Assembly: GCA_022239325.1 (NCBI GenBank)
Contig: JAKOGP010000002.1
Span: forward strand, 282,862-346,861
DNA: 64,000 nucleotides
Source: Flavobacteriaceae bacterium LSUCC0859
Lineage (GTDB): Bacteria; Bacteroidota; Bacteroidia; Flavobacteriales; Flavobacteriaceae
Reading direction: 5' to 3'
Shown here: positions 1-64,000 of the stretch, piece by piece
Numbering within the stretch: position 1 is the first letter of the stretch
How the letters are laid out: every line of letters starts with the position of its first letter
Notes under the pieces: model-generated
Seen by the model: only the letters and a program-made list of their open reading frames with translations
Databases searched by the model: none
What the model was told of the DNA's origin: nothing
Translations under genes and position numbers: made by a program

Positions 1-197
1 AACTTACTTCTGTAGAATGACACTGCTAAACAACCTGAGTACTAGATTGTGAAAATACAAATGGAATACCTCCCCATTTATTTAACTGCGATTGAATAGA
101 CATAAAGCATTTTTAAAAACTGAGGTAAAAATAAGAATATTAGTAGCGCGGCTCATTAAAAATAAAGACTGTTTTATAAGAGGCATCTAAATTTAAG
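1..197. other. Upstream gap, no gene seen
   Basis: This AT-rich stretch before gpsA carries no open frame that resembles a protein, and no hairpin or repeat stands out. It may contain the 3' flank of a gene lying outside the window. Confidence 0.5.
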
Positions 198-205
198 TAA
201 ATTTG
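198..205 (+). promoter_or_regulatory. -7 promoter box of gpsA
   Basis: TAAATTTG is an exact match to the Bacteroidetes -7 consensus TAnnTTTG. It lies 46 bases before the gpsA ATG, which leaves a leader of about 40 bases. No clear -33 TTTG is seen at the usual distance. Confidence 0.5.
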
Positions 206-251
206 TAAATCGATTACCCTTTAGCTTAAAGGGACCATTTAAAGCTATCAA

Positions 252-1256
252 ATGAGTGATAAAAAAGAAGCAATAGGAGTTGTTGGAGGAGGAAGCTGGG
301 CTACTGCCCTTGTAAAAATGCTTAGCGAGAACGGGCATAAAGTACATTGGTATATGAGAAATACGGAGGCTATTGATCATATTTTAAAAGAGCAGCACAA
401 CCCCAATTATTTGTCTTCTGTGAGCTTTAATTTAGACTTTATAGTACTTAGTGGGGAGTTAGACCAGGTAGTTGGTGCAGTTCATAAAATTATTTTTGCC
501 ATACCCTCTGCCTTTTTAGCGGGGGAACTGGAAAAAATGAGCGAATCTTTAAAAGACAAAGTTATTTTTTCTGCTATTAAAGGTATTGTGCCTCAAACTG
601 GGCTTATTGTTGGAGCACATTTTAACCAGCACCATCAAGTGCCCATGGAACAGATTGGAGTAATTACCGGACCCTGTCATGCAGAAGAAGTAGCCCTGGA
701 AAGGCTTTCCTTTTTAACCATAGCCTGTGCTAATATAACACTAGCAGAAGAGATGGCACAGGCACTAGACTCCCATTATATTAGAACCACCATTTCAGAT
801 GATATTATTGGAGCAGAATACGCTGCTGTGTTAAAAAACATCTACGCCATAGCCGCAGGTATTGCCCATGGGCTCGGATATGGAGACAATTTTCAGGCGG
901 TTCTGATGAGCAACGCCATTCGAGAAATGAAACGCTTTATAAAAAGGGTGTACGCCATGAAACGCAATATAAACCAAACCGCCTATTTAGGAGATTTATT
1001 GGTCACGGGGTACTCGGTCTTTAGCCGCAATAGAATGTTTGGCAATATGATAGGTAAGGGCTATACCGTGAAAAGTGCTACCATGGAAATGAATATGGTA
1101 GCAGAGGGGTATTACGCTACAAAGAGCGCCTTTGAAATCATGGATGCCTTAAATAGAAAATCTAAGACTCCCATTATAACTGCGGTATATGAGATTTTAT
1201 ACCTGCAAAAAAATCCAAAGTCTGTTTTTAAGCAGCTCATAGAACAATTAGACTAG
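252..1256 (+). CDS. gpsA: Glycerol-3-phosphate dehydrogenase [NAD(P)+]
   Basis: Cytoplasmic enzyme that reduces dihydroxyacetone phosphate to sn-glycerol 3-phosphate, the backbone for phospholipids. The 334 residues match the usual GpsA length. The Rossmann motif GGGSWATAL lies at residues 12-20, and the helical C-terminal domain has LKNIYAIAAG with the family's catalytic lysine near residue 195. The ATG at 252 puts the first Rossmann strand a few residues in, as in homologues. The gene faces glpD tail to tail, and the two stop codons overlap inside one ACTAGT palindrome. Confidence 0.95.
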   Translation: MSDKKEAIGVVGGGSWATALVKMLSENGHKVHWYMRNTEAIDHILKEQHNPNYLSSVSFNLDFIVLSGELDQVVGAVHKIIFAIPSAFLAGELEKMSESLKDKVIFSAIKGIVPQTGLIVGAHFNQHHQVPMEQIGVITGPCHAEEVALERLSFLTIACANITLAEEMAQALDSHYIRTTISDDIIGAEYAAVLKNIYAIAAGIAHGLGYGDNFQAVLMSNAIREMKRFIKRVYAMKRNINQTAYLGDLLVTGYSVFSRNRMFGNMIGKGYTVKSATMEMNMVAEGYYATKSAFEIMDALNRKSKTPIITAVYEILYLQKNPKSVFKQLIEQLD

Positions 1257-2944
1257 TCTTCGTAGGGACGGTCCATAGAAAAATCTGAATGCTCTTTCAA
1301 AGTTTCTTCCATAGCTGTCTTACTCTTTAAAAGAGACGCTTCATTCCATCCCTCTTGCTCTTTAAAGACTGCTAGTACCGCCTCTAAACTCCAACTAATA
1401 CTACTAGGGTCAAAATACAAACGACCAGTCCTTCTAATATAAAAATCCTCAGGACTGCAAACCATTTCATGGGCCAAACCAAACTGTAACTCTGCTAGCA
1501 AGAGGGCTAAAGCCGCTTTCTTGCTGTCTATTGCTTCAGAAAGTTTTTCCTTTTCTTTTTCGTACAAACTCAGTATATCTGCAGACTGGTGGCCGTAATT
1601 AGTTACCAAATGCCAGGCTTGATAGGCGTCTAAACCGTCTTTTTTAAGCTGCTCACTGAGGGCTGTAATATATTTTTGAACCGCCTTAGAATTTTTAAAT
1701 TCATTGCCACACAATGGAATCTGGTCTGTGTGACATGCTTTGAGTTGCTGCTGCTTGTCTGAAGGCATTTTCTCAATGATCTTATCCAAAACACGCTCCG
1801 CCATTTTCCTATAACCCGTAAGTTTACCTCCGGCAATACTCACCAATCCTGAGGGAGAGGTAAATATTTCGTCTTTTCTAGAGAGCTCAGAAGCAGATTT
1901 ACCCTCCTCGTGAATGAGGGGTCTCAGACCCACCCAAGAAGAAATGACGTCTTCCAATTCCAAATTAATTTTTGGAAACATATGGTTCACCGCAGAAATC
2001 AAATAAATTGCGTCTGCCAAAGTCACTTTTGGATGGTCTATATCTTGGTTAAAATTCGTGTCTGTAGTGCCAATATATGTTATTTTTCCCCTTGGAATAG
2101 CAAACATCATTCTACCGTCTGGAATGTCAAAATAAACAGACTGTTTAATTGGTAATTTTTCAAATGGGAATACCAAATGTACCCCCTTTGTAAGGTGTAG
2201 TCGTTTACCGTGTTTAGAAGCATTGAGTTCTCTGAGCTCGTCTACCCAAGGGCCCGCCGCACTAATCACAAAATCTGCTTTTAATGCGTAGGTCTCCCCG
2301 CTTAGTTTGTCGGTCACCTGAACCCCTGAAAGCTTGTCTTGCTGGTAGTCAAATCCCGTAACTTGACTGTAGTTTAGGGCAGTAGCTCCCTTTTGGACTG
2401 CAGTCTTAATATTTTCAATGGTGAGTCTGGCGTCGTCAGTTCTGTATTCTGCATAATAGCCTGCGCCTTTTAAAATCTTTTTTGGCAGCAGCGGCTCTAA
2501 AGCCAAGGCCTCCTTTTTTTCTAACATCTTGCGCTTGTCGTCTCCAGATACCTGAGCTAATATATCGTATACCTTTAGGCCAACAGAAGTGAGCCATTTC
2601 CCATAGGATCCGTTTTCTATAAGGGGAAGTAACATTTTCTCTGGAAGCACCAAATGCGGGGCTATTTTATGAACAATGGCACGCTCAGAACCTACTTCTT
2701 TCACTAAGAAAAAATCAAATTGCTTTAAATATCTAAGCCCACCATGTATGAGTTTGGTAGACTTACTTGAGGTACCAGAGGCAAAATCTCCTTTTTCTAA
2801 TAGGGCTACCTTTAGACCTCTGCTGGCAGCGTCCAAGGCAATTCCTGCTCCTGTAATTCCCCCGCCAATCACAATTAAGTCTAAATCTTGTTTTTGTAGA
2901 TTTTGAATGGTTTGAGCTCTGTTTGAATGGGAAAAATGAGGCAT
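1253..2944 (-). CDS. glpD: FAD-dependent glycerol-3-phosphate dehydrogenase
   Basis: Oxidises glycerol 3-phosphate to dihydroxyacetone phosphate and passes electrons to quinone at the inner face of the cytoplasmic membrane. The FAD-binding dinucleotide motif GGGITGAG is at residues 27-34, followed by LLEKGDFASGTSSKS and HGGLRYL, both typical of GlpA/GlpD. At 563 residues it is somewhat longer than enterobacterial GlpD (about 500) because of the C-terminal domain usual in this family. It is the last gene of a three-gene minus-strand unit, 12 bases after the monooxygenase-like gene. No glpK or glpF is visible nearby. Confidence 0.93.
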   Translation of the reverse strand: MPHFSHSNRAQTIQNLQKQDLDLIVIGGGITGAGIALDAASRGLKVALLEKGDFASGTSSKSTKLIHGGLRYLKQFDFFLVKEVGSERAIVHKIAPHLVLPEKMLLPLIENGSYGKWLTSVGLKVYDILAQVSGDDKRKMLEKKEALALEPLLPKKILKGAGYYAEYRTDDARLTIENIKTAVQKGATALNYSQVTGFDYQQDKLSGVQVTDKLSGETYALKADFVISAAGPWVDELRELNASKHGKRLHLTKGVHLVFPFEKLPIKQSVYFDIPDGRMMFAIPRGKITYIGTTDTNFNQDIDHPKVTLADAIYLISAVNHMFPKINLELEDVISSWVGLRPLIHEEGKSASELSRKDEIFTSPSGLVSIAGGKLTGYRKMAERVLDKIIEKMPSDKQQQLKACHTDQIPLCGNEFKNSKAVQKYITALSEQLKKDGLDAYQAWHLVTNYGHQSADILSLYEKEKEKLSEAIDSKKAALALLLAELQFGLAHEMVCSPEDFYIRRTGRLYFDPSSISWSLEAVLAVFKEQEGWNEASLLKSKTAMEETLKEHSDFSMDRPYED

Positions 2945-2956
2945 TTTTATAAATTT

Positions 2957-3289
2957 TTAAATATGTTGTGTTCCCTTGTTAAAATCATAGCTGCGCAGCA
3001 CCTCACAAACTCTAACAGAATACTGCTGGTACCATTGCTCTTGCCCTTTTTTTTGAGCAAACAAATGATCTGCCTGCTGCTTCCAGTTTAAAATAGCCTC
3101 CATAGACTCCCAATAACTCACCGTAATGCCCAAACCATCCCTGGCAGAATCTACTCCCAAAAATCCTGGCTGTTTTCTGGCCAAATCTTCCATCTTTACT
3201 GCCATTTCTAAGTACCCCTTTTTATTTTCTGTCTGTAAAGAGGTAAAAATCACCGCAAAATATGGAGGGGTCTGTTGGTCTGTATACAT
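2957..3289 (-). CDS. Antibiotic biosynthesis monooxygenase (ABM) family protein
   Basis: A 110-residue protein of the small ferredoxin-like ABM fold. It shows the family pattern of an N-terminal strand (YFAVIFTSL), a long helix, GFLGVDSARDGLGITVSYW, and a helix ending in a Trp-rich segment. Such proteins range from quinol or heme monooxygenases to proteins of unknown role, so the substrate cannot be assigned. It lies 12 bases before glpD and 29 bases after the 118-residue gene, so one transcript is likely. Confidence 0.7.
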   Translation of the reverse strand: MYTDQQTPPYFAVIFTSLQTENKKGYLEMAVKMEDLARKQPGFLGVDSARDGLGITVSYWESMEAILNWKQQADHLFAQKKGQEQWYQQYSVRVCEVLRSYDFNKGTQHI

Positions 3290-3318
3290 GCTTTTATTTT
3301 CTATGAGCTTTGCCTGGC

Positions 3319-3675
3319 TTAAAGAATGTACTGCCTCTCTACAAAATATTGGCTAATGGCTTCTTTCATCAAAATAGACTGCTCTCCTGCTTTCAAAGCC
3401 GGCAAGGGCTCTAACAACTTGTAATGTGGCCATCCCTGCTCGTCTACAAAGTCAAATTCATAATAGCCATAGGGTTCTAACAACCTGCAAATAGCAATGT
3501 GCATGAGGTTTATTTTTTCATCTTTTTTAAAGGGAGTGTGGTATTTACCCAATTCTTGTACCCCCACCAAATAGATAATGGCGTCTAAGTCCAAAGGGTC
3601 GCCATCCGAAAATTGTGCAGACAACTTTTCTACTAAAGTCTCCCATCTCTCTTTCAATACCTGATCTCTAGACAT
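3319..3675 (-). CDS. Conserved hypothetical protein (118 aa)
   Basis: I do not recognise the family. The protein is soluble, acidic and without signal peptide or membrane segment. It contains DGDPLDLDAIIYLVGVQELG and a closing segment EAISQYFVERQYIL. It has codon use like its neighbours and a promoter box directly upstream (3695-3702), so it is probably a real gene and the first of the unit leading to the ABM protein and glpD. A role linked to glycerol 3-phosphate is only a guess from position. Confidence 0.65.
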   Translation of the reverse strand: MSRDQVLKERWETLVEKLSAQFSDGDPLDLDAIIYLVGVQELGKYHTPFKKDEKINLMHIAICRLLEPYGYYEFDFVDEQGWPHYKLLEPLPALKAGEQSILMKEAISQYFVERQYIL

Positions 3676-3694
3676 CTTGTATAATTAGTACCTT

Positions 3695-3702
3695 CAAAGG
3701 TA
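3695..3702 (-). promoter_or_regulatory. -7 promoter box for the 118-aa gene, ABM, glpD unit
   Basis: On the minus strand this reads TACCTTTG, an exact TAnnTTTG match, 19 bases before the ATG at 3675. A -33 element is not obvious. Confidence 0.5.
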
Positions 3703-3792
3703 CAAATCAAAAACGGGTCTTGGTTTATTCTTCTAAAAAAAGCAGCTAAAAATATCTTAAATCAATTACCTTAGAAGCTAAATTTCAAAAAC

Positions 3793-4314
3793 ATGGTCTC
3801 TTCCATAGACATCATATTGCTTATCCTTGCTGCTATTGGGTTTTACAAAGGCTTCAAAAATGGAGTGCTCATAGAAATTACCACCCTTTTAGCCTTGTTG
3901 CTCGGCTTTTACGGAGCACAGCATTTGAGCTCCTTTACTGCACGTTTTCTAAGTGAGACACTTCATTGGAACCCAGAAAAACTTTATCTAATCAGTCTTG
4001 TAATTAGCTTTACGCTCATTGTTCTCTCTGTCTATATGCTTGGAAAGGCACTTACCAAAGTAGCCTCAATGATTTTACTAGGCGGGATTAATAAAATTTT
4101 AGGGGGGATCTTTGGCATACTTAAAATTGGAGTAATTACAGGGGTGTTGTGTTCCTATGGCAATGAATATTTTAATCTGATGGCAATATTACCACAGGAA
4201 ACTGTAGCTACAAGTATGGGGATAGAGACGCTAATATTCACAGGAGACTTCTTACGTCAAGAAATTTTTATATCTGAAAACTTAGACCATATAAAAAACT
4301 TATTTAACCATTAA
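3793..4314 (+). CDS. CvpA family membrane protein
   Basis: A 173-residue integral membrane protein with four hydrophobic segments. It opens with SSIDIILLILAAIGFYKGFKNG, the hallmark of the CvpA family (a short helix, then GxxxGFxxG). CvpA is needed for colicin V production in Escherichia coli and affects envelope stress in other bacteria; its molecular function is unsettled. It is transcribed divergently from the 118-residue gene. A TAAATTTC box (one mismatch to the -7 consensus) ends only six bases before the ATG, so the leader may be very short. Confidence 0.8.
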   Translation: MVSSIDIILLILAAIGFYKGFKNGVLIEITTLLALLLGFYGAQHLSSFTARFLSETLHWNPEKLYLISLVISFTLIVLSVYMLGKALTKVASMILLGGINKILGGIFGILKIGVITGVLCSYGNEYFNLMAILPQETVATSMGIETLIFTGDFLRQEIFISENLDHIKNLFNH

Positions 4315-4365
4315 ATGAGACCACTACACAGGTAAATCCAAATGGGTTTTGCCATATAAATCCAA

Positions 4366-4375
4366 CACCCGGGTG
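4366..4375. repeat. Palindrome CACCCGGGTG
   Basis: A perfect 10-bp GC-rich palindrome in otherwise AT-rich DNA, about 20 bases before the -7 box of the aldehyde dehydrogenase gene. Its position would suit an operator; nothing else supports this. Confidence 0.35.
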
Positions 4376-4396
4376 GAGAGTTTGTATAATTATGAT

Positions 4397-4404
4397 TAAA
4401 TTTG
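4397..4404 (+). promoter_or_regulatory. -7 promoter box of the ALDH7 gene
   Basis: TAAATTTG, an exact match to TAnnTTTG, 43 bases before the ATG at 4448. A second similar string (TAACATTTG) follows at about 4411. Confidence 0.5.
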
Positions 4405-4447
4405 ATTTTATAACATTTGCTTTTAAAAAAGTTACAAAAACAACAAT

Positions 4448-5989
4448 ATGTCCATACTATCTATTCAAGACCAACTTTCGTTATTAGGAGTTTCAAAAGA
4501 AAATTCAGGGACCATGATTGGCCTTCAATCTGTTCCGGGTCATTCAAAAATCTCCTCATACTCTCCTGTAGACGCCAGTCTAATTGGAAGCGTAGACACC
4601 ACAACTAATGAGGCTTATGAAGCTGTTATGACAGCAGCATCTAACGCTTTTAACACCTGGAGAACCATACCGGCCCCCCAACGTGGAGAAGTGGTGAGAC
4701 AATTTGGAGAACGACTCAGAAGCTTAAAAGCACCTCTAGGAGCATTAGTTTCCTATGAAATGGGAAAATCTTTACAAGAAGGTCTGGGTGAAGTTCAAGA
4801 GATGATAGACATCTGTGATTTTGCAGTAGGGCTTTCTAGACAATTACACGGTCTAACCATGCACTCTGAACGTCCTGGCCATAGGATGTATGAGCAGTAC
4901 CATCCCTTAGGTGTGGTAGGAATTATTTCTGCCTTTAATTTTCCAGTAGCTGTTTGGGCGTGGAATGCTGCTTTGGCACTGGTATGTGGCGACGTATGCG
5001 TATGGAAACCATCAGAAAAAACACCACTCTGTGGAGTGGCTTGTCAAAAAATATTAGCAGAAGTCATAGAAGAAAATAATATGCCCCCAGGAATTTCATG
5101 CCTTATAAACGGAGATTATAAGGTGGGAGAGTTCATGACGGCAGACCCAAGAATGGCTCTAATTTCTGCTACCGGATCTATTAGAATGGGGAAAATAGTT
5201 GCCCAAACCGTAGCCGCTAGATTGGGAAAAACACTTTTGGAACTCGGTGGTAACAACGCCATAATTGTGACTCCAGACGCAGATTTAAAAATGACCCTAA
5301 TGGGCGCCGTATTTGGAGCAGTAGGCACTGCAGGGCAACGATGTACCTCCACCAGAAGACTCATTATACACGAATCTCAATACGAAGCAGTAAAAGAGGC
5401 GCTTGTAAAGGCCTACGGACAACTAAAAATTGGAAACCCATTAGACACCAATATGCATATGGGCCCACTCATAGATAAACAGGCCGTAGCCACCTACGAA
5501 AATGCCCTTAAAAAAGTAGTAGCAGAAGGGGCAGAACTGCTGGTTAAAGGAGGGGTCCTCTCTGGGGATCAGTACAGCTCCGGTTGCTATGTAAAACCAG
5601 CTATTGTAGCGGCAGAAAATCATTATGAAATGGTGCAAGAAGAAACCTTCGCTCCCATTTTATATCTCTTAAAATACAGTGGCCCTATTGAAAACGCAAT
5701 AGCCCTTCAAAACGGAGTAAAACAAGGTCTTTCTTCTGCCATTATGACCAATAACCTCAGGGAAGCAGAGGCATTTTTGTCTGCAGCAGGTTCAGATTGC
5801 GGGATTGCCAATGTAAACATTGGAACCTCAGGAGCAGAAATTGGCGGTGCCTTTGGAGGAGAAAAAGAAACTGGGGGCGGAAGAGAATCTGGCTCTGACG
5901 CATGGAAGGTCTACATGAGACGCCAAACCAATACCATTAACTACAGCACAGAATTACCACTGGCGCAGGGCATTACTTTTGACCTCTAA
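4448..5989 (+). CDS. Aldehyde dehydrogenase, ALDH7 type (alpha-aminoadipic semialdehyde dehydrogenase-like)
   Basis: NAD-dependent oxidation of an aldehyde to its acid. The 513 residues and sequence style (LIGSVDTTTNEAYEAVM; GNNAIIVTPDADLKM) match the ALDH7/antiquitin family, whose best known substrate is alpha-aminoadipic semialdehyde in lysine breakdown. The general base Glu is in LLELGGNN (residue 265) and the nucleophile Cys in GTAGQRCTSTRRL (residue 299). The start at 4448 follows an A-rich leader. The gene stands alone between cvpA and a bidirectional terminator, so context does not fix the substrate. Confidence 0.88.
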   Translation: MSILSIQDQLSLLGVSKENSGTMIGLQSVPGHSKISSYSPVDASLIGSVDTTTNEAYEAVMTAASNAFNTWRTIPAPQRGEVVRQFGERLRSLKAPLGALVSYEMGKSLQEGLGEVQEMIDICDFAVGLSRQLHGLTMHSERPGHRMYEQYHPLGVVGIISAFNFPVAVWAWNAALALVCGDVCVWKPSEKTPLCGVACQKILAEVIEENNMPPGISCLINGDYKVGEFMTADPRMALISATGSIRMGKIVAQTVAARLGKTLLELGGNNAIIVTPDADLKMTLMGAVFGAVGTAGQRCTSTRRLIIHESQYEAVKEALVKAYGQLKIGNPLDTNMHMGPLIDKQAVATYENALKKVVAEGAELLVKGGVLSGDQYSSGCYVKPAIVAAENHYEMVQEETFAPILYLLKYSGPIENAIALQNGVKQGLSSAIMTNNLREAEAFLSAAGSDCGIANVNIGTSGAEIGGAFGGEKETGGGRESGSDAWKVYMRRQTNTINYSTELPLAQGITFDL

Positions 5990-6012
5990 CTTGTAAAAAG
6001 AACCATAAAAAA

Positions 6013-6036
6013 AAGCGCCTAAAGGCGCTTTTTTTT
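6013..6036. terminator. Bidirectional intrinsic terminator
   Basis: The stem GCGCC/GGCGC with loop TAAA is flanked by an A run and a run of eight T. It can stop both the ALDH7 gene (+) and the desaturase gene (-). Confidence 0.9.
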
Positions 6037-6037
6037 A

Positions 6038-7030
6038 TTACAATACTCCATTTGGAGTAACCCATTTAAAATGGTGCTGGTCTTCTGGAAAACGCATGCG
6101 ATCTGCAATTCTCGTTAGCCTATCTGGCAGCTTTACCAAATAATCACGTGCCTTTTCAGCCTCGTCCGTAAGGGTGCGAAGGTTTTCAATATCCCAATAA
6201 GAATTTAACTTGTCTAATATATCTATATAGTCTTTGGAAGTGTATACGCCCAAACGCTGTGCACAGTTTGAAAACACCTCAAAGGCACTGCTAGCCGCCC
6301 CGCCAGATTCTCTTAAAAAATGCGCAGGCATTACAATTTTCTTTTTCATCATATCTGAAAAAGCCAAAAGCATTTGAGAAGGGTCTTGAGCAAAAATATG
6401 TTTTACAAATTCCCTGTAGGCCAGGTGGTGACGCATTTCATCTCCAGCAATAATAGCACACATTTTTCCCAATAAATGGTTACCTGTTTTCTTAGCCAAC
6501 TGCCCTACTCTTTTGTGAGAGATATTGGTGGCCAATTCTTGAAAACTAGTATAGACAAAGTTTTTATACGGGTCTCTATCAGTTCCAATATCAAAACCAT
6601 CTGCAATTAAATACTGAGTGCTTTTTTCTACTTCTTTCATATTCACCCTACCAGACAAATACAAATATTTATTTAGCACGTCGCCGTGTCTGTTTTCCTC
6701 TGCAGTCCAATTTCTGATCCATTTGGTCCAGCCATTTTTTTCTTTATGCTGGTCTATCCCGTCTACATCCAAAAGCCAGGACTCATAAGTAGGCAAAGCC
6801 TCCTCTGTAATGGTGTCTGCCACTAAGGTAACCCAAAGGTCATAGCCAATCTCTTTAGCTCCCTCTCTAATTTTAGCAGTTTCTTCAAAAAAATGATCCG
6901 ACTGAGAATCGGGCAAAAAATCTGTAGGCTGCCAAATGTCTTCTATGGGAATTAGAAATTGGTCTATAAAACCATCTATTTTTGGTTCTAAGGACCTCAT
7001 AACTTCTAATCTAATATTGTGCTGTGACAT
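6038..7030 (-). CDS. Acyl-[acyl-carrier-protein] desaturase (ferritin-like diiron)
   Basis: Soluble enzyme that introduces a double bond into acyl-ACP using O2 and reduced ferredoxin. The two diiron motifs of the plant stearoyl-ACP desaturase family are present: EENRH at residues 111-115 and DEMRHH at 197-202, with the helical bundle around them. At 330 residues the length fits bacterial members. It has its own promoter box upstream. It implies aerobic unsaturated fatty-acid synthesis and fits with acpP, fabF and accC elsewhere in the window. Confidence 0.93.
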   Translation of the reverse strand: MSQHNIRLEVMRSLEPKIDGFIDQFLIPIEDIWQPTDFLPDSQSDHFFEETAKIREGAKEIGYDLWVTLVADTITEEALPTYESWLLDVDGIDQHKEKNGWTKWIRNWTAEENRHGDVLNKYLYLSGRVNMKEVEKSTQYLIADGFDIGTDRDPYKNFVYTSFQELATNISHKRVGQLAKKTGNHLLGKMCAIIAGDEMRHHLAYREFVKHIFAQDPSQMLLAFSDMMKKKIVMPAHFLRESGGAASSAFEVFSNCAQRLGVYTSKDYIDILDKLNSYWDIENLRTLTDEAEKARDYLVKLPDRLTRIADRMRFPEDQHHFKWVTPNGVL

Positions 7031-7047
7031 AATTCTTTGGGTTTACA

Positions 7048-7055
7048 CAAATATA
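7048..7055 (-). promoter_or_regulatory. -7 promoter box of the acyl-ACP desaturase
   Basis: The minus strand reads TATATTTG, an exact TAnnTTTG match, 17 bases before the ATG at 7030. It lies in the short gap after the phosphatase gene, so the desaturase is probably transcribed on its own. Confidence 0.5.
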
Positions 7056-7059
7056 GAAT

Positions 7060-7791
7060 TTAGGATGGGTTTCTGCCTAGCTCTTGGGGATAATATTCAC
7101 AGACAGGCCTACTTTGCCAATATTGTTTGGTCCCGAGTTCCATAGCAGTGAGTGGCCCTCTAAAAGCTGCTGCCGTGTCTACATTCCAAATATTAGCCTT
7201 GAGCACAGGAACGGTCTCACCAATCCTACTCACTGGCGTATGCCCAATGAATACTTCCTTGTACAGCTTAAACCTCTTAGGGTACAACGGGCTTGTAATA
7301 TCTAATAGTGGGTCTAATGACAAAGCGGTCTCCCATAGGGTTCGGTCCCAATAAAAAGTTTTTTCAAAATACTCAAAGGCAACCCCTTTTTGATTAGAAA
7401 AACCGGCATGAACAAAAAGTCGGTTTTGATCGTCTAAGTAGTAGGGCTTTAAAGTCTTAAAAAAACCAATGTGTTTCTCAACTACGGAGCGCATTTGTCC
7501 TTTGTAAGAAGCAACCGTAGCCGCTCCCCCGTGTGCCAACCACTGTGGATTAGAAATGCCATTTTCCAACCAATCTAAAGCCAGAGCGTCGTGGTTGCCT
7601 TTGATATAGACACAGTTATAAAGTGCCTCCAGTTCCATTAAATAGTCTATAGTTTCTACCGCCTGGGACCAACCATCTACATAGTCCCCCAAAAAAATGA
7701 GTTGGTCTTTTGGGGTGGGAGCAATTGTATTAATAAGGGCCTGCAAAGCCTTATACCCCCCGTGAATATCTCCAAAAACAAATTCTCTCAT
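7060..7791 (-). CDS. PPP-family metallophosphoesterase
   Basis: A 243-residue calcineurin-like phosphatase. The dimetal motifs occur in order: FGDIHGG near the N-terminus, FLGDYVDGW, IKGNHD, FVHAGF and FIGHTP. This is the arrangement of bacterial serine/threonine phosphatases (PrpA type) and of symmetrical diadenosine tetraphosphatase (ApaH). The sequence alone does not decide between protein and dinucleotide substrates. It precedes the desaturase with a 29-base gap that contains a separate promoter box. Confidence 0.85.
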   Translation of the reverse strand: MREFVFGDIHGGYKALQALINTIAPTPKDQLIFLGDYVDGWSQAVETIDYLMELEALYNCVYIKGNHDALALDWLENGISNPQWLAHGGAATVASYKGQMRSVVEKHIGFFKTLKPYYLDDQNRLFVHAGFSNQKGVAFEYFEKTFYWDRTLWETALSLDPLLDITSPLYPKRFKLYKEVFIGHTPVSRIGETVPVLKANIWNVDTAAAFRGPLTAMELGTKQYWQSRPVCEYYPQELGRNPS

Positions 7792-7807
7792 AGCCTTTAA
7801 TTCTATT

Positions 7808-7815
7808 CAAAAGTA
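7808..7815 (-). promoter_or_regulatory. -7 promoter box of the metallophosphoesterase
   Basis: The minus strand reads TACTTTTG, an exact TAnnTTTG match, 16 bases before the ATG at 7791. A CAAA (TTTG on the minus strand) occurs 12 bases further up, closer than the usual 17-23. Confidence 0.45.
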
Positions 7816-7908
7816 AGTGTACCGTCACAAACATTCGTAAAGTAGCTGTTAAATTAATTTTGAGCAAGACCAATTTTCGTTGTATTTTGCTTTCTCTTAA
7901 AACCATTC

Positions 7909-8865
7909 ATGAAAAAAGTATTCTGTATAGGAGAGTTGCTCATAGATTTTGTAGCTGAAAATCAAGGAAGTGATCTGAGCAAAGCAAAATTATTTACAAA
8001 AAAAGCAGGAGGAGCACCCGCCAACGTAGCCTGTGCCATAAATAAGCTAGGGGGTTATGCTGCATTTATTGGAGCCCTAGGAAAAGACGCGTTTGGAGAT
8101 TTCCTTTGGAACACCTTAGACGCACATCAGATAGATTTAAGCCTAGCACAACGTACAGACACTTTTACCACCCTAGCTTTTGTTTCCATAGACTCAAGTG
8201 GAGAGCGGGATTTTGTCTTTAGCAGAGGGGCAGACAAAGAACTTCAATACGACCCCAGTGTAAAACACCTGTTTAACCAGCAGATGGTTCACTTTGGAGC
8301 GGCCACCTCTTTTTTAGGCGGAAAACTTGAAGAAGCCTACGGACACTATATGTTTGACGCACTTACTCAAGACGCCTTCATCAGTTTTGACCCCAATTTT
8401 AGGGGCGACTTATGGAAAAATAATAAGGAGATCTTTGTAAAAAAGTGCATGCCTTTTATAGAGAAATCACAGCTTTGTAAATTTAGTTTGGAAGAGGCTT
8501 TGCTCCTTTCAGGAGCAGCCGATGCAAAAGGGGCCTGTGACATACTTCACTCCCATGGGGTGCCCATCATCTGTATTACATTAGGCGCAGAGGGAACTTT
8601 AGTAAGTACTCCGAATACAAAAAAACAAATCCCAAGTAGTGCAGTAAAAGCCATAGACACCACTGGAGCAGGAGATGCTTTTATCGGAAGTCTACTATGC
8701 CAAATTTCTACCTTGCCCACTCCCTTAGATCAGTTAGTAAATGAACCAGACACCTTGTATACTATGGTGGCCAAAGCAAATACAGCTGGAGCACTTACCA
8801 CTACAAGTTATGGTGCTATTGCAGCTATTCCCTCCAAAGCAGAATTAGAAAATTTTAAACTTTAG
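7909..8865 (+). CDS. PfkB-family carbohydrate kinase (fructokinase-like)
   Basis: ATP-dependent phosphorylation of a sugar, most likely fructose. The 318-residue protein begins with VFCIGELLIDFV, has the first PfkB signature region GGAPANVACAINKLGG, and the second signature DTTGAGDAFIGSLL, whose Asp is the catalytic base. The fructokinase style (FGDFLWNTL, DFVFSRGADKEL) fits best, but related kinases act on ribose, KDG and others. It stands alone, divergent from the phosphatase and convergent with the AlbA_2 gene; no sugar transporter is adjacent. Confidence 0.85.
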   Translation: MKKVFCIGELLIDFVAENQGSDLSKAKLFTKKAGGAPANVACAINKLGGYAAFIGALGKDAFGDFLWNTLDAHQIDLSLAQRTDTFTTLAFVSIDSSGERDFVFSRGADKELQYDPSVKHLFNQQMVHFGAATSFLGGKLEEAYGHYMFDALTQDAFISFDPNFRGDLWKNNKEIFVKKCMPFIEKSQLCKFSLEEALLLSGAADAKGACDILHSHGVPIICITLGAEGTLVSTPNTKKQIPSSAVKAIDTTGAGDAFIGSLLCQISTLPTPLDQLVNEPDTLYTMVAKANTAGALTTTSYGAIAAIPSKAELENFKL

Positions 8866-8876
8866 CCCCAGACAAA

Positions 8877-10016
8877 TTAGTTATTATATTGGACTTTTCT
8901 CAGCACCCTTAAAGATTCTTTTAGAGAAACATAAGCCTTTGGAAAACTCTTTTTTAAGAGCGGTTTGGCTAAGTGGAGTAAGTCTTTTGCTTCTGAAAAA
9001 CCGTTCATAAAACACAGCAGTAAAGTCTCAGGTGTTTGATCTATTTCTGTGAGTTCTGAGGCTTTAAAACTTCCCTCATCCGAGATCCTTTGCAAGAGTG
9101 TTTTAGCATTGTTAAATACGTGAAATAACGTTTTTTGATCAAAAAGAGGCGGGGAAAACAAAAGCTTAGTTTCTATTACGTAACTACCGTTTTCCTTAAA
9201 AACAATTTCTGTTTTTTCCAGTGGATAATATTTTTTTTCTCTGCCCAATCCCAATCGGATATACTCCAAAATTTCTAAAGAATGATCGTTTAATTGAATT
9301 TCAACCTCATCTAAAGCAGAGTAAAAAAGTTTTACTTCTTCGGTAATCAATTCAATATCTACCCGAGAGTAAAAAAGTTGGTCACTCACTTTCTTTTGGA
9401 CCCCCGCCCAACAGACCACAAACTGATCTCTAAATACCTGATAGTTGCTCTCTAAATCTCTGTGTCTTATATGAATAAAATCTACAACGGCATCTAAGGT
9501 GAGTCTAATATTATTTTGAGCACTTAACTCAATGGCCTGAACAGCCTCCTCATTTAAGGAGTTAGTCATACTGTCGGTATCTTTTGGCAGGCTAATACTT
9601 CCCTCCCTAACAAAAACAGTACCTCCCCAATACTTCCAGATATTTTTTCTAAGACTGCAGATTTTCCCACTAGAACTTATGGTCACTAAACCAATCACTT
9701 TCCCCTCTGGAAGATTGGGGAAATAGATATTTTCATAAATGATCAATGGAGGATTGTGTAAATAGGCATTTACAAGATTTTGAATTTTTGAGTCATCAAA
9801 AAAGTCTACTCCTACAATGTGATTTTCAGCGTCTGTAACTCCTATAACAATAAAAGACCTGTTGTTGGGATTGCTATTAGCTAAGGCACAAACATGTTTT
9901 AGAAATTTAGCTTTACCCTCCTTAATACCAATGTCAATACTCCGTTTTTTATCATAAAAACTATTTTCCCCGTTATGGGCTAATAAGTTTTTAATGAGTA
10001 ATCTTTTATTAATCAT
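8877..10016 (-). CDS. AlbA_2 (Schlafen-like) domain protein
   Basis: A 379-residue protein. Roughly residues 20-150 resemble the AlbA_2/Schlafen ATP-binding or nucleic-acid-binding domain: an acidic E-G-K segment (IGIKEGKAKFLKHVCALAN) followed by SFIVIGVTDAENHIVGVDFFDD. The C-terminal half (about 170-379) is helical and unassigned. AlbA_2 proteins occur in transcription control and in some defence islands, but nothing defence-like surrounds this gene. It follows the SDR gene by 13 bases, so it is probably co-transcribed with the SDR and aldo/keto reductase. Confidence 0.65.
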   Translation of the reverse strand: MINKRLLIKNLLAHNGENSFYDKKRSIDIGIKEGKAKFLKHVCALANSNPNNRSFIVIGVTDAENHIVGVDFFDDSKIQNLVNAYLHNPPLIIYENIYFPNLPEGKVIGLVTISSSGKICSLRKNIWKYWGGTVFVREGSISLPKDTDSMTNSLNEEAVQAIELSAQNNIRLTLDAVVDFIHIRHRDLESNYQVFRDQFVVCWAGVQKKVSDQLFYSRVDIELITEEVKLFYSALDEVEIQLNDHSLEILEYIRLGLGREKKYYPLEKTEIVFKENGSYVIETKLLFSPPLFDQKTLFHVFNNAKTLLQRISDEGSFKASELTEIDQTPETLLLCFMNGFSEAKDLLHLAKPLLKKSFPKAYVSLKESLRVLRKVQYNN

Positions 10017-10029
10017 GATTACCTAAGCA

Positions 10030-10794
10030 TCAGGAGATTTTTTTGTTAAGAATGGTGCTACTCGCTTGGTCGGTAGGCATGACCACCAAATCTGCTATAT
10101 TAACGTGGTAAGGGCGGCTGAGTACAAAACCTATAATCTCTGCTATATCTTCTGCTTGCAAGGGAGCATACCCTTTATACACCTCCCCCGCCCGATCTTT
10201 ATCTCCTTTAAACCGCACTTCACTAAAACCAGTCTCTACTAGGCCTGGGTGAATAGCACCCACTTTAATTCCGGTCCCATTAAGGTCCATCCTCATGGCC
10301 TGATTAATGGCGTCTACAGCGTGTTTGGAGGCACAATACACATTGCCTTTAGGATACACTTCCTTTCCTGCAGTAGATCCTATATGAATAATATGACCTT
10401 TGTTTTTAGCCAACATATGGGGAAGTACCGCTTTAGTCACATATAATAAGCCCTTTACATTAATGTCCATCATGGCATCCCAATCTGCAAGGTCTGCGTA
10501 TTGAAAGAGATCTAAACCATGAGCATTACCAGCATTGTTAATGAGCACATCAATTGCTTTAAATGGATGTGGTAACTCGTTTACCGCCTTGAAAACGGCC
10601 TCTTTGTTTGACACTTCAAAAACAAGCGTTTGCACCTCTGTATGAGCAGCACAATGCTGAGCAACAGCTGCTAATCTCTCCTGATCTCTGCCACATAGAA
10701 TGAGTTTACATCCCATTTTTGCAAGGTAATAAGCGGTTGCCTTTCCAATACCACTGCTGGCTCCTGTAATTAATACTGTTTTATCTAAATTCAT
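10030..10794 (-). CDS. Short-chain dehydrogenase/reductase (YdfG-like)
   Basis: NAD(P)-dependent oxidoreductase of 254 residues. Classical SDR elements are all present: TGASSGIG near the N-terminus, NNAG, the catalytic Ser in HIGSTAGKE, and YCASK. The closest type is the YdfG / 3-hydroxy acid (serine) dehydrogenase group. I place the start at the ATG ending at 10794 (MNLDKTVLITG) because the upstream extension of 14 residues would overlap the aldo/keto reductase and lies before the Rossmann strand. It sits 10 bases after the reductase gene. Confidence 0.88.
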   Translation of the reverse strand: MNLDKTVLITGASSGIGKATAYYLAKMGCKLILCGRDQERLAAVAQHCAAHTEVQTLVFEVSNKEAVFKAVNELPHPFKAIDVLINNAGNAHGLDLFQYADLADWDAMMDINVKGLLYVTKAVLPHMLAKNKGHIIHIGSTAGKEVYPKGNVYCASKHAVDAINQAMRMDLNGTGIKVGAIHPGLVETGFSEVRFKGDKDRAGEVYKGYAPLQAEDIAEIIGFVLSRPYHVNIADLVVMPTDQASSTILNKKIS

Positions 10795-10804
10795 TGTTGT
10801 TAGT

Positions 10805-11671
10805 TTATGGAATGTCATGCCCTCTAAAAGCTGCAAGTAAATAAAACCAATCTTCCGTTTCTATTTTAATTTCACAAGCAGCTACCGCTGTTTTGTGTCT
10901 TTCTATTTTTGTGGTTCCCACAACCGGATGAATTTGTGATGGATGGTTCATAAGCCAGGCCAAAAGCAATCCGTCTTTGGTAGTGTTATAAGTAGCACAA
11001 AGCTTCTTAAATGCCAATTCAAGTGCGCTTGGAATCACTTTTTTACCCAGGAGCCCTCCTAGAGGTGCCCAAGCCATTGGCCTTATGTTTTCTGTCATAC
11101 AATAGTCAAGGTCTCCATTAAACATGGGGCTGTTAGCCGATAAGGAAATTTCTATTTGATTGGCAGAGACCTCTAATTTTTGTTGCATGAGTCTGGTCTG
11201 ACTGGGCGTAAAATTAGAAAGTCCAAAGCTTTTAATATAGCCCTTGTTTATAAGTTCTGAAACAGCCTCCTGAATCTGATCCGGGTCCATTAATGGACTG
11301 GGCCTGTGCAACAAAAGCAAATCTAGATAGGAAGTTTTTAATTTATGGAGGGAGCGTTCTACAGAATCTAAAATATACTGTTTGGTATAATTATAGTGAT
11401 TTAACTTTGTTCCTCGTTCTTGATTGCTTAGAGCAATTCCACATTTACTAATAAATTGCAAAGATTCTCTAGGAATACCGCAGTGTTTAAAACCATCCCC
11501 AAAATCTCCTTCTGTGGTATAGTCTCCATAAATATCTGCATGATCAAAGCTTGTAATTCCATTAGAATAACAGGCCTCAATGAGTTCACATATCTGAGAG
11601 CTGGATAGTTTGGCACCCCAGGAACCCCAATTCATGGTTCCAGCAATAATTCTTGAATAATTGGTCTGCAT
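10805..11671 (-). CDS. Aldo/keto reductase
   Basis: NADPH-dependent carbonyl reductase with the (beta/alpha)8 fold, 288 residues. The catalytic tetrad is visible: Asp and Tyr in FDHADIYGDY, Lys in FISKCGI, His in LLLLHRPSP. The sequence style (MNWGSWG; MAWAPLGGLLG) fits the YdhF-like group. It is the first gene of a minus-strand unit with the SDR and AlbA_2 genes. Substrates are unknown; both reductases may handle reactive aldehydes or ketones. Confidence 0.87.
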   Translation of the reverse strand: MQTNYSRIIAGTMNWGSWGAKLSSSQICELIEACYSNGITSFDHADIYGDYTTEGDFGDGFKHCGIPRESLQFISKCGIALSNQERGTKLNHYNYTKQYILDSVERSLHKLKTSYLDLLLLHRPSPLMDPDQIQEAVSELINKGYIKSFGLSNFTPSQTRLMQQKLEVSANQIEISLSANSPMFNGDLDYCMTENIRPMAWAPLGGLLGKKVIPSALELAFKKLCATYNTTKDGLLLAWLMNHPSQIHPVVGTTKIERHKTAVAACEIKIETEDWFYLLAAFRGHDIP

Positions 11672-11926
11672 ATATTTTAATTAAACACAGCCTTTAAACT
11701 CCGTGTTTACCTGGAGGACAACAGTTATGACACCATTTCACACACAAGCAAACCCCATCAGGCTATAACAATGTTTGAAATTAGCAATAAAATCCTTAAA
11801 AACTTCATAAAAACAAGGGGTTTTGACATTTTTTAACGCTGCATTAACAAGCCTTCTTTAAATAAATTTTTTAATTGCAGTGGTATTTAAAATACAGTTC
11901 CCTAAATTGAAAATTTTAACAAGACT

Positions 11927-12928
11927 ATGGAAGAAAATAATAGGATTGACATGGCGGCTATTAACGAAAAAATAGCACAAGAAAGTGCCTTTGTAGACCT
12001 TCTTACTGCAGAGATGAACAAGGTCATTGTAGGACAAAAGCACATGGTAGAAAGATTGCTTATTGGTCTTTTAGGACAGGGACACATCTTACTTGAAGGG
12101 GTTCCTGGATTGGCTAAAACACTAGCCATAAACACCCTTGCCAAGGCAGTGAAAGGAAGCTTTAGCAGAATTCAGTTTACTCCAGACCTATTACCCGCAG
12201 ACGTGGTTGGAACCCTTATTTTTAATATGAAAGAGAATGATTTTTCAATTAAAAAGGGCCCTATTTTTGCCAATTTTGTGCTAGCAGACGAGATTAACAG
12301 AGCCCCTGCCAAGGTGCAGTCTGCTCTCTTAGAGGCCATGCAGGAAAAACAGGTGACCATTGGAGACGAAACCTTTGTACTAGACAAGCCATTTTTAGTT
12401 TTGGCCACACAAAACCCGGTAGAGCAGGAAGGAACCTACCCTTTGCCAGAGGCTCAGGTAGACCGTTTTATGTTAAAGACCGTGATTAGTTATCCAAAAA
12501 TAACAGAAGAACAGTTGGTCATGCGACAAAGTCTAAAAGGAGCATACGAAAACGTAAATCCTGTAGTAAGTGTCAAACAAATACTTTCTGCTCAAGCAGC
12601 CGTAAGAGAAGTGTATATGGATGAAAAGATAGAAAAGTATATCTTGGATTTAATATTTGCGACCCGTTTCCCAGAAAAATACGGATTAGAAAAACTCAAA
12701 CCATGGATTAGCTTTGGTGCATCGCCCAGAGGGAGTATTAATTTAGCCATGGCCTCGAAATGCTATGCCTTTATAAAAAGAAGGGGCTATGTAATTCCAG
12801 AAGATGTGCGGGCTGTGGTTCATGACGTACTCAGACACAGGATTGGGATTACTTATGAGGCAGAGGCAGAAAATATTACTACCGAAGAGATTATTAATAG
12901 CATTGTAAATGAAATAGAGGTGCCATAG
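11927..12928 (+). CDS. MoxR-family AAA+ ATPase (Bat operon)
   Basis: Chaperone-like ATPase thought to help assemble or activate the von Willebrand factor A (VWA) proteins encoded downstream. The 333-residue protein has Walker A in LLEGVPGLAKT, Walker B in FVLADEINRA, sensor 1 in LATQNP and the MoxR motif YPLPEAQVDRF. It opens an eight-gene plus-strand run (11927-21110) that matches the moxR-bat aerotolerance operon of Bacteroidetes and other bacteria. A 255-base gap precedes it with no exact -7 box. Confidence 0.93.
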   Translation: MEENNRIDMAAINEKIAQESAFVDLLTAEMNKVIVGQKHMVERLLIGLLGQGHILLEGVPGLAKTLAINTLAKAVKGSFSRIQFTPDLLPADVVGTLIFNMKENDFSIKKGPIFANFVLADEINRAPAKVQSALLEAMQEKQVTIGDETFVLDKPFLVLATQNPVEQEGTYPLPEAQVDRFMLKTVISYPKITEEQLVMRQSLKGAYENVNPVVSVKQILSAQAAVREVYMDEKIEKYILDLIFATRFPEKYGLEKLKPWISFGASPRGSINLAMASKCYAFIKRRGYVIPEDVRAVVHDVLRHRIGITYEAEAENITTEEIINSIVNEIEVP

Positions 12929-12982
12929 CAGAAAGCTTGTAATGACAATTAACTGACTCTTTTACATTGTTTCATCTACCTT

Positions 12983-13852
12983 ATGGAGACCAAAGATTTA
13001 CTCAAAAAAGTTCGAAAAATAGAGATCAAGACCAGGCGTCTCTCTGACCATATTTTTGGGGGAGAATATCATTCTACCTTTAAAGGAAGGGGAATGACCT
13101 TTTCTGAGGTACGTCAATATCAGTTTGGAGACGACGTTCGAGCCATTGACTGGAATGTGACCGCCAGACAAAATGAGCCCTATATTAAAGTCTTTGAAGA
13201 GGAAAGAGAACTTACTCTAATGATGGTTGTAGACGTAAGTGGCTCTGGGTTATTTGGAACCGTTTCACAGTTTAAAAAAGAAATACTCACTGAAATTACA
13301 GCCACACTGGCTTTTTCTGCACTTCAAAACAATGATAAAGTAGGTTTGCTTTTATTTTCAGATCAAATAGAACTTTTTATTCCTCCTAAAAAAGGAAAGA
13401 GTCATATACTGAGAATCATAAGAGAGTTGTTAGAGTTTAATCCTAAAAGCCAAAAAACAGATGTAGGATTTGCTTTGAAATATTTGGGAAATGTACTCAA
13501 GAAAAAAGCCATTGTTTTTGTGCTTTCTGACTTTATATCTGAGGATTATTTACAGAGCTTACGTATTGTTGGCAAAAAACACGATCTCACCGGAATTAGA
13601 ATATACGACCCAGCAGAGCAAAAAATACCCAACTTGGGCTTGGTGCCTATGATGGATTCAGAAACTGGATCTATTAAATTGGTCGCTACTCAGTCTAAAA
13701 CCGTCAGAAAATCCTATGAAAATTACCAAAAGTCCAGGCAAAATTACTTTGAAGAAAGTTTCAAAAAAGCTGGCTGTGGGCAAATCAATTGCCAAGTAGA
13801 CGAAAGCTATGTGAAAAAATTATTGGGATACTTTAAACAAAGAGGCAAGTAG
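12983..13852 (+). CDS. DUF58 / VWA-like protein of the Bat operon
   Basis: A 289-residue soluble protein with the DUF58 signature DDVRAIDWNVTAR near residues 50-62 and a VWA-like fold with a MIDAS motif DVSGSG just after. DUF58 proteins almost always follow a MoxR ATPase and are believed to be its partner; biochemical function is not settled. It lies 54 bases after moxR and 2 bases before the next gene, so translation of the following gene is probably coupled. Confidence 0.9.
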   Translation: METKDLLKKVRKIEIKTRRLSDHIFGGEYHSTFKGRGMTFSEVRQYQFGDDVRAIDWNVTARQNEPYIKVFEEERELTLMMVVDVSGSGLFGTVSQFKKEILTEITATLAFSALQNNDKVGLLLFSDQIELFIPPKKGKSHILRIIRELLEFNPKSQKTDVGFALKYLGNVLKKKAIVFVLSDFISEDYLQSLRIVGKKHDLTGIRIYDPAEQKIPNLGLVPMMDSETGSIKLVATQSKTVRKSYENYQKSRQNYFEESFKKAGCGQINCQVDESYVKKLLGYFKQRGK

Positions 13853-13854
13853 AT

Positions 13855-15519
13855 ATGTGGAGATATCTGATGAAAATCAAAAAAGGGAGTAAGCTATTTG
13901 GGTTCATTTTGCTCGGACTTCTCCTCATGGCACAGGTTTCAAAGGCCCAGGAGGGAAGCGAAGCCTACACTGCTGTAGCTACCTTAGACACTACCAACAT
14001 CCAGATCGGAGAGCAGCTTATATTGCGGCTTTCCGTGGCGGTTAAGCCCACAGATCTCGTTAATTTTCCAGAAGACCCCTTGGCTTTTCTGCCTTTAGAA
14101 TTAGTAAAGAGCTTTGAAACAGACTCCATAGACTATTCCGGAAAACTCAACTTGACAAAAAAATATGCCCTAACCCAATTTGACGCTGGAAACTACACCA
14201 TACCAAAACAAAAGATCTCCATAAATAATCAGCTGTTTTTAACCGACAGTAGTTCCGTTAGCGTTAGAGATGTAGAGGTAGACACCTTAAAACAAAAGCT
14301 TTACCACATTAAGCCCATCACACAGGTAGAAAAAATTGCTACCTATGACTGGCTTTGGCAGCTGCTATTTATTTTAGGGGCATTGGCAGCAATACTTGTT
14401 GCTATTCTCAGGGCTCAGAAAAAAAGAAAATTAGCAGCAGACAACAAAAAACTTCCTCCATACGACAGGGCGCTTTTGGCCTTAGATAATTTAGAGAAAT
14501 CTCAGTACCTGCTCAAAGAAGAGTACAAGGAATATTACAGCGAACTAACTAATATTGTTAGACAGTACCTGGAAGAAGAAGTGCATATTGCCGCTTTAGA
14601 AAGCACCACGGACCAGTTAATAGAAAAATTAGAATTGCTTACAGCCTCAGGTACCCTGAGCTTAGAAGAGGATACACTTATACAGTTTAAACAAATCTTA
14701 CAAACAGCAGATTTAGTGAAATTTGCCAAGTCTACCCCTAAAGAAGGTGTGGCAGAAAAAGACAGGAGCCGTTTAAAAGAAATTGTGGTTAAAACTAAGG
14801 AGTCCATTGCGCCACCCACAGAGGAAGAGCTCGCTGCTATTGCTGCCACTGAAGCAGCTCAAAAAGCCCGAGAAGTTCAAAGTGCTCGGAAGAAGAAACT
14901 AATTATTGCTGCCCTGGTGTTCACTGGTGTATTTCTAGGAATTATTGGCTATATGGGACCAAAAAATATCTGGGATACCGCACTGAGAAATCCAAATAAG
15001 ATACTCCTTGAAAAAGATTGGATTGAAAGTGAATACGGCACCCCTGCAGTCATTATTCAAACCCCAGAAGTACTTATTAGAGACACCACAGCTGTAGCTC
15101 AATTAGGAGAAGTTTCATTACAAAAGTTTAAATATACCCATCCTAAAGGAGTGCTTTTTATAAGCTTAGAAACCAAAAAGTTTGTGCAACAAGAACCTCC
15201 AAACTTTGAGCAGCTTACAGAAAATAGTTTGAGGGCATTGGAGGCTTTAGGAGCCAAAAATATCATTACTAAACAAGAGAACTTTGAAGCCCAAGAAGGT
15301 GTCAGGGGAATGAAAACCTTTGGCACAGCAGATTTTTTTATAGACGGGGACACAAAGGCCACTAAAGAAGATTACATATTATTGTTTTTTGGTGGAAAGG
15401 GGTATGTGCAATCTATAGGAATGAGGTGGATAGATGGTGACCCGTATGCAGAAGAAATTTCTGAAAAAATAATGGGTAGTATAGCTTTTGAAAAAATAAC
15501 AGAAACCCCAGAAAAATAG
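13855..15519 (+). CDS. Bat operon membrane protein (BatD-like, N-terminal part)
   Basis: A 554-residue protein with an N-terminal signal sequence (hydrophobic stretch ending VSKAQEG), an extracytoplasmic beta-rich region of about 120 residues, a membrane segment near residues 165-185, a helical cytoplasmic region, a second membrane segment near 345-365 (LIIAALVFTGVFLGIIGY) and a C-terminal domain. Position and layout match the BatD/DUF4381-type protein found between DUF58 and BatA in Bacteroidetes. A second ATG five codons in (13870) is an equally possible start. Confidence 0.7.
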   Translation: MWRYLMKIKKGSKLFGFILLGLLLMAQVSKAQEGSEAYTAVATLDTTNIQIGEQLILRLSVAVKPTDLVNFPEDPLAFLPLELVKSFETDSIDYSGKLNLTKKYALTQFDAGNYTIPKQKISINNQLFLTDSSSVSVRDVEVDTLKQKLYHIKPITQVEKIATYDWLWQLLFILGALAAILVAILRAQKKRKLAADNKKLPPYDRALLALDNLEKSQYLLKEEYKEYYSELTNIVRQYLEEEVHIAALESTTDQLIEKLELLTASGTLSLEEDTLIQFKQILQTADLVKFAKSTPKEGVAEKDRSRLKEIVVKTKESIAPPTEEELAAIAATEAAQKAREVQSARKKKLIIAALVFTGVFLGIIGYMGPKNIWDTALRNPNKILLEKDWIESEYGTPAVIIQTPEVLIRDTTAVAQLGEVSLQKFKYTHPKGVLFISLETKKFVQQEPPNFEQLTENSLRALEALGAKNIITKQENFEAQEGVRGMKTFGTADFFIDGDTKATKEDYILLFFGGKGYVQSIGMRWIDGDPYAEEISEKIMGSIAFEKITETPEK

Positions 15520-15521
15520 AT

Positions 15522-16517
15522 ATGAACTTACAAGATTCCTTTGCAAATCCCGAATTTTTGTGGCTTCTTACCCTCTTGCCACTCTTGGCCGGCTGGTATC
15601 TATTGAAAAACAAAAAGGCTAAAGTGACCTTAAAAATGCCCACTACAATTGGTTTTACTGGTCATTTTTACACCCGTGCCAACCACTTCTTATTTGTACT
15701 TAGAACACTAGCCTTAGCGGCATTGATCGTGGGCTTGGCAAGGCCACAAAATACCTCAGAAACCACCAAAACTGAAACCACCAAAGGAATAGATATTGTA
15801 ATGGCTATTGATGTTTCTTCAAGTATGCTGGCCAAAGATTTAAGTCCTAATAGATTGGTAGCCTTAAAAGAGGTGGCTACAGATTTTATAAATGACCGCC
15901 CGAATGACAGAATTGGTTTGGTAGTTTATGCTGGCGAGAGTTATACAAAAACTCCTATTACCTCAGACAAAAGACTGGTCCTACAAGCGCTTAAAGAAAT
16001 CCAATACGGGGCTCTTACAGACGGAACAGCTATAGGTATGGGCTTAGCAACCTCTGTGAATAGGCTCAAAGATAGTGAGGCATTGAGTAAGGTTATTATA
16101 CTGCTTACAGACGGAGTAAACAACTCTGGCTTTATAGAGCCTGCTACAGCTGCAGAGCTGGCAGTAGAATACCAAATAAAAACCTATACTATTGGATTGG
16201 GAACTAATGGAAATGCCCTCTCTCCTGTAGCTTATAATCCAGATGGAAGTTTTAGATATGGTCTGGCAGAAGTCCAAATAGACGAGGCGCTTTTAAAAGA
16301 AGTTTCAGCAGCTACTGGAGGAAAGTACTTTAGAGCAACAGACAATCAAAAATTAGCTCAAATATATGAGGAAATTAATAGCTTAGAAAAGACAGAAGTA
16401 GAGACCTTTAAATTTTATGCATACGAAGAAAAATTTAGACCTTGGGCATTGGCTGCTTTGGGACTTCTAATGCTAGAATGGCTGTTAAAAAACACCCTGT
16501 TTAAAAGTTTTATTTAG
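15522..16517 (+). CDS. batA: BatA, VWA-domain membrane protein
   Basis: A 331-residue membrane-anchored VWA protein. Membrane segments lie near the N-terminus (FLWLLTLLPLLAGWYLL and around residue 60) and at the C-terminus (ALAALGLLMLEWLL), with the VWA domain between them. The metal-binding MIDAS motif is AIDVSSSM, and the later Thr/Asp sites are in TPITSD and LLTDGVNNSG. Bat proteins form an envelope complex needed for stress or oxygen tolerance in some hosts. The ATG follows the previous stop by two bases. Confidence 0.88.
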   Translation: MNLQDSFANPEFLWLLTLLPLLAGWYLLKNKKAKVTLKMPTTIGFTGHFYTRANHFLFVLRTLALAALIVGLARPQNTSETTKTETTKGIDIVMAIDVSSSMLAKDLSPNRLVALKEVATDFINDRPNDRIGLVVYAGESYTKTPITSDKRLVLQALKEIQYGALTDGTAIGMGLATSVNRLKDSEALSKVIILLTDGVNNSGFIEPATAAELAVEYQIKTYTIGLGTNGNALSPVAYNPDGSFRYGLAEVQIDEALLKEVSAATGGKYFRATDNQKLAQIYEEINSLEKTEVETFKFYAYEEKFRPWALAALGLLMLEWLLKNTLFKSFI

Positions 16518-16526
16518 TAGACTGAA

Positions 16527-17576
16527 ATGATTCAATTAGATCAAAAAATATACTTGTACGCGCTAGTCTTACTCCCAATAATGGTTGTAGGGTTCCTCAT
16601 GCTTCAAATCTGGAAAAAGAAGGCGCAACAGCGATTTTCAGAACCGGACTTGCTCAAAAAATTAGCTCCTAATAAGTCTAATTTTAAAAATATTTTAAAA
16701 CTAATTATTCAAGTTTTAGGTGTTGGATGTGTTGTTTTGGCTCTGGTAAACCCAAAAGCGGGAACTAAGTTAGAGACGGTACAAAGAGAAGGGGTGGATA
16801 TTGTTTTTGCTGTAGATGTTTCTAAAAGTATGCTGGCAGAAGACATTGCTCCAAATCGAATGGAAAAAGCTAAAAGACTGGTTTCAGAAATTATTAATGA
16901 ACTGGCTAGCGATAGAATTGGTATTATTGCTTACGCTGCTCAAGCATATCCACAGCTCCCAATCACTACAGATTATGGAGCTGCAAAAATGTTTTTGCAA
17001 GGAATGAATACAGAAATGCTTTCCTCTCAAGGAACAGCCATTTCAGACGCCATAGAATTGGCTACTACTTACTATAACGACGCTGCGCAAACCAATAGGG
17101 TTTTATTTATTGTGTCTGACGGAGAAGACCACTCCAATGGAAATGCTACAGCAGCCGTTTCAAAAGCCTTAGACGCTAATATTAAAATATTTACAGTAGG
17201 TGTGGGTACAGAGAAAGGAGGTCCTATTCCTATTCGTGAAAAAGGGGTTCTCGAGCGGCTTAAAAGAGACGCAGAGGGTGAGGTGGTGATTACCAAACTA
17301 CAACAAACCACCCTCTTAGATATTGCACAAGAGGGGAACGGACAGTACATAGACGGAAGTAATACTGCACAAGCGGTGGCACAAATTAAAGAAGCATTAA
17401 ATCAGATGGATAAAATGGCTTTTGAAGCCAAACAATTTTCAGACTACAAAGACCAGTTTCAATGGTTTTTAGGTGCCGCTTTAGTACTTTTCCTTCTTGA
17501 TCTATTTATTTTTGAAGGAAAAACTGCCTGGATTGCTAGATTAAATTTGTTTAATGAAAAAGAAGAGGAGGTATAA
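16527..17576 (+). CDS. batB: BatB, VWA-domain membrane protein
   Basis: A paralogue of BatA (349 residues) with the same plan: two N-terminal membrane segments, a VWA domain with MIDAS motif AVDVSKSM and the site IVSDGEDHSNG, and a C-terminal membrane segment (FLGAALVLFLLDLFIF). BatA and BatB are expected to interact with each other and with MoxR. It follows batA by nine bases and is followed by batC one base after its stop. Confidence 0.88.
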   Translation: MIQLDQKIYLYALVLLPIMVVGFLMLQIWKKKAQQRFSEPDLLKKLAPNKSNFKNILKLIIQVLGVGCVVLALVNPKAGTKLETVQREGVDIVFAVDVSKSMLAEDIAPNRMEKAKRLVSEIINELASDRIGIIAYAAQAYPQLPITTDYGAAKMFLQGMNTEMLSSQGTAISDAIELATTYYNDAAQTNRVLFIVSDGEDHSNGNATAAVSKALDANIKIFTVGVGTEKGGPIPIREKGVLERLKRDAEGEVVITKLQQTTLLDIAQEGNGQYIDGSNTAQAVAQIKEALNQMDKMAFEAKQFSDYKDQFQWFLGAALVLFLLDLFIFEGKTAWIARLNLFNEKEEEV

Positions 17577-17577
17577 T

Positions 17578-18489
17578 ATGAAAATGTTTTTCACTATCGT
17601 TTACTTGTGCGCAAGTGCTGCTGTTCTAGCTCAAGAATCTGCGTTACAGACCAATGAAAGGCCATCAGAAACTCAGAGGAGTTCCGTAGACCCCAAAAAA
17701 GCGATTGATGCGCAAAATCTAACGTATTGGGCCAATGAATCTGTGGCCAAGGACCATTTTGTAAAGGCAGAAACTCAGTATAGGAAAGCCATCGGCACGG
17801 ATCCAAATAATCCCATTCCAGCCTTTAACTTGGGGAGTACGTTCTACAATAATGAATCTTACTCTGAAGCCTTGAGCCCCTTAAAAAAAGCAGCTACTGT
17901 AGTAGAAGACGAAGCTCAAAAACACGCTATTTTTCACAATATGGGCAATGTTTTTATGAAGAGTAAAGCCTACGAAAAAGCAGTGGAAGCTTATAAAGAA
18001 GCGCTTAGGAATGACCCAACAGACCATGAAACGCGCTATAACTTAGCCTTAGCGAAAGAAATGCTAAAAAAAGAGCAACAAGAAAAAGACCAGGAGCAAA
18101 AAGACCAAAACCAGAAAGACGATTCAAAAAAAGACCAAGACCAAGATCAAAAAGACAAACAAGACCAAGAGGGAGATCAGAAAAAAGATCAGGAAGGAAA
18201 TCCAGATCAGGGTGAGGGAGATAAAAAAGATGAAAATGGAGACCCTAAAGATCCTGGTGAGCAGGAAAAAGAAGAACAAAAAAAAGGAGAGGGTGACAGA
18301 AAAAAAGAAACAGAACAAAAACCAAAAGAAAAGGAGGAGTCCCAAGCTCCTCCCAGAAAAAGTCAGCTATCTCCTCAGCAAATACAAAATCTCTTAGAAG
18401 CCATGCAAAATGCAGAGAAAAAATCTCAAGAGAAATTAGACGCAAAGAAGGTAAAAGGAGTTCCTGTTAAAACTAAAAAAGATTGGTAA
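17578..18489 (+). CDS. batC: BatC, TPR protein with charged disordered tail
   Basis: A 303-residue exported protein. A signal peptide (MKMFFTIVYLCASAAVLAQE) sets the start at 17578 rather than at the in-frame codon 24 bases earlier inside batB. Tetratricopeptide repeats fill about residues 45-160. A long Lys/Asp/Gln/Glu-rich low-complexity region covers roughly 165-265 and a short C-terminal segment follows. The tail is encoded by a strongly purine-rich stretch at about 18060-18350. The stop codon shares one base with the batD start (TAATG). Confidence 0.87.
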   Translation: MKMFFTIVYLCASAAVLAQESALQTNERPSETQRSSVDPKKAIDAQNLTYWANESVAKDHFVKAETQYRKAIGTDPNNPIPAFNLGSTFYNNESYSEALSPLKKAATVVEDEAQKHAIFHNMGNVFMKSKAYEKAVEAYKEALRNDPTDHETRYNLALAKEMLKKEQQEKDQEQKDQNQKDDSKKDQDQDQKDKQDQEGDQKKDQEGNPDQGEGDKKDENGDPKDPGEQEKEEQKKGEGDRKKETEQKPKEKEESQAPPRKSQLSPQQIQNLLEAMQNAEKKSQEKLDAKKVKGVPVKTKKDW

Positions 18490-20306
18490 TGTCGTGGTTT
18501 GCTAAAATATACCTCAGCCTTTTTATCTTACTAGGCAGCGTGTATTCTCATAAAACTTATGAGAATACTGTCTTTGTTCCAGCCCAAGAAGAGGTAAGTT
18601 TTAAAATGTCTCTCAGTAAAAGTACTTTGGGTATTAATGAGCGTATTAGGGTGGACTTTGTTATGAATAAAGATGGCGATAACTTTGAGCCTCCTAGCTT
18701 TGAAGGCTTTAGAGTAGTCATGGGGCCCTCCCAATCTATAAGCTCTTCCTGGGTGAATGGCGTTAGAAGCTTTTCAAAAACCTTTTCATATACCATAGCC
18801 CCAATAGAAAAAGGACGCTTCAAGATTGGACAAGCGCGCATAGAAATAGATGGAGAAATTTACAAGACAAACACAGAGATGGTTACTGTAACCGATGCTG
18901 TTAAAAAACCAAGTGAAGAGATGACGGCAGAAGATATTGCCAATGAGAGCCTTCATCTAGTAGCAGAAGTTTCTAAAGAAAACCCCTATCTAAACGAAAA
19001 GGTAACCGTTGTATACAAATTATATGTAGGTTCTGACATCAGTGTGACTAATTTTAGGGCGATAGACAATCCAACCTTTAACAACTTTTGGAACCAAGAC
19101 ATTCCCGTGACTCAATACACCTTTCAATCTGGTTTTTACAACGGTAAAGCAGCACAATTTGTGGTCTTAAAACGGGTGGTTTTATACCCTCAAAAAACAG
19201 GAAAACTTACTTTAGAACCCTTGGTATTAGACATTACCGCAGAGGTTCCTACAAATAGACGTGATTTCTTTGGGGGGCGTTTATATGCCCAAACCAACAA
19301 AACGGTTACTGCTGGCAAGCGAAGTATTCAAGTTAGACCACTTCCTGAGCAAGGGAAACCAGCCTCTTTTAATGGAGCTGTTGGCAGCTTTGATTTCTTT
19401 GTCAAGAGCTCTAAAAATATTTTAAATGCCAACGAGTCACTACAAGCTACTGTAGAGGTAACTGGGACGGGGAATTTAAAATTGTTTAGTCTTCCTGAAC
19501 TTAAGCTGCCTGCTGCATTGGAGGTATATGAGCCAGAGTTTAAAGAAAAAGTAACTAGCAATATCTCTGGAATGAAGGGTAAAATAAGTAATGAGTATAC
19601 TGTGATACCTGCCTTTAAAGGAAAATATCCCATTCCAGAAGTTACTTTTAGTTACTTTGACCCCTCTTTGGAGAAATACATCAGTTTACAATCTAAGCCC
19701 ATTCTAATTAATGTAATAGAAGGACCTTTACCCAGCTCAGAGTCTACAGCTAATAATCCTGTATTAAATCCTGTAGTAGAAAAACAACAAATTGTTTCTC
19801 AAAATGAGGGCTTTGGCTTTATTAAAACAAAAACAAAATTACAAGCTAAAAATTTACGCCCCTTCTTTAACAGTAGTGTCTATTGGATGTGGTGGCTACT
19901 ACCCTTATTGATTATTCCAATATCTGTAATCTTTTCTCGTAAAAGAAGGGCTTTAAAAGAGGACAAAAGTGGACAAATTAGCAAAAAAGCCCAACGTCTA
20001 GCCAAAAAATTTCTCTCAGAAGCAAAGGCAGCACAAAACAATAAGGAGGTCTTTTACATTGCCTTAGAAAAAGGTTTACAATTATATGCCAAAGGAAAAC
20101 TACGTATAAAAACAGCAGACTTTAATAAAGAAAATTTACAAATTGTTTTTAATCAAAAAAATATTGACCCTGAAACCGTAAAACAATTTATTCTCTTGCT
20201 TACCCATTGTGAAGCAGCTAGATACAGTCCGTTCACCTCTGTAGAAATAAATGCGGATTACAGTTTGGCAGTACATACCATAAGTCAATTAGACTCACAA
20301 TTATAA
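18489..20306 (+). CDS. batD: BatD, oxygen-tolerance family protein
   Basis: A 605-residue protein with an N-terminal signal sequence, a long beta-rich extracytoplasmic region of repeated Ig-like modules, one membrane segment near residues 465-485 (MWWLLPLLIIPISVIF) and a helical cytoplasmic tail. This is the BatD family layout. Translation starts at the ATG that overlaps the batC stop (TAATG), a sign of coupling. It likely acts as the periplasmic partner of BatA and BatB. Confidence 0.88.
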   Translation: MSWFAKIYLSLFILLGSVYSHKTYENTVFVPAQEEVSFKMSLSKSTLGINERIRVDFVMNKDGDNFEPPSFEGFRVVMGPSQSISSSWVNGVRSFSKTFSYTIAPIEKGRFKIGQARIEIDGEIYKTNTEMVTVTDAVKKPSEEMTAEDIANESLHLVAEVSKENPYLNEKVTVVYKLYVGSDISVTNFRAIDNPTFNNFWNQDIPVTQYTFQSGFYNGKAAQFVVLKRVVLYPQKTGKLTLEPLVLDITAEVPTNRRDFFGGRLYAQTNKTVTAGKRSIQVRPLPEQGKPASFNGAVGSFDFFVKSSKNILNANESLQATVEVTGTGNLKLFSLPELKLPAALEVYEPEFKEKVTSNISGMKGKISNEYTVIPAFKGKYPIPEVTFSYFDPSLEKYISLQSKPILINVIEGPLPSSESTANNPVLNPVVEKQQIVSQNEGFGFIKTKTKLQAKNLRPFFNSSVYWMWWLLPLLIIPISVIFSRKRRALKEDKSGQISKKAQRLAKKFLSEAKAAQNNKEVFYIALEKGLQLYAKGKLRIKTADFNKENLQIVFNQKNIDPETVKQFILLLTHCEAARYSPFTSVEINADYSLAVHTISQLDSQL

Positions 20307-20309
20307 ATT

Positions 20310-21110
20310 ATGAAAAAGAAACTAGTTTTATTTTCTATTCTTTGTTCTCTGTTGTGGAGCCTCCCTTCTTATGGCCAGAATCAAAGATCTGAAGATAGCG
20401 AATTGGAGAGTAAATACCTTTCCTTTTTTAACGCAGCTACCGACGCCTACAATCAGGGAGATTACAAATTGGCCTCAGATTATTATGAAAACATACTAAA
20501 AGGAGGATATGAAAGTGAGGCGGTATATTACAATTTAGGGAACGCTTATTACAAACAAAATAATATTGCAAAGAGTATATACTTTTTTGAAAAAGCCTTA
20601 CTCAAAGCACCCAATGACAGTGACATATTAAAGAATCTGGCTTTTGCAAAAAAAATGACTATAGACGCTATTCCTATCAAAACTCCAAATGGATTAGGTC
20701 AGGCTTATGGCTCATTCGTGAAGCAGTACACTCTAAACTTTTGGAGCTATTTAGCAATCATTAGTATGTTGTTAGTAGTGCTATGCTACCTGAGTTTTTA
20801 CTTTTCAAACAGAACAGGACTTAAAAGAGCTTCTTTTACCATAGCGCTAGTTTCTTTATTGGTCTCCTTTTTTTCTCATGCCAATGGTCTGATTATTGAA
20901 GATTTAGAAAGTAAAAACCGTCCTGCCATTATTTTTGAAACCTCAAAAGCACTTTCTGAACCAAACCAACAAGGGGTGCTGATATTTGAACTTCACGAAG
21001 GAACCAAAGTTCAAGTCTTAGAACGCTTAAATGAATGGTGTCAAATTGAGTTGTCAGACGGACAAAAAGCCTGGGTGCTTCAAAAACAACTGAGAGAAAT
21101 TAAAGACTAA
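20310..21110 (+). CDS. batE: BatE, TPR and SH3-like protein
   Basis: A 266-residue protein: signal peptide (about residues 1-22), TPR repeats (about 35-110, AVYYNLGNAYYKQNN), two membrane segments (about 145-190) and a C-terminal bacterial SH3-like domain ending WCQIELSDGQKAWV. The combination and its place at the end of the bat genes identify it as BatE. It starts three bases after batD. No terminator hairpin is seen after it. Confidence 0.87.
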   Translation: MKKKLVLFSILCSLLWSLPSYGQNQRSEDSELESKYLSFFNAATDAYNQGDYKLASDYYENILKGGYESEAVYYNLGNAYYKQNNIAKSIYFFEKALLKAPNDSDILKNLAFAKKMTIDAIPIKTPNGLGQAYGSFVKQYTLNFWSYLAIISMLLVVLCYLSFYFSNRTGLKRASFTIALVSLLVSFFSHANGLIIEDLESKNRPAIIFETSKALSEPNQQGVLIFELHEGTKVQVLERLNEWCQIELSDGQKAWVLQKQLREIKD

Positions 21111-21169
21111 CTTACATATTTAGGACTTTAATGTATCATATTTAAACATTTTATGCATCTTTGTATAAG

Positions 21170-21478
21170 ATGCTGTTTTCTAAAACCATAATACGTTTTG
21201 TGTCTGGAATGTTATTCCTTTGGTTGTTTTCTACCCTGACACCAACCTTGAGTTTACTCCTATCAGAGCCCAGTGATCAGATTGAAATGGCTGGTAATAT
21301 GACAGAGGACCCTCAACAAGAGGAAGAAAAAAAAGAAAGTAAAAAAGATTGGGTGCTTTCAGATGTAAACAAGAGAATTTCCCTTGAAAATATTATCCAA
21401 AACACTATTTACTTCAACAGTATAGGAGACTATAAAACGCCCTATCACAAGGTCGTATTACCACCTCCAGAGGTCTAG
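21170..21478 (+). CDS. Small hypothetical membrane-anchored protein (102 aa)
   Basis: I do not recognise the family. The protein has one N-terminal hydrophobic segment (about residues 5-30), then an acidic, Glu/Lys-rich linker and a C-terminal part SLENIIQNTIYFNSIGDYKT ending in VVLPPPEV. ATG 21170 is preferred over the TTG three codons before it. A TTTG box ends six bases before this ATG. The C-terminal part would face the periplasm. It sits between batE and the SulP gene; a link to either is only positional. Confidence 0.55.
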   Translation: MLFSKTIIRFVSGMLFLWLFSTLTPTLSLLLSEPSDQIEMAGNMTEDPQQEEEKKESKKDWVLSDVNKRISLENIIQNTIYFNSIGDYKTPYHKVVLPPPEV

Positions 21479-21506
21479 TCTCTTTTATCCTTTTTTTAAT
21501 TTATCT

Positions 21507-21524
21507 CAGTGCTTAAAAGCACTG
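21507..21524. repeat. Inverted repeat CAGTGCTT-AA-AAGCACTG
   Basis: An 8-bp perfect inverted repeat with a two-base spacer, 22 bases before the SulP start. No T run follows, so it is not a normal terminator; an operator or a leader hairpin for the SulP-carbonic anhydrase unit is possible. Confidence 0.4.
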
Positions 21525-21545
21525 TGAACCCTAAAATATTTATAT

Positions 21546-23120
21546 ATGTTTAAAAATATAAAGCAGGATATTCCTGCAAGTATAGTCGTTTTTTTTGTTG
21601 CCTTACCGCTTTGTTTAGGTATTGCTTTAGCTAGTGGTGCTCCATTGTTCTCTGGGCTCATTGCCGGAATTGTCGGAGGAATTTTAGTGGGCGTTTTAAG
21701 TGGCTCTCAAATTGGTGTATCTGGGCCAGCAGCAGGTTTAGCTGCTATTGTACTTACGGCTATTAGCAGTCTGGGTGGCTTTGAAAACTTTTTGTTAGCG
21801 GTAGTACTCGGTGGTGCCATTCAAATTTTATTTGGCATTTTAAAAGCCGGAGTTATAGGATATTATTTTCCCTCCTCTGTGATCAAAGGCATGCTAACTG
21901 GAATTGGTATTATTATTATCCTCAAACAAATTCCCCATTTTTTTGGTTACGACGCAGACCCTGAAGGAGATTTTGCCTTTATGCAGATGGATGGCCAAAA
22001 TACCTTTTCAGAAATTTTAGCGCCACTATCTGGTATACAAATAGGCCCTACTATTGTAGCTATTATTGGATTGGGCATTCTGATTCTTTGGGATAAGGTA
22101 CTCTCTAAAAAAGGTAAAATATTTACCCTTATTCAAGGACCACTGGTAGCGGTAGTGATTGGGATTATTTACTATGTTCTAACAAAAGACAGTAGTAGTT
22201 TATCTATACAAGGAACTCATTTAGTTCAGGTTCCTGTGCCCGAGGACTTTAGTTCCTTCAAAGCACAGTTCACTTCTCCAAACTTTAGCGGAATAACAAA
22301 CCCCCAAATTTGGATTACTGCCTTTACTATTGCATTGGTAGCTAGTTTAGAGACCCTACTCTGTGTAGAGGCTACTGATAAATTAGACCCTGAGAAAAGG
22401 GTGACTCCTACCAACAGAGAGTTGTTAGCCCAGGGAGCGGGAAATATGTTTTCTGGTTTCATTGGAGGGCTTCCAGTAACGCAGGTAATTGTGAGAAGTT
22501 CTGCCAACATCCAGTCTGGAGGAAAAACAAAACTGTCTGCCATTATGCATGGTTTTCTTCTTCTAATCTCTGTGATGCTTATTCCAAAGCTTTTAAATAT
22601 GATTCCCCTCTCCGTATTGGCTGCTATTTTATTTATTGTTGGTTATAAACTGGCAAAACCAGCTTTATTTAAACAGATGTATCTATTAGGCTGGAAACAA
22701 TTTGTTCCTTTCCTTGTTACCATTATGGGAATTATATTCACAGACCTTCTCATTGGAATTGGGTTGGGACTAGCCGTTGGAGTTGTAGTGGTGCTAATTA
22801 AAAGCTTTCAAAATTCACATTTCTTACATAAGGAAGACGAAAGTAATGGAAGTCAGAAAATTAAAATGACCTTGGCAGAGGAGGTAACCTTTTTTAACAA
22901 AGGTGCCATTCTAAAAGAGCTAGATCAATTACCTGCTGATTGTCATTTGGAATTGGATGTTAGAAACACCCGCTTTTTAGACTATGACATTATTGAAATT
23001 TTAGATGATTTTGCTTTAAAAGCAAGATTAAAAAACATCGATATTACATTGGTATCTGAAAAAGGAAAGGTAAGCAATCCTGAGAGCTTCATCTCATTTA
23101 TTAATCTAAGGTCTTCTTAG
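21546..23120 (+). CDS. SulP-family anion transporter (probable bicarbonate transporter)
   Basis: A 524-residue inner-membrane protein with about 10-12 hydrophobic segments and a short C-terminal STAS-like domain (from about residue 435, HLELDVRNTRFLDYDIIEIL). SulP motifs include the opening DIPASIVVFFVALPLCLGIA and GSQIGVSGPAAGLAAIV. SulP proteins carry sulfate, bicarbonate or other anions. A beta-carbonic anhydrase follows 23 bases later, which favours bicarbonate (BicA-like) as substrate; this is inference from context. Confidence 0.87.
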   Translation: MFKNIKQDIPASIVVFFVALPLCLGIALASGAPLFSGLIAGIVGGILVGVLSGSQIGVSGPAAGLAAIVLTAISSLGGFENFLLAVVLGGAIQILFGILKAGVIGYYFPSSVIKGMLTGIGIIIILKQIPHFFGYDADPEGDFAFMQMDGQNTFSEILAPLSGIQIGPTIVAIIGLGILILWDKVLSKKGKIFTLIQGPLVAVVIGIIYYVLTKDSSSLSIQGTHLVQVPVPEDFSSFKAQFTSPNFSGITNPQIWITAFTIALVASLETLLCVEATDKLDPEKRVTPTNRELLAQGAGNMFSGFIGGLPVTQVIVRSSANIQSGGKTKLSAIMHGFLLLISVMLIPKLLNMIPLSVLAAILFIVGYKLAKPALFKQMYLLGWKQFVPFLVTIMGIIFTDLLIGIGLGLAVGVVVVLIKSFQNSHFLHKEDESNGSQKIKMTLAEEVTFFNKGAILKELDQLPADCHLELDVRNTRFLDYDIIEILDDFALKARLKNIDITLVSEKGKVSNPESFISFINLRSS

Positions 23121-23143
23121 ACTTTATTACAAACAACAAACTT

Positions 23144-23770
23144 ATGAAACTAAATAACGTATTTAAAAATAATGAAGCTTGGATCCAAGACAAGCTTTCC
23201 TCCGACGGAAAATATTTTGAAAATCTCGGAAAAGGGCAGAGCCCAGAACTTCTGTACATAGGTTGCTCAGACAGTAGGGTGACAGCAGAAGACCTTATGG
23301 GTATGGGACCAGGAGATGTATTTGTACATAGGAATATTGCCAATATGGTCATTAGTATAGACCTTAATGTCATGTCTGTGGTAAACTACGCAGTAGAGCA
23401 CCTTAAGGTAAATCATGTGGTGGTCTGTGGCCATTATGCATGTGGTGGTGTAAAAGCAGCTATGCAATCTGCAGACCTAGGGATCTTAAACCCCTGGCTA
23501 AGAAATATCCGAGATGTATATAGGTTACACAAAACCGAACTAAATGCCATTGAAAATGAAGACAAAAGATACGACAGACTCGTAGAACTGAATGTTCAAG
23601 AACAATGTGTTAACCTGATTAAGACCGCTGCTGTTCAGAAAGCGGCCAGAGACAGGAACCTAAAAGTTCACGGCTGGGTCTTTGACGTTCACAGCGGCAA
23701 ACTCATAGATCTCAAGATTGATTTTGATGGTATTCTAAACAATATCATGGAAATCTACCACTTAGACTAA
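23144..23770 (+). CDS. Beta-carbonic anhydrase
   Basis: Zinc enzyme that interconverts CO2 and bicarbonate. The 208-residue protein has the beta-class zinc ligands in IGCSDSRV (Cys, with the Asp-Arg dyad) and in CGHYACGGV (His and Cys). It is placed directly after the SulP transporter and before a strong terminator, so the two genes form one unit that probably takes up and equilibrates inorganic carbon for anaplerotic carboxylases or fatty-acid synthesis. Confidence 0.93.
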   Translation: MKLNNVFKNNEAWIQDKLSSDGKYFENLGKGQSPELLYIGCSDSRVTAEDLMGMGPGDVFVHRNIANMVISIDLNVMSVVNYAVEHLKVNHVVVCGHYACGGVKAAMQSADLGILNPWLRNIRDVYRLHKTELNAIENEDKRYDRLVELNVQEQCVNLIKTAAVQKAARDRNLKVHGWVFDVHSGKLIDLKIDFDGILNNIMEIYHLD

Positions 23771-23794
23771 ATACCCTTACATAAGCACACTTTT

Positions 23795-23825
23795 ATTGGC
23801 CAGCTAAAAGCTGGCCAATTTTTTT
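23795..23825 (+). terminator. Intrinsic terminator after carbonic anhydrase
   Basis: A perfect 10-bp stem ATTGGCCAGC / GCTGGCCAAT with loop TAAAA, followed by seven T. It closes the SulP-carbonic anhydrase unit. Confidence 0.95.
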
Positions 23826-23839
23826 AAGTTCAATACCTC

Positions 23840-23868
23840 ATTGGGTTAAACAGAAAGTCTTAAATTTG
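23840..23868 (+). promoter_or_regulatory. Promoter of pheS (-33 ATTG, -7 TAAATTTG)
   Basis: The -7 box TAAATTTG at 23861-23868 matches TAnnTTTG exactly, and an ATTG at 23840-23843 lies 17 bases before it, within the usual 17-23. Transcription would begin near 23873-23875, which helps to place the pheS start at 23910. Confidence 0.65.
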
Positions 23869-23909
23869 TGCTCTTAATGCTATGTGCTCCGCCACACCAA
23901 CGCACTCAT

Positions 23910-24929
23910 ATGATAGATCAGTTAAAAGAACATTTAGAGAAGGTAGTCGCTTTTGACTCAAAAGAAGAGGCACAGATAGAGGCCTTCAGAATTGAGTATT
24001 TAGGGAAAAAAGGAGTGTTAACAGATCTTTTCGCAGCCTTTAAATCTGTTCCTAATGAAGAAAAAAAGGCCTTTGGCCAAGCCCTCAATGAATTAAAAGT
24101 GGCCGCTACAGAAAAAGTAGCACAGCTCAAGGAGGCTCTAGAAGACAATCAACAAGCCACAGGAGTTTACGGAGACCTCAGCAGGCCGGGCGCACCTATA
24201 AATTTAGGTTCTAGACACCCTATATCCTTGGTAAAAAATCAAATTATAGATATTTTTTCTCGCATAGGTTTTAATGTCTCTGAAGGTCCGGAGATGGAAG
24301 ACGACTGGCATAACTTTACCGCCTTAAACCTTCCTGAGTACCACCCTGCTAGAGATATGCAGGACACCTTTTTCATTCAAACAGACCCGGACATCTTATT
24401 GAGAACCCACACCTCATCTGTTCAGGTGCGCTATATGGAAAACAACACCCCTCCCATTAGAACTATTTCTCCTGGTAGGGTTTTTAGAAACGAAGCCATC
24501 TCTGCGAGGTCTCATTGCTTTTTTCACCAAGTAGAGGGACTGTATATAGACAAAGACGTCTCTTTTGCAGATTTAAAACAAACCCTTCAATACTTTACAG
24601 AATCTCTTTTTGGAAAGTCAAAAATCAGACTTCGCCCCTCCTATTTTCCTTTTACTGAACCCAGCGCAGAGGTAGACGTCTATTGGGGATTAGAAACAGA
24701 AACAGACTACAAAATGACAAAGGGGACTGGTTGGTTAGAGATTATGGGCTGTGGTATGGTAGACCCTAACGTGCTAAAAAACTGCGGGATAGATCCAGAG
24801 GAATATTCTGGTTTTGCTTTTGGGATGGGAATAGACAGAATTGCCTTACTGCTGCATCAAATTTCAGACATCCGTCTGCTCAGTGAAAATGACATTCGCT
24901 TTTTAAAACAATTTCAAAGTACTTTTTAA
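23910..24929 (+). CDS. pheS: Phenylalanine--tRNA ligase alpha subunit
   Basis: Charges tRNA-Phe with phenylalanine together with PheT. The 339-residue protein has the N-terminal coiled coil, motif 2 around GRVFRNEAISARSHCFFHQ, and motif 3 GFAFGMGIDRIALL. In-frame codons exist back to 23868, but the ATG at 23910 (MIDQLKEHL) matches the usual PheS N-terminus and lies downstream of the promoter's predicted start site. pheT is not adjacent here, which is common in Bacteroidetes. Confidence 0.96.
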   Translation: MIDQLKEHLEKVVAFDSKEEAQIEAFRIEYLGKKGVLTDLFAAFKSVPNEEKKAFGQALNELKVAATEKVAQLKEALEDNQQATGVYGDLSRPGAPINLGSRHPISLVKNQIIDIFSRIGFNVSEGPEMEDDWHNFTALNLPEYHPARDMQDTFFIQTDPDILLRTHTSSVQVRYMENNTPPIRTISPGRVFRNEAISARSHCFFHQVEGLYIDKDVSFADLKQTLQYFTESLFGKSKIRLRPSYFPFTEPSAEVDVYWGLETETDYKMTKGTGWLEIMGCGMVDPNVLKNCGIDPEEYSGFAFGMGIDRIALLLHQISDIRLLSENDIRFLKQFQSTF

Positions 24930-24939
24930 GGGACAGATC

Positions 24940-25416
24940 TTAAACTTCTGACCAACTGCTAAAAGGTCTTTGGCTCAAAGAAGCGTTGTAATAAGCTTTG
25001 TCTCCTGTAACCTCCTCAGACAACCAGCTGGGCGTTTCAAACTGTTCTTGGGCACTAGAAAGCTCTAGCTCTGCTACAATAAGTCCCTGGTTTTCCCCTT
25101 CAAAAACATCTACCTCATAGGTGTGAGCGCCATGGGGTACTACATAACGAACTTTCTCAATAAGCGCAGGAACACATAGATTTAATAATGCATGGGCCTC
25201 CTCTAGGGGAAGTTCTTTTTCCCACTCAAACCTAGTGGTTCCGTCTGCACTGCCCAAACCTTTTACCGTAATCCAGGCCTTATGGTTGGTAGAACGAACA
25301 CGTACAGTTCTCTCGGGATCTGTACTTAAAAATCCCTGACGTATTTTAATTATTTGTGAAGCTAAAGGGATAAAAGAACGGTCTTTAACTAAAAATTTTC
25401 TCTCTATTTCAATCAT
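24940..25416 (-). CDS. CYTH-domain protein (inorganic tripolyphosphatase-like)
   Basis: A 158-residue protein with the CYTH signature EIERKFLV at the N-terminus, followed by alternating strands with paired charged residues (GFLSTDPERTVRVR; AWITVKGLG; FEWEKELP; YEVDVFEGENQGLIVAELEL) that line the triphosphate tunnel. Bacterial members usually hydrolyse inorganic tripolyphosphate with a divalent metal; the physiological role is unclear. It ends 10 bases from the pheS stop, convergent, and is divergent from dinB. Confidence 0.87.
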   Translation of the reverse strand: MIEIERKFLVKDRSFIPLASQIIKIRQGFLSTDPERTVRVRSTNHKAWITVKGLGSADGTTRFEWEKELPLEEAHALLNLCVPALIEKVRYVVPHGAHTYEVDVFEGENQGLIVAELELSSAQEQFETPSWLSEEVTGDKAYYNASLSQRPFSSWSEV

Positions 25417-25471
25417 ATACTAAACTATACTTTTATTAAAATTAATGATTTCTATCTACCTTTAAACACCC

Positions 25472-26572
25472 ATGAATGAATTAGATATTCCTAAGCGTAA
25501 GATTATCCATATAGATATGGACGCTTTCTTTGCTTCTGTAGAGCAATTAGACCATCCAGAGCTCCGGGGAAAACCAATAGCTGTAGGTGGAGGCGGCAAA
25601 AGGGGCGTGGTTGCAGCTGCAAGTTATGAAGCTCGAAAATATGGTGTTCGCTCTGCTATGTCTGGTGTGTTGGCGGCAAAAAATTGTCCCCATCTCATTT
25701 TTGTACCCCCTCGATTTGAACGCTATAAAGAGATTTCAGACCAGATAAGAAAGATCTTCTTTGAATATACAGATCTCGTAGAGCCGCTGTCTTTAGACGA
25801 GGCGTATTTAGATGTCACAGGATATAGAAAAGGCCACGTATCGGCCAGCGTGCTGGCTAGAGAAATTAGAGAAAAAATATTTAAAACCACCGGTCTTACG
25901 GCCTCTGCCGGCATTTCTGTTAATAAATTTGTCGCAAAAATTGCCAGTGATTACCACAAACCTAACGGACAAAAAACCATCCCACCTGAAGAGGTGCTCT
26001 CTTTTTTGGCAGCCTTGGATATTCGAAAGTTTCATGGAATTGGAAAGGTGACTGCAGAAAAAATGTATGGCCTGGGTATCTTTACTGGAGAAGACCTAAG
26101 GTCTAAAACAGAGGCCTATCTCAGGGATCATTTTGGGAAAAGTGGGTCCTATTATTATCAGGCCGTGAGAGGGATTCACCACAGCCCAGTGAAACCAGAA
26201 CGACTTCGAAAATCTGTAGGAGCAGAGCGTACCTTTGGCGGTAATATAAGTAGTGAGGTCTTTTTAGAGGAGAAAATTAAACAGATTGCTAAAGAGCTGT
26301 CAAAAAGATTAAAAACCAATAAGCTGGCTGGAAAAACACTGACCTTAAAATTAAAATACGCCAATTTTAACCTGCAAACCCGCTCCAAAACTCTAAACTA
26401 TTTCATTTCAGATGAGCAGCTCATCATAGAAATAGCCCGTGAACTTTTATACAAAGAGCCCTTGAGTAATTCTGTGAGGTTGCTGGGTCTTTCTATGGCC
26501 AAACTCAACAATGAAAAAGAAGCACAACCCCAGATAGCTCCGCTGAACGTTCAATTGCATATAGAATTTTAA
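25472..26572 (+). CDS. dinB: DNA polymerase IV (Y-family)
   Basis: Error-prone translesion polymerase of 366 residues. The catalytic acidic motifs are DMDAFFASVE at the N-terminus and SLDEAYLDVT near residue 109. They are followed by the thumb (GIGKVTAEKMYGLGI) and the little-finger domain. The C-terminus ends before any recognisable beta-clamp motif; NVQLHIEF may serve. A TACCTTTA box (one mismatch) lies eight bases before the start. No LexA box could be recognised. Confidence 0.95.
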   Translation: MNELDIPKRKIIHIDMDAFFASVEQLDHPELRGKPIAVGGGGKRGVVAAASYEARKYGVRSAMSGVLAAKNCPHLIFVPPRFERYKEISDQIRKIFFEYTDLVEPLSLDEAYLDVTGYRKGHVSASVLAREIREKIFKTTGLTASAGISVNKFVAKIASDYHKPNGQKTIPPEEVLSFLAALDIRKFHGIGKVTAEKMYGLGIFTGEDLRSKTEAYLRDHFGKSGSYYYQAVRGIHHSPVKPERLRKSVGAERTFGGNISSEVFLEEKIKQIAKELSKRLKTNKLAGKTLTLKLKYANFNLQTRSKTLNYFISDEQLIIEIARELLYKEPLSNSVRLLGLSMAKLNNEKEAQPQIAPLNVQLHIEF

Positions 26573-26583
26573 ACATAAAAAAA

Positions 26584-26602
26584 GCTCCGCTAAAAGCGGA
26601 GC
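26584..26602 (-). terminator. Intrinsic terminator of pyk
   Basis: The stem GCTCCGC/GCGGAGC with loop TAAAA. On the minus strand it is followed by a T run (A run at 26577-26583 on the plus strand), so it mainly serves pyk; the plus side lacks a T run. Confidence 0.85.
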
Positions 26603-26623
26603 CATAATTTGTAAAACGGGTTT

Positions 26624-28051
26624 TTAAATCGAAGAAACCCTCAAGGTATTTACCATGCCGCGTTCTTTAATAGGCATAGAGGCTAAGTTTATAATATGAT
26701 CCCCTTCGGTTACATAACCTGCAGCTTTGGCCATATTATTGAGGTCTTCTATGGTCTGATCTGTAGAGACCATACTGTCATAATAAAAGGCTTTAACCCC
26801 CCAAAGTAGGCTGAGCTGGGTTAAAATACGCTTGTTGGCCGTAAATACCAAAATATGTGAGGAAGGCCTCCATGCAGATATTTGATAAGCAGTATACCCA
26901 CTATTGGTGAGGGTAGAAATAGCTGCTGTTTTCATTTCATTGGCCATGATAGCAGCGTGGTAACACACAGATTTAGTAATATACCTTCTACTGAGGTTTA
27001 CTGGAGGGTCTAGTGGAACTTGAATGAGCTCTGAGTGCTCTACAGCTTTTAAAATACTGCTCATTTTTTCAATGACCTGAACTGGATACTGACCCACAGA
27101 GGTCTCTCCTGAAAGCATGACTGCGTCTGCACCGTCCATTACAGAATTGGCTACGTCATTTACCTCTGCCCTGGTTGGCGTGAGACTATCTATCATGGTC
27201 TCCATCATCTGGGTGGCTATTATAATAGGCTTTCTAGCGTGTTTGGCTTTTAAAACCAACTGCTTTTGAATGAGGGGAACCTCTTCTGCTGGAATTTCTA
27301 CACCCAAATCGCCACGCGCTACCATAAGTGCGTCTGTATGCTCTATAATCTCGTCTATATTTTCTATGGCCTCTGGCTTTTCAATCTTAGAGACAATGGG
27401 AATTTTAAGCTCAGAGTGCTTGGCTATCAGTTCCTTAAGATCTTTAATGTCTTGGCTAAAACGCACAAAAGAAAGGGCTATCCAGTCTACATTTTCGCTA
27501 ATAGCAAAAATAGCGTCCTGAATGTCTTTCTCTGTTAGGGCGGGAAGGGAAATTTTGGTATTGGGAAGGTTTACCCCTTTTTTAGACTTTAAAGGGCCCC
27601 CTTGTATCACTTTAGTAACTACCTCATCTTCTCCGTTGGTACTTACCACCTCGAACATCAGTTTTCCGTCATCTAACAATACGCGTTCTCCCACTTTCAC
27701 ATCTTTGGGAAAGCTTGTATAGGTCATATAGGCTCGGGTAGACGTCCCTACAAAAGGAGCTCCTGTAGCAAAAGTTAGCTGGTCTCCAGGGGCCACTTCT
27801 ATACCCTCTTCCATGACTCCTACCCTAAGTTTAGGGCCTTGAAGGTCTGCTAAAATAGAGGTGTATAATCCGAGTTCTTCATTGAGTTCTCGAATCATTT
27901 TAATTCTCGCACTTACGTCTGAATAATCTGCATGAGAAAAGTTGATTCTAAAGACGTTTACTCCGGCCTTCATCATCTCTCTGAGCACTTCTCTAGTACT
28001 GGTCGCGGGACCCAAGGTCGCTACGATTTTTGTTTTCTTTGCGCTTGGCAT
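26624..28051 (-). CDS. pyk: Pyruvate kinase
   Basis: Last step of glycolysis: phosphoenolpyruvate and ADP to pyruvate and ATP. The 475 residues have KTKIVATLGPAT at the N-terminus, LADLQGPKLRVG, and the signature region ending IVARGDLGVEIP with SKIEKPEAIEN before it. A C-terminal regulatory domain is present. It starts one base after the stop of the IPExxxVDY gene, so the pair is surely co-transcribed, with promoter at 28535-28542. Confidence 0.96.
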   Translation of the reverse strand: MPSAKKTKIVATLGPATSTREVLREMMKAGVNVFRINFSHADYSDVSARIKMIRELNEELGLYTSILADLQGPKLRVGVMEEGIEVAPGDQLTFATGAPFVGTSTRAYMTYTSFPKDVKVGERVLLDDGKLMFEVVSTNGEDEVVTKVIQGGPLKSKKGVNLPNTKISLPALTEKDIQDAIFAISENVDWIALSFVRFSQDIKDLKELIAKHSELKIPIVSKIEKPEAIENIDEIIEHTDALMVARGDLGVEIPAEEVPLIQKQLVLKAKHARKPIIIATQMMETMIDSLTPTRAEVNDVANSVMDGADAVMLSGETSVGQYPVQVIEKMSSILKAVEHSELIQVPLDPPVNLSRRYITKSVCYHAAIMANEMKTAAISTLTNSGYTAYQISAWRPSSHILVFTANKRILTQLSLLWGVKAFYYDSMVSTDQTIEDLNNMAKAAGYVTEGDHIINLASMPIKERGMVNTLRVSSI

Positions 28052-28052
28052 A

Positions 28053-28517
28053 TTAAAAAATTAAATTGTTTTTAGATTTTAATTGGTTGTACTCTACACT
28101 AAAAGCTGTAACAATTAAAGGGATTTGCTTTAATTGCTCTAGTAACTTAGCGGTATTGGTGTATCCTTCATCTTCTATCTTTATAAAAAAATCTACCTGA
28201 GCTTGCTCTGGTATGAGCGGCTTCTTTTTTTCTAAAGGAGTCTCTTTAAAAAGATCCTCACTTTGGTATTCGTCTACTCGCAACTGCTTGTTGGAGATTA
28301 AAGACCAATACGAATCTGTTTTTACGTCCAACCAAGTAAAAACAGCGTATTGGGCGTCTTCACCAAAATCAAGATCTTTTCTCTGCCTCTTAAATTTTGT
28401 CTTTAAATGTGTATTGAGCCAGTAGGCCAAGGCGTAATCTTCTATGGAGGTGTACAGGGCAATTAGGGTAAACTCTGCCTCATAAAAATCCAAGGACATT
28501 TTATGCAATGGGGCCAT
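28053..28517 (-). CDS. IPExxxVDY family protein
   Basis: A 154-residue protein of a family known almost only from Bacteroidetes; function unknown. The naming motif appears as LIPEQAQVDFF. The N-terminal part (DFYEAEFTLIALYTSIEDYALAYWLN) is typical. I place the start at the ATG ending at 28517 (MAPLHKMSL) because this matches family length and lies just after the promoter box; a longer frame exists to 28574. The immediate fusion-like spacing to pyk (one base) suggests a link to glycolysis or its control. Confidence 0.8.
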   Translation of the reverse strand: MAPLHKMSLDFYEAEFTLIALYTSIEDYALAYWLNTHLKTKFKRQRKDLDFGEDAQYAVFTWLDVKTDSYWSLISNKQLRVDEYQSEDLFKETPLEKKKPLIPEQAQVDFFIKIEDEGYTNTAKLLEQLKQIPLIVTAFSVEYNQLKSKNNLIF

Positions 28518-28534
28518 AATAACATCTAAAGAAA

Positions 28535-28542
28535 CAAATATA
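28535..28542 (-). promoter_or_regulatory. -7 promoter box of the IPExxxVDY-pyk unit
   Basis: The minus strand reads TATATTTG, an exact TAnnTTTG match, 17 bases before the chosen start at 28517. It supports the shorter start and a separate transcript from rnc. Confidence 0.5.
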
Positions 28543-28652
28543 TGTATTAAACCGCCACTTTGCGAAGGCAGCAAGGGGTAAAGTGAATAAAAAAATTACG
28601 AAAACGTTTGAATATGAGACTCCTGTACTTATTAACGATCTGGGATATAAGA

Positions 28653-29384
28653 CTATTTCATTTTTTCTTGGAGCACGTAATAAGCACGTTTGGCGGCCTG
28701 CTCCTCTGCTTTTTTCTTCGAAGTAGCCCTTCCCTTAGAAATGGGCTTCTTGTTTACGGATAATTTTACAGAAAAATGAGTGACAGGGTCGTTGCCAGAG
28801 TCTTCGTATACTTGAAAATTGAAGGTTTTCTTCTCTTTCTGACACCACTCTATGAGCAAACTTTTATAGGAAATGACTTTGCCTTCTAGCTTTTCAATAT
28901 CTACGTGTGGCTCAATAATTTTTTTGTGAATAAAACGCTCGCAATATGTATATCCTCTGTCTAAATAAATAGCGCCTACTAGGGCTTCAAAAACATTGCC
29001 GTGGATGTTTTCTCCAAAGTGATCTTTGTGCACCTTAGAGTCTACAAAAGACAAGAGATTTAATTCCTTTCCCAGCTCATTTAAATGCTCTCTACTGACA
29101 ATTTTAGAGCGCATTTTAGTGAGGTAGCCCTCGTCTGCAGCAGGAACTTCTTGATAGATGTATTTAGAGATAATAGCCCCTAACATGGCGTCTCCTAGAA
29201 ATTCTAAACGCTCGTAATTTAATGGGTGGCCCGCAGCGTCTTTTAAATGAAGAGAGCGATGTATAAATGCTTTTTTGTAAGTAGACAAGTCCTTGGGTTT
29301 AAATCCAAGAATGCGACGCATGGATATAAAAAAATTCCCATCCGCTTTGGAATGGGAATTAAATATATGGGGGCGTAAACCCAT
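28653..29384 (-). CDS. rnc: Ribonuclease III
   Basis: Cleaves double-stranded RNA in rRNA and mRNA processing. The 243-residue protein carries the RNase III signature ERLEFLGDAMLG, the second acidic site in NVFEALVGAIYLD, and a C-terminal double-stranded-RNA-binding domain (SKKKAEEQAAKRA). The N-terminal extension before ILGFKPKDL is normal in this group, so the ATG at 29384 is kept. It follows fabF by one base, which implies coupling. Confidence 0.95.
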   Translation of the reverse strand: MGLRPHIFNSHSKADGNFFISMRRILGFKPKDLSTYKKAFIHRSLHLKDAAGHPLNYERLEFLGDAMLGAIISKYIYQEVPAADEGYLTKMRSKIVSREHLNELGKELNLLSFVDSKVHKDHFGENIHGNVFEALVGAIYLDRGYTYCERFIHKKIIEPHVDIEKLEGKVISYKSLLIEWCQKEKKTFNFQVYEDSGNDPVTHFSVKLSVNKKPISKGRATSKKKAEEQAAKRAYYVLQEKMK

Positions 29385-29385
29385 T

Positions 29386-30639
29386 CTAAGCGTCTAATTT
29401 TTTGAACATTACACAGGCGTTATGCCCTCCAAAACCAAAGGTATTACTCATGGCTACCTTTACTTCTCTAGCTTGTGCCTTGTTTAAGGTCAGGTTTAAA
29501 TTTGGGTCTATATTGGGGTCTACCTCTGTATGGTTAATAGTAGGAGGCACTAGGCTGTGTTTCATGGCTAGAATAGAGGCAATAGCCTCTATTGCCCCAG
29601 CAGCTCCTAAGAGATGCCCTGTCATAGATTTAGTAGAATTAATATTAATTTTAGCAGCGTGGCTTCCAAACACCTTGCTAATGGCCTTGAGTTCTGCAAC
29701 GTCTCCTAAGGGGGTAGAGGTTCCGTGGGTGTTTATAGCGTCTACCTGATCTGGTGTCATGCCAGCGTCTTTTAAACAGTTTTCCATGACCCTAACTACC
29801 CCTATTCCGTCTGGGTGGGGTGCGGTCATATGGTGGGCGTCAGATGTCATCCCTCCACCAACTACTTCGCAATAAATTTGAGCTCCTCTGGCTACTGCGT
29901 GTTCGTATTCCTCTAAAATAAGGGCTCCTGCGCCTTCTCCTAAGACAAAACCATCTCTGTTCGCGTCAAAGGGTCTTGAAGCTGTTTCTGGGCTTTCATT
30001 TCTAGTAGACAAAGCGTGCATGGCGTTAAAACCTCCCATACCTGCAATGGTTACAGCAGCCTCACTCCCTCCTGACACAATCACATCACAATGGCCTAAG
30101 CGTATGTAATTCAAAGCGTCTATTAAGGCGTTAGAAGAAGAGGCGCAGGCAGAAACCGTCGCATAATTAGGCCCCATAAACCCGTGTTTTATAGAAATAT
30201 TGCCCGGAGCAATATCTGCGATCATCTTAGGGATAAAGAAGGGGTTAAACCGTGGAGAGCCGTCTCCAGCAGCAAAGTTTAAGACCTCATTTTGAAAAGT
30301 CTCTAAACCGCCTATACCCGCTCCCCAAATCACACCCACTCTAAATTTATCTAGGGTGTCGTGGTTGAGCTTAGCGTCCAGAATGGCCTCATCTGCCGCC
30401 ACCATAGCGTATTGGGCAAACTTGTCTAATTTTCTAGCTTCCTTTCTGTCAAAAAAATCCTCGGCCTGATACCCCTTGAGCTCACAGGCAAATTTTGTTT
30501 TAAAATGGGTGTTGTCAAAATGGGTAATGGGCCCAGCGCCACTTTTACCAGATTTTAATCCTTCCCAATAAGATTCTATATTGTTACCTATAGGAGTCAA
30601 AGCTCCTAGACCAGTAACTACTACGCGCTTTAGCTGCAT
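29386..30639 (-). CDS. fabF: Beta-ketoacyl-[ACP] synthase II
   Basis: Elongates acyl-ACP by condensation with malonyl-ACP in fatty-acid synthesis. The 417 residues fit FabF. The Cys-His-His triad is visible: Cys in TVSACASSSNAL, His in NTHGTSTPLGD and His in KSMTGHLLGA. It stands between acpP and rnc on the minus strand, the classic acpP-fabF-rnc order. It has its own promoter box just behind the acpP terminator. Confidence 0.97.
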   Translation of the reverse strand: MQLKRVVVTGLGALTPIGNNIESYWEGLKSGKSGAGPITHFDNTHFKTKFACELKGYQAEDFFDRKEARKLDKFAQYAMVAADEAILDAKLNHDTLDKFRVGVIWGAGIGGLETFQNEVLNFAAGDGSPRFNPFFIPKMIADIAPGNISIKHGFMGPNYATVSACASSSNALIDALNYIRLGHCDVIVSGGSEAAVTIAGMGGFNAMHALSTRNESPETASRPFDANRDGFVLGEGAGALILEEYEHAVARGAQIYCEVVGGGMTSDAHHMTAPHPDGIGVVRVMENCLKDAGMTPDQVDAINTHGTSTPLGDVAELKAISKVFGSHAAKININSTKSMTGHLLGAAGAIEAIASILAMKHSLVPPTINHTEVDPNIDPNLNLTLNKAQAREVKVAMSNTFGFGGHNACVMFKKLDA

Positions 30640-30666
30640 ATAGTCTTGTTTTGTTTATACTGAATA

Positions 30667-30674
30667 CAAAGGTA
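30667..30674 (-). promoter_or_regulatory. -7 promoter box of fabF-rnc
   Basis: The minus strand reads TACCTTTG, an exact TAnnTTTG match, 27 bases before the fabF ATG. It lies directly downstream of the T run of the acpP terminator. Confidence 0.5.
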
Positions 30675-30678
30675 ATTT

Positions 30679-30720
30679 AAAAAAAATTATCCATGCAGTT
30701 GAACACCACATGGATAATTT
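30679..30720 (-). terminator. Intrinsic terminator between acpP and fabF
   Basis: A perfect 12-bp inverted repeat AAATTATCCATG (30684-30695) / CATGGATAATTT (30709-30720) with a 13-base loop. On the minus strand it is followed by a run of T. It would end most acpP transcripts while letting some run on into fabF. Confidence 0.8.
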
Positions 30721-30744
30721 ACAATGTTTTAATATATCGTGAAA

Positions 30745-30978
30745 TTACTTAGCTCCTTCGATATAAGAGATGGCTTGACCCACAGTTGCAATGTTTTCTG
30801 CTTGGTCGTCTGGAATCTGAATATCAAATTCTTTTTCGAACTCCATAATTAATTCAACAGTGTCCAATGAATCGGCCCCAAGGTCGTTGGTAAAACTTGC
30901 CTCCGTAACAACTTCGTTTTCGTCAACGCCTAACTTATCAACGATAATGGCCTTTACTCTTGATGCAATGTCTGACAT
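30745..30978 (-). CDS. acpP: Acyl carrier protein
   Basis: Carries growing acyl chains on a 4'-phosphopantetheine arm. The 77-residue acidic protein has the attachment site [11 protein letters not shown] with Ser37. The start is set at the ATG ending at 30978 (MSDIASRVK), the usual ACP N-terminus; an in-frame extension to 31074 spans the promoter and is not coding. Followed by a terminator and then fabF. ACP needs far higher expression than FabF, which fits the terminator in between. Confidence 0.97.
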
Positions 30979-31010
30979 AATAATTTGGTTTTTAAATTTT
31001 AATATGTTGG

Positions 31011-31018
31011 CAAAAATA
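31011..31018 (-). promoter_or_regulatory. -7 promoter box of acpP
   Basis: The minus strand reads TATTTTTG, an exact TAnnTTTG match, 32 bases before the acpP ATG. Confidence 0.55.
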
Positions 31019-31130
31019 AAAAACTTTGGATTAATATCCCTATTTGTGTATAAAATGTGTTGTATTTTTATCAAATCTTAACGAAATAGCCCTTCTTGGC
31101 CATTTAATAAGTCACATAACTCCAATTTCA

Positions 31131-31697
31131 ATGAAAAGAATGGCACTATTTGCCTCTGGGGCAGGGTCTAATGTTTTAAACATCATAAAGCACTTTAAAA
31201 ATAAGGAGCAGATAGAAATTGCTTTGGTGCTCACCAACAATCCCAAAGCCGGCGTCATCCAAAAATGCGAAGAGCAAGGGGTCCCGTTAATATATCTTTC
31301 AAAAAAAGGCTTTTCACAGCCACATACCCTTTTACAAATTTTAGAAGGATTTTCATTGGATTTAATTGTGCTGGCTGGTTTTCTCTTAAAGATACCCTCT
31401 GAGCTTGTGGAGAAATATCCCAATAGAATTATTAATATTCACCCAGCATTACTTCCTAATTATGGAGGCAAAGGAATGTATGGCATGCATGTACACCGAG
31501 CTGTAAAAGAAGCAGGAGAAACAGAGAGCGGTATAAGCATTCACTATGTAAACGAACACTACGACCAGGGTGCGCTTATTTTTCAGGCCAAAACAAAACT
31601 GCTTCCAACAGACAGCCCTCAAGACATAGCTCAAAAAGTGCAGGCCTTAGAATCTCTTCATTTTCCAAATACCATAGAACGACTTTTACATGACTAA
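31131..31697 (+). CDS. purN: Phosphoribosylglycinamide formyltransferase
   Basis: Third step of purine synthesis: formylates GAR using 10-formyltetrahydrofolate. The 188 residues begin MKRMALFASGAGSNV, the usual PurN start; an upstream in-frame ATG-less extension to 31044 is ignored. The catalytic Asn-His-Asp set is in INIHPALLPNYGG and the later HYDQGALIFQ. It is divergent from acpP and overlaps rnhA by eight bases at its end. Confidence 0.95.
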   Translation: MKRMALFASGAGSNVLNIIKHFKNKEQIEIALVLTNNPKAGVIQKCEEQGVPLIYLSKKGFSQPHTLLQILEGFSLDLIVLAGFLLKIPSELVEKYPNRIINIHPALLPNYGGKGMYGMHVHRAVKEAGETESGISIHYVNEHYDQGALIFQAKTKLLPTDSPQDIAQKVQALESLHFPNTIERLLHD

Positions 31698-32160
31698 AGC
31701 AGACGTTCACGTATATACTGATGGGGCGGCTAGTGGCAACCCTGGACCAGGTGGCTATGGTATTGTCATGGAGTGGGTAGGTACTCCATATAAAAAAGAG
31801 TTTGCTCAGGGATTCACACATACCACTAACAATAGAATGGAGTTATTGGCCGTTATAGAAGCCCTTAGAAAACTCAAAAAAGCACCTCTCAAGGTAGTGG
31901 TCTTTACAGATTCTAAATACGTGGTAGACGCTGTAGAAAAAAAATGGCTACAAAGCTGGGTAAAAACCAACTTTAAAAACAAAAAGAATCCAGATCTGTG
32001 GAAAGAGTTTCTCAAAGTATATGCCCAACATGAGGTAAAACTTCAATGGATTAAAGGGCACAACAACCACCCTCAAAACGAACGCTGTGACGCCTTAGCC
32101 GTAGCCGCTTCTAGGAGTAAAGATTTATATATAGACACTGGATTTGTGAAAAGCTCTTGA
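31690..32160 (+). CDS. rnhA: Ribonuclease HI
   Basis: Degrades RNA in RNA-DNA hybrids. The 156-residue protein has the four acidic catalytic positions: Asp in VYTDGAASGNPG, Glu in NNRMELLAVIEAL, Asp in VFTDSKYVV and Asp in NERCDALAV. Length and motifs match RnhA. It starts inside the last codons of purN (eight-base overlap), so translation is coupled. Confidence 0.95.
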   Translation: MTKADVHVYTDGAASGNPGPGGYGIVMEWVGTPYKKEFAQGFTHTTNNRMELLAVIEALRKLKKAPLKVVVFTDSKYVVDAVEKKWLQSWVKTNFKNKKNPDLWKEFLKVYAQHEVKLQWIKGHNNHPQNERCDALAVAASRSKDLYIDTGFVKSS

Positions 32161-32209
32161 TGGTGCTATAAAAAGAAGCTCACAGATAGAACACTCCACA
32201 GAGGTTCCT

Positions 32210-32217
32210 TATATTTG
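32210..32217 (+). promoter_or_regulatory. -7 promoter box of the PfkB kinase-purF unit
   Basis: TATATTTG, an exact TAnnTTTG match, 17 bases before the ATG at 32235. This spacing recurs at several promoters in the window. Confidence 0.55.
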
Positions 32218-32234
32218 CACTAAATTTTAAAAAA

Positions 32235-33164
32235 ATGGCCAAACTACTCGTTGTTGGAACCGTTGCTTTTGACGCAATTGAAACTCCCTTTGGGAAAACA
32301 GATAAAATTTTAGGTGGTGCTGCTACTTACATTGCTCTAGCTGCTAAAAATGTGGCCGCAGTAGACGCCGCCATAGTGTCTGTGGTAGGGGAAGATTTTC
32401 CAGAGGAATACATACAATTATTTAAAGAGCGACGTGTGAACCTTGAAGGACTAGAAGTAGTTCCAGGAGGGAAAACCTTTTTTTGGAGCGGAAAATACCA
32501 CAACGACCTCAATATGAGAGACACCTTGGCAACCGAACTTAACGTTCTAGCAGACTTTGAACCCAAGGTGCCTGAAAGTTACCAAGACGCAGACATTGTG
32601 ATGCTTGGAAACCTTCACCCTGGAGTACAACTAAGCGTAATTGATCAAATGACTAGCCCCCCAAAACTCATCGTGCTAGACACCATGAACTTTTGGATGG
32701 ATCACACCCTAGACCTACTTATAGAGGTAATCAAAAAAGTAGACGTGATTACTATAAATGACGAAGAGGCCAGACAACTCACCGGCGAATATTCCCTGGT
32801 TAAAGCAGCCGCTAAAATTCATGGAATGGGCCCAAAGTATGTGGTGATCAAAAAAGGCGAGCACGGGGCCTTACTTTTTCATAACAGCCACGTATTCTTT
32901 GCTCCAGCACTGCCTCTGGAGGAGGTCTTTGACCCCACAGGAGCAGGAGATTCTTTTGCAGGTGGTTTTGTAGGTTACCTAGCCCAGTCCGAAAACATTT
33001 CTTTTGAAAATATGAAAAACGCCGTCATTCACGGTTCAAACATAGCCTCTTTCTGTGTGGAGAAGTTTGGAACAGAAAGATTGTTATCTTTAAAGCCTGA
33101 GGAAATCACAAACCGTCTGGCAGAGTTTACCGCCCTAACGCAATTTGATATAGACCTAGTATAA
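32235..33164 (+). CDS. PfkB-family kinase (ribokinase/adenosine kinase-like)
   Basis: A 309-residue sugar or nucleoside kinase. It has the family's glycine-rich region in ILGGAATYIALAAKN and the catalytic signature DPTGAGDSFAGGFVGYL. The substrate cannot be read from sequence. It lies 30 bases before the PurF-type gene and 75 bases after rnhA. Pairing with an amidophosphoribosyltransferase suggests a role in nucleoside or ribose salvage, which is inference from context. Confidence 0.82.
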   Translation: MAKLLVVGTVAFDAIETPFGKTDKILGGAATYIALAAKNVAAVDAAIVSVVGEDFPEEYIQLFKERRVNLEGLEVVPGGKTFFWSGKYHNDLNMRDTLATELNVLADFEPKVPESYQDADIVMLGNLHPGVQLSVIDQMTSPPKLIVLDTMNFWMDHTLDLLIEVIKKVDVITINDEEARQLTGEYSLVKAAAKIHGMGPKYVVIKKGEHGALLFHNSHVFFAPALPLEEVFDPTGAGDSFAGGFVGYLAQSENISFENMKNAVIHGSNIASFCVEKFGTERLLSLKPEEITNRLAEFTALTQFDIDLV

Positions 33165-33194
33165 CATCGGCCCGCAGGGCAAAATGCACCTATT

Positions 33195-35093
33195 ATGAGT
33201 GACGCCATTAAACACGAATGTGGAATTTCTTTAATTAGACTTCTCAAACCTTTAGAATACTATAAGGAAAAGTACGGTACCGCCTTTTACGGGGTAAACA
33301 AAATGTACCTGATGATGGAAAAGCAGCACAATAGAGGTCAAGACGGAGCTGGCTTTGCAAGTATAAAATTAGATATGCCAGCGGGTTCTAGATATATGAG
33401 CAGGGTGCGCTCTGCAGAACCCCAGCCCATACAAGATATCTTTGCGCAGATTAATAAACGCATTAGCTCAGAACTCAATGCCCACCCAGAATACACAGAA
33501 AACGTAGCCCTTCAAAAGCAACATATTCCCTATATAGGAGAGCTTTTACTAGGTCATGTACGTTATGGCACCTTTGGAAAAAATTCAATAGAAAGCGTAC
33601 ACCCCTTTCTCAGACAAAACAACTGGATGCACCGCAACCTTATTGTTGCGGGTAATTTTAATATGACCAACGCTAAGGAACTCTTTGAGAACTTAGTTAG
33701 TCTAGGGCAGCACCCTAAAGAAGACGCAGACACTGTAACGGTCATGGAAAAAATTGGCCACTTTTTAGATGACGCTGTGGCTAAGCTGTATAAGCAAATA
33801 AAAAAAGAGGGGTACACCAAAATGGAGGCCTCTGCTATTATTGCAGAGCGCTTAAATGTGGCCAAAATTCTAAAAAAAGCCTCTAAAAACTTTGATGGAG
33901 GCTACGCCATGGCCGGCCTTATTGGACACGGAGACGCCTTTGTACTCAGAGATCCGGCTGGCATTAGACCTGCCTATTACTATGCAGACGAAGAAGTGGT
34001 AGTGGTGGCTTCTGAGCGTCCTGCCATTCAAACCGTTTTTAATGTACCTTTTGAATCTGTTCAAGAATTAGACCCTGGTGCAGCCATTTTAATCAAAAAA
34101 AATGGAGAGACTAATATCAAACAAATTCTAGAACCGCTACCCCGAAAAGCCTGCTCCTTTGAGCGTATTTACTTCTCCAGAGGTAGCGACAAAGAAATTT
34201 ATAAGGAGCGTAAAGCACTTGGAAAATATTTATTCCCTCAAATTTTAGACAGCATAGGTGGGGATATTAAAAATACAGTGTTCTCCTACATACCCAATAC
34301 TGCAGAAACCTCTTTTTTTGGAATGGTTAGAGAGGCTCAAAACCACATGAATAGGGAGAAAGAGGCCCAAATTTTAAGTATTGGTAGAGACATTACGAGC
34401 CAGGAATTGCACGAAATTCTAGAAGTGAGGCCGCGTATAGAAAAGGTTGCCATTAAAGACGCCAAACTCAGAACCTTTATTACCCAAGACAGCGGTAGAG
34501 ATGACCTTGTCGCCCACGTATACGATGTAACCTACGGCTCTGTTAAAACTACGGACAATCTAGTTATTATAGACGACTCTATTGTGAGGGGAACCACTCT
34601 AGAGAAGAGTATTTTAAAAATCTTAGACCGATTGGGTCCTAAAAAGATTGTTGTGGTTTCTTCTGCACCACAAATTAGATATCCAGATTGCTATGGTATA
34701 GACATGGCTAAATTGGAAGACTTTATAGCATTTAGAGCTGCTTTGGCCCTTCACAAAGAGAGAGGAAGCATGGACACCGTAGAAAACATTTACAAAAAGT
34801 GTGTGGCTCAGTTAGCGTCTAAAGACGCCGATGTGGTGAACCATGTGACCGAATTCTACGCACCTTTCACCCCAGAAGAAATTTCACTTAAAATTGGGCA
34901 ACTGCTCACTGGCCCAGAAATTAAAGCTGAGGTAGAGATTGTATACCAATCCATAGAAAACCTTCACTTGGCCTGTCCAGAAAACTTAGGAGACTGGTAT
35001 TTTACAGGTGATTACCCCACCCCTGGAGGTAACCGAGTGGTAAACCGAGCTTTTGTGAATTTTTATGAAGGCAAAAATGAAAGGGCCTATTAA
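33195..35093 (+). CDS. Amidophosphoribosyltransferase (long PurF variant)
   Basis: Glutamine amidotransferase fused to a type I phosphoribosyltransferase; the standard reaction makes phosphoribosylamine from PRPP and glutamine. An N-terminal nucleophile Cys at residue 9 follows a short propeptide (MSDAIKHE|CGIS). The class II domain continues with HNRGQDGAGFAS and LLGHVRYGT. The PRPP loop VIIDDSIVRGTT is intact. At 632 residues it is about 130 longer than E. coli PurF (about 505). I leave the symbol open because a shorter purF may exist elsewhere in the genome. Confidence 0.82.
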   Translation: MSDAIKHECGISLIRLLKPLEYYKEKYGTAFYGVNKMYLMMEKQHNRGQDGAGFASIKLDMPAGSRYMSRVRSAEPQPIQDIFAQINKRISSELNAHPEYTENVALQKQHIPYIGELLLGHVRYGTFGKNSIESVHPFLRQNNWMHRNLIVAGNFNMTNAKELFENLVSLGQHPKEDADTVTVMEKIGHFLDDAVAKLYKQIKKEGYTKMEASAIIAERLNVAKILKKASKNFDGGYAMAGLIGHGDAFVLRDPAGIRPAYYYADEEVVVVASERPAIQTVFNVPFESVQELDPGAAILIKKNGETNIKQILEPLPRKACSFERIYFSRGSDKEIYKERKALGKYLFPQILDSIGGDIKNTVFSYIPNTAETSFFGMVREAQNHMNREKEAQILSIGRDITSQELHEILEVRPRIEKVAIKDAKLRTFITQDSGRDDLVAHVYDVTYGSVKTTDNLVIIDDSIVRGTTLEKSILKILDRLGPKKIVVVSSAPQIRYPDCYGIDMAKLEDFIAFRAALALHKERGSMDTVENIYKKCVAQLASKDADVVNHVTEFYAPFTPEEISLKIGQLLTGPEIKAEVEIVYQSIENLHLACPENLGDWYFTGDYPTPGGNRVVNRAFVNFYEGKNERAY

Positions 35094-35155
35094 AAAAGGC
35101 TAGGACTTGTCTTCAATCCTCATAAATGTTAAAATTATGGGGGAATATGTTAAAG

Positions 35156-35198
35156 AAAAGTGTCAGTCATCGAAAAAAAGTGTCAGTCATCGAAAAAA
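35156..35198. repeat. Two-copy 20-bp tandem repeat before small RNA 1
   Basis: The string TGTCAGTCATCGAAAAAA occurs at 35161-35178 and 35181-35198, each preceded by AAAAG, so the period is exactly 20 bases (about two helical turns). It ends 24 bases before the putative -7 box of the first small RNA. It could be a double operator or activator site. Confidence 0.6.
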
Positions 35199-35222
35199 TT
35201 TTTTTCTAACACCTATACCACA

Positions 35223-35230
35223 TACATTTA
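35223..35230 (+). promoter_or_regulatory. Possible -7 box of small RNA 1
   Basis: TACATTTA matches TAnnTTTG except for the last base. It lies four bases before the ACCATA that begins the part shared with copy 2. A weak basal promoter needing an activator would fit the tandem repeat just upstream. Confidence 0.35.
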
Positions 35231-35234
35231 TGGA

Positions 35235-35304
35235 ACCATAAACAATTAGGTTATGTTCTTGGTAAGATTTGGGGAAAAAGGCGGACGTTTGTCCGCCTTT
35301 TTTA
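35235..35304 (+). ncRNA. Putative small RNA, copy 1
   Basis: About 70 nt from ACCATA (35235) to the terminator T run. It shares with copy 2 an ACCATA start, a 28-base core (35247-35274; 24 of 28 identical) that ends in GGTAAGATTTGGG, and a terminator hairpin directly after the core. No open frame is present. The hairpin sequence differs fully from that of copy 2, so what is conserved is the core and the layout, as expected for duplicated trans-acting RNAs. The Rfam Flavo-1 motif is one candidate family; not verified. Confidence 0.5.
35280..35304 (+). terminator. Intrinsic terminator of small RNA 1 (and purF read-through)
   Basis: The stem GGCGGAC/GTCCGCC with loop GTTT, A-rich before it and seven T after it. 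Confidence 0.93.
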
Positions 35305-35410
35305 TGTTTTTGTTTTTTCTATTTTACAACTAAAACACCCACAAACAATGCATTTATTAATTTTATCTAAAAACCATTATAAAAACCTTAGAATTTAAAA
35401 GGTTTTTTTG

Positions 35411-35442
35411 TTTGATTCTTGAAATGCTTTATATTATTTTTG
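35411..35442 (+). promoter_or_regulatory. Promoter of small RNA 2 (TTTG-N20-TATTTTTG)
   Basis: A -33 TTTG at 35411-35414 and an exact -7 box TATTTTTG at 35435-35442, separated by 20 bases. This is the best full match to the Bacteroidetes vegetative promoter in the window, yet no protein gene follows on this strand before sodB, which reads the other way. Confidence 0.75.
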
Positions 35443-35447
35443 TGCCA

Positions 35448-35523
35448 TACCATAGCATAAGTAGGTTAAGTTTATGGTAAGATTTGGGATAGAAAAGCTA
35501 GTGTTTACACTAGCTTTTCTTAT
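35448..35523 (+). ncRNA. Putative small RNA, copy 2
   Basis: About 75 nt from the predicted start six bases after the -7 box to the end of a hairpin. ACCATA (35449-35454) can pair with TATGGT (35473-35478) to form a 5' stem; the conserved GGTAAGATTTGGG overlaps its 3' arm and runs on single-stranded to the terminator hairpin at 35491-35520. The core at 35462-35489 is homologous to copy 1, 215 bases upstream. No start codon with a meaningful frame is present. Confidence 0.6.
35491..35520 (+). terminator. Terminator-like hairpin of small RNA 2
   Basis: A perfect inverted repeat AGAAAAGCTAGTGT / ACACTAGCTTTTCT with two bases between the arms. The T-rich part lies inside the stem, and TATATA follows. 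Confidence 0.7.
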
Positions 35524-35563
35524 ATAAAAAAGCCGCTCGTATACCGAGCGGCTTTTTTATATA
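35521..35563 (-). terminator. Intrinsic terminator of sodB
   Basis: The stem AGCCGCTCG/CGAGCGGCT with loop TATAC, extended by A/T runs on both sides, so it may work in both directions. A second hairpin ATGGGGTA-AAC-TACCCCAT (35563-35581) lies between it and the sodB stop. Confidence 0.9.
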
Positions 35564-35597
35564 TGGGGTAAACTACCCCATCCCAAATGGGTCTGTT

Positions 35598-36206
35598 TTA
35601 TTTATTGGCCTGAAAAAGTGCCGCTGCGTTATCCCAATTAATTACATTAAAAAAGGCTCCTACATAGTCAGGTCTTCTGTTTTGGTAGTTTAGGTAATAA
35701 GCGTGCTCCCAAACGTCTAATCCAAGGATAGGGAAACCGCCACAACCTATACCAGGCATGAGTGGGTTGTCTTGGTTAGGGGTAGAACAAATCTCTAATT
35801 TTCCACCCTTGTGAACACAAAGCCAAGCCCATCCAGATCCAAATCTAGTAGCCGCTGCCTTTGAAAAAGCTTCTTTAAAAGCGTCAAAAGAACCAAAAGA
35901 AGCGTCAATAGCTGCTGCTAAATCTCCACTAGGAGTACCGCCTCCGTTGGGCGACATGGAATTCCAAAACAAATTGTGGTTATAAAAACCACCACCATTG
36001 TTTCTCACCGCTCCATTTTCTAGATCTAAGCCCGCTAAAATATCTTCAATAGAAGCGTTTTCATGAGGAGTTCCAGCTAGGGCTGCATTTAAGTTGTTAG
36101 TATATCCTTGGTGGTGCTTGCTATGGTGAATTTCCATAGTTCTTGCATCTATATGAGGCTCTAAAGCGTCATAAGCATAGTCTAATTTTGGTAAATCAAA
36201 AGCCAT
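35598..36206 (-). CDS. sodB: Superoxide dismutase (Fe/Mn family)
   Basis: Detoxifies superoxide in the cytoplasm. The 202-residue protein has metal ligands in HHSKHHQGY (near residue 29) and in the C-terminal [13 protein letters not shown], with the central NHNLFWNSM. The family is clear; whether iron or manganese is used is not decided here, and sodB is used by convention. Its own promoter box lies 30 bases upstream and two hairpins follow it. Confidence 0.95.
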
Positions 36207-36236
36207 TTTCTTTTTTTTAAGTGTTTATTCTTATTT

Positions 36237-36244
36237 CAAATTTA
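36237..36244 (-). promoter_or_regulatory. -7 promoter box of sodB
   Basis: The minus strand reads TAAATTTG, an exact TAnnTTTG match, 30 bases before the ATG at 36206. Confidence 0.5.
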
Positions 36245-36319
36245 CAACAAGTCTCCTAAACCTCCATAATAAATACAGAGAACTCTCTAATATTGTGTAA
36301 TTTGCATAAAAAATAAGCC

Positions 36320-39300
36320 TTGGCCAATAACTTCCTCATATACAATGCCTCTGCTGGGTCTGGAAAAACTTACACCCTTACAAGGGCCTATTTGGAACTC
36401 ATTTTAGCGCCCAAAAAATCTTTTACATTTAGCCGGATTCTCGCACTTACATTTACCAACAAGGCCGTTAATGAGATGAAGGAGAGAATACTGCAAAGCT
36501 TAGAAGATTTTGCGACTATTCCCCTTCCCAAAAAAAGCCAATCTATTTTCGATGAGGTTGCAGCAAACCTGAATCTCACGCCTGAAGACCTTCAAAAAAA
36601 AGCCCAGGCGGTATTGCAACAAATCTTACACAACTTTGCCTTTTTTGAGGTATCTACCATAGATAAATTTAATCACAGGCTCATAAGAACCTTTGCTAAA
36701 GATTTAAAGCTACCGCAAAACTTTGAAGTGCAATTAGACAGCAATCTAATCTTAGAAGAAAGTGTGAGCCAGCTTCTAGATCAGGTAGGCAAAGATCCGG
36801 TACTCACAGAAATCATGGTGGCCTTTGCCTTAGAAAAAATTGCAGACGACAAGAGTTGGGACCTCAGCTTTGATCTAAAAAACATAGGAGGACTTCTGTT
36901 TCATGAGCATCATAAAAAAGCGATTGCAGGTTTAAAACACAAAAAAATTAAAGACTTTAAAGCGCTTCAGCAGCAATTAAAAGATCTCTTAGAAACCAAT
37001 GCGGCGCAGCTAAAAAACAAGGCCAAATCTCTGCTAGAGCTTATAGAAAACCAAGGAATACTTTACAGTGATTTTAGCAGAAGCTCCCTACCCAACTTCC
37101 TCAAAAAAGTAGCCGTGGGGATTTCTGTAGAAACCAGCGCGCAGTGGCTCACTCATTTTGAGGATATGGATCCCTACCCCAAATCAAAACCTCAGGCCAC
37201 AAAAGATCTCATAGATAGAATAAAACAGGAGCTTAACAGTGGTTTGCAACTGATTTTAAAACAGCTGGTTACCCAAAAGAATTTTGAAAACGCCTACCGA
37301 AACTTAGTGCCTTTACAGCTCATAAATGCCATAGATTTTCAGCTTAAAACGCTCTGTGAAAAAAGAGATTTTCTCCCTATTTCTGAATTTAATACCCTCA
37401 TAAAACAGGCCTTACAAAAGGAGTCTGTTCCTTTCATTTATGAGCGCTTGGGAGAACAGTACGCACATTACTTTATAGATGAGTTTCAAGACACCTCTAG
37501 CCTTCAATGGGAGAATTTAAAACCCCTCATAGAAAATGCCCTGGTCTCTCAGGATGTGGGTGGTGAAAAGGGTTCTCTACTTTTGGTGGGAGACGCCAAA
37601 CAAGCCATATACAGATGGCGCGGAGGAAGTGCACAGCAATTCATAGATCTCAATGAGGACCCGAAAAATGGTTTTAGTGGCGCCCCCTCAGTGACAGAGA
37701 GGCTTCCTAAAAACTTTAGGAGTTATACAGAAATTGTTCAGTTTAACAACCGCTTTTTTAGCTATGCTTCAAAGTACTTTTCAGAACCGAGTTATGCCGC
37801 CTTATACCGAGAAAACAACCAACAAAAAACACATAAAACCAAGGGTGGCTTTGTGTCTTTACAATTTTTAAATGCAGAAAAAGACACCAAAACCGAGGCT
37901 TATTGTGAGGAGGTTTTAGCGGTTATTAGAGAAGCACAAGAAAAAGGCCATGAATTAGAAGACATCTGTGTATTGTGCAGAAAAAATACAGAAGGATTTG
38001 AAATAGCCACTTATTTGATGGAGGCCAATATCCCAGTGATTTCTTCAGAGTCCCTGCAGCTGGCCAGCCATCCAAAGATTCAATTTTTAATAGCCCTAAT
38101 AAGGCGCTTTCACGAGGGGGCTAAATCCTATTTAGAATACCCTTTACTTCTCTTCTTAGCAGAAAAACAAACGGAGGTTTCTACACATGATTTTATTCAT
38201 TCAAATCTAACAAAGAGCATGCAGCTCTTTAAAAATAAATATGGATTTGACAGCAGTAAATTAGACACCCAAGATATTTACGAGCTATGCGTACAAGCCA
38301 TCCGTTGTTTTAATCTATCAGATGGAAAAGACGCCTACCTGCTCTTCTTTTTGGATGTTGTCTTGGAGGTGAGCGAAAAAAGAGGCGGTGGTGGGGCAGC
38401 CTTTTTAAGTTATTGGGAAGAAAAAAAGGAGCATTTAAGTATAGGAGCCTCAGAGGGTACCAATGCAGTGCAAATTCTCAGCATCCACAAGTCCAAAGGA
38501 CTTGAGTTCCCTATTGTGATCTACCCCTTTGTAGAAACTCCCATTTACGACGAAAAAAAGCCCAAATTGTGGGTGCCTGTACCCAAGGAAGTATTCTGTG
38601 GTTTTGAATACCTGCTTTTTAATAAGAATGAAGACCTCACAGCCTTTAGTGAAGCCGCAAAAGAGCTGGTGGCAGGAGAAAACAGACAGTTAGAACTAGA
38701 CGCCTTTAACCTGCTATATGTAGCCTTTACCAGGGCAGAGAAAGCCCTGTTTGTTATAGGTAGTTTGGCCTTTAACACAAAAGGCGAACTCAACACCAAA
38801 CAATACTCAGGGGTGCTCATAGACTATCTCATGCATGAAAATCTATGGAATGCTAGCCAGCTCCAATATCATTTTGGTCAATTTGAACCAGCTTTAGGAA
38901 AAAGTAAAAGCAATTCTCTAATTGAATTGTCTTACAACCAAACAGTTACAAGGGATAACTATGGTCTTTTGCCACACCCCATGACAACAAAAACCAAAGC
39001 CACCCTAGCCTCTCAAAAAAAAGGGCAGCAACTTCACTTGCTTTTGGAACATCTGGACCAGCTGGAAATGGAAGCAGCACTTCAAAAGGTTCTTAGGATA
39101 TTCCCAAAGGCTCCTATTTCTGAACTCAAAGCCAATGCCCTGGCCATATTAAACCATCCCAAACTCCATGCTTTTTACAAAAAGGACATTCAAGCAGCCA
39201 ATGAGATGGAAATTTTTGGACAGGACGGCATGTCTTACAGACCAGACCGCTTGGTCTTTGAAACGCAATCCGTGAGTATTATTGACTATAAAACTGGAAA

Positions 39301-39430
39301 GGAAAAACAAGAAGATTACAATCAAATAAACCACTACGGAGCCCTGCTTTCAGAGATGGGTTACCAGGTTAAAAATAAAATTCTAGTCTATATTTCTACC
39401 GATCAAATAGACCCTATATTTGTAAGGTAA
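36320..39430 (+). CDS. addA: UvrD-type helicase/exonuclease (AddA-like)
   Basis: Helicase-nuclease subunit for double-strand break repair. The 1036-residue protein opens with the Walker A motif ASAGSGKTYTL, has Walker B FIDEFQDTSSLQW, the later helicase motif SIHKSKGLEFPIVIYP, and a C-terminal PD-(D/E)XK nuclease with SIIDYKTGK. Translation appears to start at a TTG (36320, MANNFLIYNASAG); no ATG fits upstream. Its partner is probably the addB-like gene at 42107, though kbl and ompA lie between. Confidence 0.85.
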   Translation: MANNFLIYNASAGSGKTYTLTRAYLELILAPKKSFTFSRILALTFTNKAVNEMKERILQSLEDFATIPLPKKSQSIFDEVAANLNLTPEDLQKKAQAVLQQILHNFAFFEVSTIDKFNHRLIRTFAKDLKLPQNFEVQLDSNLILEESVSQLLDQVGKDPVLTEIMVAFALEKIADDKSWDLSFDLKNIGGLLFHEHHKKAIAGLKHKKIKDFKALQQQLKDLLETNAAQLKNKAKSLLELIENQGILYSDFSRSSLPNFLKKVAVGISVETSAQWLTHFEDMDPYPKSKPQATKDLIDRIKQELNSGLQLILKQLVTQKNFENAYRNLVPLQLINAIDFQLKTLCEKRDFLPISEFNTLIKQALQKESVPFIYERLGEQYAHYFIDEFQDTSSLQWENLKPLIENALVSQDVGGEKGSLLLVGDAKQAIYRWRGGSAQQFIDLNEDPKNGFSGAPSVTERLPKNFRSYTEIVQFNNRFFSYASKYFSEPSYAALYRENNQQKTHKTKGGFVSLQFLNAEKDTKTEAYCEEVLAVIREAQEKGHELEDICVLCRKNTEGFEIATYLMEANIPVISSESLQLASHPKIQFLIALIRRFHEGAKSYLEYPLLLFLAEKQTEVSTHDFIHSNLTKSMQLFKNKYGFDSSKLDTQDIYELCVQAIRCFNLSDGKDAYLLFFLDVVLEVSEKRGGGGAAFLSYWEEKKEHLSIGASEGTNAVQILSIHKSKGLEFPIVIYPFVETPIYDEKKPKLWVPVPKEVFCGFEYLLFNKNEDLTAFSEAAKELVAGENRQLELDAFNLLYVAFTRAEKALFVIGSLAFNTKGELNTKQYSGVLIDYLMHENLWNASQLQYHFGQFEPALGKSKSNSLIELSYNQTVTRDNYGLLPHPMTTKTKATLASQKKGQQLHLLLEHLDQLEMEAALQKVLRIFPKAPISELKANALAILNHPKLHAFYKKDIQAANEMEIFGQDGMSYRPDRLVFETQSVSIIDYKTGKEKQEDYNQINHYGALLSEMGYQVKNKILVYISTDQIDPIFVR

Positions 39431-39448
39431 AAAAGACATTATTTAGCT

Positions 39449-40645
39449 ATGTATTCAGATATTAAAACACATTTAGCCGCAGAATTAGCAGAAATAGAAG
39501 CAGCAGGACTCTTTAAAAAAGAGCGTGTTATTAGTGGGCCACAAGGAGCAGACGTCCAACTTAGTGGCGGTGAAAACCTCATAAACTTATGCTCTAACAA
39601 CTATCTTGGACTCTCTGCACACCCAGAGGTTATTCAGGCTGCCAAAGACAGTTTAGACACCCATGGTTTTGGTATGTCTTCTGTGCGTTTTATTTGTGGC
39701 ACCCAAGACATACACAAAGATTTAGAGCAAAAAATAGCTCAGTTTTACCAAACAGAAGACAGCATTCTGTACGCTGCGGCATTTGACGCCAACGGCGGCC
39801 TATTTGAGCCCTTATTAGGCCCCCAAGACGCTATTATTTCAGACGCCCTTAACCACGCCTCTATTATAGATGGGGTGAGATTGTGTAAGGCCAAAAGATA
39901 CCGATACGCCAACTGCGACATGGAAGATCTTGAAAAACAATTACAGCAGGCAGAAAAAGACGGAGCCAGATTTAAATTGATTGTGACAGACGGCGTATTT
40001 TCTATGGACGGCTTGGTAGCTCCATTAGATAAAATCTGTGACCTGGCAGAACAATACAACGCACTTGTAATGGTAGACGAATGTCATGCTGCCGGCTTTC
40101 TTGGCGCTAAGGGAAGAGGCTCCCTAGAAGCTAAAGGGGTTATGGGCCGTGTAGACATCATAACAGGTACGCTGGGCAAAGCCCTTGGAGGCGCCATGGG
40201 GGGTTATACCACTGGAAAAAAAGAAATTATAGAAATCCTAAGGCAACGTTCTAGGCCTTATCTTTTCTCAAACTCATTGGCCCCTGCCATAGTAGGTGCC
40301 TCTCTAAAAGTTTTTGAGCTTATAGAAAATGACACCCAGTACAGGGATCGCTTGGAACAAAATACCCACTACTTCAAAAAAGGGATTAAAGACTTGGGCT
40401 TTGACATAGTAGACGGAGATTCTGCCATTGTCCCCATCATGCTATATGACGCTCCATTGGCTCAAAAAATGGCAGCCGATTTACTAGAAGAAGGGGTGTA
40501 CGTCATTGGATTTTTCTATCCAGTAGTTCCCAAGGGAAAAGCGAGAATTAGAGTGCAGTTATCTGCAGCGCTTAAAAAAGAGGAATTAGACCGTGCTTTA
40601 GTGGCCTTTGAAAAAGTTGGCAAAGCATTAAAAGTGATTAAATAA
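39449..40645 (+). CDS. kbl: Glycine C-acetyltransferase (2-amino-3-ketobutyrate CoA ligase)
   Basis: PLP enzyme that cleaves 2-amino-3-ketobutyrate with CoA to glycine and acetyl-CoA in threonine breakdown. The 398-residue protein is a typical alpha-oxoamine synthase: [15 protein letters not shown] near residue 50, the PLP lysine in [13 protein letters not shown], and [10 protein letters not shown]. Length and motifs favour Kbl over serine palmitoyltransferase or BioF, though those relatives cannot be fully excluded. It starts 18 bases after addA. No tdh is adjacent. Confidence 0.87.
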
Positions 40646-40749
40646 GACAATTACTCGATAAATAGTCACGAAAAACCGATAAACAGCAATCTTTCTCTAC
40701 TTTAGTCCTATTTTTTTATCTTTCCTTTATAATTTAAAAAAACAATCGA

Positions 40750-42009
40750 ATGAAGAAACGCAGCACGTACTTAAGCCTTTTAATGGTTCTTGGCTTTGGG
40801 ATCCTTTCTCTAAGCGCACAAGACCGAAACAACCCTTTTAAAATAACCGTAGGAACCAATGCGGTAGACGCTTTTCCAACCAATGCGGTAAATTCCTATG
40901 AGACCGGGAAGCTTTTTGAAGAGTATTTCAATGTAGCAGAACATTGGAACTTCATTGCGGCCCCTACTTATTTTGCAGGTTCTATTTATTTACAGGACGG
41001 ATTTTCTTTTGGTCTTCGCGGATCTTTAAACAAGATTAGCAGCCTGGGAAATACCCCAGTAAATAAAATGTATATGTCTTTAGATGGTGCCTTTCAATAC
41101 GCTTTTCTAAAAGACACAAAACTAGACCCTTACTTATCTGTAGGTATGGGAAAATATTGGATGGGTCCCAACTCCTCTTTTACTGTAAATGGAGGCCTTG
41201 GAATTAACTATTGGTTTAGTGATTTTGTGGGACTCACCTTAGAGAGCAACTACAAGCACACCAAAAACATCAACGGGGTAGCCCATTTACAACACAGCTT
41301 AGGGATCTCTATAAAAGGAGGTGGCTCAGATAGAGACAAAGACGGTGTGTATGACGGGGAAGATAGCTGTCCAGATATAGCGGGACTCCCACAATTTAAC
41401 GGTTGTCCAGATTCAGATGGGGACGGTATTCCAGATCCAGAGGACGACTGTCCAAACAGCCCAGGTCTAGCAGAGTTTAACGGCTGTCCAGACTCAGATG
41501 GAGACGGTATTATAGACTCCAAAGACAACTGCCCTACGCAGGCTGGATCTCTCGCCCATGGCGGATGCCCAGATAGCGACTCTGACGGAATTATTGACGC
41601 CCAGGACAACTGTCCAAATGTGGCGGGAGTGCCAGAGAACAACGGCTGTCCTGAGGTTCAAAAACAATTAGACAGCTACGCGAAAACTATTTTGTTTGTT
41701 AACGAAAAGGCTGCTTTTTTAGAAGAATCTTTACCTAGCTTAGCGCATATTTTAAATATCGTGAAAGAGTATCCAGAAGCCACTTTTACGGTCTCTGGAC
41801 ATGCAGACAGCAGAGGAACAGAGCAATTTAACCAGGAATTATCAGAAAAAAGAGCCCAGGCTGTCATAGACTATTTAACAGAAAAAGGAATTAAATCTTC
41901 GAGATTTAAAGCGGTGGGCTACGGTGAAAGTATGCCTATAAGCACCAATAAAAACAGAGCGGGTAGAAAACTAAACCGACGAGTAGAAGTAGTGGTTAAT
42001 AAATCCTAA
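40750..42009 (+). CDS. OmpA-family outer-membrane protein with TSP3 repeats
   Basis: A 419-residue envelope protein: signal peptide ending LSLSAQD, an N-terminal beta-barrel domain (to about residue 190), four to five thrombospondin type-3 calcium-binding repeats (about 195-305, pattern DSDGDGIxDxxDxCP), and an OmpA C-terminal peptidoglycan-binding domain (FTVSGHADSRGTEQFNQ). It anchors the outer membrane to the cell wall and is often abundant in Flavobacteriaceae. A TATCTTTC box (one mismatch) at 40717-40724 may be its promoter. Confidence 0.93.
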   Translation: MKKRSTYLSLLMVLGFGILSLSAQDRNNPFKITVGTNAVDAFPTNAVNSYETGKLFEEYFNVAEHWNFIAAPTYFAGSIYLQDGFSFGLRGSLNKISSLGNTPVNKMYMSLDGAFQYAFLKDTKLDPYLSVGMGKYWMGPNSSFTVNGGLGINYWFSDFVGLTLESNYKHTKNINGVAHLQHSLGISIKGGGSDRDKDGVYDGEDSCPDIAGLPQFNGCPDSDGDGIPDPEDDCPNSPGLAEFNGCPDSDGDGIIDSKDNCPTQAGSLAHGGCPDSDSDGIIDAQDNCPNVAGVPENNGCPEVQKQLDSYAKTILFVNEKAAFLEESLPSLAHILNIVKEYPEATFTVSGHADSRGTEQFNQELSEKRAQAVIDYLTEKGIKSSRFKAVGYGESMPISTNKNRAGRKLNRRVEVVVNKS

Positions 42010-42055
42010 ACCGCACTAAAGTATTTAAAAACCAAACAAAATATTACTGACCATT

Positions 42056-42083
42056 AAGCGCCGTTTTCACGGCGCTTTTTTTT
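42056..42083 (+). terminator. Intrinsic terminator of ompA
   Basis: An 8-bp stem AAGCGCCG/CGGCGCTT with loop TTTTCA, followed by eight T. Confidence 0.94.
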
Positions 42084-42106
42084 ATTTTTAAAGCATAGCA
42101 AAACCT

Positions 42107-44848
42107 ATGAAAGCTTTCCTCTCGGAAATTGTAGACCGCATTCTAAAAGATGCTTGGCCTTTGGACCAAACCGTCTGGATATTTCCTAGTAAAAGAGCGG
42201 GAACATTTGCCAAAAACTATCTCAGACAACACATTTCCCAGACTGTTTTTGCACCTCAATTCTACAGTATAGAAGAATTTATCACAGAAATATCTAAGCT
42301 CACAGTTTGTGACTCTGAAAGTTCTTTATGCCTGTTGTATGAGGCCTATTTAGAATCTAGTATTAAAAACAAAGATTCCTTTGTGAATTTTGTTCCCTGG
42401 GGCAGCATGTTGCTTCAAGACTTTAATGAGATTGATCGCTACGCAGTAGACGCTCAAAAACTGTATACCTATATACAAAACTTACAAGAAGTGTCTCATT
42501 GGGCCTTAGACGAGAACCCCTCTGATTTGGTTAAAAACTACCTCAGCTTTTGGGAGCAGTTACCCAGTATTTACAATTGCTTTACGGCTAAAATGTTGGA
42601 ACATGACATGGGGCACCAAGGTTTGTTGTATAAAAAAGCAGCCCAACGGCTACCTACCTATTTAGAGGAGCAGCCGCAAAAAAAAATATACTTTATTGGC
42701 TTTAATGCTTTAAACACCTCAGAGTCTCAAATGATTAGAGAGGTCTTAAAACAAAAGCGGGGAACCATATATTGGGATATAGATCACTACTTTCTGGAGA
42801 ATACACTTCACGAAGCCGGATACTTTATTAGAAAACACTACAAGGAGTGGTCTTTTTTAAAAGACAAACCCATAAAAGAGGCCATACAAGGAGCCTCCTC
42901 CGCGTACACACAAGAGAAAAACATACAACTTTACGGGGTCCCCAAAAGTGTGTCTCAAGCCCACCTCATTGGACAAATTCTATCTAAATTTAGTAAGGAT
43001 CAGCTAGAGAAAACTGCTGTTGTACTTGGGAATGAGTCTCTTTTAAAGCCATTACTGCCCTGTTTACCCGCAGACCGGCCAGCTAACATTACCATGGGCT
43101 CGCCACTTTCAGAGGCTGCCTTGTCTCATTTTATAAGGGCATTGTATGAATTACAAAGCAGTGGGGAAAAAGAAGGCTGGTACTTTCAACACCTATTACA
43201 CATTTTACATCACCCCTATGCCGCTATACTCCTAGACCATCAAAAGGGGCAGGGAACCAGCAAACTCATTCACTACCTATCAGAAGCCAACCTGTCTTAC
43301 GCCCATCTGAACGAGCTAGTAAAGCAGTTGCCTGAGGCCAGGAAAGTTTTGACACTCTTATTTGGAGATGTGGAAGACAATGCGGTCTTGTTTTTAAACC
43401 AATTGTATGAAATCTGCATCTTGTTAGAGCAGCGCGCTACTGAAAATAACAGAGCCACCCTAGCTTCTGAAACCCATTATTTTATTGAAATACTGGAGCC
43501 CTTAACTCCCCATCTAGATCAGTATCCATTTGTACAATCCGTGAAAGGATTTTGGAAACTTTTTAGTGAAAGGCTCCACAAAATTCGAATTCCATATGCT
43601 GGAGAAGCCCTTTCTGGTTTGCAAGTCATGGGCATGCTAGAGAGTAGAAATTTAGATTTTGAGACCTTGGTGATCTCAGATGTGAATGAGGGTATTTTAC
43701 CAGGAGGGAAAAGTCATAACTCATTTATTCCCCTCTCCCTTAAAAAAGAATTTGGACTGCCTACCTTTAAAGAAAAAGACGCGGTGTACGCCTATCACTT
43801 TTACCGGCTTTTACAAAGAGCCAAAGAGGTTCATATTCTTTACAATACAGCAACAGATGTTTTAGAGGGCGGGGAACCCAGTAGGTTTATACACCAGCTT
43901 AGAACACAAAAAATTCCTCAGGTGCAGGTGCAGCATACACTAGCCACCCCAGCTATAGATCCCATAAAAAAACAGCTAGTTCGTATTTCTAAAAACAAGC
44001 AAATCATTCATAGCCTCACTGAAAAAGCTAGTAGGGGTTTTTCTCCCTCTGCCGTCAATAATTATGTGCGCAACCCCATTGAATTTTATAAAAACTATGT
44101 TTTAAAAATTGAAGAGCCCAACCCAGTTGAGGAAATTATCGCTTACAATACCTTTGGTACTATTGTTCATGAAAGTTTAGATTACCTATACGCCAACTAC
44201 CTAAACACACCCCTTAAGGACACCCATTTTAAAGAGATAAAAGCACTCATTCCTCAGGCTTTAACTCTTAAATACGAAGCATTTCACAGCCCACTCTCCG
44301 GTGCTCGAGGCAAAAACATCTTAGCCCACAGGGTAATCTTAAAGTATTTGGAAGATTTTGTCTCTTATGATCAAAAAATAGCTTCCACAGAAGGCTTAGA
44401 AATCATTAGTTTAGAAAAAACATACGCCACCACTTTACACATTTCCGGGATAGACTCCCCAATTAAGTTTAAGGGTACTATAGACCGTGTTCACAAAAGG
44501 AATGGGCAGCTAGAGATATTAGATTTTAAAACAGGACTGGTAAAAGCTAGCGAACTCAAGGTAAAGGATTGGACCGCCTTCTCTGAGGAGCCCAAGTTGG
44601 CCAAAGCACTCCAATTACTCTCTTACGCCATGGTATACCAAGCAGAATATCCCAACACCCCACTCAGAGCCGGTATATACAGTTTTAAAAACACCCAGCC
44701 AGGGATCCTATACTTTGAAAACACCACTGGTACCACACAAAAACAGCTTATTACTTCAGATACTATTGACACATTTAAAGCCGCTCTAGAGCAAATTTTC
44801 CTTGAGATCTTCAACATTGAAGTTCCCTTTGTAGAGAAGGAGGTATAA
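42107..44848 (+). CDS. addB: PD-(D/E)XK nuclease / inactive helicase subunit (AddB-like)
   Basis: A 913-residue protein resembling the second subunit of AddAB-type complexes. The N-terminus WIFPSKRAGTFAKNYL recalls a degenerate Walker region. A C-terminal RecB-type nuclease domain begins at GFSPSAVNNYVRNPIEFY and has the motif FKGTIDRVH...ILDFKTG with catalytic Asp and Lys. The Fe-S cysteine quartet of Firmicute AddB is not evident. It starts 24 bases behind the ompA terminator, and the integrase remnant begins 20 bases after its stop. Confidence 0.82.
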   Translation: MKAFLSEIVDRILKDAWPLDQTVWIFPSKRAGTFAKNYLRQHISQTVFAPQFYSIEEFITEISKLTVCDSESSLCLLYEAYLESSIKNKDSFVNFVPWGSMLLQDFNEIDRYAVDAQKLYTYIQNLQEVSHWALDENPSDLVKNYLSFWEQLPSIYNCFTAKMLEHDMGHQGLLYKKAAQRLPTYLEEQPQKKIYFIGFNALNTSESQMIREVLKQKRGTIYWDIDHYFLENTLHEAGYFIRKHYKEWSFLKDKPIKEAIQGASSAYTQEKNIQLYGVPKSVSQAHLIGQILSKFSKDQLEKTAVVLGNESLLKPLLPCLPADRPANITMGSPLSEAALSHFIRALYELQSSGEKEGWYFQHLLHILHHPYAAILLDHQKGQGTSKLIHYLSEANLSYAHLNELVKQLPEARKVLTLLFGDVEDNAVLFLNQLYEICILLEQRATENNRATLASETHYFIEILEPLTPHLDQYPFVQSVKGFWKLFSERLHKIRIPYAGEALSGLQVMGMLESRNLDFETLVISDVNEGILPGGKSHNSFIPLSLKKEFGLPTFKEKDAVYAYHFYRLLQRAKEVHILYNTATDVLEGGEPSRFIHQLRTQKIPQVQVQHTLATPAIDPIKKQLVRISKNKQIIHSLTEKASRGFSPSAVNNYVRNPIEFYKNYVLKIEEPNPVEEIIAYNTFGTIVHESLDYLYANYLNTPLKDTHFKEIKALIPQALTLKYEAFHSPLSGARGKNILAHRVILKYLEDFVSYDQKIASTEGLEIISLEKTYATTLHISGIDSPIKFKGTIDRVHKRNGQLEILDFKTGLVKASELKVKDWTAFSEEPKLAKALQLLSYAMVYQAEYPNTPLRAGIYSFKNTQPGILYFENTTGTTQKQLITSDTIDTFKAALEQIFLEIFNIEVPFVEKEV

Positions 44849-44868
44849 ACTACTTATTTTTAGCTTAA

Positions 44869-45435
44869 AGCAAAAAAAGGTTTAAAGAGAAAAAATCTAA
44901 CGCTAACCTCAACAAACCGTTTGAAGATATCCCAGTAATTTTAAACGAAATAAAGACCTTCAACTTTAATCAATACCTGTGCTGTATTATGACTTTTAGT
45001 TGTCCTCTTAAACCTCATAGAGAAGTCAGAAAACTTACTTAAGGGGACTTCACAGCAGAATTGTCGTATATTAAACTTTCTCTAAGTAGAAACAAATCAG
45101 GTAGAAATAAAATCGTTAATGTGCCCTCTTACATTAAAGCATTGTTTAATAAGGGAGATAATAACCTAAACATATTTACAGGAACCACTTAAGCACTTAA
45201 CCCTGACTACTTTAAGTCCATTTGGCGCTATTTTAAGAAGGTTTCTAAGATACTTGAACAAGACCAAACGCTTTACTCTTTTAGGCATTCAGGAGCTATA
45301 GAAATCTACAAAAGAACAGGTTCACTTAGTAAACTACAAAAAGCTATGGGACATAGTTCTTTAGCTGTTAGTTTAACCAATTTAAGAGGTTTAGAGGTTA
45401 GTGAGTTGGAAGAAGGGGATATACAAAGAAGATAA
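44869..45435 (+). pseudogene. Decayed tyrosine recombinase (integrase), C-terminal two thirds
   Basis: One reading frame gives about 188 codons of recognisable phage-type integrase, from KPFEDIPVILNEIKTFNFN through CPLKPHREVRKLT, LSRNKSGRNKIVNVP and SFRHSGAIEIYKRTG to LQKAMGHSSLAVSLTNLRGLE. Two TAA stops break it (45040-45042 and 45190-45192). The catalytic tyrosine expected in the S-L-T-Y-L pattern is Asn (AAT, 45379-45381). The N-terminal third is missing; the frame begins after a stop at 44866. The gene cannot make a working enzyme. Confidence 0.85.
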
Positions 45436-45439
45436 TGAA

Positions 45440-46060
45440 TTAAAAAGACACCCCTAATCCAATATTTCCTATTGCAAAACCGTTAGAACCAATCCCAGGT
45501 ATTGCAGGAATCTCCTCAGAGAATGTTTCAGTTATGCCTCCAGAAGTTGCCGTGAAATTAAGTCTATCTGGAATTGTTCCTATTCCATATCCAGCTTCAA
45601 TTCTAAAATAAATTAAACCACCACTTTTAAAGCCTAACTTTAAATTAAGAGCATTAATATCTAAACTTGTGGTAGCAGAGCCTTTTAAGGAAACTCCATT
45701 GTCTTCAAATGTTAGGTCATTGAATGTAAATTCATTTGTTAATTTCCCACTCCCTGCTCCAACATATAGACCTTTTCCCTTATTACCAAAGTATATATTT
45801 AAACCGTACTCTAAATATTTTAAATCTGCTTGAGTATTTTCAACATCTAAACTAAAAGAACCATAATCTATAAATGGAGCTATATGGTTATTTAAAATTG
45901 GTAAAACAAACTCTCCATTAAGGGATAGGATATTGGGGACACCTGCTTTAACTCCAATAGAAAATGTTTTAGATTTTGAAATACTATCTGTAATTGAAAT
46001 GTCTTGAGCAGAAACGTATGCTGTTGATATTAATGAAAGTATAAGGAATATTTTTTTCAT
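45440..46060 (-). CDS. Predicted outer-membrane beta-barrel protein (206 aa)
   Basis: No named family is recognised. A signal peptide (MKKIFLILSLISTAYVSAQD) is followed by alternating amphipathic strands rich in Gly and aromatic residues, ending in IGNIGLGVSF; the terminal Phe is typical of outer-membrane barrels. The barrel is small (about eight strands). Its codon use looks more AT-rich than neighbouring core genes. It ends four bases from the integrase remnant and is probably cargo left by the lost element. Confidence 0.7.
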   Translation of the reverse strand: MKKIFLILSLISTAYVSAQDISITDSISKSKTFSIGVKAGVPNILSLNGEFVLPILNNHIAPFIDYGSFSLDVENTQADLKYLEYGLNIYFGNKGKGLYVGAGSGKLTNEFTFNDLTFEDNGVSLKGSATTSLDINALNLKLGFKSGGLIYFRIEAGYGIGTIPDRLNFTATSGGITETFSEEIPAIPGIGSNGFAIGNIGLGVSF

Positions 46061-46592
46061 AATTAAATAAGTGATTTTAATGTTTTAGTCTTTAATTATC
46101 TATTTATATAAAATAAAGATAATAGTTTTAAAATTAAATCAACATAAACAGCCCCCTTTACAGAGGCTGATTACAATTAACTAAAAGTGTCTTTATAAAG
46201 AATATAGGATTATTATATTAGGACTTCGCAAACCTAATCATCAATAGTTGAACTAAAAACACTAGTCTGCCGTTGTCGTTACGAGCATCCTTAAACATCT
46301 ATATTAGATTTAGTGGTTAAAGTATTAAGTAATTCAGACCTTAAAAAAACTACTTAAAGTAAGTCTGTTTTTAATGGCTAATTTGGATAGGTATTCCCTT
46401 CCTTTTTAGTGAACCTAATAACAATTACTTCTGTCATAATTGTGCCTTTATTTAAAAACAAAAAATGAGATAAGCTGTTATATTTCTGAATACAAATAGA
46501 GATTAATTAACTGTTATGTTGGTGTCAAATATTAACAGTTATTTGATACTTGAGAGATTTTTAGTTAAATTTTAAATGTAATTGATGTGCAC
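46061..46592. other. AT-rich gene-free stretch
   Basis: About 530 bases without a convincing open frame or protein remnant on either strand and without an exact -7 box facing a gene. It holds the interleaved inverted repeats at 46508-46549. It lies between the barrel gene and the tRNA terminator and is probably eroded DNA of a former insertion. Confidence 0.5.
46508..46549. repeat. Interleaved inverted repeats (pseudoknot-like)
   Basis: TAACTGTTA (46508-46516) is complementary to TAACAGTTA (46533-46541). GTGTCAAATA (46522-46531) is complementary to TATTTGATAC (46540-46549) with one G-T pair. The loop of the second hairpin contains the partner of the first arm, so the two structures either compete or form a pseudoknot. 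Confidence 0.45.
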
Positions 46593-46624
46593 AAAAAAAC
46601 CCTCACATTACTGTGAAGGTTTTG
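46593..46624 (-). terminator. Terminator downstream of tRNA-Ala
   Basis: A 12-bp stem with one mismatch (AAAACCCTCACA / TGTGAAGGTTTT) and loop TTAC. On the minus strand a T run follows, suited to ending the tRNA transcript. Confidence 0.8.
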
Positions 46625-46656
46625 TTTTTAAAGGCTTTTAGGCATTTTGCGTTAAG

Positions 46657-46730
46657 TGGAGAATAGCGGATTCGAACCGCTGACCTCTTGCCTGCCAGGC
46701 AAGCGCTCTAGCCAACTGAGCTAATCCCCC
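46657..46730 (-). tRNA. tRNA-Ala (anticodon GGC)
   Basis: Read on the minus strand, a 74-nt cloverleaf: acceptor GGGGGAT/ATTCTCC with two G-U pairs, D stem GCTC/GAGC, anticodon stem CTTGC/GCAAG with loop CTGGCAG (anticodon GGC, codons GCC and GCU), and T stem AGCGG/CCGCT with loop TTCGAAT. Discriminator base A; CCA is not encoded. It lies at the edge of the integrase scar, and tRNA 3' ends are usual integration sites. Confidence 0.97.
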
Positions 46731-46793
46731 TAAAGCGCAGCAAAGAAACTACTTTTTTTTATAAACTACAATGAAAAAAGCAGCCCCTATGAA

Positions 46794-47591
46794 TTAATCC
46801 TTTTTAACGCTTAGCACCAATACAGGGATAGAGACATGAAACTCAGATTTTAGAATGGTGCTTTTTTCCCATAGATTGACAAAAAACCCTCGTTTTCTTC
46901 TAAAAACACATAATAAATCGGGTTTTTGACTTCTAAAATGCTCTAAAACGCCCAAATAGGTAGTAGCGTTGTCGCTCATGTTTAGCTGCGAACTAATGTC
47001 CATAAGGGCTGTGTTTATTTTTAAATCTTCGTCTGTATAGCCTGGAGTTTTCACCAATAACAAAGAGATTTTAGCCTTAAACTTCTTTTGAATCTCAATA
47101 AGTGGGTTTAAAATCCTGCTGCGTTTTAATACCCCAGACTTAAAAGCTGTCAAAATGTTTTTAAAAGGGCTATACTGGGTGCCAATAGGGACAATAAGTG
47201 TAGGCACATTGGTTCTTTTTATAATACTTCCAGAAGTTGGACCTAAATAGTACACGTCTTTAATGTCATTGGTTCTAGGGGCCATAATAATGAGGTCTAT
47301 CCCCAATTCTTTATCAATGGCTTTAATACCCTCTACCACACTACCATTGTAAGTAGCTATTTTAATAGAAATACCCTTGGCGTCTACCTGAGAAATCACC
47401 TCTTGCAAATGGGCCTTACTTTGGGCTGCTACTTTTTCAGAAATATTAACTAAGGTTCCTGGGGCAGAAGGAGCGTTAAACGCTTCCATCACTAAAATTT
47501 GTGATTGAAAATCTAAAGCAAAATCTACTGCGTATTGCAGCAACTTATGAATTTCTGAACTGGTGCCAATAGGGACAAGAATATGTTTCAT
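46794..47591 (-). CDS. Universal stress protein (tandem UspA domains)
   Basis: A 265-residue soluble protein with two UspA-like domains; the first starts MKHILVPIGTSSEIHKLL and has the ATP-loop region GSIIKRTNVPTLIVP, the second is more divergent. The ATG ending at 47591 is chosen because it begins the first beta strand; a longer frame reaches 47717 but would overlap the divergent acetyltransferase. UspA proteins support stress survival; precise function is unknown. Confidence 0.82.
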   Translation of the reverse strand: MKHILVPIGTSSEIHKLLQYAVDFALDFQSQILVMEAFNAPSAPGTLVNISEKVAAQSKAHLQEVISQVDAKGISIKIATYNGSVVEGIKAIDKELGIDLIIMAPRTNDIKDVYYLGPTSGSIIKRTNVPTLIVPIGTQYSPFKNILTAFKSGVLKRSRILNPLIEIQKKFKAKISLLLVKTPGYTDEDLKINTALMDISSQLNMSDNATTYLGVLEHFRSQKPDLLCVFRRKRGFFVNLWEKSTILKSEFHVSIPVLVLSVKKD

Positions 47592-47615
47592 CTGAAGGGT
47601 ATTGTTTAGGTTGTT

Positions 47616-47649
47616 TTTGTTAATCTCATATGAATATACTATAAATTTG
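47616..47649 (+). promoter_or_regulatory. Promoter of the acetyltransferase-MATE unit
   Basis: A -33 TTTG (47616-47619) and an exact -7 box TAAATTTG (47642-47649) are 22 bases apart, within the usual range. The ATG lies 18 bases downstream. Confidence 0.65.
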
Positions 47650-47667
47650 TGATTTAAAATACCCTCA

Positions 47668-48168
47668 ATGATTAGAGCCGCCAAATCAGAAGACCTCCCC
47701 CATATTTTAAAAATCACTCAAGCCTGTGCCAGAGATATGATTTCTAAAAACATCTTTCAATGGAATGAGAACTACCCAAACCTAGCCGCTTTCCAAAAAG
47801 ACTTAGACAGAGAAGAATTATTTGTTTATGAAGTGCAAGAGAAAATTTTAGGTGCGGTGGTGGTTAGTGATTTTATGGACGCTGTCTATGAGCCCATGAA
47901 GTGGAAAGCGCCCACAGGAAAAAACATCTACATACACAGGCTTTGTGTGCACCCCAACCACCAAGGTAAAGGGCTGGCTCAAAAACTCATGGGTTTTGCA
48001 GAGACCAAAGCGCAACAAGAAGGCTATGCCTCCGTGCGGCTAGACACCTTTAGCCTAAATAAAAGAAATGTGGCTTTCTACACCAAAAGAGGCTATACCC
48101 AATTGGGAGACGTTTATTTCCCCGTTAAAAGCAAAGCCCCTTTTCACTGTTTTGAGCTGCTTTTATAA
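47668..48168 (+). CDS. GNAT-family N-acetyltransferase
   Basis: Transfers an acetyl group from acetyl-CoA to an amine; acceptor unknown. The 166-residue protein has the GNAT acetyl-CoA loop in YIHRLCVHPNHQGKGLAQKL (Q-x-x-G-x-G/A) and the closing NVAFYTKRGY. It is divergent from the stress protein and is followed after 30 bases by the MATE gene. Confidence 0.85.
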   Translation: MIRAAKSEDLPHILKITQACARDMISKNIFQWNENYPNLAAFQKDLDREELFVYEVQEKILGAVVVSDFMDAVYEPMKWKAPTGKNIYIHRLCVHPNHQGKGLAQKLMGFAETKAQQEGYASVRLDTFSLNKRNVAFYTKRGYTQLGDVYFPVKSKAPFHCFELLL

Positions 48169-48198
48169 GACTGCCTAAATTCCCATATCTAATTTCAT

Positions 48199-49542
48199 AT
48201 GACCCCTACAAGCAACGCTTTAAAACAAATTCACAAACTGGCTATACCTGCTACCATTGCGGGAGTGGCAGAGCCATTTTTGTCTTTAACAGACACGGCT
48301 ATTGTAGGGAATATTCCTGAAAAAGGAGCCATGGCCTTAGCAGCCGTAGGTGTTGTGGGTTCCTTTCTTTCTATGTTGGTTTGGGTGCTGGGCCAAACCC
48401 AAAGTGCCATCTCTTCTTTGGTCTCCCAATATCTAGGGAAAAATAGGTTAGAAGAGATTAAGGCCCTGCCCATTCAGGCTATGTACGTAAATGTGAGCAT
48501 TAGTTTGGTCATCTTAGTGGTGAGCCTCCTTTTTAAAACTCAGATATTTAGTCTCATGAATGCCAGCGGCCCCTTATTAGAGCTGTCTGAGGAATACTTT
48601 TCTATCAGAATTTGGGGCTTCCCACTCACCTTGTTAACCTTTGGTGTTTTTGGAGTGTTTAGAGGGTTACAAAATACCCTTTGGCCTATGGCTATTGCCC
48701 TTATAGGAGCTTTTTTAAATGTAGGGCTAGACTTTATTCTGGTCTATGGCATAGAGGGGTTCTTAGTACCCATGGGCCTAAGTGGCGCAGCCTGGGCCAG
48801 CTTAATCTCACAAATAGTGATGGCCACAATAGCCATGGCTTTGCTATACAAAAAAACCGATTTTCCAGTATGGGTCCGAGGACCCATACATCCAGAACTA
48901 AAAAATATTGTGGGCATGAGTGCCAACTTATTTGTGAGATCGCTGGCCCTAAATACAGCGCTTATCTTGTCTGTGAGAACAGCCACCTCTATGGGAACCA
49001 TCTATATTGGCGCCCATACCATCTTACTGAACCTCTGGTTGTTCTCTGCCTTTTTCATAGATGGTTATGGCACTGCCGGGAGTAGTATTGGCGGGAAACT
49101 ACTTGGAAGTAAGTCCTATAAAGAGCTTTGGGAGCTGGCAAAAAAAATTGGGCGCTTTGGATTTATCATTGGCCTAGGTCTGGCAGGGGTAGGCTTTTTG
49201 TTTTACAAGAAAATAGGTGGGGTTTTCTCAGAAGATCCAGAAACCATTGGTGTTTTTATCTCCGTGTTTTATCTCCTTCTCCTCTCCCTACCGCTCAACG
49301 GAATTGCCTTTGTATTGGACGGGCTTTTTAAAGGGCTGGGGGAGATGAAGTTTCTCAGAAATGTACTGCTGTTGGCCACTTTTGTAGTCTTTGTCCCCTG
49401 TCTTTTATGGAGCCAGTATTTGGAGCTTGGTCTTACAGGCATTTGGATAGCATTTGCCCTATGGATGCTCACCAGAGGTGTCGCGCTCCTTCTGAAATTC
49501 AGAAGAAAATTTTTGCCCCTACTCCAAAACACTTACTTTTAA
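48199..49542 (+). CDS. MATE-family efflux transporter (DinF-like)
   Basis: A 447-residue inner-membrane protein with about 12 hydrophobic segments in two halves. The N-terminal half has AEPFLSLTDTAIVGNI, the conserved DinF/MATE segment that holds the cation-site Asp. These transporters export drugs or metabolites using Na+ or H+. It lies between the acetyltransferase and the enoyl-CoA hydratase-like gene, 12 bases before the latter, so the genes are likely co-transcribed. Confidence 0.9.
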   Translation: MTPTSNALKQIHKLAIPATIAGVAEPFLSLTDTAIVGNIPEKGAMALAAVGVVGSFLSMLVWVLGQTQSAISSLVSQYLGKNRLEEIKALPIQAMYVNVSISLVILVVSLLFKTQIFSLMNASGPLLELSEEYFSIRIWGFPLTLLTFGVFGVFRGLQNTLWPMAIALIGAFLNVGLDFILVYGIEGFLVPMGLSGAAWASLISQIVMATIAMALLYKKTDFPVWVRGPIHPELKNIVGMSANLFVRSLALNTALILSVRTATSMGTIYIGAHTILLNLWLFSAFFIDGYGTAGSSIGGKLLGSKSYKELWELAKKIGRFGFIIGLGLAGVGFLFYKKIGGVFSEDPETIGVFISVFYLLLLSLPLNGIAFVLDGLFKGLGEMKFLRNVLLLATFVVFVPCLLWSQYLELGLTGIWIAFALWMLTRGVALLLKFRRKFLPLLQNTYF

Positions 49543-49554
49543 TAAATTTTACAC

Positions 49555-50307
49555 ATGTCCGGTACCTCGCAACTAGAAATTGAAGGGCACATAGCCAAAC
49601 TAAGCTTTTACAGCCCAGCCAGCAATGCCTGTGACCCCAATTTATTAGATAGCTTAGTAGATGCTTTTAAGCAGCTGAGTTCAGATAAAGACATCAAAGT
49701 AATACTTTTCTCTTCTCAAGGAACAGGCGCCTTTTGTGCAGGGGCCTCCATAAAGCATTTAGGGGCTTTAACAGATATACGTACTGCCACAGCTTTTTTT
49801 AATGGATTTGGTAGGCTTATATTGGCCATGAAAAGTTGTGAAAAAATCATCATAACCCAGGTACAAGGAAAATCAGTTGGAGGAGGGCTTGGCATTATTG
49901 CAGCTAGTGATTATGTGTTGGCCAGCCCAAAAGCAGGGCTCAAATTATCAGAACTTAACATTGGCATTGGACCATTGGTTATTGCACCCGCTCTAATTAG
50001 AAAAATGGGCGTCACAGCTTTCACCAACCTATGCTTGCAGCCTACACAATGGCAAGACGCCAATTGGGGTTTGCAAAACGGACTCTTTAACCAGATGGTG
50101 TCTGAACCAGAAAACCTAAGAGCGCAGGCGCTAGAAAAAGCTGCGGCTTACAAAGACTACGATACACAGGCCCTAAAAGAAATTAAAGAAGTTTTATGGC
50201 AAGGCACTACACATTGGGAAAAATTACTTGCCGAAAACGCAGCTAAAACAGCAGCACTTTCTATTATGCCAACGGCACAAGCCGCCTTTAAAAAATTTAA
50301 TAGCTAA
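49555..50307 (+). CDS. Enoyl-CoA hydratase/isomerase family protein
   Basis: A 250-residue crotonase-fold protein. The oxyanion-hole segments are GAFCAGASIKHLG (about residue 60) and GKSVGGGLGIIAASDY (about 104). A Glu is present in LKLSELNIGIGP, near the site of the catalytic acids. Substrate is not clear; methylglutaconyl-CoA hydratase-like enzymes are possible. It starts 12 bases after the MATE gene and is followed immediately by a 33-residue membrane peptide gene. Confidence 0.83.
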   Translation: MSGTSQLEIEGHIAKLSFYSPASNACDPNLLDSLVDAFKQLSSDKDIKVILFSSQGTGAFCAGASIKHLGALTDIRTATAFFNGFGRLILAMKSCEKIIITQVQGKSVGGGLGIIAASDYVLASPKAGLKLSELNIGIGPLVIAPALIRKMGVTAFTNLCLQPTQWQDANWGLQNGLFNQMVSEPENLRAQALEKAAAYKDYDTQALKEIKEVLWQGTTHWEKLLAENAAKTAALSIMPTAQAAFKKFNS

Positions 50308-50308
50308 T

Positions 50309-50410
50309 ATGTTTAATCAAAATTTTCTTTTTGCCCTCTTAGCCCTATTGGTAGGGATTATCTATTTCTTTAACAAGTTTAGAAATAACAAAAAGTTCAA
50401 GAGAAAGTAA
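50309..50410 (+). CDS. 33-residue single-pass membrane peptide
   Basis: The ATG at 50309 lies one base after the stop of the previous gene (TAATATG), and the frame runs to TAA at 50408-50410. The peptide has one hydrophobic helix (FLFALLALLVGIIYFF) and a strongly basic tail (NKFRNNKKFKRK), so the tail should face the cytoplasm. Translation coupling and the clear helix plus basic tail support a real gene; there is no known function. Confidence 0.55.
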   Translation: MFNQNFLFALLALLVGIIYFFNKFRNNKKFKRK

Positions 50411-51052
50411 TTAGGAGGTCTTTAACCAACCCGTAATACTCAGGCGGTCTCTATGTGCTACCAACACTTCGTGAGGTATTTTTTGGCTCTCAAAAATAAC
50501 CATCCGGCCGGCTACAGGCGTAACAGAGATTGTTTTTTCTCCATCTGCCCCAGCTACATATAAAGCCAAAGCGCCGCCATCTGCGTTAGACCAATCTTCC
50601 TCATTGAGATAGAGGGCTATAGAGAGTTTTCTCCTATCGTCATTTTGAAAGGCATCTATATGTCTTTTATAGCCTGTCCCAGGCGGATATAAGGCATAGT
50701 GAAACTCCTTCTCTAGCAAGCCCAAAAAGCAGGTCCGGTTCAGATAGGCTACCAAACTATTAATCTTCGAAAAAAATAAGGCAGTAGCAGTATTATGAAG
50801 CTGCTCGTCTATCCATAAAATATAATCTCCGCGAATACCTACCGCTATTAATTCATTGGTTCTATTGCCAATGGCCGCCTTTTTAAATCGGTTTTCTTCA
50901 AAATGAGTTCGTAAAGAATTCCGCAGAAGTGACACGGTTTCTTCGTCAAAAAAATGATCTACCACACTGTAGCCTTGGACCAATAAATCAGAAATAATAG
51001 ACTCAAACCCTGGGTTGGGTTCAAAGTCTATTGGTGGAAAAATAGCCGCCAC
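50411..51052 (-). CDS. 2OG-Fe(II) oxygenase (prolyl 4-hydroxylase-like)
   Basis: A 213-residue oxygenase of the 2-oxoglutarate/Fe(II) superfamily. The iron ligands are His and Asp in KRHIDAFQ and the distal His in KIPHEVL; the 2-oxoglutarate-binding Arg follows in HRDRLSITGW. GGALALYV lies between them, as in bacterial prolyl-hydroxylase-like proteins. The target is unknown; some relatives hydroxylate ribosomal proteins or EF-Tu. It is convergent with the 33-residue gene with no spacing at all. Confidence 0.85.
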   Translation of the reverse strand: MAAIFPPIDFEPNPGFESIISDLLVQGYSVVDHFFDEETVSLLRNSLRTHFEENRFKKAAIGNRTNELIAVGIRGDYILWIDEQLHNTATALFFSKINSLVAYLNRTCFLGLLEKEFHYALYPPGTGYKRHIDAFQNDDRRKLSIALYLNEEDWSNADGGALALYVAGADGEKTISVTPVAGRMVIFESQKIPHEVLVAHRDRLSITGWLKTS

Positions 51053-51112
51053 AAAGAATTTTTAAAATGCCGATAAATGTAGTTCATTCTAAGATTGGTT
51101 TTGCAAAAAGAA

Positions 51113-51120
51113 TACCTTTG
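51113..51120 (+). promoter_or_regulatory. -7 promoter box of queD-lpxH
   Basis: TACCTTTG, an exact TAnnTTTG match, 17 bases before the queD ATG. Confidence 0.55.
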
Positions 51121-51137
51121 CATAAGAATTATTTTCT

Positions 51138-51587
51138 ATGAGTCAGATTAGGATTACCAAGCAATTTAGTTTTGAAACCGGCCATGCCCTTTTTGGGTAT
51201 GACGGTAAGTGTAGAAATGTCCATGGGCACAGTTATAAATTATCTGTTACTGTCATTGGACAACCCATTACAGAGGTGGGTGCTGTTAAATTGGGGATGG
51301 TTATAGATTTTAGCGACCTAAAAAAAATTGTAAAAGAGGAAGTGGTAGACGTATTTGACCACGCTACGGTGTTTAATAAAAACACTCCACATATAGAATT
51401 GGCCAAAGAACTCATGGACAGGGGGCATTCTGTTATTTTAGCAGACTACCAACCTACCAGCGAAAACATGGTCATAGATTTTGCTGCTAAAATTACCGCG
51501 CGTTTACCAAAAAACATCCGACTTTTTTCTTTGAAACTTCAGGAGACGGAAAGCTCCTTTGCAGAGTGGTTTGCCTCAGATAACTAA
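51138..51587 (+). CDS. queD: 6-carboxy-5,6,7,8-tetrahydropterin synthase
   Basis: Second step of queuosine precursor synthesis: converts dihydroneopterin triphosphate to 6-carboxytetrahydropterin. The 149 residues hold the zinc ligands in FETGHALF and NVHGHSY and the catalytic Cys in GKCRNVHGH. A C-terminal Glu in LQETESSF binds the pterin. No queC or queE is adjacent; lpxH follows by 21 bases. Confidence 0.93.
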   Translation: MSQIRITKQFSFETGHALFGYDGKCRNVHGHSYKLSVTVIGQPITEVGAVKLGMVIDFSDLKKIVKEEVVDVFDHATVFNKNTPHIELAKELMDRGHSVILADYQPTSENMVIDFAAKITARLPKNIRLFSLKLQETESSFAEWFASDN

Positions 51588-51608
51588 GGTTTGTTATCTT
51601 TACCGGGA

Positions 51609-52388
51609 ATGAATGAAGACATTACATTAGCCTCTGGGCAAAAAATATACTTTGCCAGCGACAACCATTTGGGCGCACCAGACCCGCAAAAAAGCAGGCC
51701 CAGGGAGCTGCATTTTGTGGCCTGGTTAGAGGGTGTTCGAAAAGACGCTGCCGCTATTTTTCTTCTTGGAGACCTCTTTGACTTCTGGTTTGAATACAAA
51801 AGAGTGGTACCTAAAGGCTTCACCAGAACCCTAGGGAAATTGGCAGAAATAGCAGACTCTGGTATCCCTATCTATTATTTTGTAGGCAACCACGACCTAT
51901 GGATGCATGGGTATTTTGAAGCAGAATTAGGGATTAGCGTGTTTCACAAGCCCCAATACTTTAATATAGAGGGAAAGACGTTTTTAATAGGTCATGGAGA
52001 CGGTCTAGGCCCTGGAGATAAAGGGTATAAGAGAATGAAGAAAGTATTTACTAACCCCTTTTCCAAGTGGTTGTATCGCTGGCTACATCCAGATATAGGC
52101 GTAAAACTTGCCCAATATTTATCCATTAAAAACAAGCTCATTTCAGGAGCGGAAGATGTGGTTTTTTTAGGAGAAGATCAGGAATGGCTAGTACAATACG
52201 CCAAAAAGAAATTAGAAAGCAAAGACATAGATTTTTTTGTGTTTGGACACAGACACCTCCCCCTACATATAGCCCTTTCCCAAAAGGCTAGCTATCTCAA
52301 TACAGGAGACTGGATTAGTTACTATAGTTTTGGAGAATTTGACGGCCAAAAACTTCATTTAAAATACTTTCCCTTAGAGCGCGAATAA
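51609..52388 (+). CDS. lpxH: UDP-2,3-diacylglucosamine diphosphatase
   Basis: Hydrolyses UDP-2,3-diacylglucosamine to lipid X in lipid A synthesis, at the inner face of the membrane. The 259-residue calcineurin-like enzyme has its metal motifs in order: SDNHLG, LGDLFDFW, VGNHDLW, HGDGLGPGDKGYK and FGHRH. The start is set at ATG 51609 (MNEDITL), just before the first strand; a TTG six codons earlier is unlikely. A 16-base imperfect tandem repeat spans its stop codon. Confidence 0.9.
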   Translation: MNEDITLASGQKIYFASDNHLGAPDPQKSRPRELHFVAWLEGVRKDAAAIFLLGDLFDFWFEYKRVVPKGFTRTLGKLAEIADSGIPIYYFVGNHDLWMHGYFEAELGISVFHKPQYFNIEGKTFLIGHGDGLGPGDKGYKRMKKVFTNPFSKWLYRWLHPDIGVKLAQYLSIKNKLISGAEDVVFLGEDQEWLVQYAKKKLESKDIDFFVFGHRHLPLHIALSQKASYLNTGDWISYYSFGEFDGQKLHLKYFPLERE

Positions 52389-52427
52389 CTTAGAGCGCAA
52401 ATATCAAGGAGTGTTTAAGGAGAACTC

Positions 52428-54134
52428 TTACCTGGCATCGGCCGTAGGCCTGATGTCCAAAACTTGAAGCTGAAGACTGCTTTTCCCCTGCCAATGATTT
52501 TCAGAGACCTGAAAAACAATATCTACCGAGGATTGGTTTTGGAGCAACGAGCCTAAATGTGCTAGTTTAAAGGCAATAAAGGGAATTTTCACTCCACCGT
52601 CTTGGCAAAAAACACCTTTTAAATGGTTTTTATCTTTGCCAACTGCGGTAGCATGTCCGGTTTCATACACCCCGCTAGCCTTAAAAACAGGTATGGGGTT
52701 TTGAGGTCCAAAAGGAGCCATTTGCTTGAGAATCCTCATGAACTTTGGACTTATATCTGATAGCGAGACTTCTAGATCTATCTGAATTTCAGGTGTTTTT
52801 AGTGCCGGGTCTAAGGTAGCTGCAACATGCGCCTCAAATGCTGCTTTAAAAGCAGGGTATTGGCTGTTCTTCAAGGTGAGTCCTGCTGCGTACATATGCC
52901 CTCCAAACTGCAATATATGTTCACTACAAGCCTCTATAGCGTTGTATACATCGTAGCCTTTAATAGATCTAGCAGAACCTGCCATCACATCTCCACTTTG
53001 GGTAAACACCAGAGTGGGTCTGTAATGGGTTTCTATGAGCCTAGAGGCTACAATTCCTATAACTCCTTTGTGCCAATTGGGGTCGTAGACCACCGTAGTG
53101 GCTGCCTGCGTTTCTCCGGCCTGAGCTACTTGTAATAGGGCCGTTTCTGTAATGTGGGCGTCTAATTCTTTTCTGTCTTCATTCTGTTGTCCAATAGCCG
53201 CAGCCATGGTTCTGGCCTGGTTTATGTCTTGGGTCTGAAGTAGGGCTACTGCATGAGCACCGTGTACCATTCTTCCTGCAGCGTTTATTCTTGGAGCGAT
53301 GGTAAAATTTAAATCGGTAAGGCTTAAAGTACCCCGATTCATTTGTTCTATAAAAGCTTTAAAACCGGGTCTTGGTTGGCTGTTTATTTGCTGAACGCCC
53401 AAATAAGCTAAGGTTCTGTTCTCTCCGCTAAGGGGCACCATGTCTGCACCAATGGCCGTAGCCACCAAATCTAAAAAAGGGACTACCGCCAAGGGATCTT
53501 CTTCTAGCGCTACACCAAGGGCCTGTATGAGCTTAAAGCCCACCCCACAACCACAAAGCTCCTCATAAGGATAACTACAATCTGCCCGCTTGGGGTCCAA
53601 AACTGCCACAGCCTCTGGCAAGCTAGCACCAGGCCTGTGGTGGTCACAAATAATAAAATCTATCCCTTTTTCCTTCGCGTAAGCTACCTTGTCAATGGCT
53701 TTAATGCCACAATCTAGAGCAATAATAAGCCCCATGTCATTGGCTGCCGCAAAGTCTATACCGGAAAAGGAAACCCCATAGCCTTCCTCATAGCGGTCTG
53801 GAATATAGGTAGCCACTTTATGGTAGTACTGCTGTAAATATTGAGCCACTAGAGCAACAGCCGTAGTTCCGTCTACGTCGTAGTCTCCATAAACCAAAAT
53901 AGGCTCTTCCATTTCCATAGCCTCTATAATTCGCGCCACAGCCAGGTCCATATCTTTCATGAGATAGGGATCGTGTAGCTGAGAAAAACTAGGCCTAAAA
54001 AAAGCTTTGGCAGCTTCAAAACTGCCAATTCCTCTTTGAACCAAAAGGCTTGCCAAATGTGCCTCTACACCAAGGGCCTCAGACAAAGACTGAACTTCTG
54101 TAAGCGGCGGATTGGCTTTTAAGGTCCAATTCAT
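52428..54134 (-). CDS. recJ: Single-stranded-DNA-specific exonuclease RecJ
   Basis: 5'-3' exonuclease of recombination and mismatch repair. The 568 residues carry the DHH phosphoesterase motifs: VYGDYDVDGTTAVAL, IALDCG, ICDHHRPG, and the DHHA1 region with QFGGHMYAAGLTL. A C-terminal OB-fold follows. It lies 12 bases after osmC and ends 39 bases from lpxH, convergent. Confidence 0.96.
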   Translation of the reverse strand: MNWTLKANPPLTEVQSLSEALGVEAHLASLLVQRGIGSFEAAKAFFRPSFSQLHDPYLMKDMDLAVARIIEAMEMEEPILVYGDYDVDGTTAVALVAQYLQQYYHKVATYIPDRYEEGYGVSFSGIDFAAANDMGLIIALDCGIKAIDKVAYAKEKGIDFIICDHHRPGASLPEAVAVLDPKRADCSYPYEELCGCGVGFKLIQALGVALEEDPLAVVPFLDLVATAIGADMVPLSGENRTLAYLGVQQINSQPRPGFKAFIEQMNRGTLSLTDLNFTIAPRINAAGRMVHGAHAVALLQTQDINQARTMAAAIGQQNEDRKELDAHITETALLQVAQAGETQAATTVVYDPNWHKGVIGIVASRLIETHYRPTLVFTQSGDVMAGSARSIKGYDVYNAIEACSEHILQFGGHMYAAGLTLKNSQYPAFKAAFEAHVAATLDPALKTPEIQIDLEVSLSDISPKFMRILKQMAPFGPQNPIPVFKASGVYETGHATAVGKDKNHLKGVFCQDGGVKIPFIAFKLAHLGSLLQNQSSVDIVFQVSENHWQGKSSLQLQVLDIRPTADAR

Positions 54135-54146
54135 AGGTAGGGGTCG

Positions 54147-54569
54147 CTATTCGTGATGAAACTCTGTTTTAATGGTCACACTGGCAAACTGCCTAAACAT
54201 TTCCATGACACCACAATAACGCTCCACAGACAGATCTACGGTTTTTTGTAGTTTGTCTTCTATTAGATTGGGGCCATAAAAGTGATAGGTTACCGTTACA
54301 GCGTCGTAAAACTTAGGGTGTTCCTCTGTGAGATGGGCCTCGGTTTGAATTTCAAAAGCCCGTACTTCCAGCTTCATTTTTTTCATCAGAGAAGCCACGT
54401 CTAAACCAGAGCAGCCTGCTAAAGAAGTGAGCATAAGCGCCTTGGGTCTGTGTCCAGAATTGTCGCCGCCATTCTCTGCGTCTACATCTATTTTTAAAGT
54501 ATGTCCGGAGGGATTGTCGCTTTCAAAAGCCATTCCGCCCAACCATTTAGTTGTCACAAGATTTGTCAT
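54147..54569 (-). CDS. OsmC/Ohr family protein
   Basis: A 140-residue protein of the OsmC family, thiol peroxidases that reduce organic hydroperoxides. Two cysteines are in the expected places, in LAGCSGLDV and in ERYCGVM. The sequence (MLTSLAGCSGLDVASLM) is the YhfA-like subgroup, whose substrate is less clear than that of Ohr. A promoter box precedes it, and recJ follows by 12 bases. Confidence 0.88.
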   Translation of the reverse strand: MTNLVTTKWLGGMAFESDNPSGHTLKIDVDAENGGDNSGHRPKALMLTSLAGCSGLDVASLMKKMKLEVRAFEIQTEAHLTEEHPKFYDAVTVTYHFYGPNLIEDKLQKTVDLSVERYCGVMEMFRQFASVTIKTEFHHE

Positions 54570-54597
54570 GATTTATATTTTAAGAAGCTTAAAAGTA

Positions 54598-54605
54598 CAA
54601 AAATA
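54598..54605 (-). promoter_or_regulatory. -7 promoter box of osmC-recJ
   Basis: The minus strand reads TATTTTTG, an exact TAnnTTTG match, 28 bases before the osmC ATG. Confidence 0.5.
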
Positions 54606-54613
54606 TGAGCGCA

Positions 54614-55750
54614 CTACAGACCAAAAAGAATCTCAAAAAGCCAGATGGTTCCCATGCCCCAAAAGGTACCTGTAGCCATGCTTAAAATAGCCAAAACAAT
54701 GGCGTGGGGCATCCATTTTTTCTCATATGCAGCCGTAACCGCAGGTGCCGTAGCAATACCACCCACATTGGCCATGCTGGCAATAGGAACCCATGCCAGG
54801 TGCAGATTTAATAGTTTGGCCACCCAAAGCATTCCTATAAAATGAAGGAACAACCACCCACATAAAAAAACCAAGAAAGCAGGCTGCACAGAATAGTGAT
54901 CTATCTGAAGTTTAAGTCCCAATACAGCCATGACCACAATAATTAAAATACCCCCGAGGCGCAGCACAAACTTAAAGTTCCAAGTAGGTATAAAATTACT
55001 GATCCCCAGGCCTATCACAGACAACAAGAGCACCTTTGCTACAAAAGTAGGAGCTAAAAAATCTACCGCCAATACTGCGGCAACCAAAATAAGCACCACC
55101 CAAAAACCAGATAAGGCTTTGCCTTTTCTAGTTACTATTGGGAGAGGCATGGCCACATCTTCTACTTTAAAAAACCTGTTTAAAGCACTGCTTTTTTTAA
55201 TGGTTTGAAACATTAAAATGGTCCATATATTCACCAATACCGTGTCCATGACCAGCACTTGTAAAAACAGGGATTCCTCTGTCTGTACCAATTCTTTTAA
55301 CACCAATTGGCTGGTGCTGCCTCCTATCCAACTTCCCACAATAGGGGGAATGCCTTTCCAATAGCCCTGCGATATGAGGGTGTTTTGCACAAAATCAGAT
55401 CCTAAAAAAAAGCCAGTAAATACCACAGGGGCCAAAGCAATAATGGCAGACCCAAAGAAAAATAAGATAATAGGCTTGAATCCAATAGCTTTTAATTGGG
55501 CAAACGACAAGCTACTCATGACGGCTACAATAGCTAAGGGTATGAAGAAGAGTTTACTAAAACTATGAATAGAATGGGCAGAGTAATCTACTTTTAATAC
55601 GTAGCTCACTACAGCGGGTATGACGTAGGCCAGCAAAACTGCAGGCACCCAATCAAATAATTTTTTGAGGTATTTCTGCTCCCAGCGATCCAAAAAATAG
55701 ACCCCTAAGACCGTCACAATTACTAAGGCCTCTGCTTCATACCAGTTCAT
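54614..55750 (-). CDS. DUF819 family membrane protein
   Basis: A 378-residue inner-membrane protein with about ten hydrophobic segments (for example VLLAYVIPAVVSYVL, IILFFFGSAIIALAPVVF). It contains the conserved GSWIGGSTSQLVLKEL and SMANVGGIATAPAVTAAY. The DUF819/YjcL family is uncharacterised and looks like a transporter with inverted repeats. It overlaps the end of rsmI by 14 bases, so the two are translated from one message. Confidence 0.82.
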   Translation of the reverse strand: MNWYEAEALVIVTVLGVYFLDRWEQKYLKKLFDWVPAVLLAYVIPAVVSYVLKVDYSAHSIHSFSKLFFIPLAIVAVMSSLSFAQLKAIGFKPIILFFFGSAIIALAPVVFTGFFLGSDFVQNTLISQGYWKGIPPIVGSWIGGSTSQLVLKELVQTEESLFLQVLVMDTVLVNIWTILMFQTIKKSSALNRFFKVEDVAMPLPIVTRKGKALSGFWVVLILVAAVLAVDFLAPTFVAKVLLLSVIGLGISNFIPTWNFKFVLRLGGILIIVVMAVLGLKLQIDHYSVQPAFLVFLCGWLFLHFIGMLWVAKLLNLHLAWVPIASMANVGGIATAPAVTAAYEKKWMPHAIVLAILSMATGTFWGMGTIWLFEILFGL

Positions 55751-56450
55751 CCCTTTTGGCTTTTTTTGCAGATTTTTCTACTGCTTTACCTCCCACCACT
55801 ATCACAATCTCGCCCTTGGGCGGATGCGCTGTATAATGCGCCAAAACAGAAGCTGCTGTCCCACGAATGGTCTCTTCAAAAAGCTTGGTGATTTCCCTAG
55901 AAACACTCACAGGCCTCTGGTCTCCAAAGTAGGTGACCATATCTTGTAAGGTTTTCAGTAATTTGTGAGGCGACTCGTAAAAAATGATGGTTCTGGTCTC
56001 CTCCTGTAGCAGGCTTAGTCTGGTCATTCGGCCTTTTTTAACAGGTAAAAAGCCTTCAAAAACAAATTTATCATTGGGCAGGCCACTGTTCACTAAGGCC
56101 GGAACAAAAGCGGTGGCCCCTGGCAAACAGTCTACTTCAATACCTGCTTCTATACAGGCCCGAGACAGTAAAAATCCAGGGTCAGAAATGGCAGGTGTAC
56201 CCGCGTCAGAAATAAGAGCCATGGTTTCTCCAGATTGAATTCTAGCTACCAATTTTTCTACGGTCTTGTGTTCGTTGTGCATGTGGTGGGAGAACATAGG
56301 GGTGTCAATCTCGTAATGCTTTAGGAGTTTCCCACTGGTTCTGGTATCTTCTGCTAAAATTAGGGACACTCCCTTTAGGACATTCAATGCCCTGAGGGTT
56401 ATATCTTCTAAATGGCCAATAGGCGTAGGGACTAAAAATAATTTACTCAT
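55737..56450 (-). CDS. rsmI: 16S rRNA (cytidine(1402)-2'-O)-methyltransferase
   Basis: SAM-dependent methylation of C1402 in the ribosomal decoding centre. The 237-residue protein begins KLFLVPTPIGHLEDITLRA, has LILAEDTRTSGKLLKHY, and the signature ISDAGTPAISDPG. A C-terminal Lys-rich tail (AVEKSAKKAKRDELV) is present. It starts six bases after the preceding unknown gene and overlaps the DUF819 gene by 14 bases. Confidence 0.95.
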   Translation of the reverse strand: MSKLFLVPTPIGHLEDITLRALNVLKGVSLILAEDTRTSGKLLKHYEIDTPMFSHHMHNEHKTVEKLVARIQSGETMALISDAGTPAISDPGFLLSRACIEAGIEVDCLPGATAFVPALVNSGLPNDKFVFEGFLPVKKGRMTRLSLLQEETRTIIFYESPHKLLKTLQDMVTYFGDQRPVSVSREITKLFEETIRGTAASVLAHYTAHPPKGEIVIVVGGKAVEKSAKKAKRDELV

Positions 56451-56456
56451 GCCTCT

Positions 56457-57092
56457 CTATTGATATCTCTGACTCAGTACACTTAAAAAACGAGACTCAT
56501 AAGCTTCTTTGCCTTCCCAATTTCCATATTCGGGTTTCACCAAGTTATTAATAAATGAAAGGGCTCGCTCCTGAGTTTCAATAGTAGCCAATTGAGAAAT
56601 AACCCTTTTAAAATTGTCCTCGTCGCCGTCAAAAAGATGTTGCACAAAAGCAATTTTGTCATTTAAACCAAAATCTAACTTGGCACCATATTGCCCATTG
56701 AGGGTATTGGAAACCTTTTTTGGAGCAGCTTCTGTATGGGGCGTAGTCTCTTGGCCTAATTCATGGCTTTGGTCCGCAGGCATTTCTGAAACCATCCCTT
56801 TAATGGTGTCCATCCCAGGGATTATAATATCTGAGGGGTGTGGATTACTCTCCGGCACAGCTTCATTCCCCTGAAGCACCTGTGAAGCCATGTCATTAAA
56901 ACGGTCTGCCAGCTCGTTTTTAGAGACGTCTAAATTGGGGTCTTCCAGCTCTTTTTCTACAAACCTCAACACCGCTAATTTTTCATATAAACTTCTTGCT
57001 GCCTCGTACAAACTAGCGAGTTCACTGCTGTCATTAGCCGCTAAAATATGTTTGGCAATACGGTTGAGTTCTCTGTGAAGCTTTTCTTTCAT
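56457..57092 (-). CDS. Conserved hypothetical protein (211 aa)
   Basis: Family not recognised. The first 75 residues form helices and probably a coiled coil (IAKHILAANDSSELASLYEAARSLYEKLAVLRFVEKEL is cut here at its key part). Then comes a Pro/Glu/His-rich linker (about 75-125) and a C-terminal helical domain (LDFGLNDKIAFVQHLFDG; FINNLVKPEYGNWEG). No signal peptide or membrane segment. It is the first gene of the unit with rsmI and DUF819 and divergent from tdk. Many Bacteroidetes seem to keep a similar gene here, from memory only. Confidence 0.65.
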   Translation of the reverse strand: MKEKLHRELNRIAKHILAANDSSELASLYEAARSLYEKLAVLRFVEKELEDPNLDVSKNELADRFNDMASQVLQGNEAVPESNPHPSDIIIPGMDTIKGMVSEMPADQSHELGQETTPHTEAAPKKVSNTLNGQYGAKLDFGLNDKIAFVQHLFDGDEDNFKRVISQLATIETQERALSFINNLVKPEYGNWEGKEAYESRFLSVLSQRYQ

Positions 57093-57199
57093 GGTATAGC
57101 TAATATCGGGTTTTTTAAGTGAAATACCCGCTCGCTTTGCTTCTAATTTTATATTTTTATCCCATCACTAGACTTAGTAAAACACTCCTGTAAACGCAT

Positions 57200-57859
57200 A
57201 TGTTTTTAGAAAACACGGTAAATCACAAAGAACCTTTTGGATGGATAGAAGTCATATGTGGCTCTATGTTTTCTGGCAAAACTGAGGAGTTAATTAGAAG
57301 ACTTAAAAGAGCCCAGTTTGCCAAGCAACGCATAGAGATTTTTAAACCACAGATAGACACCAGATATCACGATGAAATGGTGGTGTCTCACGACGAAAAT
57401 CAAATTAGGTCTACTCCGGTACCCGCAGCTGCAAACATCAGAATTTTAGCAGACCACTGTGACGTAGTTGGCATAGATGAGGCTCAGTTTTTTGACCCTG
57501 AGATTGTACATGTTTGCAATGACCTAGCCAATAAAGGAAAAAGGGTGATTGTTGTGGGTTTAGACATGGACTTTAAAGGAAATCCTTTTGGTCCCATGCC
57601 TGCGCTCATGGCCACGGCAGAATACGTGACCAAGGTGCATGCTGTATGTACAAGAACTGGTAATCTAGCGAACTATAGTTTTAGAAAATCTGCTAATGAA
57701 AACCTAGTCATGCTGGGAGAAACCTCAGAGTATGAACCTCTGAGTAGGGCGGCTTATTTTAAGGCCATGCTCACAGAAAAGATAAAAGAAATTCCCGTGG
57801 AGGTTGAAGAAGTTAAAACCTGTGAGCAAACCAAAACCAACGTCCCAAAAGATGAGTAG
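57200..57859 (+). CDS. tdk: Thymidine kinase
   Basis: Salvages thymidine by ATP-dependent phosphorylation. The 219-residue type II kinase has Walker [15 protein letters not shown], Walker B GIDEAQFF, and the flexible lasso region with [13 protein letters not shown]. The usual second pair of zinc cysteines near the C-terminus is not obvious. Its last codons overlap the alr start by eight bases. Confidence 0.95.
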
Positions 57860-58964
57860 CCATGCCGTTTTGGAGATTCAGCTGTCTTCTCTGACCCACA
57901 ACTACCATTTTATAAAGAGCAAGCTTCACACGCAAACCAAACTATTAGCCGTAGTCAAAGCCAACGGCTATGGTTCAGAGTCCGTTTCTGTGGCCAAAAA
58001 ATTAGAAGAGCTTGATATAGATTATCTGGCAGTGGCCTATGTGGTAGAGGGCGTTAAACTAAGAGCAGCGGGCATAAAAACACCCATTTTAGTGCTACAT
58101 CCCCAGCTTGGAGATTTTAAGGATATCATTCATCAGTGTTTAGAGCCCAGTATTTATTCTCTAAGAAGCTTAGAGGCTTTTATTAAAACAGCTCAAGATC
58201 TCAATTGTGAGGCTTATCCCATACATTTAAAAACCAACACCGGCCTAAATAGGCTGGGTATAACAGAAAGAGATTTTCCCTCTGTCTTTTCCAGTTTGAA
58301 GGCTCAAAAAGCAGTGAGCCCCAAAGGTCTAATGTCTCATTTAGCGGCCTCTGACGATCTATTAGAAAGGGAATTCACAGAAAGGCAAATTAAAACTTTT
58401 TCTAATCACATACAGCTTTTTGAAGCAGAACTGGGGCCTATCCCTCTAAAGCATTTACTAAACACTTCTGGTATATTAAACTTCCCCCAAGCACAGTTTA
58501 ACATGGCGAGGTCCGGTATTGGATTATATGGCTACAGCAATAACCCAGACATAGACAAACAACTAAAGCCCGTAGCTACTCTAAAAGCAAATGTCTCCCA
58601 AATTCACGAGCTACAAGTAGGAGACTGGGTGGGTTATAACAAAGGTTTTGTAGCTAATAAACCCATGAGAATTGGCACCATAAGTTTAGGTCATGCAGAC
58701 GGAATCTCAAGACAATACGGACAAGGCAAAGGGGTTGTAAGTGTTGGCGGTGGCTTAGCTCCTATTGTTGGGAACGTCTGTATGGATATGCTCATGGTAG
58801 AACTTGGAGATCTCCAGGTCCAAGAAGGAGATATGGCCGTCATATTTGGAGAAGGAGCGGGCCAAATAGCTTCTGCAGAAGACTTTGCTTCTGGAGCCAA
58901 AACCATCTCTTATGAATTATTGACGGCCATCTCTGCTAGGGTTCAAAGACAGATTATCGAGTAA
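57852..58964 (+). CDS. alr: Alanine racemase
   Basis: PLP enzyme that makes D-alanine for peptidoglycan. The 370-residue protein has the PLP Lys in [12 protein letters not shown] and the second catalytic base Tyr on the C-terminal domain ([21 protein letters not shown]). The start is the ATG inside the tdk stop region (57852, MSSHAVLEI); a longer frame to 57804 overlaps tdk coding. It is a free-standing Alr, not the MurF-Alr fusion found in some Bacteroidetes. Confidence 0.94.
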
Positions 58965-59047
58965 TTATGCCTTTAATCTATGCGCACTTGTCTGTTGGAT
59001 AATTTGTGCTAATTTGTATGCCTACTAACCATAAATTTCATGCGCTT

Positions 59048-59461
59048 ATGTTTAAAGAATTTAAAAAATTTATCATGACTGGTAATGTCATAGAATTTGC
59101 AGTAGCCGTTATAATGGCTGGTGCTACTGCACTAGTAGTGAGTGGTTTTGTCAGTGATATCATGATGCCCATAGTAGGTGAATTTACTGGTGGCATGGAC
59201 TTTTCAAACCTAAAGATCGTACTCACCGAGGGTGTTGGAAAAGCAGGGGAACCTGGCTATGTAGCAGAAAATGCAATTAAATATGGCAGCTGGATTAATA
59301 GTATTATAAACCTTCTTATTGTGGGCTTGGTCATGTTTTCTGTGGTCAAAGCTTATCAAAAATTAAAACCCGAAATTCCAAAGCCAGCTGCTCCAAAAAA
59401 AGGACCTAGCCAAGAGGAATTATTAGCAGAAATTAGAGACCTGCTTAAAGCCAAAAAATAG
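59048..59461 (+). CDS. mscL: Large-conductance mechanosensitive channel
   Basis: Homopentameric inner-membrane channel that opens at high membrane tension and protects against osmotic down-shock. The 137-residue protein starts MFKEFKKFIMTGNVIEFA, with the first pore helix in AVAVIMAGATALVVSGF, the second in NSIINLLIVGLVMFSVV, and a C-terminal helix LLAEIRDLLKAKK. The ATG at 59048 is the canonical start; 14 codons upstream are not coding. TAAATTTC at 59032-59039 may be a -7 box. Confidence 0.95.
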   Translation: MFKEFKKFIMTGNVIEFAVAVIMAGATALVVSGFVSDIMMPIVGEFTGGMDFSNLKIVLTEGVGKAGEPGYVAENAIKYGSWINSIINLLIVGLVMFSVVKAYQKLKPEIPKPAAPKKGPSQEELLAEIRDLLKAKK

Positions 59462-59511
59462 AGGCGAAAGCAAAATTAGAGGTTAAAACAAAAATTAAAG
59501 GCGAAAGCAAA
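59462..59511 (+). repeat. Direct repeat AGGCGAAAGCAAA
   Basis: Two copies of this 13-base string start at 59462 and 59499, 37 bases apart, right after the mscL stop. No function is evident. Confidence 0.45.
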
Positions 59512-59660
59512 TGTACCTCCTAATTTAACAGCACATAAAACAGCTGACTCCTGGTGGTTTACTATAATGATTGTTTTAAATGTAACATTTTGTTAAATAT
59601 TTATTTTAAAGCACCCGCTTCTACTACAGCTACAATAATATGATTACTTTTACTTCAAAT

Positions 59661-59668
59661 TAAATTTG
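59661..59668 (+). promoter_or_regulatory. -7 promoter box of asd
   Basis: TAAATTTG, an exact TAnnTTTG match, that ends only six bases before the asd ATG at 59675. The transcript would begin at or within a base or two of the start codon. Confidence 0.5.
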
Positions 59669-59674
59669 TTCCAT

Positions 59675-60664
59675 ATGAAAGTTGCTGTTGTTGGCGCTAC
59701 CGGGATGGTAGGTGAAGTCATGCTAAAAGTCTTAGCAGAAAGAAAATTTCCAATTACTGAATTGTTATTAGTAGCCTCTGAGCGTTCTGTAGGAAAAACC
59801 ATGGAATACCATGGTAAAAACTACACTATAATAGGTTTGGAAACGGCTGTAGCAGCCCAACCAGACCTTGCTATTTTTTCTGCAGGAGGAGACACCTCAT
59901 TAGCGTGGGCCCCAAAATTTGCAGCGGTAGGTACCACTGTTATAGACAATTCTTCTGCCTGGCGCATGCACCCGGATTACAAACTTATTGTTCCTGAAAT
60001 TAACGCCAACCAGCTTAGCAAAACAGACAAAATTATAGCCAATCCCAACTGTTCTACCATTCAGATGGTCTTGGTTTTAGCCCCACTGCACCAAAAATAC
60101 AAAATGAAACGCGTAGTAGTTTCTACCTATCAATCCGTTTCTGGAACTGGCGTGAAAGCGGTAGAACAGATGGAAAATGAAACCAAAGGCATAGTGGGAG
60201 AAATGGCGTATCACTATCCCATTCACAGAAATGCCATCCCTCACTGCGATGTATTTCTAGAAAATGGATACACCAAAGAAGAGATGAAATTGGCCAATGA
60301 ACCTAAGAAAATATTAGGAGATGACAGTTTTAATATCACGGCAACTGCGGTGAGAATCCCAACTGCTGGAGGGCATTCAGAGGCGGTTAATGTGAGCTTT
60401 GAAAATGATTTTGAACTTGCAGAAGTACGCCGTATACTCAGTGAAACAGAAGGGATAGTGGTGCAAGATAACACAGACACCAATACCTACCCCATGCCTG
60501 CCTATGCCCATGACAAAGACGAGGTATTTGTGGGTCGAATTCGCAGAGACGAAAGTGCCGCCAACACCTTAAACCTCTGGATTGTTGCAGACAATCTCAG
60601 AAAAGGAGCAGCCACCAATGCAGTACAAATTGCAGAGTATTTGGTTGCTCAAAAACTGGTATAA
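59675..60664 (+). CDS. asd: Aspartate-semialdehyde dehydrogenase
   Basis: Reduces aspartyl phosphate to the semialdehyde for lysine, threonine, methionine and diaminopimelate synthesis. The 329-residue protein begins MKVAVVGATGMVGEVML (NADP-binding) and has the catalytic Cys in IANPNCSTIQMV and His in IPTAGGHSEAV. The ATG at 59675 is preferred; an in-frame TTG three codons earlier lies inside the promoter box. The ABC ATPase gene follows by 29 bases. Confidence 0.96.
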   Translation: MKVAVVGATGMVGEVMLKVLAERKFPITELLLVASERSVGKTMEYHGKNYTIIGLETAVAAQPDLAIFSAGGDTSLAWAPKFAAVGTTVIDNSSAWRMHPDYKLIVPEINANQLSKTDKIIANPNCSTIQMVLVLAPLHQKYKMKRVVVSTYQSVSGTGVKAVEQMENETKGIVGEMAYHYPIHRNAIPHCDVFLENGYTKEEMKLANEPKKILGDDSFNITATAVRIPTAGGHSEAVNVSFENDFELAEVRRILSETEGIVVQDNTDTNTYPMPAYAHDKDEVFVGRIRRDESAANTLNLWIVADNLRKGAATNAVQIAEYLVAQKLV

Positions 60665-60693
60665 ATTAAAGCCTTACCCAGGCTTACAAGGCT

Positions 60694-61722
60694 ATGCTTC
60701 ACATAAAAAATCTTTCCTTTTCATACGGATCTACTCCGCTATTACAGCATATTGATTTAAAAGTAAAAGCGGGCGAAATTGTAGCGCTTACCGGGCTTAG
60801 TGGTAGTGGTAAAAGCACCTTACTCAAGCTTATTTACGGGAGTGTAGCGCCTAAAGAAGGACAGATGAGCTGGAAAAAAAAACCACTCTTAGGCCCAGAT
60901 TACAACTTGCTACCTGGGGCAGATTTTATGAGGTATTTGGCACAAGACTTCGATCTCATGCCCTTTACTAGCGTGGCAGAAAACATCAGCCAGCACCTCT
61001 CTGTATTTGAGCCAGAACAGCTCACAAAAAGGACTCAGGAACTCTTAGAGCTCATAGACATGACAGATTTTGCTCAAACCAAAATACGTCTTTTGTCTGG
61101 TGGCCAGCAACAGAGAGTGGCACTAGCCAAAGCGCTTGCCAAGGCACCAGAATTACTGTTGTTAGACGAGCCTTTTAGCCACATAGACGTCCCGCTTAAA
61201 CAAGAGCTCAGAGAGCAGCTATACGCTTATTTACACAAACACAACATAGCCTGTATTATGGCTACACATGACCCTGAAGACTTTATGGGTCATGCCCATA
61301 AAATGATTTGCTTAGAGCAGGGACAAATAAGTGCCTCAGAAAAACCGCAAAGCTTATATGAGAGACCCCCAAGCCGCTCTGTAGCGCAGCTGTTTGGAAG
61401 CTTAAATGTGGTGGAGCCCAAGCTGCTAAAACACTGGCACAACAGACCCCAAAATACCGCTCAAAAAACCCTTCTGTTATGGCCACACGAACTGCGATTT
61501 AGCAAAAATAGACCCATGGCAAGTTCGAAGATGTCTCTTGCGGTTCAGGTAACTGGGTCCGTATTTAAAGGGGATGGATACCTCATCTCATTAATGGAAA
61601 TCCAAAAAAACAATAGGTTTTATGTCCGTCAGAAAAAATCAGTAAAAATTGGCACTCCAGGGTATCTCTGGGTGTCTTTAAGGCTATGTGAAGAAAAGAT
61701 GGCTGCAATTAAAGAAGCATAG
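60694..61722 (+). CDS. ABC transporter ATP-binding protein (PotA/FbpC-like)
   Basis: A 342-residue cytoplasmic ATPase: Walker A GLSGSGKSTLLKL, signature LSGGQQQRVALAKAL, Walker B LLLLDEPFSHID, and a C-terminal extension with TOBE-like strands (TGSVFKGDGYLISLM). This layout is typical of importers for polyamines, ferric iron or other small solutes. No permease or binding-protein gene is adjacent, so the substrate is open. Confidence 0.88.
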   Translation: MLHIKNLSFSYGSTPLLQHIDLKVKAGEIVALTGLSGSGKSTLLKLIYGSVAPKEGQMSWKKKPLLGPDYNLLPGADFMRYLAQDFDLMPFTSVAENISQHLSVFEPEQLTKRTQELLELIDMTDFAQTKIRLLSGGQQQRVALAKALAKAPELLLLDEPFSHIDVPLKQELREQLYAYLHKHNIACIMATHDPEDFMGHAHKMICLEQGQISASEKPQSLYERPPSRSVAQLFGSLNVVEPKLLKHWHNRPQNTAQKTLLLWPHELRFSKNRPMASSKMSLAVQVTGSVFKGDGYLISLMEIQKNNRFYVRQKKSVKIGTPGYLWVSLRLCEEKMAAIKEA

Positions 61723-61754
61723 AGAGCCGCTTAGAAGTAAAAAGAAAGGATTTC

Positions 61755-62873
61755 TCAGCTACATAAATCTGCCATTTCGTGCCCTAATTGTGCACCTAAA
61801 GCTACGCCCATACCTCCCAACCTTACAGCGGCATAAAGCTGGTGTCTTATATTTTTAACCAAAGGTTGCTTGGAGCTCCCTACTCCCATAATACCAGACC
61901 AGCGCTGCTCTATTTCAAATGGGGTGTGGGGTAAAATGGTGTCAGTCAAAAGCTTTTCTAATGCTTCTTGAATTTGAGGGGTCTGATCAAAACTAAGCGT
62001 TTGCTCCCCTTTAAAATCTAGATTTCTCCCACCGCCCAACAACACGCGTCCGTCTATATTCCGAAAATAATAATAGCCCTCATCTAAATGAAAAACGCCT
62101 TTTATGGCTAGGTTTTTTATGGGCTTGGTAATGAGCACCTGTGCTCGGGCCGGAAGCACCTCCTCTATGCCAAACTGCTGAGAAAAACCATTGGTAGCCA
62201 AACAAATGGTAGCGGGCTCACATTCAAAAAATGGGGTTTTAAGCAGGTTCTTGGCTGCGTTTGCTTCTATATGCGTCACTGGAACACCATTCCAAATGAG
62301 AATGTTTTTTTCTTGGGCTTTGTGAATGAGACTTTTCATCATAAGTCCAGTGTCTATTTGACCCTCATAGGAGCTACTCATATACTGGGGTAGCACTCCT
62401 TTAAATTGAAAACTATTAGGGCGTAACTCAAAGGGGGCTCCTTTAAAAATGGGACTTAAAAGCGTGTTAACACGGCTTAGCTGCTGGGCGCAGTTCTCAA
62501 AAAGGGAGCTTTGACGGTCTAAAAAGACCTCGTGCCCACCCAGCTGCTGATAATCCATGGCTTGGTCTCCTATGGTTTTTCTAAGTAAGGCTACCCCTTT
62601 AAAGCGCTTTTGAACTAGTGAAAATACCGCCTCTTCTCCTTCCTTTTCTAAGTCTAAAACCATCTCTGAGACACTACCAAAGCAACTAAAACCAGCATTT
62701 TTGGTGCTGGCACCTTTAGGTAGAATTCCCTTTTCAAAAATAACAATCTTGGCCTTTGGATGTTTTTCTCTTAAGGCCAAAGCACAGTTAATACCTACAA
62801 TACCACTGCCCACAATTGCAAAGTCTATGCCTGACAACCAATGTTTGTGCTCCCAATAACTCAGTGCGTCCAT
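61755..62873 (-). CDS. FAD-dependent oxidoreductase (DAO/glycine oxidase-like)
   Basis: A 372-residue flavoprotein of the D-amino-acid oxidase fold. The FAD motif is in FAIVGSGIVGINCALALRE, with GASTKNAGFSCFG after it and the C-terminal RWSGIMGVGSSKQPLV. Substrates of this group include glycine, sarcosine and other amines; none can be chosen from sequence. It is convergent with the ABC ATPase gene and separated from accC by a terminator. Confidence 0.83.
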   Translation of the reverse strand: MDALSYWEHKHWLSGIDFAIVGSGIVGINCALALREKHPKAKIVIFEKGILPKGASTKNAGFSCFGSVSEMVLDLEKEGEEAVFSLVQKRFKGVALLRKTIGDQAMDYQQLGGHEVFLDRQSSLFENCAQQLSRVNTLLSPIFKGAPFELRPNSFQFKGVLPQYMSSSYEGQIDTGLMMKSLIHKAQEKNILIWNGVPVTHIEANAAKNLLKTPFFECEPATICLATNGFSQQFGIEEVLPARAQVLITKPIKNLAIKGVFHLDEGYYYFRNIDGRVLLGGGRNLDFKGEQTLSFDQTPQIQEALEKLLTDTILPHTPFEIEQRWSGIMGVGSSKQPLVKNIRHQLYAAVRLGGMGVALGAQLGHEMADLCS

Positions 62874-62911
62874 CTCCTGTTATTTGGTTTAAAGATAGGG
62901 GTTGTGTGTTA

Positions 62912-62945
62912 ATAAAAAAACCCCTTAAAAAAGGGGTTTTTTATT
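62912..62945 (-). terminator. Intrinsic terminator of accC
   Basis: The stem AACCCCTT/AAGGGGTT with A and T runs on either side; on the minus strand it ends the accC transcript 80 bases after its stop. Confidence 0.88.
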
Positions 62946-63023
62946 CATAATGTAGCTGTAATGCTATCTCAATTTTATTCTAAAAATCAAATGGCAACAG
63001 ATGTAAACTGCTACAAACTTGTT

Positions 63024-64000
63024 CTAAGCCTCTCCTATTGGAGCCATCTGAAAGTCTTCCATAAACTTAGTGGTATAGTTGCCCGCTAAGTACTCTGGAT
63101 GGTCCATGAGTTGTCTGTGAAAAGGGATGGTAGTCTTTACCCCTTCTATCACAAATTCATCTAGGGCACGTTTCATTTTGTTAATGGCTTCTTCCCTAGT
63201 CTGTGCCGTGGTGATTAGTTTGGCAATCATAGAGTCGTAATTGGGTGGTATAACATAGCCGCTGTACACATGCGTATCTAATCTAATCCCATGACCACCT
63301 GGTGTGTGTAAGGTTGTAATTTTTCCAGGGCTAGGTCTAAACCCATTATACGGATCCTCTGCGTTTATTCTACACTCAATAGCGTGTAACTTAGGCAGGT
63401 AATTTTTACCAGAAATAGGCACTCCAGAAGCCACTAAAATTTGCTCTCTTATAAGATCGTAGTCTACCACCTGTTCTGTGATAGGGTGCTCCACCTGAAT
63501 TCTAGTGTTCATTTCCATGAAATAGAACTTCCTATGTTTGTCTACTAAAAACTCAATAGTTCCGGCGCCTTCATATTTAATAAATTCTGCGGCCTTTATG
63601 GCTGCCTTACCCATTTCTTCTCTGAGCTTGTCTGTCATAAAAGGAGAGGGAGTCTCTTCTGTGAGTTTTTGGTGTCTGCGTTGTACAGAACAGTCTCTTT
63701 CAGAGAGGTGACAAGCTTTTCCAAACTGGTCTCCTACTACTTGTATTTCTATATGACGGGGCTCTTCTATGAGTTTTTCCATATACATGCCTCCATTACC
63801 AAAGGCAGCAGTAGCTTCTTGCACCGCGCTCTCGTATAATTTAATCATGTCTTCTTCCTTCCAAACGGCACGCATACCTTTACCGCCACCACCTGCAGTG
63901 GCTTTGATCATCACTGGATAGCCCACCTTCTTTGCAGTAGCTATGGCGTCCTTAACGTCCTTTAAAATTCCTTCAGATCCGGGCACACAGGGAACTCCTG
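63024..64000 (-). CDS. accC: Biotin carboxylase of acetyl-CoA carboxylase (5' end outside window)
   Basis: ATP-dependent carboxylation of biotin on AccB, the first half-reaction of fatty-acid synthesis. About 325 C-terminal residues are visible: the ATP-grasp glycine loop [14 protein letters not shown], the signature [43 protein letters not shown] and [15 protein letters not shown]. The frame is open across the window edge (residues V-P-C precede PGSEG), so the real start lies beyond 64000. accB probably lies just upstream, outside the window. Confidence 0.95.

Follow-up and report, generated by a model that had tools for sequence, protein, structure and literature searches.

Two similar units between purF and sodB

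The gap between purF and sodB (35094-35597, 504 bp) holds two similar units on one strand, each leading into a terminator-like hairpin. This raises the question of whether they are sibling small RNA (sRNA) genes, how widely such genes occur and what they might regulate. Coordinates refer to the window, i.e. the whole stretch of 64,000 nucleotides that was analysed; for genome-wide searches, the host genome was rebuilt from its pieces (1824 ORFs). The features of the locus are as follows.

33195..35093, + strand: purF, 632 aa, an ORF; anchors the array upstream in almost every relative with visible flanks
35153..35192, + strand: two direct copies of AAGTGTCAGTCATCG, 20 bp apart, found as a self-repeat; likely activator site of copy 1
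35223..35230, + strand: -7 box of copy 1, TACATTTA, TAnnTTTG type, read from the sequence
35235..35303, + strand: sRNA copy 1, about 70 nt, covariance model R1, 58 bits
35235-35263, + strand: diverged hairpin of copy 1, part of the sRNA
35264-35274, + strand: linker of copy 1, AAGATTTGGGG, part of the sRNA
35275..35302, + strand: terminator hairpin of copy 1, 12-bp perfect inverted repeat with a T-run at its end
35411..35442, + strand: promoter of copy 2, TTTG-N20-TATTTTTG, read from the sequence
35449..35522, + strand: sRNA copy 2, about 73 nt, canonical family sequence, model R1, 69.6 bits
35449..35478, + strand: 5' hairpin of copy 2, ACCAUAGC.UAA-GUAGG-UUA.GUUUAUGGU, predicted fold, z -4.6
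35461-35465, + strand: pentaloop GTAGG of copy 2, within the 5' hairpin
35479..35490, + strand: single-stranded linker of copy 2, AAGATTTGGGAT, seed candidate, unpaired probability about 0.9
35491..35520, + strand: terminator hairpin of copy 2, 14-bp perfect inverted repeat
35521..35563, no strand assigned: second terminator-like symmetric hairpin between copy 2 and sodB, 19-bp perfect inverted repeat
35598..36206, - strand: sodB, 202 aa, convergent downstream anchor, identified as an ORF and by synteny

The two units share a common core of 30 nt with 87% identity at a spacing of 215, and only about 5e-5 pairs of 28-mers with such likeness would be expected by chance in a gap of this size. A preliminary description, made from the sequence alone, had claimed an identity of 24 of 28 bases between 35247-35274 and 35462-35489, a shared ACCATA start (35235 and 35449), unrelated terminator-like hairpins (perfect inverted repeats with T-rich ends), a promoter of copy 2 (TTTG at 35411-35414, 20 nt, TATTTTTG at 35435-35442) and the absence of a protein gene after copy 2, where the next gene, sodB, is convergent. 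All of these claims held. Its reading of the units as sibling sRNA genes is also supported, and the family proved to be far broader than could be seen from one locus. The gap contains no ORF of at least 60 aa. The motif GGTAAGATTTGGG (35261-35273 and 35476-35488) occurs nowhere else on either strand of the 2.17 Mb host genome, which has only two copies of the sRNA in total.

At the sequence level, the units meet the criteria for trans-acting sRNA genes, namely an own promoter, an intrinsic terminator and no same-strand gene downstream. It is very likely that functional RNA genes exist in this gap. The genes themselves are shown by computation; their expression is inferred, as no transcript data are available.

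Most of the family hairpin sequence is gone from host copy 1 between 35235 and 35264 (AAACAATTAGGTTATGTTCT), with TAGGTTA and the linker kept. Three other genomes (L006, L008 and L018) have diverged likewise. The symmetric hairpin at 35521-35563 has A- and T-tracts on either side and probably ends transcription from both directions, that of copy 2 and that of sodB.

Distribution and synteny in the Flavobacteriaceae

A covariance model built on a 46-nt core was used to search related genomes. In a first set, 32 of 40 genomes of the same family were positive, and about 156 genomes of the order's other families gave no match. In a larger set, the core was found in 239 of 299 Flavobacteriaceae genomes, representing 192 of 236 genera, with one to seven copies per genome. 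The stricter filter applied in the 299-genome count may miss diverged copies. Losses of the sRNA are scattered across the family. Furthermore, at least 120 stretches in named bacterial genomes matched the core pattern, many of them with two to six tandem copies. All were titled Bacteroidota and, where named, belonged to Flavobacteriaceae such as Zobellia, Maribacter, Allomuricauda, Arenibacter, Robiginitalea and Kordia, among others. Together with the relatives, these matches yielded 312 distinct copies, collected with a position weight matrix.

Comparing the purF-sodB gap in related genomes, as had been proposed beforehand, showed that the array is kept there almost family-wide. Where flanking genes can be seen, the arrangement is nearly always purF(+), copies(+), sodB(-), helicase(+), and it recurs in another, independent set that covers a large genus with genomes of 3-6 Mb. 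The tandem copies have a median spacing of 210 bp. Additional copies outside purF-sodB were observed in a few genomes (G016 C13, G035 C2:1751428 and G017 C32).

Conservation and structure of the RNA

The consensus of the core is ACCATARCATAAGTAGGTTAAGTTYATGGTA(A)GATTTGGGG, with the terminator directly after it, and the median length of the sRNA is about 72 nt. Between random pairs of copies (n=301), identity is 94% in the 41-nt core, 53% in the terminator region and 35% upstream. Since the seed set was partly picked by a pattern inside the core, the core identity is biased upwards. Nevertheless, the 5' part ACCATARCATAAGTA, which lies outside the selection pattern, is equally conserved. The core leads into a stem of at least 8 bp with a T-rich end in 300 of the 301 copies, formed by 99 different 5' terminator arms. 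An unconserved core with drifting hairpins would have refuted the sRNA reading according to the preliminary description; the terminators do drift, but the core is nearly fixed, which favours that reading.

These data also bear on two rival explanations. The units could be a selfish or REP-like repeat that duplicates in place, as suggested by tandem copies of variable number with a regular median spacing. This is practically ruled out by the location of the copies, nearly always at the same locus across 192 genera, by a near-identical core without common ends beyond the RNA and by the presence of just two copies in the entire host genome. Alternatively, a short conserved peptide could be encoded (ATGGTAAGATTTGGG.., read as MVRFG..), and MVRFG can be read in 274 of the 301 copies. 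However, a large group of genera carries a one-base deletion variant, GGTAGATTTGGGG (variant B, one A missing), which shifts the frame to MVDLG in 20 copies. In addition, the frame enters terminators of drifting sequence and length, and the ATG is paired within the hairpin. With no conserved reading frame in the core, a peptide can be all but dismissed as well.

For the RNA, structure is likewise shown by computation. The 5' hairpin folds stably in every variant tested: the variants CCATAAC (CCATARC), CCAGAAC and CCTGAAC keep the full stem with a shifted bulge and an unchanged 3' arm. Conventional covariation is weak because the core sequence hardly varies. Two sites are exposed, the hairpin loop UAAGUAGGUUAA and the linker AGAUUUGGG; the loop GUAGG and the linker are predicted to be unpaired, and the linker is conserved in nearly all copies. 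It had been suggested that the purine-rich linker is the seed and that the ACCATA/TATGGT stem hides part of it. The latter holds only for GGT, as AAGATTTGGG is single-stranded. The former is plausible, given that the linker is unpaired and its complement is over-represented before host start codons. What had been missed is the loop UAAGUAGGUUAA, which matches the linker in conservation and has its complement in the gldL leader of 14 genera.

Promoters and possible control of the copies

In 271 of 301 copies, a TAnnTT[TA][GA] box is found no more than 16 nt upstream, and the promoter box keeps a fixed distance from the core. With several copies per genome, a conserved core and separate promoters, the criterion for sibling sRNAs is met. 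When the first, middle and B-type copies are aligned on their -7 boxes, upstream self-similarity peaks at exactly 20 bp, the elements lying near -70 and -50. In host copy 1 this takes the form of a nearly perfect 20-bp tandem repeat (35153-35192). Such a layout fits a dimeric activator on direct repeats. The repeats may resemble LytTR sites, in which two direct repeats some 20-22 bp apart lie upstream of the core promoter. This is inferred from sequence alone, and no regulator has been identified. The last copy of long arrays is without the 20-bp repeat and has a conserved stretch CTTTGTTATTTCTCACAATACCAGTAATTTAG at -33 to -7. This distinct promoter suggests a second regulator. Since promoters differ within an array, the copies may answer different signals. 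As a separate observation, conservation of the last-copy promoter in long arrays spans the spacer (TTATTTCTCACAATACCAGTAATTTAG) as well, which sets it apart from ordinary promoters (e.g. L028:2560-2640, L062 and L081).

The position of the units directly after purF on the same strand, converging on sodB and accompanied by several terminators, would also be compatible with cis-acting elements, i.e. read-through from purF, antisense to the 3' end of sodB, or tandem attenuators in a terminator cluster. This is very unlikely, as there is no same-strand gene before sodB, every copy has its own promoter box, the terminators drift while the core is fixed, and further copies exist elsewhere in some genomes. 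A riboswitch or leader attenuator was rejected, as sodB, the next gene, is convergent in the host and its relatives and is not a regulated downstream gene.

Known RNA families and literature

The covariance search against Rfam and Flavo-1, which had also been proposed, matched the sRNA in neither case. None of 4227 Rfam models matched it at the gathering threshold in the window and in the loci of five relatives, and low-threshold searches gave only weak chance matches centred on the terminators. The sole Rfam match in the 64-kb window is a tRNA gene (46657-46730, - strand). Flavo-1 (Weinberg et al. 2010, PMC2864571), which like the sRNA is a Flavobacteriaceae RNA motif with hairpins, matched neither at its gathering score nor at E-values up to 5. 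Its matches are said to fall indistinctly in sense or antisense of transcripts (PMC9723704).

Known sibling sRNAs include Qrr of Vibrio (RF00378), LhrC, OmrA/B and PrrF. Like these, the purF-sodB sRNAs have near-identical genes with separate promoters, a conserved core, a terminator hairpin and a proposed trans pairing. In contrast to them, they are unrelated in sequence, belong to a different phylum and are mostly strict tandem repeats at one locus. The Qrr model gave only a chance match on the opposite strand, far below its cut-off.

Experimentally identified sRNAs of Flavobacteriaceae comprise Rfp1-89 in F. psychrophilum (PMC9723704) and candidates in F. columnare (PMC5395568), and these transcriptome studies report sRNAs without Rfam relatives. 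The relevant main-text sections of both papers name no sRNA at purF-sodB; their supplementary sequences were not covered. One of Rfp1-89 could well be the purF-sodB sRNA. For Rfp18, a third stem-loop and proteases as targets are described (PMC9723704). The core sequence itself is not printed in the open-access literature searched. Tandem sibling sRNA genes are an ordinary kind of object, but these probably form a new family, unusually broad and unusually constrained, with one plausible conserved target.

Search for targets in the host genome

Duplex energies computed for linker and loop at 1823 start regions showed no global excess over shuffled linkers, and neither did a comparison of all core k-mers with start regions. 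This genome-wide search, proposed at the outset, yielded a single complement of the core that stood out. CCAAATCT, the complement of AGAUUUGG, was observed nine times at -35 to -8 against 1.1 expected (p 3e-6) and is the only complement 8-mer of the core with p < 0.005 in this interval. It ranks 45th of 4788 8-mers, and most higher ranks are promoter boxes. The genes it precedes include those which we take to be gldL, glmS, metF, an H-NOX-like gene and two response regulators. It was not found at gene starts in 400 kb of a relative (G121), of which only a partial genome was available.

Other candidates were rejected. The long complement of the linker, CCCAAATCTTA, has one host site outside the array, in a long repetitive coding region. 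An enrichment of TAACCTA was set aside as unreliable, since TAA doubles as the stop codon of upstream genes. A LuxR-type response regulator failed the conservation test as a conserved target, its site being found in the host only; therefore, single-genome matches should not be trusted. Two further sequences that are not promoter boxes are likewise markedly enriched before host start codons (-35 to -8), namely AGACGCCC (six seen, 0.13 expected) and CGTGGAAC (four seen, 0.08 expected).

The gldL leader as a candidate target

The best-supported target candidate is gldL, a motor gene for gliding motility and type 9 secretion. Leaders of different genera carry different complements of the sRNA, CCAAATCTT, TTAACCTACTTA, AACTTAACC and AACCTGCTTA. 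In 13 sRNA-positive genomes, the complementarity of gldL exceeded that of dinucleotide shuffles for both the longest Watson-Crick run (Fisher p 4e-5) and the duplex energy (Fisher p 4e-4). No complementarity beyond shuffles was found for gldL in 17 genomes without a detected sRNA copy (p 0.97 for the run, 0.81 for the energy). The 12-mer TTAACCTACTTA is confined to the sRNA copies and the gldL leader in one genome (G017) and occurs at one further place in another (G020).

Among the 299 genomes, 15 from 14 genera have a loop-type site before ATGGCACARTC in the gldL leader and 11 from 8 genera have a linker-type site there, and reversed-pattern controls gave no match. All 26 genomes with a site are sRNA-positive (p 0.002). 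For the loop-type site, CCUAC is predicted to be unpaired just before a small hairpin of the leader.

This complementarity and its conservation are shown by computation; pairing in the cell is inferred only. Several limitations apply. Only 26 of 299 genomes fit the two patterns, which require one particular gene start, shared descent within clades inflates the counts, and gldL was picked after its CCAAATCT site in the host had been seen. Possibly, the sites represent one inherited leader element per clade. On balance, the arguments for and against gldL as a true target of the sRNA carry similar weight. Separately, the gldK-gldL gap of 15 genomes contains a small conserved hairpin, TTAAGTA..TACTTAA, with a drifting loop directly after AACCTAC. 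It could be conserved for another reason and may be a regulatory element of its own.

Regarding pairing with mRNA leaders, gldL complementarity was positive, the LuxR-type regulator was negative and a genome-wide excess was absent. An alternative is that the sRNA is real but mainly binds a protein, for instance as a titrating RNA or sponge of a chaperone or translational regulator, with incidental mRNA complementarity. Hairpin, loop and linker are alike conserved (94% over 41 nt), multiple copies raise the dose and there is no genome-wide excess of complementary sites, all of which would fit this explanation. It is considered unlikely, as complementarity in the gldL leader goes along with the presence of an sRNA copy. 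Still, conservation extends over all 41 nt, more than pairing with a single target would require, which counts against the base-pairing reading preferred below.

Proposed mechanism and implications

In the preferred reading, the units would be siblings of one Flavobacteriaceae-wide sRNA of about 72 nt, with a 5' hairpin carrying the loop GUAGG, an unpaired linker of 11-12 nt, (A)AGAUUUGGGG, and a freely varying intrinsic terminator. Since each copy has its own promoter, extra copies would add dose and could answer different signals, and the 20-bp direct repeats upstream of many copies would represent a typical response-regulator site. The loop or linker would base-pair in trans with mRNA leaders. 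That the sRNA acts in this way is likely, although inferred. In many genera it would pair with the gldL leader, most likely blocking translation; the direction of the effect is again an inference. As inferred from the folds, first contact may be made by the loop GUAGG on CCUAC and then extended to 10-12 bp. Taken as a whole, sibling genes of a family-wide trans-acting sRNA with control of gldL included, this reading is more likely than not.

A bolder reading is that a family-defining, regulator-controlled and dose-variable sRNA throttles gldL and hence gliding and type 9 secretion, with the GUAGG:CCUAC loop contact opening the hairpins on both RNAs. The present evidence falls slightly short of making this the expected outcome.

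Regulation by sRNAs has been little explored in Bacteroidota beyond the gut genus Bacteroides. With one to seven copies at a single locus in roughly four out of five genera, this RNA provides a defined entry point for a major marine, soil and fish-associated family. The covariance model could become an Rfam family and thereby improve the annotation of many genomes. The control of gliding motility and type 9 secretion is poorly understood as well. If gldL is a true target, RNA regulation would be linked to both processes.
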